A stretch of 40,822 bases of DNA from Aromatoleum diolicum (lineage in GTDB: Bacteria; Pseudomonadota; Gammaproteobacteria; Burkholderiales; Rhodocyclaceae), in assembly GCF_012910955.1 (NCBI RefSeq), contig NZ_WTVQ01000046.1, forward strand, positions 1 through 40,822. Direction: 5' to 3'. Shown in pieces: positions 1 through 40,822 of this stretch (its first letter is position 1; every line of letters begins with the position of its first letter). Position numbers and translations under genes: made by a program. Under the pieces are notes generated by a model. The model ran no database searches. It saw only the letters and a program-made list of their open reading frames with translations, and had not been told where the DNA came from.

Positions 1-477
1 TCCCATCCCTTCCCGCCCCATGCGAAACTGGCTGTCGAAGGTCTGTTTCTGTGCGTCGTCAAGCTTACTGTAGAGCGCCTCGGTGGCCTTGCGCATCTCC
101 TGCATCGATTCCATCCGTTCCTTGCCGAAGGTTTCCATGCGCTCCATCCGCTCCAGCGCCGTTTTCGGGCGGTCCTGCGTGCGCATCGCCTGCATGTGTT
201 CGGCCACTTTCCTGGCCTTCGCCTGCATGACGCCCTTGAACTGCTCCCACGCACCCGCTTGATCAGGCTTGAGGGCAAGCGCCGCTTGAAGGCTGGCGAG
301 CCGCTCGGTGGCACGCTCGGACATGGCCTCAGGGTCCATGTGATGCTTCATGCCGTGCATGCTGCCGCCGCGTGACCCATCGCAGTCGCCCCAAGGTGCA
401 GCAAAAACGGCAGAAGCGCCGAGGCCGGCGGTGGCAGCAAGCGCGGCAGCGAGCGAAGTCTTGATCCAGGTTTTCAT
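1..477 (-). CDS. LTXXQ (Spy/CpxP-like) periplasmic protein, 3' end outside window
   Basis: At least 159 residues are present; the C-terminus lies beyond base 1. A signal peptide (residues 1 to about 27, ending VFA/AP) sends it to the periplasm. The mature part is helical and Met/Arg/Glu-rich, with two copies of the family motif, LKPDQ at 69-73 and LDDAQ at 139-143. Residues 39-52 are rich in His and Met, as in metal-responsive relatives such as ZraP. Known members are periplasmic chaperones or stress sensors, some binding metals. A GGAGA ribosome site stands 6 bases before the ATG at 477. The gene diverges from a response regulator/sensor kinase pair, the arrangement of cpxP with cpxRA, so a role as target or modulator of that system is inferred. 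Family assignment is good; ligand unknown. Confidence 0.85.
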   Translation of the reverse strand, partial: MKTWIKTSLAAALAATAGLGASAVFAAPWGDCDGSRGGSMHGMKHHMDPEAMSERATERLASLQAALALKPDQAGAWEQFKGVMQAKARKVAEHMQAMRTQDRPKTALERMERMETFGKERMESMQEMRKATEALYSKLDDAQKQTFDSQFRMGREGMG

Positions 478-605
478 GATGAGTCTCCAGTGTCCTGTTT
501 GAAAACGCCCGTTCATTCAGGCGACGGAGCCATTTGATCACCGTGATGTAAGCGGGATTTGTCTGCAGGGCCCGAGTTTGCATGGTCGTGTCTCGATCGG
601 CGCCG

Positions 606-649
606 GGGATACTCTGGGATACAAAACAGCCCGGCTCACGCCGTATGAT
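606..649 (+). promoter_or_regulatory. GGGATAC direct repeats and -10 box before the two-component operon
   Basis: GGGATAC occurs at 606-612 and again at 616-622, a 10-bp period that puts both copies on one face of the helix, as OmpR-family regulators require. A TATGAT box (5/6 to consensus) follows at 644-649, with no good -35 in between (621-626 reads ACAAAA). This suits an activated promoter in which the regulator stands in for the -35. It lies in the 244-bp region shared with the divergent LTXXQ gene, so both could be controlled. Function is inferred. Confidence 0.45.
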
Positions 650-721
650 TCGGCCACGGACTCGATCCCATCGCAATCCCGATTCCGCCCTCTATTGCCT
701 GGATCGCACGATGCTCACGCC

Positions 722-1483
722 ATGACCAACTCTCAGGACCACATCCTCATCGTCGATGACGACCGCGAGATCCGCGGCCTGCTCGCCGATTACCTTGAAA
801 AGCAGGGGCTGCGCTGCTCGACTGCTGCCGACGGGCGCGAGATGAAGGCGGCCCTGGAACGCCATCGCGTCGACCTGATCGTGCTCGACATCATGATGCC
901 GGGCGAAGACGGGCTGACGTTGTGCCGCAACCTGCGCGGCGGCGGTAGCCATGCCAATACACCGGTGCTGATGCTGACCGCCCGGGGCGAGGACATGGAC
1001 CGCATCGTCGGGCTGGAAATGGGGGCGGACGACTATCTCGCCAAACCTTTCGTACCACGCGAACTGCTTGCCCGCATTCGCGCAATCCTGCGCCGCGCGC
1101 GGGCGCTGCCGCCGAACCTCGACACCCATCCGGCCGAACATGCGAGCGAGCTGCGCTTTGCCGGCTGGCGATTGAATACGGTGGGCCGACACCTGATCGC
1201 CAGCGATGGCACCGTGGTGCCGCTGTCCGGCGCGGAATACCGACTCTTGGCGGTGTTTCTCGCCCACCCACAGCGCGTGTTGAACCGTGATCAGTTGATG
1301 GAGCTGACCCAGGGGCGCGAGGCCGATGTGTTTGACCGTTCGATCGATCTGATGGTGAGCCGCCTGCGCCAGCGCCTCGGTGACAACGCGCGTGAGCCGG
1401 GCATCATCAAGACCGTACGCAACGAGGGTTATGTGCTTGCAAGCACGGTGCTTGCAGCTTCGCCCGCGGAAGGCTCGACGTGA
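722..1483 (+). CDS. OmpR-family response regulator
   Basis: This is a 253-residue two-domain regulator. The receiver domain (about 1-120) has the acidic pair D12/D13, the phosphoacceptor D56 in VLDIMMP, the switch Thr in MLTARGED and the Lys in DYLAKPF. A winged-helix DNA-binding domain (about 145-240) ends with VKTVRNEGY-like sequence (KTVRNEGYVLA). I chose the ATG at 722 because it starts directly before the receiver sheet; the longer open frame from 578 encodes unlikely sequence. The kinase gene overlaps its stop by 4 bases (GTGA), so the two are translationally coupled. It probably controls the divergent LTXXQ protein and itself through the repeats at 606-622; that is inference. The specific regulon is unknown. 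Confidence 0.93.
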   Translation: MTNSQDHILIVDDDREIRGLLADYLEKQGLRCSTAADGREMKAALERHRVDLIVLDIMMPGEDGLTLCRNLRGGGSHANTPVLMLTARGEDMDRIVGLEMGADDYLAKPFVPRELLARIRAILRRARALPPNLDTHPAEHASELRFAGWRLNTVGRHLIASDGTVVPLSGAEYRLLAVFLAHPQRVLNRDQLMELTQGREADVFDRSIDLMVSRLRQRLGDNAREPGIIKTVRNEGYVLASTVLAASPAEGST

Positions 1484-2832
1484 AACTCGCGTGGACGCGT
1501 ACGCTGTTCGCCCGCCTGATGCTGATCTGGCTGGGCGGGATGACGGTGGTGCTAACGGTCAGTGTGGTGCTGTTCATCAGCGAGCGTGACCGTTATGCCC
1601 GCGACGTGCTGTTCGAAGGAGTCTCGCGGGAGATCGTCGCCGCGGTCGATGTGCTCAACCACCTGACGCCCGGACAGCGTGCGGACTGGATCGACACGCT
1701 CGGCCGCCGGCGTTTGCGCTTTGTCCTGGATGATCCACCGCCGGACGTACGACCGCTGCCCGCTGATTCGCCGCTCGCCCAGGCACTGCGCCAGGCGTTG
1801 CCGGAGAGCGATATCGCACTGCTGACGCGGACGCGCGAACGCGACGATCATCCACATCGCGTGCAGATGATCGCCAGCCTGCACCTTGCGGACGGTACCC
1901 CCTTGCTGGTCCGGTTGCCAGGACCGATGTTCGGCGGCCGCCCCCTGGCGCCCCCGCCCGGGAGCCTGGTGACTTCGCTGCTCGCGCTGATTGTCGGCGT
2001 GACCCTCCTGACCTGGTTCGCGGTGCGCGTCGCCACGCGTCCGATTTCGCGGCTGGCCGCAGCCGCAGATGCACTCGGAGAAGACCCGAATCGGGCTCCG
2101 CTCGACATTGGCGGGCCGGCCGAGGTGTCACAGGCCGCCCATGCCTTCAACCGCATGCAGGAACGCATTCTGCAGCATGTAGGCGAGCGCACTCGCATTC
2201 TTGCGGCGATTTCGCATGACTTACAGACACCGATCACGCGCTTGCGATTACGTGCCGAGCTCGTGGACGATGAGTCCCTGCGGGCGAAGATACAGTCCGA
2301 TCTCGACGCGATGCAGGCGCTCGCGAAGGAAGGTCTGGATTACGCACGCAGCCTCGACGCAAGCGCCGCGAAACAATCGATCGACCTCAACGCACTGGTG
2401 GCCGCGCTGCGCGAGGACGCGGCGGACATGGGCTGGCGGGTCACCGTTTCCGGTCAGATCGCGCCCCCCTGCCTGGGTCAACTGAGTGGCTTGCAGCGTG
2501 CGGTGTGGAATTTGATCGAAAACGGTGTGAAATTCGGCGATCGGGTAGACATTGCACTTGCGACATTGCCGACAGCATTTGAAATCCGTGTGCGCGACCA
2601 CGGTCCCGGCCTGCCGGCCGAAGAACTAGAAAAGGTGTTCGAGCCGTTCTATCGTACCGAGGCGTCGCGCAATCGTGAAACCGGCGGCACCGGCCTCGGG
2701 CTGGCAATCGCGCGCAACCTGCTGCGGGCGCAGGGCGGCGAGGTCCGGCTGGAGAACTGCGCAGACGGCGGGCTGGAGGCAATCATGACGCTGCCGCGCG
2801 TCGCGGCGGCAACTGACGCTACGATGCGCTGA
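1480..2832 (+). CDS. Sensor histidine kinase, EnvZ/CpxA type
   Basis: A 450-residue inner-membrane kinase. The first membrane helix lies at about 14-34, a periplasmic domain of about 130 residues follows, then a second helix at about 165-186 and a HAMP domain to about 236. The dimerisation helix carries H246 in ISHDLQTPITRL. The ATPase domain has the N box (LIENGVKF), the G1 box (DHGPGLP) and the G2 box (GTGLGLAIA). The GTG start overlaps the regulator's stop codon. The partner is the adjacent regulator. By analogy with Cpx, the divergent periplasmic protein may bind the sensor domain, but the periplasmic domain has no motif I can name, so the signal is unknown. Confidence 0.93.
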   Translation: MKLAWTRTLFARLMLIWLGGMTVVLTVSVVLFISERDRYARDVLFEGVSREIVAAVDVLNHLTPGQRADWIDTLGRRRLRFVLDDPPPDVRPLPADSPLAQALRQALPESDIALLTRTRERDDHPHRVQMIASLHLADGTPLLVRLPGPMFGGRPLAPPPGSLVTSLLALIVGVTLLTWFAVRVATRPISRLAAAADALGEDPNRAPLDIGGPAEVSQAAHAFNRMQERILQHVGERTRILAAISHDLQTPITRLRLRAELVDDESLRAKIQSDLDAMQALAKEGLDYARSLDASAAKQSIDLNALVAALREDAADMGWRVTVSGQIAPPCLGQLSGLQRAVWNLIENGVKFGDRVDIALATLPTAFEIRVRDHGPGLPAEELEKVFEPFYRTEASRNRETGGTGLGLAIARNLLRAQGGEVRLENCADGGLEAIMTLPRVAAATDATMR

Positions 2833-2849
2833 CGGATCTGCTCAGCGCA
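2825..2849. terminator. Hairpin containing both convergent stop codons
   Basis: TGCGCTGA (2825-2832) and TCAGCGCA (2842-2849) form a perfect 8-bp stem with a 9-base loop. The kinase stop TGA is 2830-2832 and the LysR stop is the complement of 2842-2844, so both stop codons lie in the stem. No U-tract follows on either strand, so a bidirectional transcription terminator is plausible but not certain. Confidence 0.5.
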
Positions 2850-3852
2850 GGAGAGCGAAAGTCCCCCGCCCCGCCGGCAGCGGTTCGAGCGGCGCAGCGA
2901 GATCGACCGCAACCTCGGCACGCAACCAGTCAAGAAAGCTCGTCAGCAGCGGCGTGTCTGCCGCGCGCTCGGGCAGGACGATCCAGTAACGCCACAGCGG
3001 CCGCTGCTCGAACGGCAGGCCGGACGGAAAACTGCCGGCACAGACACCGTCCGGCGCATGCCGAGCCGCAATTGCGATATCGAACGGGCGCACCAGCTTG
3101 CCGGCACGCAGCGCCAGCGCAGCAAGACTACGGCGAGCGAGCGCGACACCGCGCCCCTCGATGGCGGCCTGCAGCACCAGACCCGAATCGGACATCATCA
3201 GACCACTGGTCGGCTCCGGCCAGTCAAGGCCGGCAGTGCGGAACCACGGCAGCCAGTCCTCCCCTTCCGACCTGAGGAGTGATAGCCCGGCCAGATCCGC
3301 GGGCGTCCCCAGCCGATGTTCCGAACACAGCGCCGGACTGAGGACAGGGAACAGCACGTCGTCCATCAGGAGCTCCGCCCGCACGCCGGTATAGCCGCCG
3401 GGGCCCCAACGGATACTGACGTCAACGGCATCACGGCTGAAATCCGCGAGCGTGTTGGCGGAGGTGACATTCACCTCCGCAGCCGGGTGCCGGTCTATGA
3501 ATGCGCCAATGCGCGGCGCCAGCCAGCGGCCGGCGAAAGACGGCATCACACTCACCGACAGGCGATTGGGGTTGGCGCGCCGCTTCAGACTTGTGACGGT
3601 ATCCGCAAGCTGCCGCAGCGCCGTGTTTGCCGCCCGAAGCAGTTCTTCCCCCGCGGGGGTCAATGCCACCGCCCTCCCCTGCCGCTGGAACAGCGCAAAG
3701 CCGAGATGTTCTTCCAGGGCGCGGATCTGATGACTGACGGCGCTGTGGGTGACAAAGAGTTCATCCGCCGCACGCGACACGCTGGTGAGTCGCGCAGCAG
3801 CCTCGAACATCCGCAAGGCGGGAAGTGGGGGGAGTCTGCCAGGCTTTTCCAT
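2842..3852 (-). CDS. LysR-family transcriptional regulator (GcvA-like)
   Basis: A 336-residue regulator. The N-terminal winged helix-turn-helix (about 10-68) contains the typical sequence AADELFVTHSAVSHQIRALE, followed by LFQRQGRAVALTPAGEELL. The rest is a periplasmic-binding-protein-like effector domain. The sequence is closest in character to the GcvA/AmpR branch (opening LPPLPALRMFEAAAR). The start at 3852 leaves the usual short leader. It diverges from the small DUF2917 gene at 3962, and an inverted repeat of LysR-box type overlaps its own start codon, which suggests autoregulation and control of that neighbour. Effector unknown. Its stop is shared with a hairpin that also covers the stop of the convergent kinase gene. 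Confidence 0.92.
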   Translation of the reverse strand: MEKPGRLPPLPALRMFEAAARLTSVSRAADELFVTHSAVSHQIRALEEHLGFALFQRQGRAVALTPAGEELLRAANTALRQLADTVTSLKRRANPNRLSVSVMPSFAGRWLAPRIGAFIDRHPAAEVNVTSANTLADFSRDAVDVSIRWGPGGYTGVRAELLMDDVLFPVLSPALCSEHRLGTPADLAGLSLLRSEGEDWLPWFRTAGLDWPEPTSGLMMSDSGLVLQAAIEGRGVALARRSLAALALRAGKLVRPFDIAIAARHAPDGVCAGSFPSGLPFEQRPLWRYWIVLPERAADTPLLTSFLDWLRAEVAVDLAAPLEPLPAGRGTFALLR

Positions 3853-3872
3853 ATGTGAACTCTACTCACATA
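3852..3872. promoter_or_regulatory. LysR-type inverted repeat at the regulator start
   Basis: TATGTGA (3852-3858) and TCACATA (3866-3872) form a perfect 7-bp inverted repeat around a 7-base spacer, the size and shape of a LysR-family recognition site (T-N11-A inside a dyad). It touches the start codon of the LysR gene and lies 90 bp upstream of the DUF2917 gene. Binding by the adjacent regulator is inferred. Confidence 0.45.
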
Positions 3873-3961
3873 AAGGCAAGAAAAGATCGATTTTAAAAAG
3901 TCCCTTCCGTATCCACAATGCAGTCACGGAACCCGCTCCGCTGCAATGACGAGGAGGCATC

Positions 3962-4315
3962 ATGGAAGCGAGACTAGCACGTTCAAGCTGGAACATGGAC
4001 GCAGGAAACCTCGTCTCGATCGAGGACGCAAGCGGCTGGACGGTCATCTTCGAACAGGGCCGTGCCTGGCTCACGCTTGAGGGATCTTCACAGGACAAGC
4101 AACTCAACGCGGGCGAGCGCTTCGTCATCCCCGGCTCCGGCCACATGGTCATCGAGGCCGACCGGGCGAGTCGCATCCGCCTTGAACCGCCCCCTGCCAG
4201 TGCCTTGTCGCGGGTTTCCGCGGGGCTCCTGACTGGCACTCGACAGATCGCCCGCGCACTGCTCGGTGCCACGGTGTATTCGGCGGAACGCACGCGCTGC
4301 CGCCCGGCGCGTTGA
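3962..4315 (+). CDS. DUF2917 family protein
   Basis: A 117-residue protein whose first about 75 residues match the DUF2917 pattern: a small beta-rich, cupin-like fold with GRAWLTLEG, a run on to LNAGERFVIPGSGHMVIEA and a basic tail. No signal peptide or membrane segment is visible, so it should be cytoplasmic. A GAGGAGG ribosome site precedes the ATG. It is divergent from a LysR regulator, a pairing I recall as common in betaproteobacteria, so it may be that regulator's target. No biochemical function is known for the family and none can be read here. The last 40 residues are low in complexity and may be disordered. Confidence 0.75.
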   Translation: MEARLARSSWNMDAGNLVSIEDASGWTVIFEQGRAWLTLEGSSQDKQLNAGERFVIPGSGHMVIEADRASRIRLEPPPASALSRVSAGLLTGTRQIARALLGATVYSAERTRCRPAR

Positions 4316-4343
4316 TCCGTCGGGGGACGACAGGCAGCGCCCC

Positions 4344-5261
4344 TTATCGCCGCTTGAGCAGAACCAGCGCGACGCCGCCGAGGATGGCCACTGACGACAG
4401 CGTGAGCCGCAGCGTCACGGCCTCGCCGAGCAAGACTACCCCGCCGAGCGCCGCGATCACCGGCACACTGAGCTGAACGGTCGCGGCGCGGGTGGCAGTG
4501 AGCCCTCGCAGCGCGGCGTACCATACGGCGTAGCCAGCCCCCGAGGCCAGCGCACCCGATAGCACGGCATACAGCACTCCGGTCATGTCGACACTGACGT
4601 CGCCGATGCCGAGTATGCCCAGCCCGATCGCCATCGGCACCGTGCGAAGGAAGTTTCCACCCGTCGCCGCAAGCGCGTCGCGGATGCCACGACCGCGCAG
4701 CGAATACACGCCCCACGCGACACCGGCGCCGATCATCAGCAATGCCCTGACCAGCGGTGGCGCCGACAACCCGGGTAAGAGCAGATAGATGAGGCCACCG
4801 AAGGCAAGCAACAGGCCGGCGCTCTGTTGTGCGCCGAGCCGCTCGCCGCGTGCCAGCCCCGTGAGAATCATGGTCGTCTGTACCGCTGCGAACAGCAGCA
4901 GCGCACCGACTCCGGTCGGCAGCGACACGTATGCGAACGAGAACCCCGCAGCATAGGCGAACAAGGCCAGCGCCGAGCCCCAGTTGCCGGCCCTGCCGGG
5001 CACCAGGCGGCGCCACTGCAGCAGCACTGCGAGCATCACCGCCCCGGACACGAGCCGGATCACCGTGAAGCTGGTCGGATCGATGGCCGTGTGCTGCAGC
5101 GCCAAGCGGCACAGCACCGAGTTTGCGGCAAAGGCGAGCATCGCCACGAGGGTCAGCGATGCGGTGCGCGCGATCGTCACACGGGGCTCGTCGACGGTCG
5201 CTGCAACGCGCCCGACAGGGACACGCCCCGCCCCCGCATTACGTTGCTGATGAGCTGCCAT
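4344..5261 (-). CDS. EamA (DMT superfamily) transporter, third gene of the glp operon
   Basis: A 305-residue integral membrane protein of about ten helices formed by two EamA repeats, with family-like stretches such as FAANSVLCRLAL near the start and LGGVVLLGEAVT near the end. Members export amino acids, metabolites or drugs; the substrate here is unknown. I chose the ATG at 5261 because GAGG lies 5 bases ahead; it overlaps the 3' end of glpD by 23 bases. A GTG at 5180, closer to the first membrane helix, is an alternative. Co-transcription with glpK and glpD is likely from spacing, but a link to glycerol is not shown. It converges on the DUF2917 gene. Confidence 0.85.
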   Translation of the reverse strand: MAAHQQRNAGAGRVPVGRVAATVDEPRVTIARTASLTLVAMLAFAANSVLCRLALQHTAIDPTSFTVIRLVSGAVMLAVLLQWRRLVPGRAGNWGSALALFAYAAGFSFAYVSLPTGVGALLLFAAVQTTMILTGLARGERLGAQQSAGLLLAFGGLIYLLLPGLSAPPLVRALLMIGAGVAWGVYSLRGRGIRDALAATGGNFLRTVPMAIGLGILGIGDVSVDMTGVLYAVLSGALASGAGYAVWYAALRGLTATRAATVQLSVPVIAALGGVVLLGEAVTLRLTLSSVAILGGVALVLLKRR

Positions 5262-6828
5262 ATTGCCTCGCCAATGTGGAAAAACGTTCGATCTCGGCGG
5301 CGCACCACAATGCATCCCGCCGCAGTTCCTCCGCCAGCAGGCGTGCCACCTCGGCAGCCATTGCGGCCGCAGCAGCCGCATCGAGGAACAGCGCACGGTG
5401 CCGGCGTGCGAGCACGTCTTCGACATTGCGCGCGAGCTCGCAGCGGGCAGCGTAGCGCACTTCGGCCTCGGTGAGGCTCAAGCCGTGCTGCAATAAACGG
5501 CGTGCTCCCGGCAGCGCGTCGACTGTGGCTCGCGCGCTACCGTAGACATCCTTCGACGGGCCCTCCCCGGCACCATGCAGGCGCAGCGTCGCGGTATCCG
5601 CGAAACGTCCGGGCAGTCCCGCAACGGACTGTGCGGTATCCACGGTCTCTTCCGCCATGCGGCGGTAAGTGGTCCATTTGCCGCCGGTGATCGTCACCAG
5701 TCCGCCGGGCGACACTTCGATGCAGTGCTCGCGCGACAGGTTGCGGGTGGCCGAAGTGTCGCCGGCGCCGATCAAGGGGCGCAGACCGACGAACACGCTG
5801 CGCACATCGGCCCGCGTCGGCGCTCGCACGAGGTAAGGCGCCACAGTGGCGAGAATGAAATCGACCTCCCCGGCGAGCGGCTCGGGTTCGAGCGGAAGAT
5901 CACCGCGCGGCGAATCGGTGGTGCCGATCAGCACCTTGCCGCACCACGGAATCACGAACAGCACGCGCCCATCGGCAGTCTGCGGCACCAACAGGGCGTC
6001 GCTGCCCGGCAAGAACCCGCGATCGACGACGAGGTGCACGCCCTGGCTGGGTTTGAGCAGCGCGCGCGCCTCGGGGCGCTCGAAGCGGCGGACCGCGTCG
6101 GCCCAGACGCCGGTGGCATTGATGATCGCGCGTGCGGCGATGCGGAAACACTCACCCGTCTCCGCGTCATGCGCGACGGCACCGCACACGCGTCCATCCT
6201 CGCAGATCAACCCCTCGACCGGCAGGTAATTCAGCGCCAGTCCGCCCAGATCGAAATGCGTTCGCATCAGCGCAATCGCGAGCCGGGCATCGTCGAACTG
6301 CGCATCCCAGTATGCGATGCCGCCACGCAAGCCGGCGGGATTGATCGTCGGCAGCGCGACCACCGTACTTGCGGAATCGAGCACGCGGCTATGGCCGATA
6401 CCGTGGGTCCCTGCGAGGAGATCGTAGAAGGTGAGGCCTATACCGAACTTCGGGATATCCAGCCAGTGGTAGGCCGGCACGACAAAACGCAGCGGATGCA
6501 CCAGATGCGGCGCATTCGCTAGCAAGTGCGAGCGCTCCGCCAGCGCTTCACGGACCAGCGCCAGATTGCCCTGAGCAAGATAGCGCACGCCGCCGTGAAC
6601 CAGTTTGGTCGCGCGCGAACTGGTGCCCTTGGCGAAATCGTGTGCTTCGAGCAGCAGCGTCGTGTGCCCGCGTGCACTCGCATCCACTGCGCAGCCCAGC
6701 CCCGTCGCACCGCCGCCAATCACCAGCACGTCCCAGGTGCAGCGCTCGCGCAGGCGTGCAAGCAAGGCGGCACGGCTCAGATCCTGACTCGTCACGCGCT
6801 CGCAGCCACTGCCATCGACCGCGCTCAT
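5239..6828 (-). CDS. glpD: Aerobic glycerol-3-phosphate dehydrogenase
   Basis: A 529-residue FAD enzyme that oxidises sn-glycerol 3-phosphate to dihydroxyacetone phosphate at the inner membrane and passes electrons to quinone. The FAD-binding motif [12 protein letters not shown] is at about residues 37-48, followed by the family block [15 protein letters not shown]. Later blocks include GVHLVVDR and [15 protein letters not shown]. Length is in the normal range of about 500-530. The ATG at 6828 sits inside the ATGA overlap with the glpK stop, so the two are coupled. With glpK it forms the standard glycerol catabolic pair; no glpF facilitator or glpR repressor is in the window. Confidence 0.96.
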
Positions 6829-8315
6829 GCGTCGGCCCAGCCCCGCGCCCGTTCGACACCGCGATGCCACAGCGCGAGCGTCGCCGCCCGCTGATCCGCC
6901 TGCATCATCGGGTCGAAGCGGCGCTCCACCGCCCAATGTGCCGCGACTTCGTCCGGACCGGACCACACCCCGACACCCAGACCGGCGAGGTAGGCCGCAC
7001 CCAGCGCCGTCGTTTCCAGCATCTGCGGCCGTACCACCGGCACCCCGAGCAGATCGGCCTGCATCTGCATCAGCAGATTGTTCGCCGCCGCACCGCCATC
7101 GACACGCAGCTCGGTCAATGGCCCGGCGCCGTCGCGGTCCATCGCCGCAACCAGGTCGACGGTCTGCAGTGCGATCGCTTCGAGCGCGGCACGTGCGATG
7201 TGCGCACGACTGCTTCCGCGCGTCAGCCCGAGCAGCGTTCCGCGTGCATAGGCATCCCAATAGGGAGCACCCAGTCCGGTGAAAGCCGGCACCAGCACCA
7301 CGCCGCCGCTATCGGGCACGCTCGCGGCGAGTGCTTCAATATCGTGCGCACACCGGATCAGGCCCAGGCCGTCGCGTAACCACTGCACGATCGCCCCACC
7401 CATGAAGATGCTGCCTTCGAGCGCGTAGCTGGTTTGCCCCGCGATGCGCCAGCCCACTGTCGTCAATAGCCGGTTGTCCGACCGAACGACTTCGGCGCCG
7501 GTATTCATCAGCAGGAAGCAGCCCGTGCCATAGGTGTTTTTCGCCATGCCCGGCGCAAAGCAGGCCTGGCCGAAAGTGGCAGCCTGCTGGTCGCCGGCGA
7601 TCCCGGCAATCGGCACCGCCGCGCCGAACAGGTCGGGACACGTCTCGCCACACACGCCGCTGCTATCGACGATGCGTGGCAACAGCGCGCGCGGGATGCC
7701 GAACAGCGTCAGCAGATCCTCGTCCCAGTCGCCCGAGTGGATGTTGAACAGCATCGTGCGCGCGGCATTGCCCGGATCGGTGACATGCAGCGCCCCACCG
7801 CTGAGGTGCCATACGAGCCAGCTATCCACCGTGCCGAAAGCGAGCTCGCCAGCCTCGGCGCGCGTGCGCGCGCCCGGCACGCTATCCAGCAACCACGCGA
7901 GCTTGGTGGCGGAAAAATACGCATCCAGCTCGAGACCGGTGCGTGCGCGGATCAGCTCCGCATGGCCTGCCGCGCGCAGGCGGTCGCAGTCCGCCGCGGT
8001 GCGGCGGTCCTGCCACACGATCGCCGGAGCCAGCGCGCGACCGCTGGCGCGCTCCCACAACAGCGTGGTTTCGCGCTGGTTGGTAATGCCGATGCCGGCC
8101 AGCGCCGCCGCCGTGATGCCTGCATCGGTCAGGGCGACACGGGCACAATCGAACTGTGTCGCGAGGATTTCCTGGGGATCGTGCTCCACCCAGCCGGGCT
8201 GCGGAAAATGCTGCGCAAACGCCTGCTGCGCCACGCCCTGCACCCGTCCATCCGCGTCGAACACCATCGCTCGCGAACTCGTGGTGCCCTGGTCCAGGGC
8301 CAGCAGATAGCTCAT
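6825..8315 (-). CDS. glpK: Glycerol kinase
   Basis: A 496-residue FGGY-family kinase that phosphorylates glycerol with ATP in the cytoplasm. The N-terminal phosphate-binding motif [15 protein letters not shown], the [13 protein letters not shown] block and the C-terminal [15 protein letters not shown] block are all present, and length matches family members (about 495-505). A GGAGG ribosome site stands 4 bases before the ATG. It is first in the glpK-glpD-EamA operon. Upstream is a 163-bp region shared with a divergent EamA gene, holding a 13-bp palindrome at 8437-8449. Confidence 0.96.
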
Positions 8316-8436
8316 GACACCTCCGGCAAGGCTCGCGATGCCGCAAGACTACTCGCCAGCCGGCACCCTGACCATCCCACCCGATGCACGCCGACCGGTG
8401 GCAATTCGCTCACCGGGTCGCGTCGCAGCTCCGCTT

Positions 8437-8449
8437 GTGATTCAATCAC
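8437..8449. promoter_or_regulatory. 13-bp palindrome between glpK and the divergent EamA gene
   Basis: GTGATTCAATCAC is a perfect 6-1-6 palindrome, 30 bp before the plus-strand EamA start and 122 bp before the glpK start. It could be an operator for either side. No convincing -35/-10 pair was found near it, so this is a weak call. Confidence 0.3.
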
Positions 8450-8478
8450 CTCTTTTCGCCGCACCGCAACAAACCGCC

Positions 8479-9366
8479 ATGCAATCCCTCTGGATGATCG
8501 TCGCCAGCCTGCTCTTCGCCTGCATGGGCGTGTGCGTCAAGCTCGGCGCAGGCACCTTCTCAACCGGGGAACTGGTGTTCTACCGAGGCTTGGTCGGCCT
8601 GTTCATCGTCGCGCTGATCGCGCGCATCCACGGCCTATCGCTCTACACACCCCACTGGCGGTTGCAGTTGACACGTGCCCTGGCCGGCTCGACGGCGCTG
8701 ATATGCTATTTCTATGCAATCGCTTCGCTGCCGCTTGCGACCGCCGTCACGCTCAACTACACGTCGCCCATTTTTGTCACGCTGTTGCTCGCCCTGTGGT
8801 TCCGCGAGCGATTGCGCGGCCCGGTACTGGCTTCCGTCGCGCTGGGTTTCGTCGGCGTGATCCTGCTGCTCAAGCCCACGCTGCAGGCGAACCAGTGGCT
8901 GGGCGCCTGCGCCGGCCTGAGCTCCGGGCTGGTCGCAAGCATCGCATACATCAACGTGCGCGAACTCGGTCGTGCGGGCGAACCGGAAGCGCGCACCGTG
9001 CTGTGGTTCTCCGCCGTCACGACCGTGCTCGGCATCCCGTGGGCGCTATCCGGCGATCTGCAGACCATCGACCTGCCGGGCGGCGCGGCACTGGCCGGCG
9101 TCGGCCTGTTCGGCGCATTGGCACAGCTTGCGATGACGCGGGCCTATCGCTTCGGCAAGACAATTGTCGCGGCCCACCTCGCCTACACGACCGTGATCTT
9201 TTCCAGCCTGTTCGGCATGCTCTTGTGGGACGAGGTGCTGCCGCTCGGTGCATGGATCGCCATCGTGCTGATCATCGCCAGCGGTGCCGCGGTTTCGCTC
9301 GCATCCCGGCAGCCGCCACAGCCCGTCCCTGGCGCTACGGCGACCGAGGGCGGACGCCATGATTGA
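8479..9366 (+). CDS. EamA (DMT superfamily) transporter
   Basis: A 295-residue inner-membrane protein with about ten helices in two EamA repeats. The first repeat begins with LLFACMGVCVKLGA and includes FYRGLVGLF; the second ends in a conserved GxxLWxE-like block, FGMLLWDEVLPLGAW. I chose the ATG at 8479 since the open frame before it encodes a proline-rich stretch unlike a membrane protein. It resembles RhaT/YdcZ-type exporters of small metabolites; substrate unknown. It diverges from glpKD and is followed by a SpoIIAA-like gene whose own promoter overlaps this gene's stop codon, so the downstream pair need not depend on it. Confidence 0.87.
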   Translation: MQSLWMIVASLLFACMGVCVKLGAGTFSTGELVFYRGLVGLFIVALIARIHGLSLYTPHWRLQLTRALAGSTALICYFYAIASLPLATAVTLNYTSPIFVTLLLALWFRERLRGPVLASVALGFVGVILLLKPTLQANQWLGACAGLSSGLVASIAYINVRELGRAGEPEARTVLWFSAVTTVLGIPWALSGDLQTIDLPGGAALAGVGLFGALAQLAMTRAYRFGKTIVAAHLAYTTVIFSSLFGMLLWDEVLPLGAWIAIVLIIASGAAVSLASRQPPQPVPGATATEGGRHD

Positions 9367-9396
9367 ACCGGCCATCGGCGGGGACTATAGTAGTCC
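9363..9396 (+). promoter_or_regulatory. Sigma-70 promoter with a palindrome over the -10 box
   Basis: TTGAAC (9363-9368), 17 bases, then TATAGT (9386-9391) form a good vegetative promoter (4/6 and 5/6). The -10 lies inside a perfect dyad, GGACTA (9382-9387) - TAG - TAGTCC (9391-9396), which would suit a repressor operator. It should drive the SpoIIAA-like/sulfurtransferase pair, whose first ATG is 36 bases downstream of the -10. Confidence 0.6.
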
Positions 9397-9426
9397 GCAT
9401 CATCCAGTCGCCATGCGGAGGAAGTC

Positions 9427-9789
9427 ATGATCACAACGGACCATCGCCTCAATCTGGTCGCCGTTGCCGTTTTCGGCGAATTCACGCTCGCGGACTACAA
9501 GGAGTTCGAGGAACTGGTCAATTACAAGGTCCAGTTCGAAGGCCCGGTGAATCTGCTCTTCGACCTGCGCCAGATGGCCGGCTTCACGCTTGACGTCGCG
9601 TGGGAGGAAATCAAGTTCTCGCGCCAGCACGCGCACGACTTCGGCCGCATCGCCGTACTGACCCAGGACCAGTGGCTCACGTGGAGCGCCTGGATCTCGC
9701 AGATCTTCGTCGACGCCGACGTGCTGGTCTTCGACGACGAAACCGAAGCACGCTCCTGGCTTGAAGCCACCGAGGAGCCCGCCCAGTGA
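9427..9789 (+). CDS. SpoIIAA-like (STAS-fold) protein
   Basis: A 120-residue cytoplasmic protein of the SpoIIAA-like family (Pfam 'SpoIIAA-like', CRAL-TRIO/STAS-related). It shows the expected pattern: an N-terminal strand ending in FGEFTLADY, a central LLFDLRQMAGF strand, WEEIKFSRQH and the C-terminal ARSWLE helix. It has no kinase partner and no visible phosphoacceptor serine motif of anti-sigma antagonists, so a sporulation-type role is not implied. GGAGG precedes the ATG by 5 bases. The next gene starts within its stop codon, so it is coupled to a sulfurtransferase. Function unknown. Confidence 0.75.
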   Translation: MITTDHRLNLVAVAVFGEFTLADYKEFEELVNYKVQFEGPVNLLFDLRQMAGFTLDVAWEEIKFSRQHAHDFGRIAVLTQDQWLTWSAWISQIFVDADVLVFDDETEARSWLEATEEPAQ

Positions 9790-10649
9790 GCGCTGCGGCC
9801 TCCTACGCCACGCTGATCGGCGCGCAGGAACTCGCCCAGCACCTGGACGACCCGGACTGGGTGATCTTCGATTGCCGTCATGATCTCGCCAACGGCGACT
9901 TCGGCCGTGATGTCTACGCGCGCGCGCATCTTCCGGGAGCACGCTTCCTGCATCTGGACGAAGACCTGTCCGGCCCGATGACGGGCACCAACGGTCGCCA
10001 CCCGCTGCCTGATCCGGTCGCCTTGGCCCAACGTCTGGCCCGGGCGGGCGTCGGCAACGACACGCAGGTGATCGCCTACGACGACGCCGGCGGAATGTTC
10101 GCTGCACGCCTGTGGTGGCTGCTGCGCTGGCTCGGACATCACCGCGTTGCCGTGCTCGACGGCGGGCTGATCGCATGGTGCGAAGCCGCCCAGGCGCTCA
10201 CTGCCGAAGTCCCCAGGGCCACGCCGGCAACGTTTACGGTGGCGCTGCAACCGGGCGTCGTCAACGCCTCCTACGTGCTCGACCACCTTGGCAGACCGGA
10301 CATGCTGCTAGTCGACGCGCGCAGCCCTGATCGCTATCGCGGCGAAAACGAAACCCTGGACCCGGTTGGCGGACACATTCCGGGTGCGATCAACCGCTTC
10401 TTCCGTGACAACCTCGGCGCCCATGGCCGTTTCAAGCAGGCGTCGGTGCTGCGCGAGGAATTCGGCACCTTGCTCAAGGGTAGCGACGCCCGGCGCGTCG
10501 TGCACCAGTGCGGCTCGGGCGTCACCGCCTGCCACAACCTGCTCGCGATGGAATCAGCGGGCCTGACCGGTTCGCGGCTGTATGCGGGATCGTGGAGCGA
10601 ATGGTGCGCCGACCCCGCCCGACCGATCGCAACGGGGCCCGGCAGCTGA
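9786..10649 (+). CDS. sseA: Two-domain sulfurtransferase (3-mercaptopyruvate type)
   Basis: A 287-residue protein of two rhodanese domains. The first (about 10-140) is inactive; the second ends in the active loop with catalytic C242, CGSGVTA. That loop is the signature of 3-mercaptopyruvate sulfurtransferases rather than the CRKGVT of thiosulfate-specific enzymes, although the two activities overlap. The reaction moves sulfane sulfur to a thiol or cyanide. No signal peptide is seen, so it should be cytoplasmic. The GTG at 9786 overlaps the preceding stop (GTGA). Co-expression with a SpoIIAA-like protein is evident from the overlap; the meaning is unknown. Confidence 0.88.
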   Translation: MSAAASYATLIGAQELAQHLDDPDWVIFDCRHDLANGDFGRDVYARAHLPGARFLHLDEDLSGPMTGTNGRHPLPDPVALAQRLARAGVGNDTQVIAYDDAGGMFAARLWWLLRWLGHHRVAVLDGGLIAWCEAAQALTAEVPRATPATFTVALQPGVVNASYVLDHLGRPDMLLVDARSPDRYRGENETLDPVGGHIPGAINRFFRDNLGAHGRFKQASVLREEFGTLLKGSDARRVVHQCGSGVTACHNLLAMESAGLTGSRLYAGSWSEWCADPARPIATGPGS

Positions 10650-10655
10650 GTATTC

Positions 10656-10676
10656 AGGCCCGGGTGATCCGGGCCT
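10656..10676. terminator. Hairpin between convergent sseA and murI
   Basis: AGGCCCGG (10656-10663), loop GTGAT, CCGGGCCT (10669-10676) is a perfect 8-bp GC-rich stem in the 40-base gap between two convergent genes. It lacks a U-tract, so it may act with Rho or as an mRNA end stabiliser for both strands. Confidence 0.6.
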
Positions 10677-10689
10677 CATGTCCCGCGCC

Positions 10690-11493
10690 TTACCACTCCA
10701 CCTTCTCGACCGCCCCCAGCGAGCGCCCCAGAAAGCGTTCGCCGATAGTCTGGAAGCGCAACGGCACATCGGTCACGACGAAACGATATCCCGCCGGCCC
10801 TGCATGGCTGCTGGCAATGCCGAGCGCGTGGAGTTTGGCCGCGGCAAGCTCGGCGGTAGTGATCGCCGAATCGACCAGACGCACCCCCGGCCCGAGCACC
10901 TCGCGCAACAGCGGCTTCAGCAGGGGATAGTGGGTACAGCCCAGCACCAGACTGTCGACCTCTTCGGCCAGCACCGGCTTCAAGTACTCCTGCGCGGTGA
11001 GCCGGGTCACCGGATGATCCAGCCAGCCCTCCTCGACCAGCGGCACGAACAGCGGGCACGCCTGCGAATACACCCGCACCCCGGGATCGAGCGCATGGAT
11101 GCGACGGGCATAGGCATTGCTGTTGACGGTGGTCGGCGTACCGATCACTCCGATGCTGCGACTGCGCGACTCGGCCACGGCCGCGCGGGCTCCGGCCTCA
11201 ATCACATCCAGCACCGGGATATCGCCCGCGCGCTGACGCACCACATCCGCTGCGACCGCTGCCATCGTATTGCACGCCACGATCAGCATCTTGACGTTTT
11301 GCTGCAGCAGGAAGTCGGTGATCTGCGCGGTGAAGTGTTCGATCGTCGCCACCGACTTGATGCCGTACGGCACCCGCGCGGTGTCGCCGAAATACACGAT
11401 GCGCTCGAGCGGCAGGCGTTCCATCAGCGCGCGCACGACGGTCAGCCCGCCAATGCCGGAATCGAATACGCCTATGGGTCGGGTGGAATCCAC
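10690..11493 (-). CDS. murI: Glutamate racemase
   Basis: A 267-residue cytoplasmic enzyme making D-glutamate for peptidoglycan. The two catalytic cysteines are C74 in VACNTMAA and C186 in LGCTHYPLL, and the N-terminal FDSGIGGLTVVRAL motif is intact. The start is a GTG at 11493. It follows queG on the same strand with a 45-base gap, so they are probably co-transcribed. Length is normal for the family (about 265-285). Confidence 0.96.
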   Translation of the reverse strand: MDSTRPIGVFDSGIGGLTVVRALMERLPLERIVYFGDTARVPYGIKSVATIEHFTAQITDFLLQQNVKMLIVACNTMAAVAADVVRQRAGDIPVLDVIEAGARAAVAESRSRSIGVIGTPTTVNSNAYARRIHALDPGVRVYSQACPLFVPLVEEGWLDHPVTRLTAQEYLKPVLAEEVDSLVLGCTHYPLLKPLLREVLGPGVRLVDSAITTAELAAAKLHALGIASSHAGPAGYRFVVTDVPLRFQTIGERFLGRSLGAVEKVEW

Positions 11494-11538
11494 GTAGGGA
11501 ACCTGAGTCGGGAGAGAACGCGCAATTTTAACGCAAGC

Positions 11539-12636
11539 TCAGGCAGCCCGCGCCCGATGTCGCGCGAGCGCCCAGGCGACGTGCTCGCGCACCAACTCCG
11601 ACGGATCCTCGGCACGCCCCTGGAGCGCCGCGATGACTTCCTGCGTACCCGGCGCGTTACCCAGCGCCACCGCGAGATTGCGTGACCAGCATGCGAAACC
11701 GATGCGATAGATCGCGCTGCCCGCCATGCGCTCCAGAAATTCGCTTTCGGACCACGCAAAAAGTTCGGTCAGACGCGCCGCATCCAGCCCGTGGCGCGGC
11801 GCGAAATCCGCCTCGGCGCCGAGTTGGGCGAAACGGTTCCACGGGCACACCAGCTGGCAGTCGTCGCACCCGTAGATCCGGTTGCCGATCAGCGGCCGCA
11901 GTTCCTCGGGGATCGCCCCCTTCAATTCGATTGTCAGATACGAGATGCAGCGGCGTGCATCGACCCGATACGGCGCCACGATCGCGCCCGTCGGGCAGGC
12001 GTCGAGACAGGCGCGGCAGGTGCCGCAATGCGCCTCCTCGGGTGCATCGACCGGCAAGGGCAGATCCGTGAAGATCTCGCCGAGAAAGTAATACGAGCCA
12101 GCGGTACGATTCAGCAGCAGCGTGTGCTTGCCGCGCCAGCCCAGTCCGGCCCGGCTCGCGAGTTCAACCTCCAGCACCGGCGCCGAATCGACGAACACGC
12201 GAAAACCGTGCGGCGCCTCGGCGGCAATGCGTTCGGCGAGTTTTTGCAGGCGGCTGCGCATCAGCTTGTGATAGTCACGCCCCAGCGCGTAGCGCGAGAT
12301 GTACGCCCGGCCCGTGTCGCCGAGGGCCGTCCGCGCATCGGCCGCCTGCGGCCAATAGTTCATGCGCACGCTGACGACCCGCAGCGTGCCGGGCACGAGT
12401 TCCGCCGGACGCGCGCGCTTCATGCCGTGGCGCGCCATATAATCCATCTCGCCGTGAAAACCGCTGGCGAGCCAGGCCTCAAGGCCCGGTTCGGCGCCGG
12501 AAAGATCGACGCCGGACACGGCGAGCGCCGCGAAACCGAGTTCCCTGGCCCACCCTTTCATCCGCTCGACGAGTTCCGTCAGCGACGCGTCGGACGCAGC
12601 ATCCGCAGAGATATCCTGATGATTCAAGTTCTTCAC
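11539..12636 (-). CDS. queG: Epoxyqueuosine reductase
   Basis: A cobalamin-dependent iron-sulfur enzyme that reduces epoxyqueuosine to queuosine in tRNA, of about 365 residues. The two ferredoxin-type [4Fe-4S] motifs are visible: CGTCRACLDACPTG and CDDCQLVCPWN. The N-terminal part has FHGEMDYMARH, typical of QueG, and the C-terminus reads as a HEAT-like helical repeat (REHVAWALARH). The start is uncertain: GTG at 12636 (used), TTG at 12627 with a weak GAAG before it, or ATG at 12561, which would be short. The first two overlap the divergent tsaE by 18 or 9 bases. It is upstream of murI. Confidence 0.93.
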   Translation of the reverse strand: MKNLNHQDISADAASDASLTELVERMKGWARELGFAALAVSGVDLSGAEPGLEAWLASGFHGEMDYMARHGMKRARPAELVPGTLRVVSVRMNYWPQAADARTALGDTGRAYISRYALGRDYHKLMRSRLQKLAERIAAEAPHGFRVFVDSAPVLEVELASRAGLGWRGKHTLLLNRTAGSYYFLGEIFTDLPLPVDAPEEAHCGTCRACLDACPTGAIVAPYRVDARRCISYLTIELKGAIPEELRPLIGNRIYGCDDCQLVCPWNRFAQLGAEADFAPRHGLDAARLTELFAWSESEFLERMAGSAIYRIGFACWSRNLAVALGNAPGTQEVIAALQGRAEDPSELVREHVAWALARHRARAA

Positions 12637-13134
12637 CCGGCAGATGATAGCGGCAGCCGGTTTGCCGCGCACCTCGACGACGAACGCGACACCGAAGCGG
12701 CCGGCGCGGCACTGGCTGCAACGCTGCACGCAGGACTGGTGATCTACCTGCGCGGCGACCTCGGCGCCGGCAAGACGACCCTCGTACGCGGGGCGCTGCG
12801 CGCACTTGGTCACGTCGGCAAAGTGAAAAGTCCCACCTACACCTTGATTGAACCTTATATTGTTTCTAGATTAAACTTATATCACTTTGATTTTTATCGC
12901 TTCGCAGTCCCAGAAGAATATCTGGAAGCAGGGCTGGATGAATACTTCGCCGGAAACGGGGTGTGCCTGGTGGAATGGCCTGACAAGGCCATCCCCTATA
13001 TCGCGGCACCGGATCTCGAAGTGTGCCTTACCGTATCCGGTCCGGGCCGGCGCCTGGAGGCGTCTGCACTGACGGAGGCAGGACGGACATGCATAAGCAA
13101 ACTGGATTCGGAGCTGAACCGGAAGCCCTCATGA
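12619..13134 (+). CDS. tsaE: tRNA threonylcarbamoyladenosine biosynthesis ATPase
   Basis: A 171-residue P-loop ATPase that works with TsaB and TsaD to make t6A37 in tRNAs. The Walker A motif GDLGAGKTT is at about 46-54, followed by the family block KSPTYTLIEPY (70-80), HFDFYR (89-94) and LVEWPDK. The ATG at 12619 gives a leader of usual length. The 3' end overlaps amiC by 4 bases (ATGA), the arrangement seen in many proteobacteria. Codons 75-94 (12841-12900) are strikingly AT-rich, with TTA twice and AGA, although the protein sequence there is normal for the family; see the separate finding. Confidence 0.95.
   Translation: MIQVLHPADDSGSRFAAHLDDERDTEAAGAALAATLHAGLVIYLRGDLGAGKTTLVRGALRALGHVGKVKSPTYTLIEPYIVSRLNLYHFDFYRFAVPEEYLEAGLDEYFAGNGVCLVEWPDKAIPYIAAPDLEVCLTVSGPGRRLEASALTEAGRTCISKLDSELNRKPS
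12844..12872 (+). promoter_or_regulatory. Possible internal promoter in tsaE
   Basis: TTGATT (12844-12849) and TAGATT (12867-12872) are 17 bases apart, each 4/6 to consensus, inside the AT-rich patch of tsaE. If used, it would serve amiC, which starts 259 bases on. The match may simply reflect low GC, so confidence is low. Confidence 0.25.
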
Positions 13135-14459
13135 GCGCGACACCTGGCATCGGCCGGCGCGACTTGCTCAAGTTCGCCGGCGCTACTCTTGCACTGCTCG
13201 TCAGCCCGGTGGGCATGGCCGCGACCACTGTGCTCGCGGTGCGCGTGTGGCCCGCCGCCGATTACACGCGGATCACCCTCGAAGGTACGTCACAGCTCAA
13301 GTTCAGCCACCTGCTCGTCACCGACCCTCATCGCCTCGTCGTCGACCTCGAAGGCGTCGAATTCGATAGCGTGCTGCAATCGCTGCCGTCGAAGGTGCTC
13401 GAGTCCGACCCCTACATCAAGCTGATCCGCGCCGGCCGCAACCGCCCGGGCGTCGTGCGCCTGGTTGTCGAATTGAAGAGCGAGATCAACCCCCAGTTGT
13501 TCCCGCTGGAGCCGGTCGGCAACTACGGGCACCGCCTGGTACTCGACCTCTACCCGACGAACCCGGTCGACCCGCTGCTCGCGCTGATCGAGAAATCCTC
13601 GCCGTTGGACGCCGCCGCCGGCGAAACCGCTACCGACCGCGGCACCAGCGATGCATCCTCCGCGATCGCGCGTCCGGAACCGCGCCCCGATGCGCAGGAC
13701 CAGCCAGGGCGCGCGAAACGCCCCAACCGCCCTGCCGCGAACCGTCTCGTCACCATCGTGCTCGACCCCGGCCACGGCGGCGAAGATCCGGGCGCCGTCG
13801 GCGCTCGCGGCAGCTACGAAAAAAACGTGACCCTGTCGATCGCACGTCGCCTGAAGCAGAAAATCGATGCCGAACCGAGCATGCGTGCGGTACTGACGCG
13901 CGACGGCGACTACTTCGTGCCCCTGCAACAGCGCGTCACGCGCGCCCGTCGTGTGCAGTCCGACCTGTTCGTGTCGATCCATGCCGACGCCTTCGTGCGC
14001 CCCGACGCCCGTGGCAGTTCGGTGTTCGTCCTCTCCGAGAGCGGCGCATCCAGTTCGGCCGCACGCTGGCTTGCACAGAAGGAAAACAACGCCGACCTCA
14101 TCGGTGGCGTCAATCTCGCCAAGCAGGACGGTCACCTCGCGCGTACGCTGCTCGATCTGTCGCAAACCGCGACGATCAACGACAGTCTCAAGCTCGGCAA
14201 GGCCGTGCTCAATGAACTGGGCGACATCAACACGCTGCACAAGGCGCATGTCGAACAGGCCGGATTTGCCGTACTCAAGGCGCCGGACATTCCGTCGATC
14301 CTCGTCGAGACTGCCTTCATCAGCAATCCCGAGGAAGAGCAACGCCTCAACGACGACGCCTACCAGGACAAAATGGCCAACGCGATCATGCGAGGGCTGC
14401 GACGCTACTTCAAGGACAACCCGCCGCTCGGCCGCACCAAGGTCGCCCAGCTCGACTGA
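13131..14459 (+). CDS. amiC: N-acetylmuramoyl-L-alanine amidase, Tat-exported
   Basis: A 442-residue periplasmic zinc amidase that cleaves septal peptidoglycan during cell separation. The N-terminus carries a twin-arginine signal, GRRDLLKFAG (R9, R10), followed by a hydrophobic stretch to about residue 31, as in E. coli AmiC. An AMIN localisation domain follows (about 32-135), then an acidic/proline linker and the amidase_3 domain (about 205-435) with zinc ligands in DPGHGGEDPG, SYEKN and SIHADAF and the catalytic Glu in LVETAFISN. The ATG at 13131 overlaps the tsaE stop; an in-frame ATG at 13089 is less likely. No LysM repeats are seen. Confidence 0.93.
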   Translation: MSATPGIGRRDLLKFAGATLALLVSPVGMAATTVLAVRVWPAADYTRITLEGTSQLKFSHLLVTDPHRLVVDLEGVEFDSVLQSLPSKVLESDPYIKLIRAGRNRPGVVRLVVELKSEINPQLFPLEPVGNYGHRLVLDLYPTNPVDPLLALIEKSSPLDAAAGETATDRGTSDASSAIARPEPRPDAQDQPGRAKRPNRPAANRLVTIVLDPGHGGEDPGAVGARGSYEKNVTLSIARRLKQKIDAEPSMRAVLTRDGDYFVPLQQRVTRARRVQSDLFVSIHADAFVRPDARGSSVFVLSESGASSSAARWLAQKENNADLIGGVNLAKQDGHLARTLLDLSQTATINDSLKLGKAVLNELGDINTLHKAHVEQAGFAVLKAPDIPSILVETAFISNPEEEQRLNDDAYQDKMANAIMRGLRRYFKDNPPLGRTKVAQLD

Positions 14460-14496
14460 TCCACGGCGCGAACGCCCAGAGGCACTCCGTTGCCGT

Positions 14497-14502
14497 TATA
14501 AT
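14497..14502 (+). promoter_or_regulatory. Consensus -10 box upstream of ribF
   Basis: A perfect TATAAT lies 22 bases before the ribF ATG in the 64-base gap after amiC. No recognisable -35 stands 16-18 bases upstream, so use as a promoter is uncertain, and a transcript from it would have a very short leader. Confidence 0.3.
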
Positions 14503-14523
14503 TGCCGCTTTTTTCAGGCGGTT

Positions 14524-15462
14524 ATGCAGGTTTTTCGCGGGATTCCCGAGCACGCCGCACACACCTCGGTCCTCACCATCGGCAACTTCGACGGGGTGCA
14601 CCGCGGCCATCAGGCCTTGCTCCAGATGCTCACCGACACCGCGCGCGCTCTGGCGCTGCCAGCGGTGGTGCTGACGTTCGAGCCGCATCCTCGCGAATAC
14701 TTCGCGCCCGCCGACGCGCCGGCCCGCCTCGCCTCGCTGCGCGAAAAGCTGCTGCTGCTCGCCGCGAGTGGCGTGGACCGGGTATACGTGTGCCGCTTCA
14801 ATGCGCGTTTCGCCGCGCTCACCGCAGACCAGTTCATCGACGACATCCTGGTGCGCGGACTCGGTGTCCGCCATCTGATCATCGGTGACGATTTCCGCTT
14901 CGGCGCCAGACGTCAGGGTGACTTCTCACTGCTCAAGGCACGCGGCGCGAGTCAGGACTTCGTCGTCGAAGCGATGCACACGCTCGACGTCGCCGGCGAG
15001 CGCGCGTCCAGTTCCGCTGTTCGCGAAGCCCTTGCCGACGGCGACCTCGCCCACGCCGCACGTCTGCTCGGACGCCCCTACAGTATTGCCGGGCGCGTGA
15101 TCCGCGGCGACCAGATCGGCCGCAAGCTCGGCTACCCGACCGCCAACATCCAGATGAAGCACCGCCGCCCTGCGCTATCCGGCGTATTTGCGGTCAGCGT
15201 CGAAGGCCTCGCCGACACGCCCGTTGCCGGCGTCGCCAACATCGGCGTGCGCCCCTCGGTGACCAGCGCGGGAAAGACCACGCTCGAAGTTCATCTGTTC
15301 GACTGGAACCGCGACTGCTACGACGCGCATCTGCGTGTGCATTTCCTCAACAAGCTGCGCGACGAAATGAAGTTTGGTTCGCTCGACGCCCTCACCGCCC
15401 AGATTAGCCGGGATGCGGATCAAGCCCGCGCCTGGTTTGCAGACAACCCCATTCGCTCCTGA
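14524..15462 (+). CDS. ribF: Bifunctional riboflavin kinase / FAD synthetase
   Basis: A 312-residue cytoplasmic enzyme that converts riboflavin to FMN and FMN to FAD. The N-terminal adenylyltransferase domain has the nucleotide-binding GNFDGVHRGH motif (HRGH 26-29) and the conserved LIIGDDFRFG and SSSAVREAL blocks. The C-terminal flavokinase domain has GDQIGRKLGYPTANI and NIGVRPSV. It begins the ribF-ileS-lspA-fkpB-ispH run, a common proteobacterial order. The ATG at 14524 matches the usual N-terminus. Confidence 0.96.
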   Translation: MQVFRGIPEHAAHTSVLTIGNFDGVHRGHQALLQMLTDTARALALPAVVLTFEPHPREYFAPADAPARLASLREKLLLLAASGVDRVYVCRFNARFAALTADQFIDDILVRGLGVRHLIIGDDFRFGARRQGDFSLLKARGASQDFVVEAMHTLDVAGERASSSAVREALADGDLAHAARLLGRPYSIAGRVIRGDQIGRKLGYPTANIQMKHRRPALSGVFAVSVEGLADTPVAGVANIGVRPSVTSAGKTTLEVHLFDWNRDCYDAHLRVHFLNKLRDEMKFGSLDALTAQISRDADQARAWFADNPIRS

Positions 15463-15486
15463 TTGCCCCTGAGGCCGGAAACCACC

Positions 15487-18306
15487 ATGGCTGACTACCG
15501 CAAGACTCTCAATCTGCCCGACACCCCCTTCCCGATGCGCGGCGACCTCGCCAAGCGGGAGCCGGGCTGGATCGCCGCGTGGCAGCAGAAGAAGCTCTAC
15601 CACAAGATCCGCGAGGCCGCGGCCGGCCGCCCCAAGTTCATCCTGCACGACGGCCCGCCGTACGCAAACGGCGACATCCACATCGGCCATGCGGTGAACA
15701 AGATCCTCAAGGACATCATCGTCCGCTCCAAGACCATGGCCGGCTTCGACGCACCGTATGTGCCGGGCTGGGACTGTCACGGTCTACCGATCGAGCACCA
15801 GATCGAGAAACAGCACGGCAAGCATCTGCCCGCCGACCGCGCGCGCGAACTGTGCCGCGACTACGCCAGCGAACAGATCGAACGGCAGAAGAAGGACTTC
15901 ATCCGCCTCGGCGTGCTCGGCGACTGGGACAATCCCTACCGCACGATGCAGTTCTCCAACGAGGCCGACGAGATCCGCGCGCTCGGCGAGATGTATCGCA
16001 AGGGATTCCTGTTCAAGGGCCTGAAGCCGGTGAACTGGTGCTTCGACTGCGGCTCGGCGCTCGCCGAAGCGGAAGTCGAATACCAGGACAAGAAATCACC
16101 GGCCGTCGACGTCGGCTTCCCGGTTGCCGACGCGGATCGCAACAAACTCGCGCATGCCTTCGGGCTGGCCGCGCTACCCGACCAGCCTGTGTACGCGGTG
16201 ATCTGGACCACGACACCTTGGACGATCCCGTCGAACCAGGCACTCAACGTGAACCCCGAGTTCATGTACGAACTGGTCGAGACGCCCAAGGGCCTGCTGA
16301 TCCTCGCCGCCGAACTGCGCGCCTCGGCGCTCGAACGCTACGCCCTGGAAGGCCGCATACTCGCCGCCGCGCGTGGAGTCGCGCTCGACCGCGTGAATTT
16401 CCGCCATCCTTTCTACGATCGCCTGTCGCCGGTGTTCCTCGGCGACTACGTTGCGGCCGACGCCGGTACCGGCATCGTGCATAGCGCCCCGGCCTATGGT
16501 CTGGACGACTTTGGCACATGCACCCGTTACGGCATGCGCAACGACGACATCCTGAACCCGGTGCAGGGCGACGGCGTGTTTGCCGACAGCCTGCCCTTTT
16601 TCGGCGGGCTGTCGGTGTGGGACGCAAACCCGAAGATCGTCGCCAAGCTCGCCGAAGTCGGCTGCCTGCTCGCCTCCGGCTCTCTGACGCACAGCTACAT
16701 GCATTGCTGGCGCCACAAGACACCGGTGATCTATCGCGCGACGACACAGTGGTTCGTCGGCATGGACCGGCTGGCAGGACGCGAAAGCGTCGAAGCCGGC
16801 GCCCCGACCCTGCGTGAACTCGCGCTCAAGGCGATCGACGAGACCCAGTTCTACCCCGCGTGGGGCAAGGCACGCCTGCACTCGATGATCGCCAACCGGC
16901 CCGACTGGTGCGTCTCGCGCCAGCGCAACTGGGGCGTGCCGATCCCGCTGTTCCTGCACAAGGAAAGCGGCGAACCGCATCCGCGCAGCCTCGAACTGCT
17001 GGAGGAAGTCGCCAAGCGAGTCGAGCAGGAAGGCATCGATGCCTGGTTCAAGCTCGACGCTGCCGAACTGCTCGGCGCCGACGCAGCACAGTACGACAAG
17101 ATGCGCGATACCCTCGACGTGTGGTTCGACTCCGGCACCACGCACTGGACCGTGCTGCGCGGCTCGCATGCCGCCGACAGCCACTGGCCGGCTGACCTCT
17201 ACCTCGAAGGCTCCGACCAGCATCGCGGCTGGTTCCATTCCTCGCTCCTGACCGGCTGCGCGATCGACGGCCGTGCGCCCTACGAAGGCCTGCTGACGCA
17301 TGGCTTCGTCGTCGACGGCCAGGGCAAGAAGATGTCGAAGTCGAAAGGCAACGTCGTCGCACCGCAGGAAGTCTCCGACAAGCTCGGCGCCGAAATCCTG
17401 CGCCTGTGGGTCGCCGCGACCGACTACTCGGGCGAACTGACGATCTCCAAGGAAATCCTCGACCGCGTCGTCGAAGTCTATCGCCGCCTGCGCAACACGC
17501 TGCGCTTCCTGCTCGCCAACACGGCCGACTTCGATATCGAGAAGAACGGCGTGCCGGTCGAACAATGGCTCGACATCGACCACTATGCTCTGGCGCTCAC
17601 CCGCCGGCTGCAGGAGCAGGTCACCGCCGACTACGCGCGTTTCGAATTCCACAAGATCGTGCAGGCGCTGCAGAACTTCGCCGCCGAAGATCTCGGCGCG
17701 TTCTACCTCGACATCCTCAAGGACCGCCTGTACACGACCCAGGCCGACGCCCCGGCCCGCCGCGCCGCGCAGACCGCGCTGTGGCACATCACGCAGGCGA
17801 TCACACGCATGATGGCGCCGATCCTCAGCTTCACCGCCGAGGAAATCTGGCAAGTCGTTGGCAAGAACGCGGACGACAGCGTGATGCTCCATGTTTGGCA
17901 TGCCCTGCCTGAGTTCGCCGATGCCGACGCCACCGTCGCCCGCTGGAGCCTGATCCGCGAAGCACGCGCCGAAGTGCAGAAGGTGCTCGAAGGCCTGCGC
18001 ACGGAGGGCCGCATCGGCGCTTCGCTGCAGGCGGAAGTCACCGTGCGCGCCAGCGGCGAACGTCACGACGCGCTCGCGAGCCTGGACGACGATCTGCGCT
18101 TCGTACTGATCACCTCGCGCGCCGAATTGCTGCACGTCGAGGCCGAGGCTGATCAAGGCATCGACGCCGCCCCGTCCACACACGCCAAGTGCGGCCGCTG
18201 CTGGCACTTCCGCGACGATGTCGGCACCCACGCCGACCATCCGGAACTGTGCGGCCGCTGCCACACCAACCTGTTCGGCGAGGGGGAATCCCGCACCCAT
18301 GCCTAA
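15487..18306 (+). CDS. ileS: Isoleucyl-tRNA synthetase
   Basis: A 939-residue class I synthetase charging tRNA-Ile. The HIGH motif is at 65-68 and KMSKS at 615-619. The editing domain lies between them (the [11 protein letters not shown] block is near residue 240). The C-terminal zinc finger has two CxxC pairs, C902/C905 and C922/C925. Length matches bacterial type 1 IleRS (about 930-945), the mupirocin-sensitive kind. The ATG at 15487 starts 24 bases after the ribF stop. lspA begins 8 bases before its stop. Confidence 0.98.
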
Positions 18307-18838
18307 CCCCGCCGCTTCGCAAGCGTCGCGCAGCGGCAATCCGCTGACACGGCGATTCTATGGCTGGCTCGAACTCGCCGCGCTGGTGATCGGACTGGAC
18401 CAGCTGAGCAAGTGGCTGGTGCTGTCGAACATGAACTTCGGCGACAACATTCCCGTAACGGGTTTCTTCCAGCTCGTGCTGGTGTACAACCCGGGCGCGG
18501 CATTCAGTTTCCTGGCCGACCATTCCGGCTGGCAGCGCTGGTTCTTCATCGCCCTGGCACTGGGGGTATGCGGCTGGCTGCTCACCTTGTTGCGTCAGCA
18601 CCAGCGCGAGACCATCCTGCCGCTGGCGTTCAGCCTCATCATCGGCGGCGCGATCGGCAATGTTGTCGACCGCGTCGTGCATGGCGCGGTCGTCGATTTC
18701 CTGTATTTCCATATCGGCCGCTACGGCTGGCCGGCCTTCAACGTCGCGGACTCGGCCATCACCGTCGGGGTCGCCCTGATGCTGTGGGCGCAGTTCCGCG
18801 CCCCGCGTACCACCCCCACTTCGGAGAACCCTTCGTGA
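18299..18838 (+). CDS. lspA: Lipoprotein signal peptidase (SPase II)
   Basis: A 179-residue inner-membrane aspartyl protease that removes signal peptides from diacylated prolipoproteins. Four membrane helices are evident. The catalytic aspartates are D124 in GNVVDRV and D151 in FNVADSAI, and the NPGAAFSFL block is intact. The ATG at 18299 overlaps the end of ileS by 8 bases, the usual coupling. The adaptor lipoprotein at 20627 is one visible substrate candidate in the window. Confidence 0.97.
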
Positions 18839-19263
18839 CCCAGACCGTCCAACCGAACAGCCTGGTAACGCTGCATTACCGCATCGCCCTGGAAAACGGC
18901 CAGCCGCTCATCAGCACTTTCGAAGGCACCCCCGCGACGCTGCAACTGGGCGTCGGCGAATTGCTGCCGACGCTCGAACGCCTGCTCGCCGGCATGGAAG
19001 TCGGCAAACATCAGCTGTTTACGCTCGCGCCGCAGGAAGCCTTCGGCCCGCACAACCCCGAGCTGGTCGAACGCGTCAAGCGCGAACACATGCCGGAAGA
19101 AGAAATCGAACCGATGACCATCATGGAATTCGCCGCCCCCGACGGTTCCCGCTATTCGGGGCTCGTGCGCGAGATCGACGCCGTCTCCGCGGTCGTCGAC
19201 TTCAATCACCCGCTCGCCGGCAAAACCATCCGCTTCGAGGTGGAAGTGATCGGCATCCTCTGA
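18835..19263 (+). CDS. fkpB: FKBP-type peptidyl-prolyl isomerase (SlpA/FkpB)
   Basis: A 142-residue cytoplasmic SlyD-like isomerase. The FKBP half-domains flank an inserted flap: [13 protein letters not shown] at the start, [17 protein letters not shown], then [16 protein letters not shown], characteristic of the family, and [20 protein letters not shown] at the end. Unlike SlyD there is no His-rich metal tail. The GTG at 18835 overlaps the lspA stop (GTGA). This gene regularly sits between lspA and ispH. Confidence 0.94.
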
Positions 19264-19301
19264 TGCATGCGGCCTCACCCCTGACCCCGACAGAGACAAG
19301 C

Positions 19302-20240
19302 ATGAACGAACATGAAATCCTGCTCGCCACCCCCCGCGGCTTTTGCGCCGGAGTGGAACGGGCCATCGAGATCGTGGAGCGTGCGCTCGAACGCTTTGGC
19401 GCGCCCATCTACGTGCGACACGAAGTCGTGCATAACAAGTTCGTCGTCGATGGCCTCCGCGCCAAGGGCGCGGTATTCGTAGAGGAACTCGACGAAGTGC
19501 CGGCCGGCAACACCGTGATCTTCAGCGCCCACGGCGTTCCGCAATCTGTACGCAACGACGCGGAAAAACGCGGCCTGCGCGTGTTCGACGCCACCTGCCC
19601 GCTGGTTACCAAGGTGCACCTCGAAGTCGGTCGCATGCGCGAGCAGGGGCGCGAAATAATCATGATCGGGCACAAGGGCCATCCCGAAGTCGAGGGCACG
19701 ATGGGTCAGGTCAAGGACGGCATCCATCTCGTCGAGAAGGTGGAGGACGTCGCCGGCCTGCAGGTTGCCGACCCCGAGAAACTTGCCTACGTCACCCAGA
19801 CGACCTTGTCGGTCGACGACGCCGCCGCACTGGTCGCGGCGCTCAGGACACGCTTCCCGGCGATCGTCGGCCCCAAGAAGGACGACATCTGCTACGCCAC
19901 GCAAAACCGCCAGGACGCGGTGAAGTTCATGGCTCCGCGCGTCGACATCGTGTTCGTGGTGGGTTCGCGCAACAGCTCCAATTCCAACCGCCTGCGTGAA
20001 GTTGCCGAACTGCTGGGTGTGCCGGCCTATCTCATCGACAACGCCGAAGGTATCGACCCTGCGTGGCTCGAAGGCAAGAAGCGCGTGGGCGTCACGGCCG
20101 GCGCATCGGCACCCGAAGTCCTCGTAGACGCCGTCATCGAACGTCTCAAAGTTCTGAGTGGCGGCTCGGTGCGCACCCTCGAAGGGGTTCCGGAACGGGT
20201 CACCTTCCCACTTCCAAAGGAACTGCAGGCAGGCGCCTGA
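19302..20240 (+). CDS. ispH: 4-hydroxy-3-methylbut-2-enyl diphosphate reductase
   Basis: A 312-residue [4Fe-4S] enzyme, the last step of the MEP pathway, making IPP and DMAPP. The cluster cysteines are C15 in PRGFCAGV, C99 in FDATCPLV and a third near residue 200 in [10 protein letters not shown] chose the ATG at 19302, preceded by CAGAGACAAG, since family members begin just before [12 protein letters not shown]. An ATG at 19263 overlapping the fkpB stop would add 13 residues. It works in the same pathway as dxs and ispA at 26452-29234. Confidence 0.96.
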
Positions 20241-20626
20241 GCGAAACACCGTCAGCGTCCGCCGACACGCGCAGCGGCCTCGAGCACTTGGCAGCCGGCG
20301 GCGTTCGCATACCTTGCGACGGCAAGGCAGCCGTGCATGAAAGATAAATTTCCGGCACGGTGCGTGCGGGCCCATGGGGGGGCGGCGACACCGCCCGCAG
20401 CTTGCAGCCCCGCCGGTAGCGGGCTGCACACAGGACCACTTCTGCGCCTTCGCACGCACTTTAGTTGCCAACCCGTTCAGGAGCAGGCTAAATATGCTGC
20501 AAGTGCTCGTGAGCCGGTGAATTTTCTCGGCTGTCAATCGCACACCTGAGCGGAATGAGGCGCAATTCACCGCGCACGTTCCGGGCCGGCAACAGGTTTT
20601 GCAGCCCGAGGGTTCCCACTGCTGCC
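20241..20626. other. 386-bp gene-free region between ispH and the RND operon
   Basis: No plausible gene. It holds two hairpins: GGGCGG-CGACA-CCGCCC at 20380-20396, and GCAGCC/GGCTGC extended by CGC/GCG around a CGGTA loop at 20404-20427 with one bulged C. Neither has a U-tract, so they could be Rho-aided ends for ispH or a structured leader. A weak promoter-like pair, TTGCCA near 20466 and TAAATA near 20490, precedes the adaptor gene. Nothing else stands out. Confidence 0.4.
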
Positions 20627-21766
20627 ATGAAACGTAAGCATTTCGACTGGCTGATGCTCCTGGCGCCCCTTGCCATGCTGGCAAGCCTGGGCGCCTGCGA
20701 CTCGCGAACCGCAGAGCCCTCACAGAACGTGCCAGCCGCGATCGAGACGGCGCGCCCCGCACTAACCGTGCGCCCCGTCAGTCCCGCACCTGTCACATGG
20801 GCGAAGGCCATATCCGCGAGCGGCAGTATTACCGCCTGGCAGGAAACGATCGTCGGAAGTGAAATCGGCGGGCTGCGCATTGCAGAAGTACGGGCCAACG
20901 TCGGCGACAAGGTCAAGAAGGGTCAGGTGCTGGTGGTGCTGGCTGACGACGTTGTGCAGGCCGATCTCGCTCAGGTGCGGGCCTCGCTGCAAGAGGCGCG
21001 CGCCGTACATGCAGAAGCCCGCGCTAACGCCGACCGTGCCCGGCGCTTTCAGCCGACGGGAATGATGAGTCAACAGCAGGTCACCCAATATCTGACGGCC
21101 GAGCAAACCGCAAAGGCACGCATCGAAGTGGCCGCCGCGCGCCTGCAACTTGCTGAATTGCGAATCCGCCAGACACGCATCGTAGCGCCCGACGACGCGC
21201 TGATTTCGGCACGCATGGCAGCGGTGGGAACGGTCCCCCAAGCGGGACAGGAGCTGTTCCGCCTGATACTTCGTGGTCGCGTGGAATGGCGTGCCGAGGT
21301 CAGAGCCGACGACATCGGCCTGGTCCGACCCGGCGACCTTGCGACGCTGAGCCTGGCCAACGGCGCAAAGCTTTCGGGCAAGGTGCGCAGTATCGCCCCG
21401 TCCGTCGACCCACAAACGCGAAACGGGCTGGTTTATGTCGACGTCAGCGGCGACAGGGCCAAGGCCGGCATGTTTGCGAATGGCGAGATCGTGCTTGGTG
21501 CGATGCCGGCGACGCCGGCACTCAGCCTGCCGCAGTCGGCCGTGCTGCTGCGCGACGGTTTTGCCCACGTGTTCCGCATCGGACCCGACCACCGACTCTC
21601 ACAGACGCGCGTCGTGACCGGCCGGAGGCAGGGGGATCGCGTCGAAATCCTGTCCGGCATCGAGGCGGGCGAGCAGGTTGTGGAAAGCGGCGTTGGCTTC
21701 CTCAGCGACGGCGACCAGGTCGAGGTGACCAGCACACCGCCAACCGCTGCGGCCACACCGGGCTGA
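20627..21766 (+). CDS. RND efflux periplasmic adaptor lipoprotein
   Basis: A 379-residue membrane-fusion protein. A lipoprotein signal ends in the lipobox LGAC with C24, so it is anchored to a membrane by lipid. The body has a barrel-sandwich hybrid domain (GGLRIAEVRANVGDKVKKGQVLVVL), a helical hairpin (about 110-165), the second lipoyl half and a beta-barrel plus membrane-proximal domain (VETGVG-like end, VVESGVGFLSDGD). The ATG at 20627 is the one that gives a proper signal peptide. It is followed after 10 bases by the pump gene. Substrate unknown; no regulator adjoins it. Confidence 0.9.
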   Translation: MKRKHFDWLMLLAPLAMLASLGACDSRTAEPSQNVPAAIETARPALTVRPVSPAPVTWAKAISASGSITAWQETIVGSEIGGLRIAEVRANVGDKVKKGQVLVVLADDVVQADLAQVRASLQEARAVHAEARANADRARRFQPTGMMSQQQVTQYLTAEQTAKARIEVAAARLQLAELRIRQTRIVAPDDALISARMAAVGTVPQAGQELFRLILRGRVEWRAEVRADDIGLVRPGDLATLSLANGAKLSGKVRSIAPSVDPQTRNGLVYVDVSGDRAKAGMFANGEIVLGAMPATPALSLPQSAVLLRDGFAHVFRIGPDHRLSQTRVVTGRRQGDRVEILSGIEAGEQVVESGVGFLSDGDQVEVTSTPPTAAATPG

Positions 21767-21776
21767 GGGCGAACGC

Positions 21777-24700
21777 ATGAACGTTTCCGCCTGGTCGATC
21801 CGCAACCCGGTACCGGGCGTGTTGCTGTTCATCATCCTGAGCCTTCTCGGGGCACTGTCGTTCGAGCGGATGAAGGTTCAGAACTTTCCCGACATCGATC
21901 TGCCGACGGTGATTCTCAGCACAAGCCTGCAAGGCGCCGCACCAGCGCAGCTCGAAACCGAGGTCGTGCGCCGGATCGAAAACTCGATCGCCACGCTTCA
22001 GGGCGTGAAGCGTATCTTCAGCCGGATTCAGGACGGCGTTGCCACGATCAGCACACAATTCAGACTTGAGAAACCGACGCAGGAGGCGGTTGATGATGTG
22101 CGTGACGCATTCTCACGCGTACGTTCCGAACTGCCAGGCGACTTGCGGGATCCTGTCATTTCGCGGCTCAACCTTTCAGGCCTGCCGATCGTCACCTACA
22201 CGCTGTCCTCCGACACACTCGACGAGGAAGCACTGTCCTGGCTCGTCGACAACACGGTTGCCAAGGCCCTGCTCTCTGTTCCCGGCGTCGGGCGCGTGTC
22301 ACGCGTCGGCGGTGCGACGCGCGAGGTGCGCCTGGAGCTGGATCCGGCACGCTTGCTGGCACTGAACGTCACGGTCGCGGACATTTCCCGCCAGCTAAAA
22401 CGGATTCAGCTGGAGTCTTCGGGTGGCCGTACGGAGTTAGGCGGTGGCGAACAGGCAGTTCGCACTCTTGCCAGTGCGACGAGTGCAGAGCAACTCGCCG
22501 CCATGGAAATCGTGCTGAGCGACGGGCGCGACGTTCGCTTGGGGCAGCTCGGGCGGCTTGAAGACACCGTCGCCGAGCAACGCTCGATAGCACTGCTCGA
22601 TGGCAAACCGGTAGTCGGTTTCGAAATCGTGCGCGCACGCGGCGCGGGCGAAATCGAGGTTGCGGAAGCGGTCGCCAAAGCGCTTACGCAACTGGCAACG
22701 GCACATCCACAAGTCGCATTTACGGAGGCCTACAACTTCGTCGATCCGGTACGCGAAGGCTACCACGGGTCCTTGTGGCTACTGGCCGAAGGGGCTGTTC
22801 TGGCGATCATCGTCGTCTGGTTCTTCCTGCGGGATTGGCGCGCCACCTTCATCGCCGCCACCGCACTGCCGCTTTCGGTACTCCCCGCTCTTATCGGCAT
22901 GGACTACCTGGGATTTTCGATCAACGTCGTCACGCTGCTCTCGCTATCACTGGTAATCGGCATCCTCGTCGATGATGCGATCGTCGAGATCGAGAATATC
23001 GTACGGCACCTCGGAATGGGCAAATCGCCTTATGAAGCAGCGATGGAGGCCGCCGACGAAATCGGCCTCGCAGTCATCGCGACCACCTTTGCGCTGGTCG
23101 CGGTCTTCCTGCCGACCGCGTTCATGAGCGGGATTTCCGGCAAGTTTTTCAAGCAGTTCGGCTGGACCGCCGCGCTCGCCGTGATGGCCTCCCTGCTGGT
23201 CGCACGCATGCTTACGCCGATGATGTCGGCCTATCTCCTGCGACCGGCCACCCATCGACCACAGGAGGGCAAGCTGACCGAGCTCTACCTGCGCATGACC
23301 AAAGCGTGCCTGCGCCACCGCGCCATCACGTTCATTGCCGCAACCGGATTCTTTATCGCCTCGCTGGCACTGATCCCGTTGCTGCCAACCGCCTTCATGC
23401 CTCCCGACGATCTGTCGCAAACACTGGTTTCCATCGAGCTGCCGCCCGGCAGCCGTTTTCGAGACACCCTCCGGGCCGCTGAGGAAGCACGCGCAATTCT
23501 GGTCCGCAACGAACATGTCGTCCGCGTATACACCGCCGTCGGGGCGGGTACGGCGGGAACTGATGCATTTTCCGCCGGTGGCGCACCCGACGTTCGCAAG
23601 GCCTCACTTACGCTCAATCTCACGCCACGCACGCAACGTTCGATCAGCAAGCAGGCGATTGAAGATCAACTGCGCGAGAGCCTGCGCGCGCTTCCCGGAG
23701 TGAGGGTGCGAGTCGGGCTGGGCGGCGGCGGCGAAAAATACGTGCTGGCGCTGACCGGCGAGGACGGCGATGTCCTGACACGGGTCGCACGTGAATTGGA
23801 GCGCGAGCTGCGGTCAATTCAGGGCATAGGCAACGTGTCGTCCAGCGCCAGTCTGGTACGGCCTGAAGTAATCGTTCGGCCTGACTTCGCACGCGCCGCG
23901 GACCTTGGCGTAACGGCCACGGCGATATCCGACTCGCTACGCATTGCCACCGCCGGCGACTACGACGTCGGACTGGCAAAACTCAACCTTCCGGAGCGCC
24001 AGATTCCGATCGTCGTTCGCCTGCCCGAGGCGGCACGCGGCGACCTTGAGTTCCTCGCGCGGCTCCCGGTTCCCGGGCGCCGGGGAAATGTGATGCTCGG
24101 CAATGTCGCCGAAATCGGCGTGGAGAGCGGTCCATCAGAAATTTCACGTTTCGACCGTCGGCGCAACGTCAATTTCGATATCGAACTTACAACCCGTACA
24201 TTGGGTGAAGTTGAAGATGCGGTGCGCGCCCTGCCCACTCTGCAGCGACTCCCTGCCGGCATCAGCTGGCAGCCGGTTGGCGATGCCGACGAGATGCGCA
24301 CGCTGTTCCGCAGTTTCGGAATTGCCATACTGACCGGAGTGCTATGCATCTACATCGTGCTGGTACTACTGTTCCGCGAATTTGCCCAGCCGCTCACCAT
24401 TCTTGCAGCGCTGCCGCTCGCACTGGGCGGTGCCTTCGTTGCGCTGCTGCTCACAGGCAGCAGTTTTTCGATGCCCTCGCTGATCGGCATCATCATGCTG
24501 ATGGGGGTAACCAGCAAGAACTCCATCCTGCTGGTCGAGTACGCAATCGTGGCGCGGCGTGACCGCGGGCTGACGCGCTTCGACGCACTGATTGACGCCT
24601 GCCGCAAGCGTGCACGCCCGATCGTGATGACTACCATTGCAATGGGCGCGGGCATGCTGCCGATTGCCCTCGGCCTAGGCGTAGACCCCTCGTTCCGGGC

Positions 24701-24854
24701 TCCCATGGCCATCGCCGTGATCGGCGGCTTGGTGACGTCCACCTTCCTCAGCCTGCTGGTGATTCCGGTGATCTACACCCTGGTCGATGATCTGCTGAAC
24801 TGGTGGCGCCAACGGCGCAACCGGGGGGCCGTCACCGAGGGAGCTCGCCCGTAA
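21777..24854 (+). CDS. RND efflux pump, inner-membrane permease
   Basis: A 1025-residue proton-driven transporter of the RND family with twelve expected membrane helices and two large periplasmic loops. The proton-relay aspartates are in helix 4, GILVDDAIVEIENI. The N-terminal SIRNPVPGVLLFIILSLLGAL and the ITVT-like MGVTSKNSILLVEYA block in the second half fit the hydrophobe/amphiphile-exporting or related branch rather than metal pumps, but the substrate cannot be read. It forms an operon with the adaptor. There is no outer-membrane TolC-type gene here, so a channel from elsewhere must serve. A terminator lies at 24916. Confidence 0.93.
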   Translation: MNVSAWSIRNPVPGVLLFIILSLLGALSFERMKVQNFPDIDLPTVILSTSLQGAAPAQLETEVVRRIENSIATLQGVKRIFSRIQDGVATISTQFRLEKPTQEAVDDVRDAFSRVRSELPGDLRDPVISRLNLSGLPIVTYTLSSDTLDEEALSWLVDNTVAKALLSVPGVGRVSRVGGATREVRLELDPARLLALNVTVADISRQLKRIQLESSGGRTELGGGEQAVRTLASATSAEQLAAMEIVLSDGRDVRLGQLGRLEDTVAEQRSIALLDGKPVVGFEIVRARGAGEIEVAEAVAKALTQLATAHPQVAFTEAYNFVDPVREGYHGSLWLLAEGAVLAIIVVWFFLRDWRATFIAATALPLSVLPALIGMDYLGFSINVVTLLSLSLVIGILVDDAIVEIENIVRHLGMGKSPYEAAMEAADEIGLAVIATTFALVAVFLPTAFMSGISGKFFKQFGWTAALAVMASLLVARMLTPMMSAYLLRPATHRPQEGKLTELYLRMTKACLRHRAITFIAATGFFIASLALIPLLPTAFMPPDDLSQTLVSIELPPGSRFRDTLRAAEEARAILVRNEHVVRVYTAVGAGTAGTDAFSAGGAPDVRKASLTLNLTPRTQRSISKQAIEDQLRESLRALPGVRVRVGLGGGGEKYVLALTGEDGDVLTRVARELERELRSIQGIGNVSSSASLVRPEVIVRPDFARAADLGVTATAISDSLRIATAGDYDVGLAKLNLPERQIPIVVRLPEAARGDLEFLARLPVPGRRGNVMLGNVAEIGVESGPSEISRFDRRRNVNFDIELTTRTLGEVEDAVRALPTLQRLPAGISWQPVGDADEMRTLFRSFGIAILTGVLCIYIVLVLLFREFAQPLTILAALPLALGGAFVALLLTGSSFSMPSLIGIIMLMGVTSKNSILLVEYAIVARRDRGLTRFDALIDACRKRARPIVMTTIAMGAGMLPIALGLGVDPSFRAPMAIAVIGGLVTSTFLSLLVIPVIYTLVDDLLNWWRQRRNRGAVTEGARP

Positions 24855-24915
24855 GAACCCACCGCAGGGACATGAAATTTCAGCACTGCGTTGATGACCG
24901 ACTCCCGGGCAACAA

Positions 24916-24945
24916 AAAGCCGGGTGCTGATGCAGACCCGGCTTT
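24916..24945. terminator. Bidirectional rho-independent terminator
   Basis: AAAGCCGGGT (24916-24925) and ACCCGGCTTT (24936-24945) form a perfect 10-bp stem with a 10-base loop. A-runs on the left and TTT..GGTTT on the right give a U-rich tail on both strands. It separates the convergent RND pump and Rieske oxygenase genes. Confidence 0.8.
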
Positions 24946-24979
24946 CGGTTTCAACGCGCAACCGCGCTTCAACGGCGCC

Positions 24980-26080
24980 TCACAAGTGCGCCCCCATGAT
25001 GCGTCGGTAGAACTCGTGGAAATGCTGCATCCCGTCCTCGTACGGCGACTGGTAAGGGCCGACCTCGTTACGTCCTTCCTGCAGCAAAGCCCGACGGCCG
25101 CGGTCCATGCGCTCGCCGATGACGTCATCTTCGATGGCGGTTTCCATGTAAGCCGCCTGTTCGGCCTCGACGAACTCGCGCTCGAACTCGACGATATCTT
25201 CCGGGTAATAGAACTCCACCACATTGGAAGTCTTGTTCACGTCCGTTGGAATCAGCGTGCTCACCACCAGCACGTGCGGATACCACTCGACCATCACATT
25301 CGGGTAGTAGGTCAGCCAGATCGCGCCCTGCGTCGGCCGCTTGTCACCGTAGTAGTCGAGCACCGCCTTGTGCCACTTCTGGTAGGTGGCCGAACCCGGT
25401 TTCGCCAGCGATGTGATTCCCACCCGCTGCACCGAATACCAGTCACCGAACTGCCAGCTCAGATCGTCGCAGGTGACGAAATTGCCGAGCCCCGGATGGA
25501 AGGGCACAACGTGATAGTCCTCGAGGTAGACCTCGATGAAGGTCTTCCAGTTGTAATTGCACTCGTGGATCTCGACGCGGTCGAGCTTGTACCCGGAAAA
25601 GTCGAATTGCGGCGCCACGTCCATGCCCGCCAGATCGGCCGCCGCCGAGCGCGGCCCGGCGAATAGCAGACCGTTCCAGTTTTCCAGGGTGTCGCGTTTC
25701 AGATTGAGACAGGGATTTTCGGGAAAATGTGGTGCTCCGAGCAGATCACCTCGCTGATTGTAGGTCCAGCGGTGAATCGGACACACAATGCGCTCGGCCG
25801 TGCCGGAGCCTTCCAGCATGATCGCCTGACGATGACGGCACACGTTGGAGAGACGATGAATACCGTCACCCGTATGAAACAGCAGCTTGGAATGATCGAG
25901 CCATTCGAGCGAGCGGTAGCTGCCCACATCCGGCACCATCAACTCATGACCGACGTACCCGGGCCCCGACTGGAACAACAGACGCTTTTCGAGTTCGAAG
26001 ATCTTTTCGTCGAAGTACGTCGATACCGGCAACTGAGAAACCGCCGGGGACAATTTGGCCTTGGATGCAAGGTCGGACAC
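24980..26080 (-). CDS. Rieske non-haem iron oxygenase, alpha-subunit type
   Basis: A 366-residue cytoplasmic oxygenase. The Rieske [2Fe-2S] motif is C81-x-H83 ... C100-x2-H103 with a 16-residue spacer. The catalytic domain has mononuclear iron ligands H190 and H195 in LEDYHVVPFHPG after NWKTFIEVY. I chose the GTG at 26080 because GGGAGG stands 7 bases ahead; a GTG at 26095 would add 5 residues. No ferredoxin, reductase or beta subunit is adjacent. It diverges from xseB-ispA-dxs. Family members hydroxylate or demethylate aromatic, steroid-like or quaternary-amine substrates; the substrate here is unknown. Confidence 0.88.
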   Translation of the reverse strand: MSDLASKAKLSPAVSQLPVSTYFDEKIFELEKRLLFQSGPGYVGHELMVPDVGSYRSLEWLDHSKLLFHTGDGIHRLSNVCRHRQAIMLEGSGTAERIVCPIHRWTYNQRGDLLGAPHFPENPCLNLKRDTLENWNGLLFAGPRSAAADLAGMDVAPQFDFSGYKLDRVEIHECNYNWKTFIEVYLEDYHVVPFHPGLGNFVTCDDLSWQFGDWYSVQRVGITSLAKPGSATYQKWHKAVLDYYGDKRPTQGAIWLTYYPNVMVEWYPHVLVVSTLIPTDVNKTSNVVEFYYPEDIVEFEREFVEAEQAAYMETAIEDDVIGERMDRGRRALLQEGRNEVGPYQSPYEDGMQHFHEFYRRIMGAHL

Positions 26081-26209
26081 CCCCGAACCTCCCACGTGTA
26101 GATCAAGAAATTCGGAAAAAATGAGCAGGTGATTCTATGCGAGAAGTAGTTTGACCGCCAGTAGCGCGATCGGTTACTTTCCCTCCTTTTATCTGTCCGG
26201 TCTCGAGTC

Positions 26210-26455
26210 ATGGCAAAGACGGCAAACACGCCGAAATCCTTCGAATCGGCCATCGCCGAACTTGAAACAATTGTCCAGGAAATGGAAACCGGCAGCATCA
26301 CGCTCGAACAGGCGCTGGAACGTTACCAGCGCGGAGCCGGTCTGCTGAAATACTGCCAGGAAACCCTGCAGGCCGCAGAGCAACGCGTGCACCAGCTCGA
26401 AAATGGCATGCTCGCTCCTCTGCCCCCCGCCGAAGACAAGAGGAGCCCGGAGTGA
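26210..26455 (+). CDS. xseB: Exodeoxyribonuclease VII small subunit
   Basis: An 81-residue protein with the family pattern: FESAIAELETIVQEMETG, SITLEQALERYQRG and LLKYCQETLQAAEQRV, a two-helix coiled coil that binds several-fold to XseA for single-strand DNA degradation. The partner xseA is not in the window. It heads the xseB-ispA-dxs run, the usual proteobacterial order, and ispA starts within its stop codon (GTGA). The 129-bp region before it is shared with the divergent Rieske gene; I see only weak promoter matches there. Confidence 0.95.
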   Translation: MAKTANTPKSFESAIAELETIVQEMETGSITLEQALERYQRGAGLLKYCQETLQAAEQRVHQLENGMLAPLPPAEDKRSPE

Positions 26456-27348
26456 ACCAGAACCATTTTGCAGCCTGGATGGAGAGCATCCAGCGACGTT
26501 CCGAAACCGCCCTCGCTGCCCTGTTGCCTGAAGCGAACATCGCGCCGAATCGTCTTCACGACGCCATGCGTTACGCCGTGCTGGGTGGCGGCAAGCGGGT
26601 ACGTCCGCTGCTGGTGCATGCCGCCGGGCAGCTTGCCGGAGCGGACCCCGAACGCCTCGACCGCATCGCCTGCGCGGTGGAACTGATCCACGCCTATTCC
26701 CTCGTCCACGACGATCTGCCGTGCATGGACGACGACGTGCTGCGGCGCGGCAAACCCACTGTGCATGTCGAATACGACGAGGCCACCGCCCTGCTGGTCG
26801 GCGACGCCTTGCAGGCGCTCGCGTTCCAGACGCTGGCCGAGACCCCGCTCAGTGATGAGCCTGCAGTGCAGCTGGCGATGATCACACTGCTTGCCCGCGC
26901 CTCCGGCTCGCGCGGCATGGCAGGCGGTCAGGCCATCGATCTCGACGCCGTCGGGAAGCAACTGAGCCGCGAAGAACTCGAGTTCATGCACATCCACAAG
27001 ACCGGCGCGCTGATCCGCGCCTCGGTGTTGCTGGGCGCGCAATGCGGCACGCCGCTGCCCCCCGACGATCTCGCCCGGCTCGACCACTATGGCAAGCTCG
27101 TCGGGCTGCTGTTTCAGGTCGTCGACGACATCCTCGACGCCCAGGCCGACACCGCCACCCTCGGCAAGACCGCGGGCAAGGATGCCGACCACAACAAACC
27201 CACCTATGTCACCCTGCTGGGCATGGCGGACGCCCGTGCACTGGCCGAGTCGCTGCTCGCCAATGCACGCAGCGCCATTGCGCCCTTCGGCGAGCAGGCC
27301 GCCAGACTGGACGAACTGGCAAGCTTCATCGTCCATCGAAGATTTTGA
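26452..27348 (+). CDS. ispA: Farnesyl diphosphate synthase
   Basis: A 298-residue trans-prenyltransferase joining IPP to DMAPP and GPP to give FPP, precursor of quinone tails and undecaprenyl or hopanoid lipids. The first Asp-rich motif is D87-D88-x4-D93 ([10 protein letters not shown]) and the second is VDDILD near residue 225. The residues at positions 4 and 5 before the first motif (Y82, S83) fit a short-chain (C15) product. A GTG start at 26452 overlaps the xseB stop. dxs follows after 23 bases. Confidence 0.95.
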
Positions 27349-27371
27349 ATTCCGACCTGCCGGACACGAAC

Positions 27372-29234
27372 ATGCCCTCGTACCCCCTGCTGCATCGTAT
27401 CGACTCGCCTTCCGATCTGCGCCGCTTCGAGCGGCGCGAGCTGCATGCCCTGGCTACCGAACTGCGCGCCTTCCTGATCGAGTCGGTGTCGAAGACCGGT
27501 GGCCATCTGTCCTCGAACCTCGGCACGGTGGAACTTTCCATCGCTCTGCACTACATCTTCGATACTCCGGAAGACCGCATCGTGTGGGACGTCGGGCACC
27601 AGACCTACGGCCACAAGATTCTCACCGGACGCCGCGACGCGATGAGCGGGCTGCGCCATTTCGGCGGAATTTCCGGCTTTCCTCGGCGCTGCGAGAGTGA
27701 ATACGACACCTTCGGCACCGCACACTCGTCGACGTCGATTTCCGCCGCGCTCGGCATGGCGGTGGCCGCGCATGACCGTGGCGAAGACCGGCGCGCGATC
27801 GCGGTAATCGGCGACGGCGCAATGTCCGCCGGCATGGCGTTTGAGGCACTCAACAACGCCGGCGATATGCGCGACGTCAACCTGCTGGTGATCCTCAACG
27901 ACAACGAGATGTCGATATCGCCGCCCGTTGGTGCGCTCACCAAGATCCTCGCGCGCATGCTGTCCGGCAGCACCTACAATGCGGCGCGGCGCGCCGGCGA
28001 GAAGGTTCTGGGCGTCGCCCCGCCGATGCTCGACTTTGCGCGCAAGGTCGAAGAACACGTCAAGGGGCTGATCACCCCCGGCACCCTGTTCGAGGAATTC
28101 GGCTTCCACTACTACGGGCCGATCGACGGTCACGACCTTGACGCGTTGATTCCAACGCTGCAGAACCTGAAGAAACTCAAGGGCCCGCAGTTCCTCCATG
28201 TCATCACACGCAAAGGCCAGGGATACAAGCTCGCAGAGGCCGACCCGATCCTCTACCATGGGGTGTCGAAGTTCGACCACCGCGCAGGCATCCAGACCGG
28301 CAAGGGGGGCGGCAAGCTCACCTACACGCAGGTGTTCGGCGACTGGCTGTGTGACATCGCCGCGCGCGACGACAAGGTCATCGGCATTACGCCGGCGATG
28401 CGTGAAGGCTCCGGCATGGTGCGTTTCGCGCAGGAGTTTCCCGACCGCTACCACGACGTCGGCATCGCCGAGCAACATGCGCTGACTTTCGCCGCCGGTC
28501 TCGCCTGCGAAGGTTTCAAGCCCGTGGTGGCGATCTACTCGACCTTCCTGCAGCGCGCCTACGACCAGCTCATCCACGACATCGCGCTGCAAAACCTGCC
28601 GGTCGTCTTCGCCATCGACCGTGCCGGCCTGGTCGGCGCCGACGGCGCCACGCACCATGGCGCGTTCGACCTGTCCTACCTCGCCTGCATCCCCAATCTC
28701 GTCGTCATGACCCCTGCCGACGAGAACGAATGCCGGCAGATGCTCTATACCGCCTACCGTCACGACGGTCCTGCAGCAGTGCGCTACCCGCGTGGTAGTG
28801 GCATGAATGTCGCGCCGGACACCGCGATGACAGCACTGCCCATCGGCAAGGGCGAAATCCGTCGTCAGGGCCGGAAGATCGCCCTGCTCGCGTTCGGCAG
28901 CCTGCTCCCCAATGCGCTGCAGGCCGCCGAGCAGCTCGACGCCACCGTCGCCAACATGCGTTTCGTGAAACCCCTCGACACTGCGCTGATCGAAGAGCTT
29001 GCACGCAACCACGAGCTTCTCGTCACGCTCGAGGAGAACGCGGTGATCGGCGGCGCTGGCTCGGAAGTCGCCCGCGTGATCGAGAATCTGCCGCAGCGCC
29101 CGCGCCTGATGCGCCTGGGGCTGCCCGACCACTTCATCGACCACGGCGACCAGGCACAGCTGTTCGAACAGGTCGGCCTGCACCCCGCGGGCATCCTGGC
29201 CGCCATTGAACGCACCTATGCCTGCAATAGTTGA
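27372..29234 (+). CDS. dxs: 1-deoxy-D-xylulose-5-phosphate synthase
   Basis: A 620-residue thiamine-diphosphate enzyme that condenses pyruvate with glyceraldehyde 3-phosphate, the first MEP-pathway step. The thiamine-binding block is [18 protein letters not shown], with a catalytic-region His in [11 protein letters not shown] and the transketolase block in [13 protein letters not shown]. Length is typical (about 615-640). The ATG at 27372 begins the normal N-terminus ([14 protein letters not shown]). The folE2 promoter overlaps its last codons, and its stop is 57 bases before the folE2 start. Confidence 0.97.
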
Positions 29235-29264
29235 GCGGATTTGTCGGGAATGATACGATCATTC
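29231..29264 (+). promoter_or_regulatory. folE2 promoter with a 17-bp palindromic operator
   Basis: TTGAGC (29231-29236), 17 bases, TACGAT (29254-29259) with TG one base ahead form an extended -10 promoter. A perfect dyad, GAATGAT-ACG-ATCATTC (29248-29264), covers the -10. The half-site resembles those of the Fur/Zur family, and folE2 genes are often repressed by zinc-bound Zur in other bacteria; the link here is inference. It lies just inside the end of dxs. Confidence 0.6.
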
Positions 29265-29290
29265 AGCTGCAACAAATCAGAGAACGAGAC

Positions 29291-30100
29291 ATGAAATCCC
29301 ACGAGACCCACGCCATCCCCGACGTCCAGAACTCCCGGGACAGTCGTCAGCTGGCCATCAACAAGGTCGGCATCAAGTCCATCCGCCATCCGGTGCGGGT
29401 CAGCGACAAGAGTGGCGGCGTGCAGCACACGATCGCGATGTTCAACATGTATGTCGGGCTTCCCCATAATTTCAAGGGAACCCACATGTCGCGCTTCATC
29501 GAGATCCTCAACAGCAACGAGCGTGAAATCTCGGTCGAATCGATCCAGCCGATGCTGCGCGAGATGGTCAAGCGGCTCGAGGCAGAAACCGGCATCATCG
29601 AAATGAGCTTTCCGTATTTCATCAACAAGACTGCGCCGGTTTCCGGGGTGCAGAGCCTGATGGACTACGAAGTCACCTTCACGGCGGAAATCCAGGCCGA
29701 CGGCGAGTACGTATTCAACATGAAAGTCGTCGTTCCGGTGACCAGCCTGTGTCCCTGCTCGAAGAAGATCTCCGAGTACGGCGCGCACAACCAGCGCTCA
29801 CACGTTACCGTAACTGCACAGACGAACGACTTCCTGTGGATCGAGGAACTCGTGCAGCTCGTCGAGGGCCAGGCCTCATGTCAGCTCTACGGCCTGCTCA
29901 AGCGCACCGACGAAAAATACGTCACCGAGCGCGCGTACGAGAATCCGAAGTTCGTCGAAGACATGGTGCGCGACGTCGCCGGCCTGATGAACGCGGAACC
30001 GCGCATCGACCGTTATGTCGTGGAATCCGAGAACTTCGAATCCATCCACAACCACTCGGCGTATGCGCTGATCGAGCGCGACAAGCGCATCGAGGACTGA
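29291..30100 (+). CDS. folE2: GTP cyclohydrolase IB (FolE2)
   Basis: A 269-residue enzyme that opens GTP to 7,8-dihydroneopterin triphosphate for folate and queuosine synthesis, structurally distinct from FolE1 and able to use metals other than zinc. The conserved block [21 protein letters not shown] and the start [20 protein letters not shown] are intact. I chose the ATG at 29291 after GAGAACGAGAC. It has its own promoter with a palindromic operator. It may supply pterin when zinc is scarce and would feed the queuosine path that includes queG at 11539. No folE1 is in the window. Confidence 0.95.
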
Positions 30101-30137
30101 TTCGACGCGAACTCAAGGCCGACAGGCCATCAACAAC

Positions 30138-30175
30138 AAAAAGCGGGAGTCGCATGTTGCGAACTCCCGCTTTTT
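30138..30175. terminator. Bidirectional rho-independent terminator
   Basis: AAAAAGCGGGAGT (30138-30150) pairs perfectly over 13 bp with ACTCCCGCTTTTT (30163-30175), loop 12 bases. The A/T runs give a U-tract on each strand. It sits between the convergent folE2 and MaoC-family genes. Confidence 0.9.
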
Positions 30176-30217
30176 CGATTCTGCAGCGGACCGATCCGGC
30201 CGCCGGACCACATACCG

Positions 30218-30667
30218 TCAGCTGCGTGCCGGCACCAGGATCTCGGCCTCGCCTTCGAGTACTACCTTGCCAGCCACCGTGCACACGGTATCGAACAACA
30301 CACGACGCTTCGCGGTGATCAATTCCTTCACGGTCACGCGCGCCACAACGGTATCCCCCGCCTTTACCGGCGCCTTGAACTTCAGCGTCTGAGCGAGATA
30401 GATGCAGCCAGGCCCAGGCAGCTTGGTCGCGAAAACCGTCGAGATGTAGCTGGCCGACAGCATCCCGTGCGCAATACGCCCGCCGAACATCGAAGCATCG
30501 GCAAATTCACCATCGAGATGCACGGGATTGGTGTCGCCCGACACGCCCGCAAACATCAGAATATCGGCTTCGCCCACGGTGCGTCCCACCGCTGCCGTCA
30601 TGCCGATCTTCAAATCCTCGAACTGATACCCGTAAAACTCGGAAAAATCGCGCGTCTGTTCGCTCAT
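30218..30667 (-). CDS. MaoC-family enoyl-CoA hydratase (R-specific, PhaJ-like)
   Basis: A 149-residue single hot-dog-fold hydratase. The catalytic pair D45 and H50 lies in the hydratase-2 motif GVSGDTNPVHLDGEFA, followed by GGRIAHGML. Such enzymes add water to trans-2-enoyl-CoA to give (R)-3-hydroxyacyl-CoA, often feeding polyhydroxyalkanoate synthesis; other MaoC proteins act in acyl-CoA breakdown. The ATG at 30667 is the start, with AGGA somewhat distant. It stands alone after a 272-bp gap from the HicA-like gene, with no pha genes nearby, so the pathway is open. Confidence 0.88.
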   Translation of the reverse strand: MSEQTRDFSEFYGYQFEDLKIGMTAAVGRTVGEADILMFAGVSGDTNPVHLDGEFADASMFGGRIAHGMLSASYISTVFATKLPGPGCIYLAQTLKFKAPVKAGDTVVARVTVKELITAKRRVLFDTVCTVAGKVVLEGEAEILVPARS

Positions 30668-30939
30668 GTCATTCACATCCTGCAAACCCTCTCCACACAC
30701 ACGGCCTCATAGTGAGCACTTTGCATACGAGGAAAGGAATCAATAAAGTGTCGTCGATCCCGCCGACCGGGAACGATACATAGAGCATACCGCAAACACC
30801 TTGCCAATCGTGTTACATCAGGCAAGCATGTCCCATGGCCCTGCGGCACGACTTCTTGGGCAGCGAAAGCGGGCGAATGGAACTCGTACCCGGGCCCGCT
30901 CGTGACGGCGAATACGCCCCTGGCGTGAGGCCAATCGGT

Positions 30940-31227
30940 TCAGTGCGCGCTATCGCCGCGAGATTCATACGCCGACGGGCTCACACCTGCGTGGGCGAGA
31001 TACTCGCGCAGCTGCTTGATGTCCTGCTTCGAACACTCGCTGCCGTGATGCGGGTAGTGCAGAAACCCTTCCACCTTGTTGAGCACTATCCGGAAACGCG
31101 CTCCATGCGCGGGCTCGATGGTCGCGCCGAGGTGTAGCAGCAAGGACTCGATCTCACGCCAGTGGATGTTCGCGCTGATCGGGTCCTGGAAGATCGTGCG
31201 CAGCAGATTGATGTGCTTGTGGCTCAT
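30940..31227 (-). CDS. Solitary HicA-like (dsRBD-fold) protein
   Basis: A 95-residue protein with the HicA pattern: LLRTIFQDPISANIHWREIESLLLHLGA, then strands and a His-rich segment, FLHYPHHGSE, ending in DIKQLREYLAHAGV. HicA toxins are mRNA interferases with a catalytic His and a dsRNA-binding-like fold; here several histidines (H57, H60, H61) could take that place. No HicB antitoxin lies on either side: the next genes are MaoC (272 bp downstream) and hyfI (102 bp upstream). GAGAGG precedes the ATG. It may be domesticated rather than toxic. The HicA assignment is moderately sure; toxicity is not shown. Confidence 0.7.
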   Translation of the reverse strand: MSHKHINLLRTIFQDPISANIHWREIESLLLHLGATIEPAHGARFRIVLNKVEGFLHYPHHGSECSKQDIKQLREYLAHAGVSPSAYESRGDSAH

Positions 31228-31329
31228 GATGGAAGCCCTCTCTTGAATGATCGATACTGCGACCCGGCGCGCCACGATTGGCCGCACTACGCAGGTTAAC
31301 AACCCGGTCGGAAACCCAACTTTTCCTTT

Positions 31330-31875
31330 TCAATTAGACTCCGCATCGGCAGAAATGTCATCCGGATGACTTGTGCAAACGGCCGCGAGAATTCCACGCA
31401 GGATGTCGATTGGCGGTGGCGGACAACCGGGAACGGCGACATCCACCGGGATGACGTTGGATACCCTGCCGCAACTGGCGTAGCTTTCGCCGAAAATCCC
31501 GCCGGTGCAGCCGCAGTCACCGACAGCGACCACCAGTTTCGGTGCCGGCGTCGCATCATAGGTGCGCCTCAGTGCGATCTCCATGTGCCGCGATACGGGC
31601 CCGGTCACCAGCAACATGTCAGCGTGACGCGGGCTGGCGACGAACTTGATGCCCAGCCCCTCGATGTTGTAGTAGGGATTGTTCAGGGCGTTGATTTCGA
31701 GTTCGCAGCCGTTGCAGGAGCCGGCGTCCACCTCGCGAATCGCCAGCGCACGTCCGAGGATGGCAAGGATTTCCGCGTGAATCTGCTGGGCGTCGGTTCG
31801 CCACTCCAACGCGGGCTGCGGCTTCGGTTCGGTGACGATGCCGGTACGCGCAATTCTCTTGAGCACTTGCCACAT
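31330..31875 (-). CDS. hyfI: HyfI/HycG-like small subunit (NuoB family)
   Basis: A 181-residue [4Fe-4S] subunit homologous to NuoB and to the small subunit of group 4 hydrogenases. The four cluster cysteines are kept: C54 and C57 in GSCNGCE, C121 in GDCGCTGG and C151 in VPGCPPPP. So the terminal (N2-type) iron-sulfur centre should form. It is the last gene of the minus-strand operon, its ATG overlapping the hyfG stop by one base (TGATG). Its partner large subunit lacks the [NiFe] ligands, so this cluster cannot pass electrons to a hydrogenase centre; the terminal acceptor is unknown. hyfI is used for homology only. Confidence 0.9.
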   Translation of the reverse strand: MWQVLKRIARTGIVTEPKPQPALEWRTDAQQIHAEILAILGRALAIREVDAGSCNGCELEINALNNPYYNIEGLGIKFVASPRHADMLLVTGPVSRHMEIALRRTYDATPAPKLVVAVGDCGCTGGIFGESYASCGRVSNVIPVDVAVPGCPPPPIDILRGILAAVCTSHPDDISADAESN

Positions 31876-33419
31876 CACAGATCCTGTCCTGCGTAACTGA
31901 GATTGAAGGATTTGTTGATCAGCGGAAAGTCGGCAACGATGTTGCCGATCACCGCGTGCTCCAGTACCGGCCAGTTCTGCCAGGACGGATCGTGGCAGTG
32001 GCATCGGGAAATTGCACCCACTGCATCCGTCTCCAGCGCCACCAAGACCTCTCCGCGCCAGCCCTCTACCCAGCCGGCACCTTTCGTGTTCGCCGGGGCA
32101 ACCGTCGGTGCGTGGATCGGTCCATGCGGCAGTTCGTCGAGCAACGCATCGCTAAGGCGGAGCGATTCGAACAGCTCGGCGAAACGGATATTCACGCGCG
32201 CCGCAACATCGCCGTTCTGCTGGCTGCATGGCTTAAACCTGATGTGGCCGTAAGGCGCCCATCCAAAATCGGCACGCAGGTCCGCCACACCCCCGCTCGC
32301 ACGTGCGGCCAGACCGGTGAGGCCGAGCTTCCGTGCGAGGTCCGGCGTGATGCGCCCGGTGGTGACGAGACGATCCTGCAGGCCGGCGTGCTCATCGAAG
32401 ATGGACTGCAACTCGCTGACCGCGGAAATCATGACCGCGGTTTGTTCGCGCAGCATCTGGCGCGCATCGCGCGGCGGGTCGCTGACGACGCCACCGGGGC
32501 GGATCTGGTCCATCAACAGTCGATGGCCGAAACACTTCGCATTCACCCGCAGCCAGTCTTCGCGCAGGCGCGAGAACTGCGCAAGCGCCATGCCGAATGC
32601 TGCATCGTTGCCGAGTGCGCCGAGATCACCCAGATGATTGGCGATGCGCTCGCGCTCGAGCAGCAGTGCGCGCAACCAGCATGCCCGCTCCGGCACCTGG
32701 GCCGCCGACAGCGACTCGACCGCCATCGCGTAGGCCCACGCATAGGCTACCGTGCTGTCGCCCGACACCCGTCCCGCCAGCCGCGCGCCCTCATCGACCG
32801 TCATGCCGACAAAACGTCGCTCGATACCCTTGTGCTTGTAGCCGAGGCGCTGCTCGAGTCGCAGCACCTTCTCGCCAACGACGGAGAAGCGGAAGTGGCC
32901 CGGTTCGATGATGCCGGCGTGCACCGGACCGACCGGAATCTCATGCACCCCGTCGCCTTCGACACGCACGAAAGCGTAATCGGCGGCGGCAGGATCGAAG
33001 CGCTCTTGACCCGTGTTTTCATTACGCAGCGGAAAATAGTCTTCCGGCCAGGCATCGTGGCGCAGCCAGGGGCGATCATCGCCGCTGCCGTCGGCGACGA
33101 AGCCGACGAGGTCGCGCGCCGCCCGCTGCATGCGGTTCGCGGCGGGAAACAGGTGCGCGATGTCCGGATAACGTGGTTGCACCGTATCGAGTGCGAGGTA
33201 CGCCCACAGCAGCCCGTCAGCGCAGCGGTAGGCAGCCGACACTTCAAATCCGCCTCCCGCGGCACGATGGTCAGCCCCCCACAGGCTCACCAGCTGGCCA
33301 TGTATTTCAACGACGGAGCGTGCCAAATCCTGCCACTGTACGGCGTCCACCCGCGCACGAAAGATGGGAAGGGGCGCATCCAGACGTGCGAATTCGCAAT
33401 CGATTCCGAAAAAGCGCAT
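31875..33419 (-). CDS. hyfG: HyfG/HycE-like large subunit lacking the [NiFe] ligands
   Basis: A 514-residue fusion of a NuoC-like domain (about 1-150) and a NuoD/hydrogenase large-subunit domain. Hydrogenases of group 4 have CGIC in the N-terminal motif and DPCxxC near the end. Here the matching positions read RVSGDSTVAYAW (217-228) and DPSWQN (477-482), so all four cysteines are replaced. The rest of the fold is conserved (GYKHKGIERR, RVNIRFAELFESL). It is therefore not a hydrogenase but resembles the Ehr-type (energy-converting-hydrogenase-related) subunits, such as the M. tuberculosis Rv0087 family. A GGAGG site precedes the ATG. A quinone-like cavity, as in NuoD, is one possibility. Confidence 0.88.
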   Translation of the reverse strand: MRFFGIDCEFARLDAPLPIFRARVDAVQWQDLARSVVEIHGQLVSLWGADHRAAGGGFEVSAAYRCADGLLWAYLALDTVQPRYPDIAHLFPAANRMQRAARDLVGFVADGSGDDRPWLRHDAWPEDYFPLRNENTGQERFDPAAADYAFVRVEGDGVHEIPVGPVHAGIIEPGHFRFSVVGEKVLRLEQRLGYKHKGIERRFVGMTVDEGARLAGRVSGDSTVAYAWAYAMAVESLSAAQVPERACWLRALLLERERIANHLGDLGALGNDAAFGMALAQFSRLREDWLRVNAKCFGHRLLMDQIRPGGVVSDPPRDARQMLREQTAVMISAVSELQSIFDEHAGLQDRLVTTGRITPDLARKLGLTGLAARASGGVADLRADFGWAPYGHIRFKPCSQQNGDVAARVNIRFAELFESLRLSDALLDELPHGPIHAPTVAPANTKGAGWVEGWRGEVLVALETDAVGAISRCHCHDPSWQNWPVLEHAVIGNIVADFPLINKSFNLSYAGQDL

Positions 33420-33420
33420 G

Positions 33421-34878
33421 TCAGCCTCCTGCGATCATCCTGGCGGCCTGCACGTACCAGTCGTTTAGATAGGGCGGAATGTAAAGCCCGAGCATCAGGC
33501 CCAGACCGAGATGGATGAACACCGGCAGCAGAGCCGGCGGATGTGCGAGTGGCCGCATCGACGTCTCGCCAAACACCATCGGTTGCACCCGGCTGAAGAT
33601 GGCCGCAAATGCCACACCCAGCGCAACCAGGAGAAATGGCGTAGCCCACGGAACCTCGCGCATGGCGGTCGTCAGGATGAGGAACTCGCTCGCAAACACG
33701 CCGAACGGCGGCATGCCGAGAATCGCCAGCGAGCCGAGCATCAACCCCCAGCCCACGGTGGGACTCACCTTGAGCAAGCCACGGATATCGTCCATCAACT
33801 GCGAGCCCGCCTTCTGGGCCGCATGGCCGACGGCAAAAAAAATCGCCGACTTGATCAGCGCATGGACGGTCATGTGCAACAAACCAGCGAAATTGGCGAC
33901 CGGCCCGCCGATGCCGAACGCGAAAGTCATCAGCCCCATGTGTTCGATCGACGAATACGCGAACATGCGCTTCACGTCGCGCTGGCGCGACAGGAAGAAG
34001 GCCGCGGTGACCACCGTGATGAGGCCGAAGCCGATCATCATCTGCCCGGGAAGACCGTTCTGCAGCGATCCGTCTGCCAGCACCTTGCAACGCAACACGG
34101 CATACAGCGCAACGTTCAGCAACAGGCCGGAGAGTACCGCCGAAATCGGCGTCGGCCCTTCCGCATGAGCATCCGGGAGCCAGTTGTGCACCGGCACGAG
34201 TCCCACCTTGGTACCGTAACCGAGGAGCAGGAAGACAAACGCCAGCGACAGGATGCCCGGATCGAGCAGGTGCTTGGCGGCGGCCAGATGGGTCCACAGC
34301 AGCGCGCTGTCGCCGCCACCGATGGCCCGTTCCGCCGCCATGTACAGCAGGATCGTGCCGAACAGCGCCTGCGCGATACCGACGCCGCACAGAATGAAGT
34401 ACTTCCACGCCGCCTCGAGGCTTGCGGCGGTACGATAGACCGACACCAACAGCACGGTGGTCAAAGTCGCCGCCTCCATCGCGACCCACAGAATGCCGAG
34501 GTTGTTGGTGGTCAGGGCCACCAGCATCATGCCGTTGAACAGCTGGTACATGCTGTGAAACAGCCGCATGCGTCCTGGCGTCATCTTGCCGTGATCGCGT
34601 TCGACACGCATGTAGGGGCGCGAGAACAGGGAGGTCGTGAAGCCGACAAAAGCGGTCAGCGTCACCAGAAAGACGTTGAGCGCATCCACGAAAAACCATT
34701 CACCCCAGACCAGCAGCGGGCCGTCACGGATGATGTCGGAAGTCAGCCAGCCAGCGGCCAGCAGTGTCAGCAGGCTCACGGCGGCATTGAGATCCTGGCC
34801 CACCGGCCTGTCGCCCCAGATCGCCAGCAGCAGGCCTCCGACCAAGGGAATCGTGAGGACCAGCAGAAGGGCTTCCAT
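33421..34878 (-). CDS. hyfF: HyfF-like antiporter subunit (NuoM/N family)
   Basis: A 485-residue inner-membrane protein of about 13-14 helices in the Mrp/NuoLMN proton-antiporter family. The charged residues needed for pumping are present: E135 in WVAMEAATL, K224 in GYGTKVGLVPVHNWLPDAH and H231. Its likely role is proton (or sodium) translocation in the membrane arm of the complex. It is 1-2 bases from hyfE and hyfG, so it is in one operon. Length is a little under E. coli HyfF (about 526). Confidence 0.92.
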   Translation of the reverse strand: MEALLLVLTIPLVGGLLLAIWGDRPVGQDLNAAVSLLTLLAAGWLTSDIIRDGPLLVWGEWFFVDALNVFLVTLTAFVGFTTSLFSRPYMRVERDHGKMTPGRMRLFHSMYQLFNGMMLVALTTNNLGILWVAMEAATLTTVLLVSVYRTAASLEAAWKYFILCGVGIAQALFGTILLYMAAERAIGGGDSALLWTHLAAAKHLLDPGILSLAFVFLLLGYGTKVGLVPVHNWLPDAHAEGPTPISAVLSGLLLNVALYAVLRCKVLADGSLQNGLPGQMMIGFGLITVVTAAFFLSRQRDVKRMFAYSSIEHMGLMTFAFGIGGPVANFAGLLHMTVHALIKSAIFFAVGHAAQKAGSQLMDDIRGLLKVSPTVGWGLMLGSLAILGMPPFGVFASEFLILTTAMREVPWATPFLLVALGVAFAAIFSRVQPMVFGETSMRPLAHPPALLPVFIHLGLGLMLGLYIPPYLNDWYVQAARMIAGG

Positions 34879-34880
34879 GT

Positions 34881-35540
34881 CTATTCGTCCTTGAGTTTTT
34901 CGAGGTGTCGAATGTCCAGGCTATCGAACTGCTCGCGGATCTGGAACATGAACACACCAAGAATCAGGATGCCGACGAGCACGTCGAATGCGATGCCCAG
35001 TTCGACGATCATCGGCATGCCGCTGGTCGCAGCGGTAGCGGCGAAGAACAGCCCATTTTCCATCGATAGGAAACCGATCACCTGCGGCACGGCCTTGGCA
35101 CGGACGATCATCATCAGGAAGGACAGCAGCACGCAGGCGAGCGCGATACCGAGCGTCCCGTGCGCAATCGAGGCTGACAGGCTCGCGATCGGCGCTGCCA
35201 GGTTGAAGGCGAAGATCACCAGCACAATGCCGATCAGCATCGTCGTCGGGATGTTAAACAGGGTCTCGACGTCCCAGCGCACGTTGAGCCGCTGGATCAC
35301 CCGATGCAACAGGATGGGAATCAGGACCACCTTGAGCACGAAGGTGATCACCGCCGAGTAATACAGGTGATGCTGTCCGGTCAGATACGCCACTACCAAC
35401 GTCGCTGCGACGAGCGATGCCCCTTGCAGCGTGAACAGGTGGATCAGGGTCAGGATGCGCCGCTGCGCGATCATCGCGAAAGCCAGCACAAGCAGGACCG
35501 CAGCGAAAAGGTTGATGCTCTGGGCGAGTAGCGCTTCCAT
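34881..35540 (-). CDS. hyfE: HyfE-like membrane subunit
   Basis: A 219-residue integral membrane protein with about seven helices, similar in size and pattern to hydrogenase-4 HyfE; the last part is NuoK-like, with ENGLFFAA. It is a small subunit of the membrane arm, probably bridging the antiporter subunits and the HyfC helices. I chose the ATG at 35540 because it follows the hyfC stop by one base and gives the standard MEALLAQSINLFAAVLL opening. The gene belongs to the minus-strand operon. Confidence 0.88.
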   Translation of the reverse strand: MEALLAQSINLFAAVLLVLAFAMIAQRRILTLIHLFTLQGASLVAATLVVAYLTGQHHLYYSAVITFVLKVVLIPILLHRVIQRLNVRWDVETLFNIPTTMLIGIVLVIFAFNLAAPIASLSASIAHGTLGIALACVLLSFLMMIVRAKAVPQVIGFLSMENGLFFAATAATSGMPMIVELGIAFDVLVGILILGVFMFQIREQFDSLDIRHLEKLKDE

Positions 35541-35541
35541 G

Positions 35542-36489
35542 TCAGGCTCCGAGCAGCACATGTACCAATAGTGCGATCACCGCCAGCAGGAAGGCCGTGG
35601 CGAGAAACTCCGGCACACGGAACAGCCGCATCTTGGCGTTGATCGTCTCGATCAGTGCCAGCAGCATTCCCCCGACCGCCAGTTTGGCGACGAGCACGGG
35701 CACCGCCAGGATCATCACGAGCGGGGTGTCGGCGTTCGCAATGCCCCATGGGAAGAACAGGGCCAGCCCGATGCATGAGTAGGCGAAGAGTTTGAGCGAC
35801 GCCGCCCACTCGATCAGCGCGAGGTGCCGACCCGAGTATTCGAGGATCAGCGCCTCGTGGATCATCGTCAATTCGAGGTGCGTGGCCGGGTTGTCGACGG
35901 GAATGCGGGCGTTCTCGGCGAGCGACACGAATGTGAATGCGACACCCGCCACCGCCAGACTGGGATAGATCGCGAACGGCGCGTGTGCGAGCGACTCGAC
36001 AATGTTCGCCAGCGATGTCGACTGGGTGATCAGCGATGCCGAAAACAGCACCATCAGCAAGGCCGGCTCGGCGAGGAAACCGACCAGCATTTCCCGGCGC
36101 GCACCGAGCGTGCCGAACGAGGTGCCGATATCCATTGCCGCGAGCGAGATGAACACCCGCGCCAGTGCGAACAGGCCTACCAGGGCAATGGCGTCCGCCG
36201 CCGGTGCGAGCGGCAGGTCGGTCGACAGCGTCGGCGCAATGCCGCACACCAGCGCCATGCACGCAAAAACGATATAGGGCGCGATGCGAAAGATGGGCGA
36301 TGCGGTTTCGGCCACCACCGAATCCTTGTTGAACAGCTTGTGCAGCAGCCGGTATGGCTGCAGCAATCCCGGCGCACTGCGATTCTGCAGCCACGCCCGC
36401 CACTGATTCACCCAGCCCGTAAGCAGCGGAGCAAACGCCAGAGCCAGGACGATTTCGAGCAACTGCGAGACAAGGCCGGAAAACGTCAT
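35542..36489 (-). CDS. hyfC: HyfC/HycD-like membrane subunit (NuoH family)
   Basis: A 315-residue NuoH-family protein with eight expected helices, exactly the length of HyfC. It carries the NuoH loop block AENARIPVDNPATHLELTMIHEALILEYSG, rich in acidic residues that link the peripheral arm (HyfG/HyfI) to the proton path. The ATG at 36489 overlaps the hyfB stop (ATGA). It anchors the soluble subunits to the membrane arm. No odd features. Confidence 0.92.
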   Translation of the reverse strand: MTFSGLVSQLLEIVLALAFAPLLTGWVNQWRAWLQNRSAPGLLQPYRLLHKLFNKDSVVAETASPIFRIAPYIVFACMALVCGIAPTLSTDLPLAPAADAIALVGLFALARVFISLAAMDIGTSFGTLGARREMLVGFLAEPALLMVLFSASLITQSTSLANIVESLAHAPFAIYPSLAVAGVAFTFVSLAENARIPVDNPATHLELTMIHEALILEYSGRHLALIEWAASLKLFAYSCIGLALFFPWGIANADTPLVMILAVPVLVAKLAVGGMLLALIETINAKMRLFRVPEFLATAFLLAVIALLVHVLLGA

Positions 36490-38486
36490 GATTTGACCAC
36501 CAACAACAGGACGATCAGGGTCACGAAGCTGTACAGCAGGTAGATGGCGATACGCCCCTGCTGCAAGCGCCCCACCACGCGCGCGAAAAGCTCGGTTGCA
36601 TGCGCGATGGGCAGATACAGCCAGTGCCAGAAATGATCTTCGATGATCACCTTGTAGACCGGCTTGTCGTCGAAAGGCGAAGGGAGTTCTCGCTGCATGC
36701 GGAACACCGGCTCGAAGATCTGACGAATCGGCTGCCCGAAGCCTTCGGCCGTATCCTGCATGCGTGCGGTCTGCGCAGGAAAACCGCAATCCCACGGTGG
36801 AGCAAAGCGCAGTCGCCCATGGTAGAACCGACGCACGAGCCATATCGACAGCAATACCGCGACACAGACAACGACAAGGAAGATGACGGGACTGTAGCTC
36901 GCCCGATCGAGCGCAGTCGGCGCCAACAGGATCCAGCCGTTGCGACGCACCGTGTCGGCGATTCCCGCACCGATCAGCAAATGCGTCACGCGGTCTATTA
37001 CCGTGATGATCGGCACCGGGAACAGGCCCAGCAAGACACAGCCTGACGCCAGCCAGACAAGGCCGGCGCGTTCGAGGCGCGAAGCATCGCGCGCCTCGGC
37101 GAGTTTCGGCTCACGCGGCTGCCCGAGAAAGATGACGCCGAAGAATTTCACCATCGCATAACCGGCCAGTGCCGCCACCAGGGCGATCGCAGCGGCGATG
37201 ACCGGGATCAGCATGTTGAGGAAGGTGTCCGGAAGCTCGGTGGTGAACAGGAAGCTCTGCAACAGCAACCACTCTGCGACGAAACCCGACAGCGGCGGAA
37301 GACCCGAACTGGCGAGGACTCCGACCAGCACCAGCCAGCCCACCCACGGCATGCGACGCATCAACCCGCCGAGCTTGCCGAGGCTGCGCTCGCCGGTGGC
37401 GTGCAGCACGGACCCGGTGCCAAGGAATAGCAGACTCTTGAAGAATGCATGACTGATCACGTGATATAGCGCCGCCGTCAGCGCCAGCGCCGACAGGGAG
37501 TCCATGCCATAAGCCTTGAACAGCACGCCGAGCCCGATACCGACAAACAGCAGCCCGATATTTTCAATCGATGAATAGGCCAGCAGCCGCTTCATGTCGG
37601 TCTGAACCGCACTGAAAGTCACCCCGAACAGCGCCGTGATCAGGCCAAGCGAAAGTAGCAATACGCCCCACCACCAGATCTGCACTGACAGCAGATCGAA
37701 CCCGACGCGCAGCACGCCGTAAATCGCCGTCTTGAGCATCACGCCGCTCATCAGCGCCGAAACCGGCGAAGGCGCCGCGGGGTGTGCCTCCGGCAACCAG
37801 ACGTGAAGCGGCACGATGCCTGCCTTGGCGCCGAAGCCGAAAGTCGCGAGCAGGAAGGCGGCCGAGGCCCACAGCGGGGACAAAGACTGCGCGCGCATGT
37901 TGGCGAAGGTGTAGTCGCCGGTATTGGCCTGCAGCACACCGAAGCACAACAGGATGGCAATCGCGCCGACGTGCGCGACCAGCAGGTAGAGGAACCCCGC
38001 CTGGCGGATCGACGGCACGCGATGGTTGGCGGTGACGAGAAAGAAGGACGACAGCGCCATCGTTTCCCACATCACCATGAAGGCATAGGCATCGTCCGCC
38101 AGCAGCACCATCGCCATGCTGGCGAGGAAGACGTGGTATTCGAGGCACAGCAGGCCGGGCGGCGTTCCTTCTCCGTGGCGAAAATAGCCTGCGGCAAAAA
38201 TCGAGATGCCCGCCCCCGCCGCGCCGATTACGAGCAGGAAGAACGCCGACAGACCATCCAGACGCAGATGGAACGGCAGATCCGGCAAACCCACTACCAG
38301 CACGGCTGTCTCGGGCACGTCGAACAGTGCGGCGAGCGCGACTGCGGCAAGCGCGATGGCCACCGCGCCGCCGGCCGGAAACAGAACTCGGGCGACGAAC
38401 GCCGTATTGCGCAAGACCAGGAGCCCGATCAGGCCCAGGCCAAGCCAGGCGCCGACGAGCACCAGAATCCAGTCGAGATGCAACAC
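36486..38486 (-). CDS. hyfB: HyfB-like antiporter subunit (NuoL family)
   Basis: A 666-residue inner-membrane protein, the length of HyfB (about 672), with a long C-terminal part beyond the antiporter core ending in a membrane helix at about 645-664. Pumping residues are in place: E141 in VMWETMALSS, K221 in FGFGAKAGIVPLHVW and H228. The start is GTG at 38486 after an AGGGGGA site. It follows the spermidine-synthase-like gene by 21 bases and shares its transcript. Together with HyfF it provides ion translocation for the complex. Confidence 0.92.
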   Translation of the reverse strand: MLHLDWILVLVGAWLGLGLIGLLVLRNTAFVARVLFPAGGAVAIALAAVALAALFDVPETAVLVVGLPDLPFHLRLDGLSAFFLLVIGAAGAGISIFAAGYFRHGEGTPPGLLCLEYHVFLASMAMVLLADDAYAFMVMWETMALSSFFLVTANHRVPSIRQAGFLYLLVAHVGAIAILLCFGVLQANTGDYTFANMRAQSLSPLWASAAFLLATFGFGAKAGIVPLHVWLPEAHPAAPSPVSALMSGVMLKTAIYGVLRVGFDLLSVQIWWWGVLLLSLGLITALFGVTFSAVQTDMKRLLAYSSIENIGLLFVGIGLGVLFKAYGMDSLSALALTAALYHVISHAFFKSLLFLGTGSVLHATGERSLGKLGGLMRRMPWVGWLVLVGVLASSGLPPLSGFVAEWLLLQSFLFTTELPDTFLNMLIPVIAAAIALVAALAGYAMVKFFGVIFLGQPREPKLAEARDASRLERAGLVWLASGCVLLGLFPVPIITVIDRVTHLLIGAGIADTVRRNGWILLAPTALDRASYSPVIFLVVVCVAVLLSIWLVRRFYHGRLRFAPPWDCGFPAQTARMQDTAEGFGQPIRQIFEPVFRMQRELPSPFDDKPVYKVIIEDHFWHWLYLPIAHATELFARVVGRLQQGRIAIYLLYSFVTLIVLLLVVKS

Positions 38487-38507
38487 CCGTGTCCCCCTGT
38501 ATTTTTG

Positions 38508-39344
38508 TCAGTACGTGCTGGAGCGGTTGCGGCCCCCGTGCCAGAGATCCGGCTGAAGCTGTCTGCGCCGCTCCAACCGGTGCTGGATGCGCTGTGCTGT
38601 CGACATTATCCCGATCGGGTGTCCGGATGCGAGCATTCGCGCACGGTCGAACAACTGCGACCGAGCCGGCGGGAAAATCTTGCCCTTGTATGCAAAAACG
38701 ATCCGGTTGCTGTCTTTTTCGGCGCGGACTGCGACGACGCGATCGTCAAAACTCTCCCGGATGCGTGACGCATACAGTCCGTAGCGGCGATCGCCAGACC
38801 ACAGATTGACCGCCATGATGCCGCCTTCGGCGAGCATTGAATGGCAATCGTCGTAAAAACCCGCCGAACAGAGTTTCGCGGGCTGGCCAGTGTGATCGAA
38901 CCCGTCAATCAGAAGCACGTCCGGCGCATGCGACCGATCCCGCACGTAATCCGCGCCATCCCCGCACACCACGCAAAACCGCTCATCGTCCGGCGGAATG
39001 CCGAAGGTCTCACGCAATGCGATCACCTCGGGGCTGATCTCGACGGACGTGAAACGCGTCTCGGGCAAGGTGCGCAGGCAGTACTTCGCGATCGACCCGC
39101 CACCCAGCCCGATCATCACGATGTCGCGCGGTTCGGGATTGAACAGCAGGAAACCCATCATTGAACGCGTGTAGTCGATCGCCAGCGCGTCCGGCTCGTC
39201 GAGACACATCTGGCTCTGTATCGTCAGGGCCTCGAAATGCAGCGTACGCATTCCGTCGGCATCGACAACATAGGGGCGCCCGTCACCGCGATGGGACAGG
39301 GCTGCGCCGCAGTATCTCAGCAATGCGAGTTGGTCCATGTTCAT
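38508..39344 (-). CDS. Spermidine-synthase-like protein leading the hyf operon
   Basis: A 278-residue Rossmann-fold protein of the polyamine aminopropyltransferase family. The nucleotide loop GGGSI (81-85), E102 in SVEISPEVI, D129 in GDGADYV and the catalytic pair D147/D150 (LLIDGFDHTG) are visible. The canonical loop is GGGDG; the Asp that helps hold the aminopropyl donor is Ser here, so donor or acceptor may differ. The start reads MNMDQL; the N-terminal beta-domain is short. It has no speD nearby and is 21 bases upstream of hyfB. It may be a methyl or aminopropyl transferase tied to the complex; specificity is not known. Confidence 0.8.
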   Translation of the reverse strand: MNMDQLALLRYCGAALSHRGDGRPYVVDADGMRTLHFEALTIQSQMCLDEPDALAIDYTRSMMGFLLFNPEPRDIVMIGLGGGSIAKYCLRTLPETRFTSVEISPEVIALRETFGIPPDDERFCVVCGDGADYVRDRSHAPDVLLIDGFDHTGQPAKLCSAGFYDDCHSMLAEGGIMAVNLWSGDRRYGLYASRIRESFDDRVVAVRAEKDSNRIVFAYKGKIFPPARSQLFDRARMLASGHPIGIMSTAQRIQHRLERRRQLQPDLWHGGRNRSSTY

Positions 39345-39400
39345 GCTGACGCTCCGAACCGAAGCATGTCCGGTGATGTTCGTGATGACTCAGGCGCTCT

Positions 39401-39518
39401 GGCGCCGACATAGTCTGATGTGTCGACGCCGATCGTGGCGCGTAATTTTCATTGCGTGATAACAGCGTACACATTACGCTACGCAATGAAGCATCTTCAA
39501 TGTTAATTTGATGTTAAT
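39401..39518. promoter_or_regulatory. Structured control region between the RHH gene and the hyf operon
   Basis: Three structured elements lie in the 186-bp divergent gap. First, GGCGCCGACA (39401-39410) and TGTCGACGCC (39421-39430), an inverted repeat with one mismatch. Second, a nested dyad: outer ATTGCGT (39451-39457)/ACGCAAT (39481-39487), inner AGCGTA (39464-39469)/TACGCT (39475-39480). Third, a direct repeat ATGTTAAT at 39500-39507 and 39511-39518, an 11-bp period. RHH regulators bind such repeats. The bias to A+T fits a promoter region, but I cannot fix the -35 and -10 on either strand. Confidence 0.55.
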
Positions 39519-39530
39519 CCGAGTACCCGT

Positions 39531-39716
39531 ATGCAGGAAAACAGAACCGCGCGCCTGACTCTCCTGATCGATCCCGTGAAGAAGAAGATCTTCGAGGATA
39601 TCTGCGCAAGTCAGGACCTCACGTCATCCCAAGTCGTGCGCCGACTGATACGCGAGTACATCCAGCAAAATGCGGGCGGACGGGATTTGCCCGAGTGGCT
39701 GAAGGGATCCAACTGA
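39531..39716 (+). CDS. Ribbon-helix-helix (CopG-like) regulator
   Basis: A 61-residue protein with a beta strand (ARLTLLIDPVKKKIFEDI) then two helices, FEDICASQ and SSQVVRRLIREYIQQ, the ribbon-helix-helix DNA-binding fold. Such proteins act as dimers, often as repressors of their own gene or as antitoxins. No toxin gene of the usual kind follows; the next gene is 200 bp on. It diverges from the spermidine-synthase-like/hyf operon, across a region full of repeats that could be its sites. That control is inferred. Confidence 0.78.
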   Translation: MQENRTARLTLLIDPVKKKIFEDICASQDLTSSQVVRRLIREYIQQNAGGRDLPEWLKGSN

Positions 39717-39916
39717 ACGCGAGAATCCGCGCACCCCTGACGCCCCGCTCCAATTGCGTCGATCGCGGCAAGGCGGACCTGACCACAAGCCCGAGTTTCC
39801 GACACGCGCACTTTCCGACTGTCCGGACCGCCCGGCATGTGATCGCCGAGCCAGCCCTTCATGGGCAAAATGCCTGTAACCGGTGATTCCGCATTTGCGC
39901 GCCTGCCGAGCCTTTG

Positions 39917-40447
39917 ATGGATACCGACATGACCGACATCGTGGCCACCGAACTCAGCATCCGCGTCGAAATTCCGGGCAATATCCCTGCCGTTCGCGAA
40001 GTAAACGAAAGGGCTTTCGGACGCGAGACGGAGGCAGCTCTGGTAGACACGCTGCGTGCGAACGGAAAGTTCGCCCTGTCCCTCGTTGCCGCGCTGAATG
40101 AGCAGATCGTGGGTCACATCCTCTTCACCGACCTGCTCGGTTCTGCGCAGCGGTTGGCCGCCCTTGCCCCGATGGCCGTGCTCCCCGATCATCAACGGGC
40201 CGGGATCGGAAGCGCGCTTATCCGAACAGGATTCGAATACCTGAGAGAACAAGGCTACGACGCAGTCGTCGTACTCGGGCATAAGGACTACTACCCACGT
40301 TTCGGCTTTGTCCCGGGCGCAAACTTCGGTATCACAACGCCGTTCGATGTGCCGCCGGAGTACCTGCTCGTTGCACAGCTTTCGGTGCGTCCGGTTGCTC
40401 CGGGGAAAATGCTCTACCAGCCGGAGTTCGAAGCCGTCGCGCCCTAG
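39917..40447 (+). CDS. GNAT-family N-acetyltransferase (YhbS-like)
   Basis: A 176-residue acetyltransferase. The acetyl-CoA motif reads VLPDHQRAGIGSALIRTGF, followed by the YhbS-type C-terminal block VVVLGHKDYYPRFGFVPG. The N-terminal half has VREVNERAFGRETEAALVDTLR. The substrate is unknown. ATG at 39917 is used; ATG at 39929 is an alternative and neither has a strong ribosome site. It is not clearly linked to the RHH gene, being 200 bp away; the gap between holds nothing I can identify. Confidence 0.88.
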   Translation: MDTDMTDIVATELSIRVEIPGNIPAVREVNERAFGRETEAALVDTLRANGKFALSLVAALNEQIVGHILFTDLLGSAQRLAALAPMAVLPDHQRAGIGSALIRTGFEYLREQGYDAVVVLGHKDYYPRFGFVPGANFGITTPFDVPPEYLLVAQLSVRPVAPGKMLYQPEFEAVAP

Positions 40448-40590
40448 GCATGTGCGACGCCGCGGCTGCGCTCAGGCGCGGGGAAACGCAGACGACCGTG
40501 AAAATTGCCCGGACGCGCACAGACAACGCCAGCTGGGCCAGCGCGAAATCACCGAGGCCGGACGAGACTGACTGGAGACTCCCCGCGCAC

Positions 40591-40822
40591 TGACCCGTCC
40601 TGAATTAGGTTGACACCTGTTGTGACGGATAAGCCGGCCTAATGGCTGGCCTGCATAGACGCCCGATGAACCTCATCGGGCGTTTTCAATTGTAGCGAGC
40701 AATGCGGCCGTTCCGTGTTGTAGATGGCGATAGACTGACTGACCATGCGCCGAGCCTCGTGTAGATCGTCGGGCAATTGGAGCAGGAATTCCTGCTTGAG
40801 AATGCCATTGACCCGTTCGGCC
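40591..40822 (-). mobile_element. IS3-family element, right end, cut by the window
   Basis: The end is marked by TG at 40591 in TGACCCGTCCTGAATTAGG, the TG...CA type terminus of IS3-family elements, 48 bases from the transposase stop. The rest of the element is outside the window, so its other end and any target duplication cannot be seen. The 143 bases between the GNAT gene and this end hold no gene. Confidence 0.75.
40639..40822 (-). CDS. IS3-family transposase, C-terminal part
   Basis: The C-terminal 60 codons of an OrfB-type DDE transposase are read on the minus strand, ending with TAG at 40639. The sequence opens AERVNGILKQEF, where the first Glu is the last acid of the DDE triad, and continues IAIYNTERPHCSL and LKTPDEVH, typical of the IS3 family (IS150-like). 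The remainder lies beyond the window. It is the only clear transposase in the window. Confidence 0.85.
   Translation of the reverse strand, partial: AERVNGILKQEFLLQLPDDLHEARRMVSQSIAIYNTERPHCSLQLKTPDEVHRASMQASH

Follow-up and report, generated by a model that had tools for sequence, protein, structure and literature searches.

An Ehr complex of Aromatoleum diolicum with a rebuilt metal pocket and a possible link to ferredoxin

Results

Gene organization of the locus

The window analyzed here spans positions 1 to 40,822 of contig NZ_WTVQ01000046.1 of Aromatoleum diolicum. A prior sequence-only reading had placed a complete six-subunit Hyf-like membrane complex at 31330..38486, and six minus-strand genes, forming a hyfB-C-E-F-G-I operon (38486-31330), were found at precisely these coordinates. 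The features of the locus are as follows.

31330..31875, minus strand: hyfI, small subunit with one N2-type [4Fe-4S] site, 181 aa, ATG at 31875 (PF01058, E 6.2e-31)
31875..33419, minus strand: hyfG, large subunit with a 30-kDa-like and a 49-kDa-like domain, [NiFe] cysteines replaced
33421..34878, minus strand: hyfF, antiporter-like proton-pumping subunit, 485 aa (NF005045, 894 bits, above cut-off)
34881..35561, minus strand: hyfE, small membrane subunit (NF008556, 90 bits, below the cut-off of 136)
35542..36489, minus strand: hyfC, NuoH/HycD-like membrane anchor, 315 aa (PF00146, E 7.9e-35)
36486..38486, minus strand: hyfB, antiporter-like proton-pumping subunit (NuoL-like), 666 aa (NF005086, 931 bits, above cut-off)
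38508..39344, minus strand: SpeE-like (polyamine aminopropyltransferase-like) gene (PF01564, E 1.2e-7; NF003380, 255 bits, below the cut-off of 304)
39500..39518, plus strand: tandem ATGTTAAT-TTG-ATGTTAAT, candidate operator, in the interval that separates the RHH gene from the speE-hyf operon
39531..39716, plus strand: RHH_9 (PF19839) ribbon-helix-helix protein, 61 aa, divergent from the operon (Pfam E 2.4e-31)

The order B-C-E-F-G-I recurs in 102 of 114 operon loci, some of which share one genome. Judged against the E. coli Hyf set, HyfH (the two-cluster wire), HyfA and HyfD are absent from the locus, and a HyfH-like ORF occurs in just 4 of 147 loci, the window not among them. A scan of the proteins flanking the operon revealed neither an NADH module (NuoEFG) nor NuoI; among the 147 loci NuoE was never found, NuoF and NuoG once each, and NuoI twice.

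The SpeE-like gene lies 22 bp ahead of hyfB on the same strand and is probably the first gene of the operon; such genes are close to hyfB in 12/114 operon loci. In 32 of the 114, an RHH match is located no more than 1.5 kb upstream of hyfB; the 2.25 Mb of loci contain six other RHH matches (that of L097 falls just beyond the 1.5-kb limit). Allowing up to two mismatches, the tandem site has a sole match in the window genome and likewise in that of a congener (G044), and neither genome contains a match to the reversed-pattern control or an inverted form of the operator. ATGTTAA/TTAACAT precedes the RHH gene in 16 of the 32 loci, against 0.1 expected (both-strand count halved). The divergent RHH_9 gene and the once-per-genome tandem site together suggest dedicated control, with the RHH_9 protein as the candidate regulator of the speE-hyf operon. 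A 10-bp inverted repeat is also present within the RHH-speE intergenic region. Control by FNR/Anr was considered and set aside, with sites (up to two mismatches) in 19/109 upstream regions and 41/327 control windows, no clear enrichment; the corresponding counts were 7/109 and 18/327 for CRP-like sites, and 40/109 and 134/327 for sigma-54 sites.

Pfam tallies of neighboring genes covered 143 of 212 upstream and 132 of 214 downstream ORFs, which were chosen by length and include some that are possibly spurious, a few downstream ends having been reset to annotated genes. Upstream families with at least three members were ScpA (11), HTH families, spermine synthase and cupin (5 each), and sulfate permease, DUF1275, tRNA synthetase and metallophosphatase (3 each); downstream they were an antiporter family, DUF1275 and spermine synthase (4 each). 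The downstream redox families FMN_dh, DAO, Pyr_redox_2 and Fer4 had two members each, and the idea of a conserved adjacent redox gene was set aside after ORF clustering and these tallies. A link to a universal stress protein or to a low-oxygen locus, seen in three annotated plasmid loci, was rejected, as the protein occurs in only 5/147 loci. The available text of PMC9104464 and PMC3759415 does not mention hydrogenase, hyf or NADH-quinone, and that of PMC11841059 does not mention hydrogenase, formate, hyf or Ehr.

HyfG has lost the [NiFe] cysteines and retains a conserved pocket

HyfG matches E. coli HycE at E 1.1e-64, and its relation to hydrogenases is therefore not due to chance; the HyfG search also matched MbxL (6u8y_L). 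The earlier reading had paired RVSGDST with the CGIC site and DPSWQN with the DPCxxC site of group 4 hydrogenases. The first pairing stands: RVSGDST aligns with RVCGICG of HycE, and the CGIC columns read SGDS (219-222). The second does not, since DPSWQN aligns with RAATYANWP in HycE, EPTFPN in MbhL and the DPSF motif of complex I, and the true counterpart of DPCYSC in HycE is NLSYAG at the extreme C-terminus of HyfG, the DPCxxC columns reading SYAG (508-511). The claimed loss of all four cysteines holds despite the misaligned motif, because the columns in question are S219, S222, S508 and G511.

None of the 153 Ehr HyfG homologs scored, a set that counts several loci of some genomes and leaves 117 at <80% identity, carries a CxxC pair at either site; lone cysteines occur at column 219 in 2/117. 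Asp221, Lys503 and Gly511 are invariant (153/153), rows L135 and L160 (SAD for SGD) having been excluded from this set; both have the Asp and none of the cysteines. Two residues of the hydrogenase pocket, Glu172 and Arg455, are still present, the former being Glu in 116/117 homologs and occupying the column of Mbh Glu21L, which the available text of PMC11228991 describes as a proton donor. At 20 published Mbh NiFe-shell positions the mean top-residue frequency is 0.90 vs 0.63 across 504 columns, and 0 of 20,000 random column sets reached 0.90. HyfG stops 3 residues past the SYxG column in 153/153 homologs, whereas HycE continues for 32 residues more (35 in total); the VIA alignment ends at residue 514 of the model and 537 of HycE, and HyfG, which ends where mature HycE ends, has no C-terminal maturation peptide. 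Given the invariant Asp221, Lys503 and Gly511 and the conserved chain end, the former metal site is, as judged from these alignments, rebuilt rather than decayed. In the AlphaFold model, residues 147-197 and 509-514, which form part of the pocket, have pLDDT values below 50.

Retention of Glu172 and Arg455 is what would be expected if HyfG were a [NiFe] hydrogenase in cryptic form or with another mode of cofactor ligation. We regard this as extremely improbable, as all four positions of the window HyfG lack cysteine, the maturation peptide is missing, and the nearly complete genomes of the Ehr carriers G052 and G059 contain no HypD match, although the window genome does have HypD. HypD showed no association with Ehr among 61 genomes of the family. 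The cysteine loss, the missing peptide and the carriers without HypD argue for chemistry that does not involve hydrogen.

The HyfI cluster and the membrane pump subunits are conserved

The cluster ligands of HyfI (C54, C57, C121 and C151) and the pump Glu, Lys and His residues of HyfB and HyfF had been read as retained, and homologs bear this out: the four cysteines are invariant in 136/136 HyfI sequences, HyfB E141, K221, K299, H346 and E405 are invariant in 104 homologs, and HyfF E135, K224, K303, H339 and E398 are at least 99% conserved in 146. The HyfC E-channel residues E141, E192, D199, E206, E212, E217 and E281 are invariant in 119 homologs, and HyfE K70 and E161 (numbering from MEALLAQS) in 100. 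With CxxC motifs lost, and with cluster ligands, pump subunits and membrane anchor present, the complex is an Ehr, an already known kind of complex, as the label given earlier had it. The accompanying proposal of an ion pump that operates without hydrogen chemistry is likewise supported by the intact pump residues and cluster ligands, from which we infer that the complex would pump.

HyfG and HyfI could instead be structural remnants on a redox-silent ion channel or antiporter, a reading that fits the loss of every [NiFe] cysteine, a locus without an electron-input subunit, and the rank of HyfG as the subunit with the lowest conservation in 68/68 loci having all six. Against it stand the invariant HyfI cysteines, a pocket conserved far above the rest of HyfG, and the co-occurrence described below, and we consider it quite unlikely.

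We also weighed a quinone reductase, a pared-down complex I whose HyfG would pass electrons of an unspecified donor to quinone at the classical site. Nqo4 Tyr87 is one of the two quinone ligands of complex I; at a constant alignment offset, its column in HyfG is Gly220 (117/117 homologs). The column of Nqo4 His38 is Ile171 (99% of homologs), beside Glu172; the available text of PMC11228991 presents His38 as a quinone ligand and, taken with the alignment offset, places it at HyfG 171/172. A quinone-type cavity, which had been put forward for modeling, is not favored because these columns read Ile171 and Gly220. Asp272 occurs also in MbhL, a hydrogenase, and HyfC has the HycD-type residues R111, D120, E133, E192 and E281 at positions where NuoH differs. 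A quinone reductase thus appears unlikely.

Ehr co-occurs with pyruvate:ferredoxin oxidoreductase

Among the 61 family genomes, a single-chain pyruvate:ferredoxin oxidoreductase (PFOR) was found in 20 of the 22 that carry Ehr, compared with 2 of the 39 that do not (Fisher 8e-12). This link was identified post hoc via an RnfC subclass noticed after tests of other families, and it covers one bacterial family. The corresponding counts in genomes at least 90% complete (n = 55) were 19/20 and 2/35. A Pagel test gave LR 45.3 (p ~3e-9), and the observed overlap of 20 compares with a simulated null of 8.7 ± 2.0 (0/5000 as high); the tree had 58 tips, G012, G014 and G034 (no NuoD match, all Ehr-negative and PFOR-negative) being omitted. 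Ehr was called by the HyfG match alone in G001, G008 and G055, and the motifs were seen in the remaining 19/22 carriers. G007, which has a C-terminal PFOR match only, was not scored positive; scoring it gives 3/39 for the others (Fisher 6e-11). No PFOR match at E 1e-40 was found in the window genome (8 of 10 candidates scored) or in G004 (8 of 9), and the negatives of G007, G009, G011, G018 and G033 likewise refer to at most 8 scored candidates per genome. The PFOR match is interrupted by an in-frame stop in both G001 and G050; in G025 and G043 it is divided between contigs.

PFOR and Ehr are adjacent in 0/20 genomes, lying on separate contigs or >300 kb apart. A long-type PFOR gene (at least 69% identity) adjoins an rnfC gene in 12/12 genomes having that type. 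RnfC as a whole is uninformative (22/22 carriers, 34/39 others). Its subclass, defined after the scores had been seen (460-490 bits, near full length), occurs in 13/22 carriers vs 2/39 others (Fisher 5e-6) with the N-terminally partial G005 and G060 excluded, and in 13/22 vs 4/39 (p 8e-5) with both included. The almost exclusive co-occurrence of Ehr with PFOR in the sampled genomes of the family suggests ferredoxin as the fuel, although a common anaerobic lifestyle may be the cause. The redox partner, unnamed in the sequence-only reading, is in this way narrowed towards ferredoxin chemistry, with the window genome as an exception.

Growth phenotypes on formate or CO had also been suggested, and we considered whether the complex could resemble formate hydrogenlyase or be CO-linked, fed by formate dehydrogenase (FDH) or CO dehydrogenase. 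The available text of PMC7894505 reports Geobacter Ehr subunits as more abundant on formate than with hydrogen present, and that of PMC6349859 proposes FDH-Ehr complexes in Riflemargulisbacteria and Saganbacteria. FDH-alpha is encoded elsewhere in the window genome, which makes an unlinked FDH partner possible. However, no FDH was among the ten proteins scanned around the window operon or in the 25 commonest neighbor families on either side. The co-occurrence data show no association, which weakens this alternative: Fdh-alpha (E 1e-150) is found in 16/22 carriers vs 30/39 others (Fisher p 0.76) and CoxL in 2/22 vs 1/39, and G052 and G059 carry Ehr with neither FDH nor CoxL at the thresholds used. 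Formate and CO links are accordingly not favored, and we rate such a complex as very unlikely.

Discussion

Ehr complexes are described, in the available text of PMC10284858, PMC6349859, PMC10432482, PMC7894505 and PMC6901956, as having a group-4-like large subunit without CxxC motifs, with charge translocation suspected and function unknown. They are widespread: reports, as far as their available text goes, place them in nitrifiers and Geobacter, and we find Ehr also in rhizobia (Rhizobium) and Rhodococcus. M. tuberculosis Rv0082-Rv0087, which we count as an Ehr following the sequence-only reading, and Geobacter GSU0739-45 are likened by description to the window set in having a CxxC-less large subunit; the available text of PMC6901956 terms the former a putative [NiFe]-hydrogenase. 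A Rhodococcus plasmid set is ordered I-B-C-E-F-G, like the Rv numbering, whereas the window set runs B-C-E-F-G-I and has RHH_9 and SpeE-like neighbors. Compared with E. coli hydrogenase-4 and formate hydrogenlyase (Hyf, Hyc; PDB 7z0s), it lacks the [NiFe] cysteines, the maturation peptide, HyfH, HyfA, HyfD and an FDH neighbor. It resembles complex I (NuoCD, Nqo4) in fold, DPS motif, an Asp at the Asp139 column, and E-channel and antiporter residues, but differs in lacking NuoEFG and NuoI and in the Ile and Gly at the His38 and Tyr87 columns. Pyrococcus Mbh, which is fed by ferredoxin, and Mbx belong to the same superfamily. According to the available text, Mbx is also fed by ferredoxin (PMC6349859), and MbhL, unlike HyfG, retains its cysteines (PMC11228991).

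Our preferred reading, held with slightly less than even confidence, is that this six-subunit, group 4 hydrogenase-related, complex-I-like Ehr is a non-hydrogenase proton pump driven by ferredoxin, or driven in reverse by pmf. Low-potential ferredoxin would dock straight onto a putative surface of HyfI, at the place taken by HyfH in hydrogenases, and its electrons would enter the single [4Fe-4S] cluster and reduce a non-proton acceptor in the rebuilt polar pocket of HyfG, predicted to comprise Ser219-Gly220-Asp221-Ser222, Asn502-Lys503, Ser508-Tyr509-x-Gly511, Glu172 and Arg455. This chemistry may transmit charge via the HyfC E-channel to HyfB and HyfF, which would pump protons; the direction may be reversible, with pmf driving ferredoxin reduction. 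A more specific version, possible but doubtful, is a ferredoxin-driven pump, PFOR-paired in the family, with one [4Fe-4S] wire and a new hard-ligand site (Ser/Asp/Ser, Asn-Lys, Ser-Tyr-x-Gly) in place of [NiFe], perhaps for another metal or a polar substrate.

What appears new here, at the level of sequence, is the rebuilt pocket, the intact HyfI cysteines and pump residues in a locus that encodes no HyfH, the lost quinone-ligand positions, the PFOR link and the suggested RHH_9/tandem-site control. Invariant Asp221 and Lys503 mark exact pocket residues of interest, and the phylogeny-corrected PFOR co-occurrence provides a concrete candidate electron donor for Ehr. The new hard-ligand site, if correct, would represent a novel reaction type within the complex I superfamily, and proton pumping that relies on a single cluster and dispenses with a metal catalyst would, if true, show the minimal needs of a complex-I-type machine. 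The ferredoxin-driven pump could, if borne out, account for the harvest of energy from ferredoxin in some facultative anaerobes.

The Ehr operon and its candidate regulator

The window is one contig (C87) of a 5.1-Mb genome. The six hyf genes follow a speE-like gene, and an RHH_9 gene lies on the opposite strand.

38486 to 31330, minus strand: hyfB, hyfC, hyfE, hyfF, hyfG and hyfI, overlapping or near-touching
39344-38508, minus strand: speE-like gene ahead of hyfB, probably heading the operon
39500-39518: tandem ATGTTAAT-TTG-ATGTTAAT
39531-39716, plus strand: RHH_9 gene, divergent from the speE-hyf operon

Of 114 operon loci, 102 share the gene order B-C-E-F-G-I; the 12 apparent exceptions stem from the same automatic ORF picking. 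SpeE-like genes occur near hyfB in 12 of the 114. The nearest named relatives of HyfG are records from Pseudomonas benzenivorans, Aromatoleum and Azoarcus (73-77%), and HyfH-like ORFs were found in just 4 of 147 Ehr loci. The complex belongs to the energy-converting-hydrogenase-related (Ehr) complexes, an already known kind. In earlier reports, Ehr without CxxC in comammox Nitrospira is of unknown function (PMC10284858), and its advantage to ammonia oxidisers is likewise unknown (PMC10432482). The sequence-only reading of an Ehr set that has lost its [NiFe] cysteines stands; its pairing of DPSWQN with the DPCxxC motif of hydrogenases is corrected here, as the alignment places SYAG (508-511) in that column and SGDS (219-222) in the CGIC column. 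Directly downstream of hyfI (30940-31302, minus strand) lies a gene for a 120-aa protein with a sub-threshold HicA-toxin-like match (PF07927, 23.4 bits against a cut-off of 27).

Among the neighbors of Ehr, grouped by ORF clustering and tallied by Pfam family (143 ORFs upstream, 132 downstream), no redox enzyme family reaches three members, tandem Ehr antiporter subunits excepted. In 32 of 114 loci an RHH_9 gene precedes hyfB by no more than 1.5 kb; six more matches fall in the 2.25 Mb of loci. An XRE-type HTH gene is joined to hyfB in 12 loci, the two named ones being alphaproteobacterial. Even with two mismatches allowed, the tandem site is the sole match both in the A. diolicum genome and in that of a congener (G044); the reversed pattern, used as a control, gave no match in either. 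The RHH_9 protein is a candidate regulator, probably dedicated to the speE-hyf locus. FNR-type sites showed no clear enrichment. In M. tuberculosis, the hypoxia factor rv0081 regulates rv0082-rv0087 (PMC6901956).

Several Ehr loci are unusual. In Variovorax (L133:1-5461) and at a further locus, L093, a second, divergent Ehr HyfG shares the locus with the first. The second Variovorax HyfG likewise lacks the cysteines, and its partner HyfI is extended at the N-terminus by a two-cluster ferredoxin domain (a HyfH-HyfI fusion), which accounts for one of the four HyfH-like matches. On a Methylovirgula plasmid (L132:1477-8039), a separate F-type ATP synthase set, beta subunit first, adjoins the Ehr operon. 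Four loci whose sequences resemble those of betaproteobacteria (L019, L044, L094 and L098) are labelled Pseudomonas benzenivorans, Sphingobacteriaceae and Actinomycetes, which may reflect transfer, mis-binning or label error.

The former metal pocket of HyfG

Twenty first- and second-shell [NiFe] positions of the Pyrococcus membrane hydrogenase Mbh, as listed in PMC11228991, were mapped by alignment and scored over 117 HyfG sequences of <80% identity. Conservation is complete at Gly220, Asp221, Arg455, Ser479 and Gly511; Glu172, Asp477 and Tyr509 are each present in 116, and Asn506 (113/117), Ser508 (111/117), Ser219 (108/117) and Ser222 (101/117) follow; Tyr226 (77/117), Val458 (72/117) and Val460 (80/117) of the window's protein are looser. 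Beyond the published list, Lys503 is found in 117/117 and Asn502 in 116/117. The mean top-residue frequency is 0.90 for the 20 listed positions vs 0.63 for 504 HyfG columns, and none of 20,000 random column sets reached the pocket mean. In all 68 loci with the full set of six, HyfG is less conserved than any other subunit, yet its pocket is fixed. The GD and NKSF..SY.G signatures are kept in the actinobacterium Rhodococcus and in the second Variovorax set. In a 57-row tree whose hydrogenases are E. coli HycE and HyfG alone, all 54 Ehr rows group in a single clade separate from these two (100/100). Core columns tend to be conserved anyway, so that the pattern argues against decay and is no proof of catalysis; on this alignment evidence, the former metal pocket is rebuilt rather than decayed.

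HyfG Glu172 occupies the column of Mbh Glu21L, a proton donor that PMC11228991 equates in position with His38 of the complex I subunit Nqo4. The strict alignment offset puts Nqo4 His38 at HyfG Ile171. With the constant offset of 133 in the alignment block, we take Nqo4 Tyr87 to correspond to Gly220 and Asp139 to Asp272. Given Ile171 and Gly220 at the His38 and Tyr87 columns, a classical quinone site in HyfG is not supported by the alignment. The polar and charged pocket would suit a substrate that is small and polar, or a different metal, better than a quinone head.

C54, C57, C121 and C151 of HyfI are present in 136 of 136 homologs, and the charged pump and E-channel residues are retained in HyfB, HyfF, HyfC and HyfE, which indicates that selection maintains a single cluster and a full pump, without HyfH.

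Co-occurrence with pyruvate:ferredoxin oxidoreductase

Ehr was called at HyfG E <1e-150 in 22 of 61 genomes of the window's family (carriers). HypD (20/22 carriers vs 28/39 others), formate dehydrogenase alpha (16/22 vs 30/39) and CoxL (2/22 vs 1/39) show no link, and in carriers G052 (100% complete) and G059 (99%) none of the three was found at the thresholds used. In lineages sibling to Cyanobacteria, Ehr complexes are suspected of translocating charge, and a link to FDH has been proposed (PMC6349859). Earlier reports also describe them as more abundant in Geobacter on formate vs hydrogen-containing conditions (PMC7894505) and in Geobacter coculture (PMC8691401).

Single-chain pyruvate:ferredoxin oxidoreductase (PFOR), searched with a long (about 1645 aa) protein and the canonical enzyme, was found in 20/22 carriers vs 2/39 others (Fisher p 8e-12), seven of the 39 PFOR-negative genomes (two carriers, five others) having been scored on at best eight candidates, not exhaustively. 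The carrier enzymes comprise 12 long, three divergent long with POR-type Pfam domains and five canonical forms; both non-carrier enzymes are canonical, and the matches in G001 and G050 contain an in-frame stop. Among at most eight candidates per genome, no match was found in two carriers, A. diolicum itself and G004 (84% complete). Pagel's test, run on a phylogeny of 58 genomes built from complex I, gave LR 45.3 (p 3e-9), and none of 5000 simulations reached the observed overlap. PFOR was chosen post hoc within one bacterial family; with the number of families or subclasses tried at about seven, its p-value survives correction. PFOR and Ehr lie on separate contigs or >300 kb apart in 20 of 20 genomes, and the main alternative is that a shared anaerobic lifestyle accounts for the link. 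Among the literature matches listed, as far as their extracts go, none ties Ehr to PFOR.

A lower RnfC score class (460-490 bits, near full length) occurs in 13/22 carriers vs 2/39 others. In 12 of these 15 genomes, each a carrier, a long PFOR-type gene adjoins the lower-class rnfC, and further rnf genes lie nearby in several. Such clusters, in 12 Ehr carriers, include L237, L240, L244 (L244:2667-7604), L245 and L247.

Proposed working

Read most economically, the complex would be a ferredoxin-coupled proton pump, with ferredoxin suggested as donor by the co-occurrence. Electrons from ferredoxin would enter at the HyfI cluster and reach an acceptor within the rebuilt pocket of HyfG, whose reaction would be coupled via HyfC to HyfB and HyfF; the pmf could possibly reverse the direction. 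New here are the rebuilt pocket, the regulator that is probably dedicated to the locus, together with its site, and the ferredoxin lead, which makes the function of Ehr testable.
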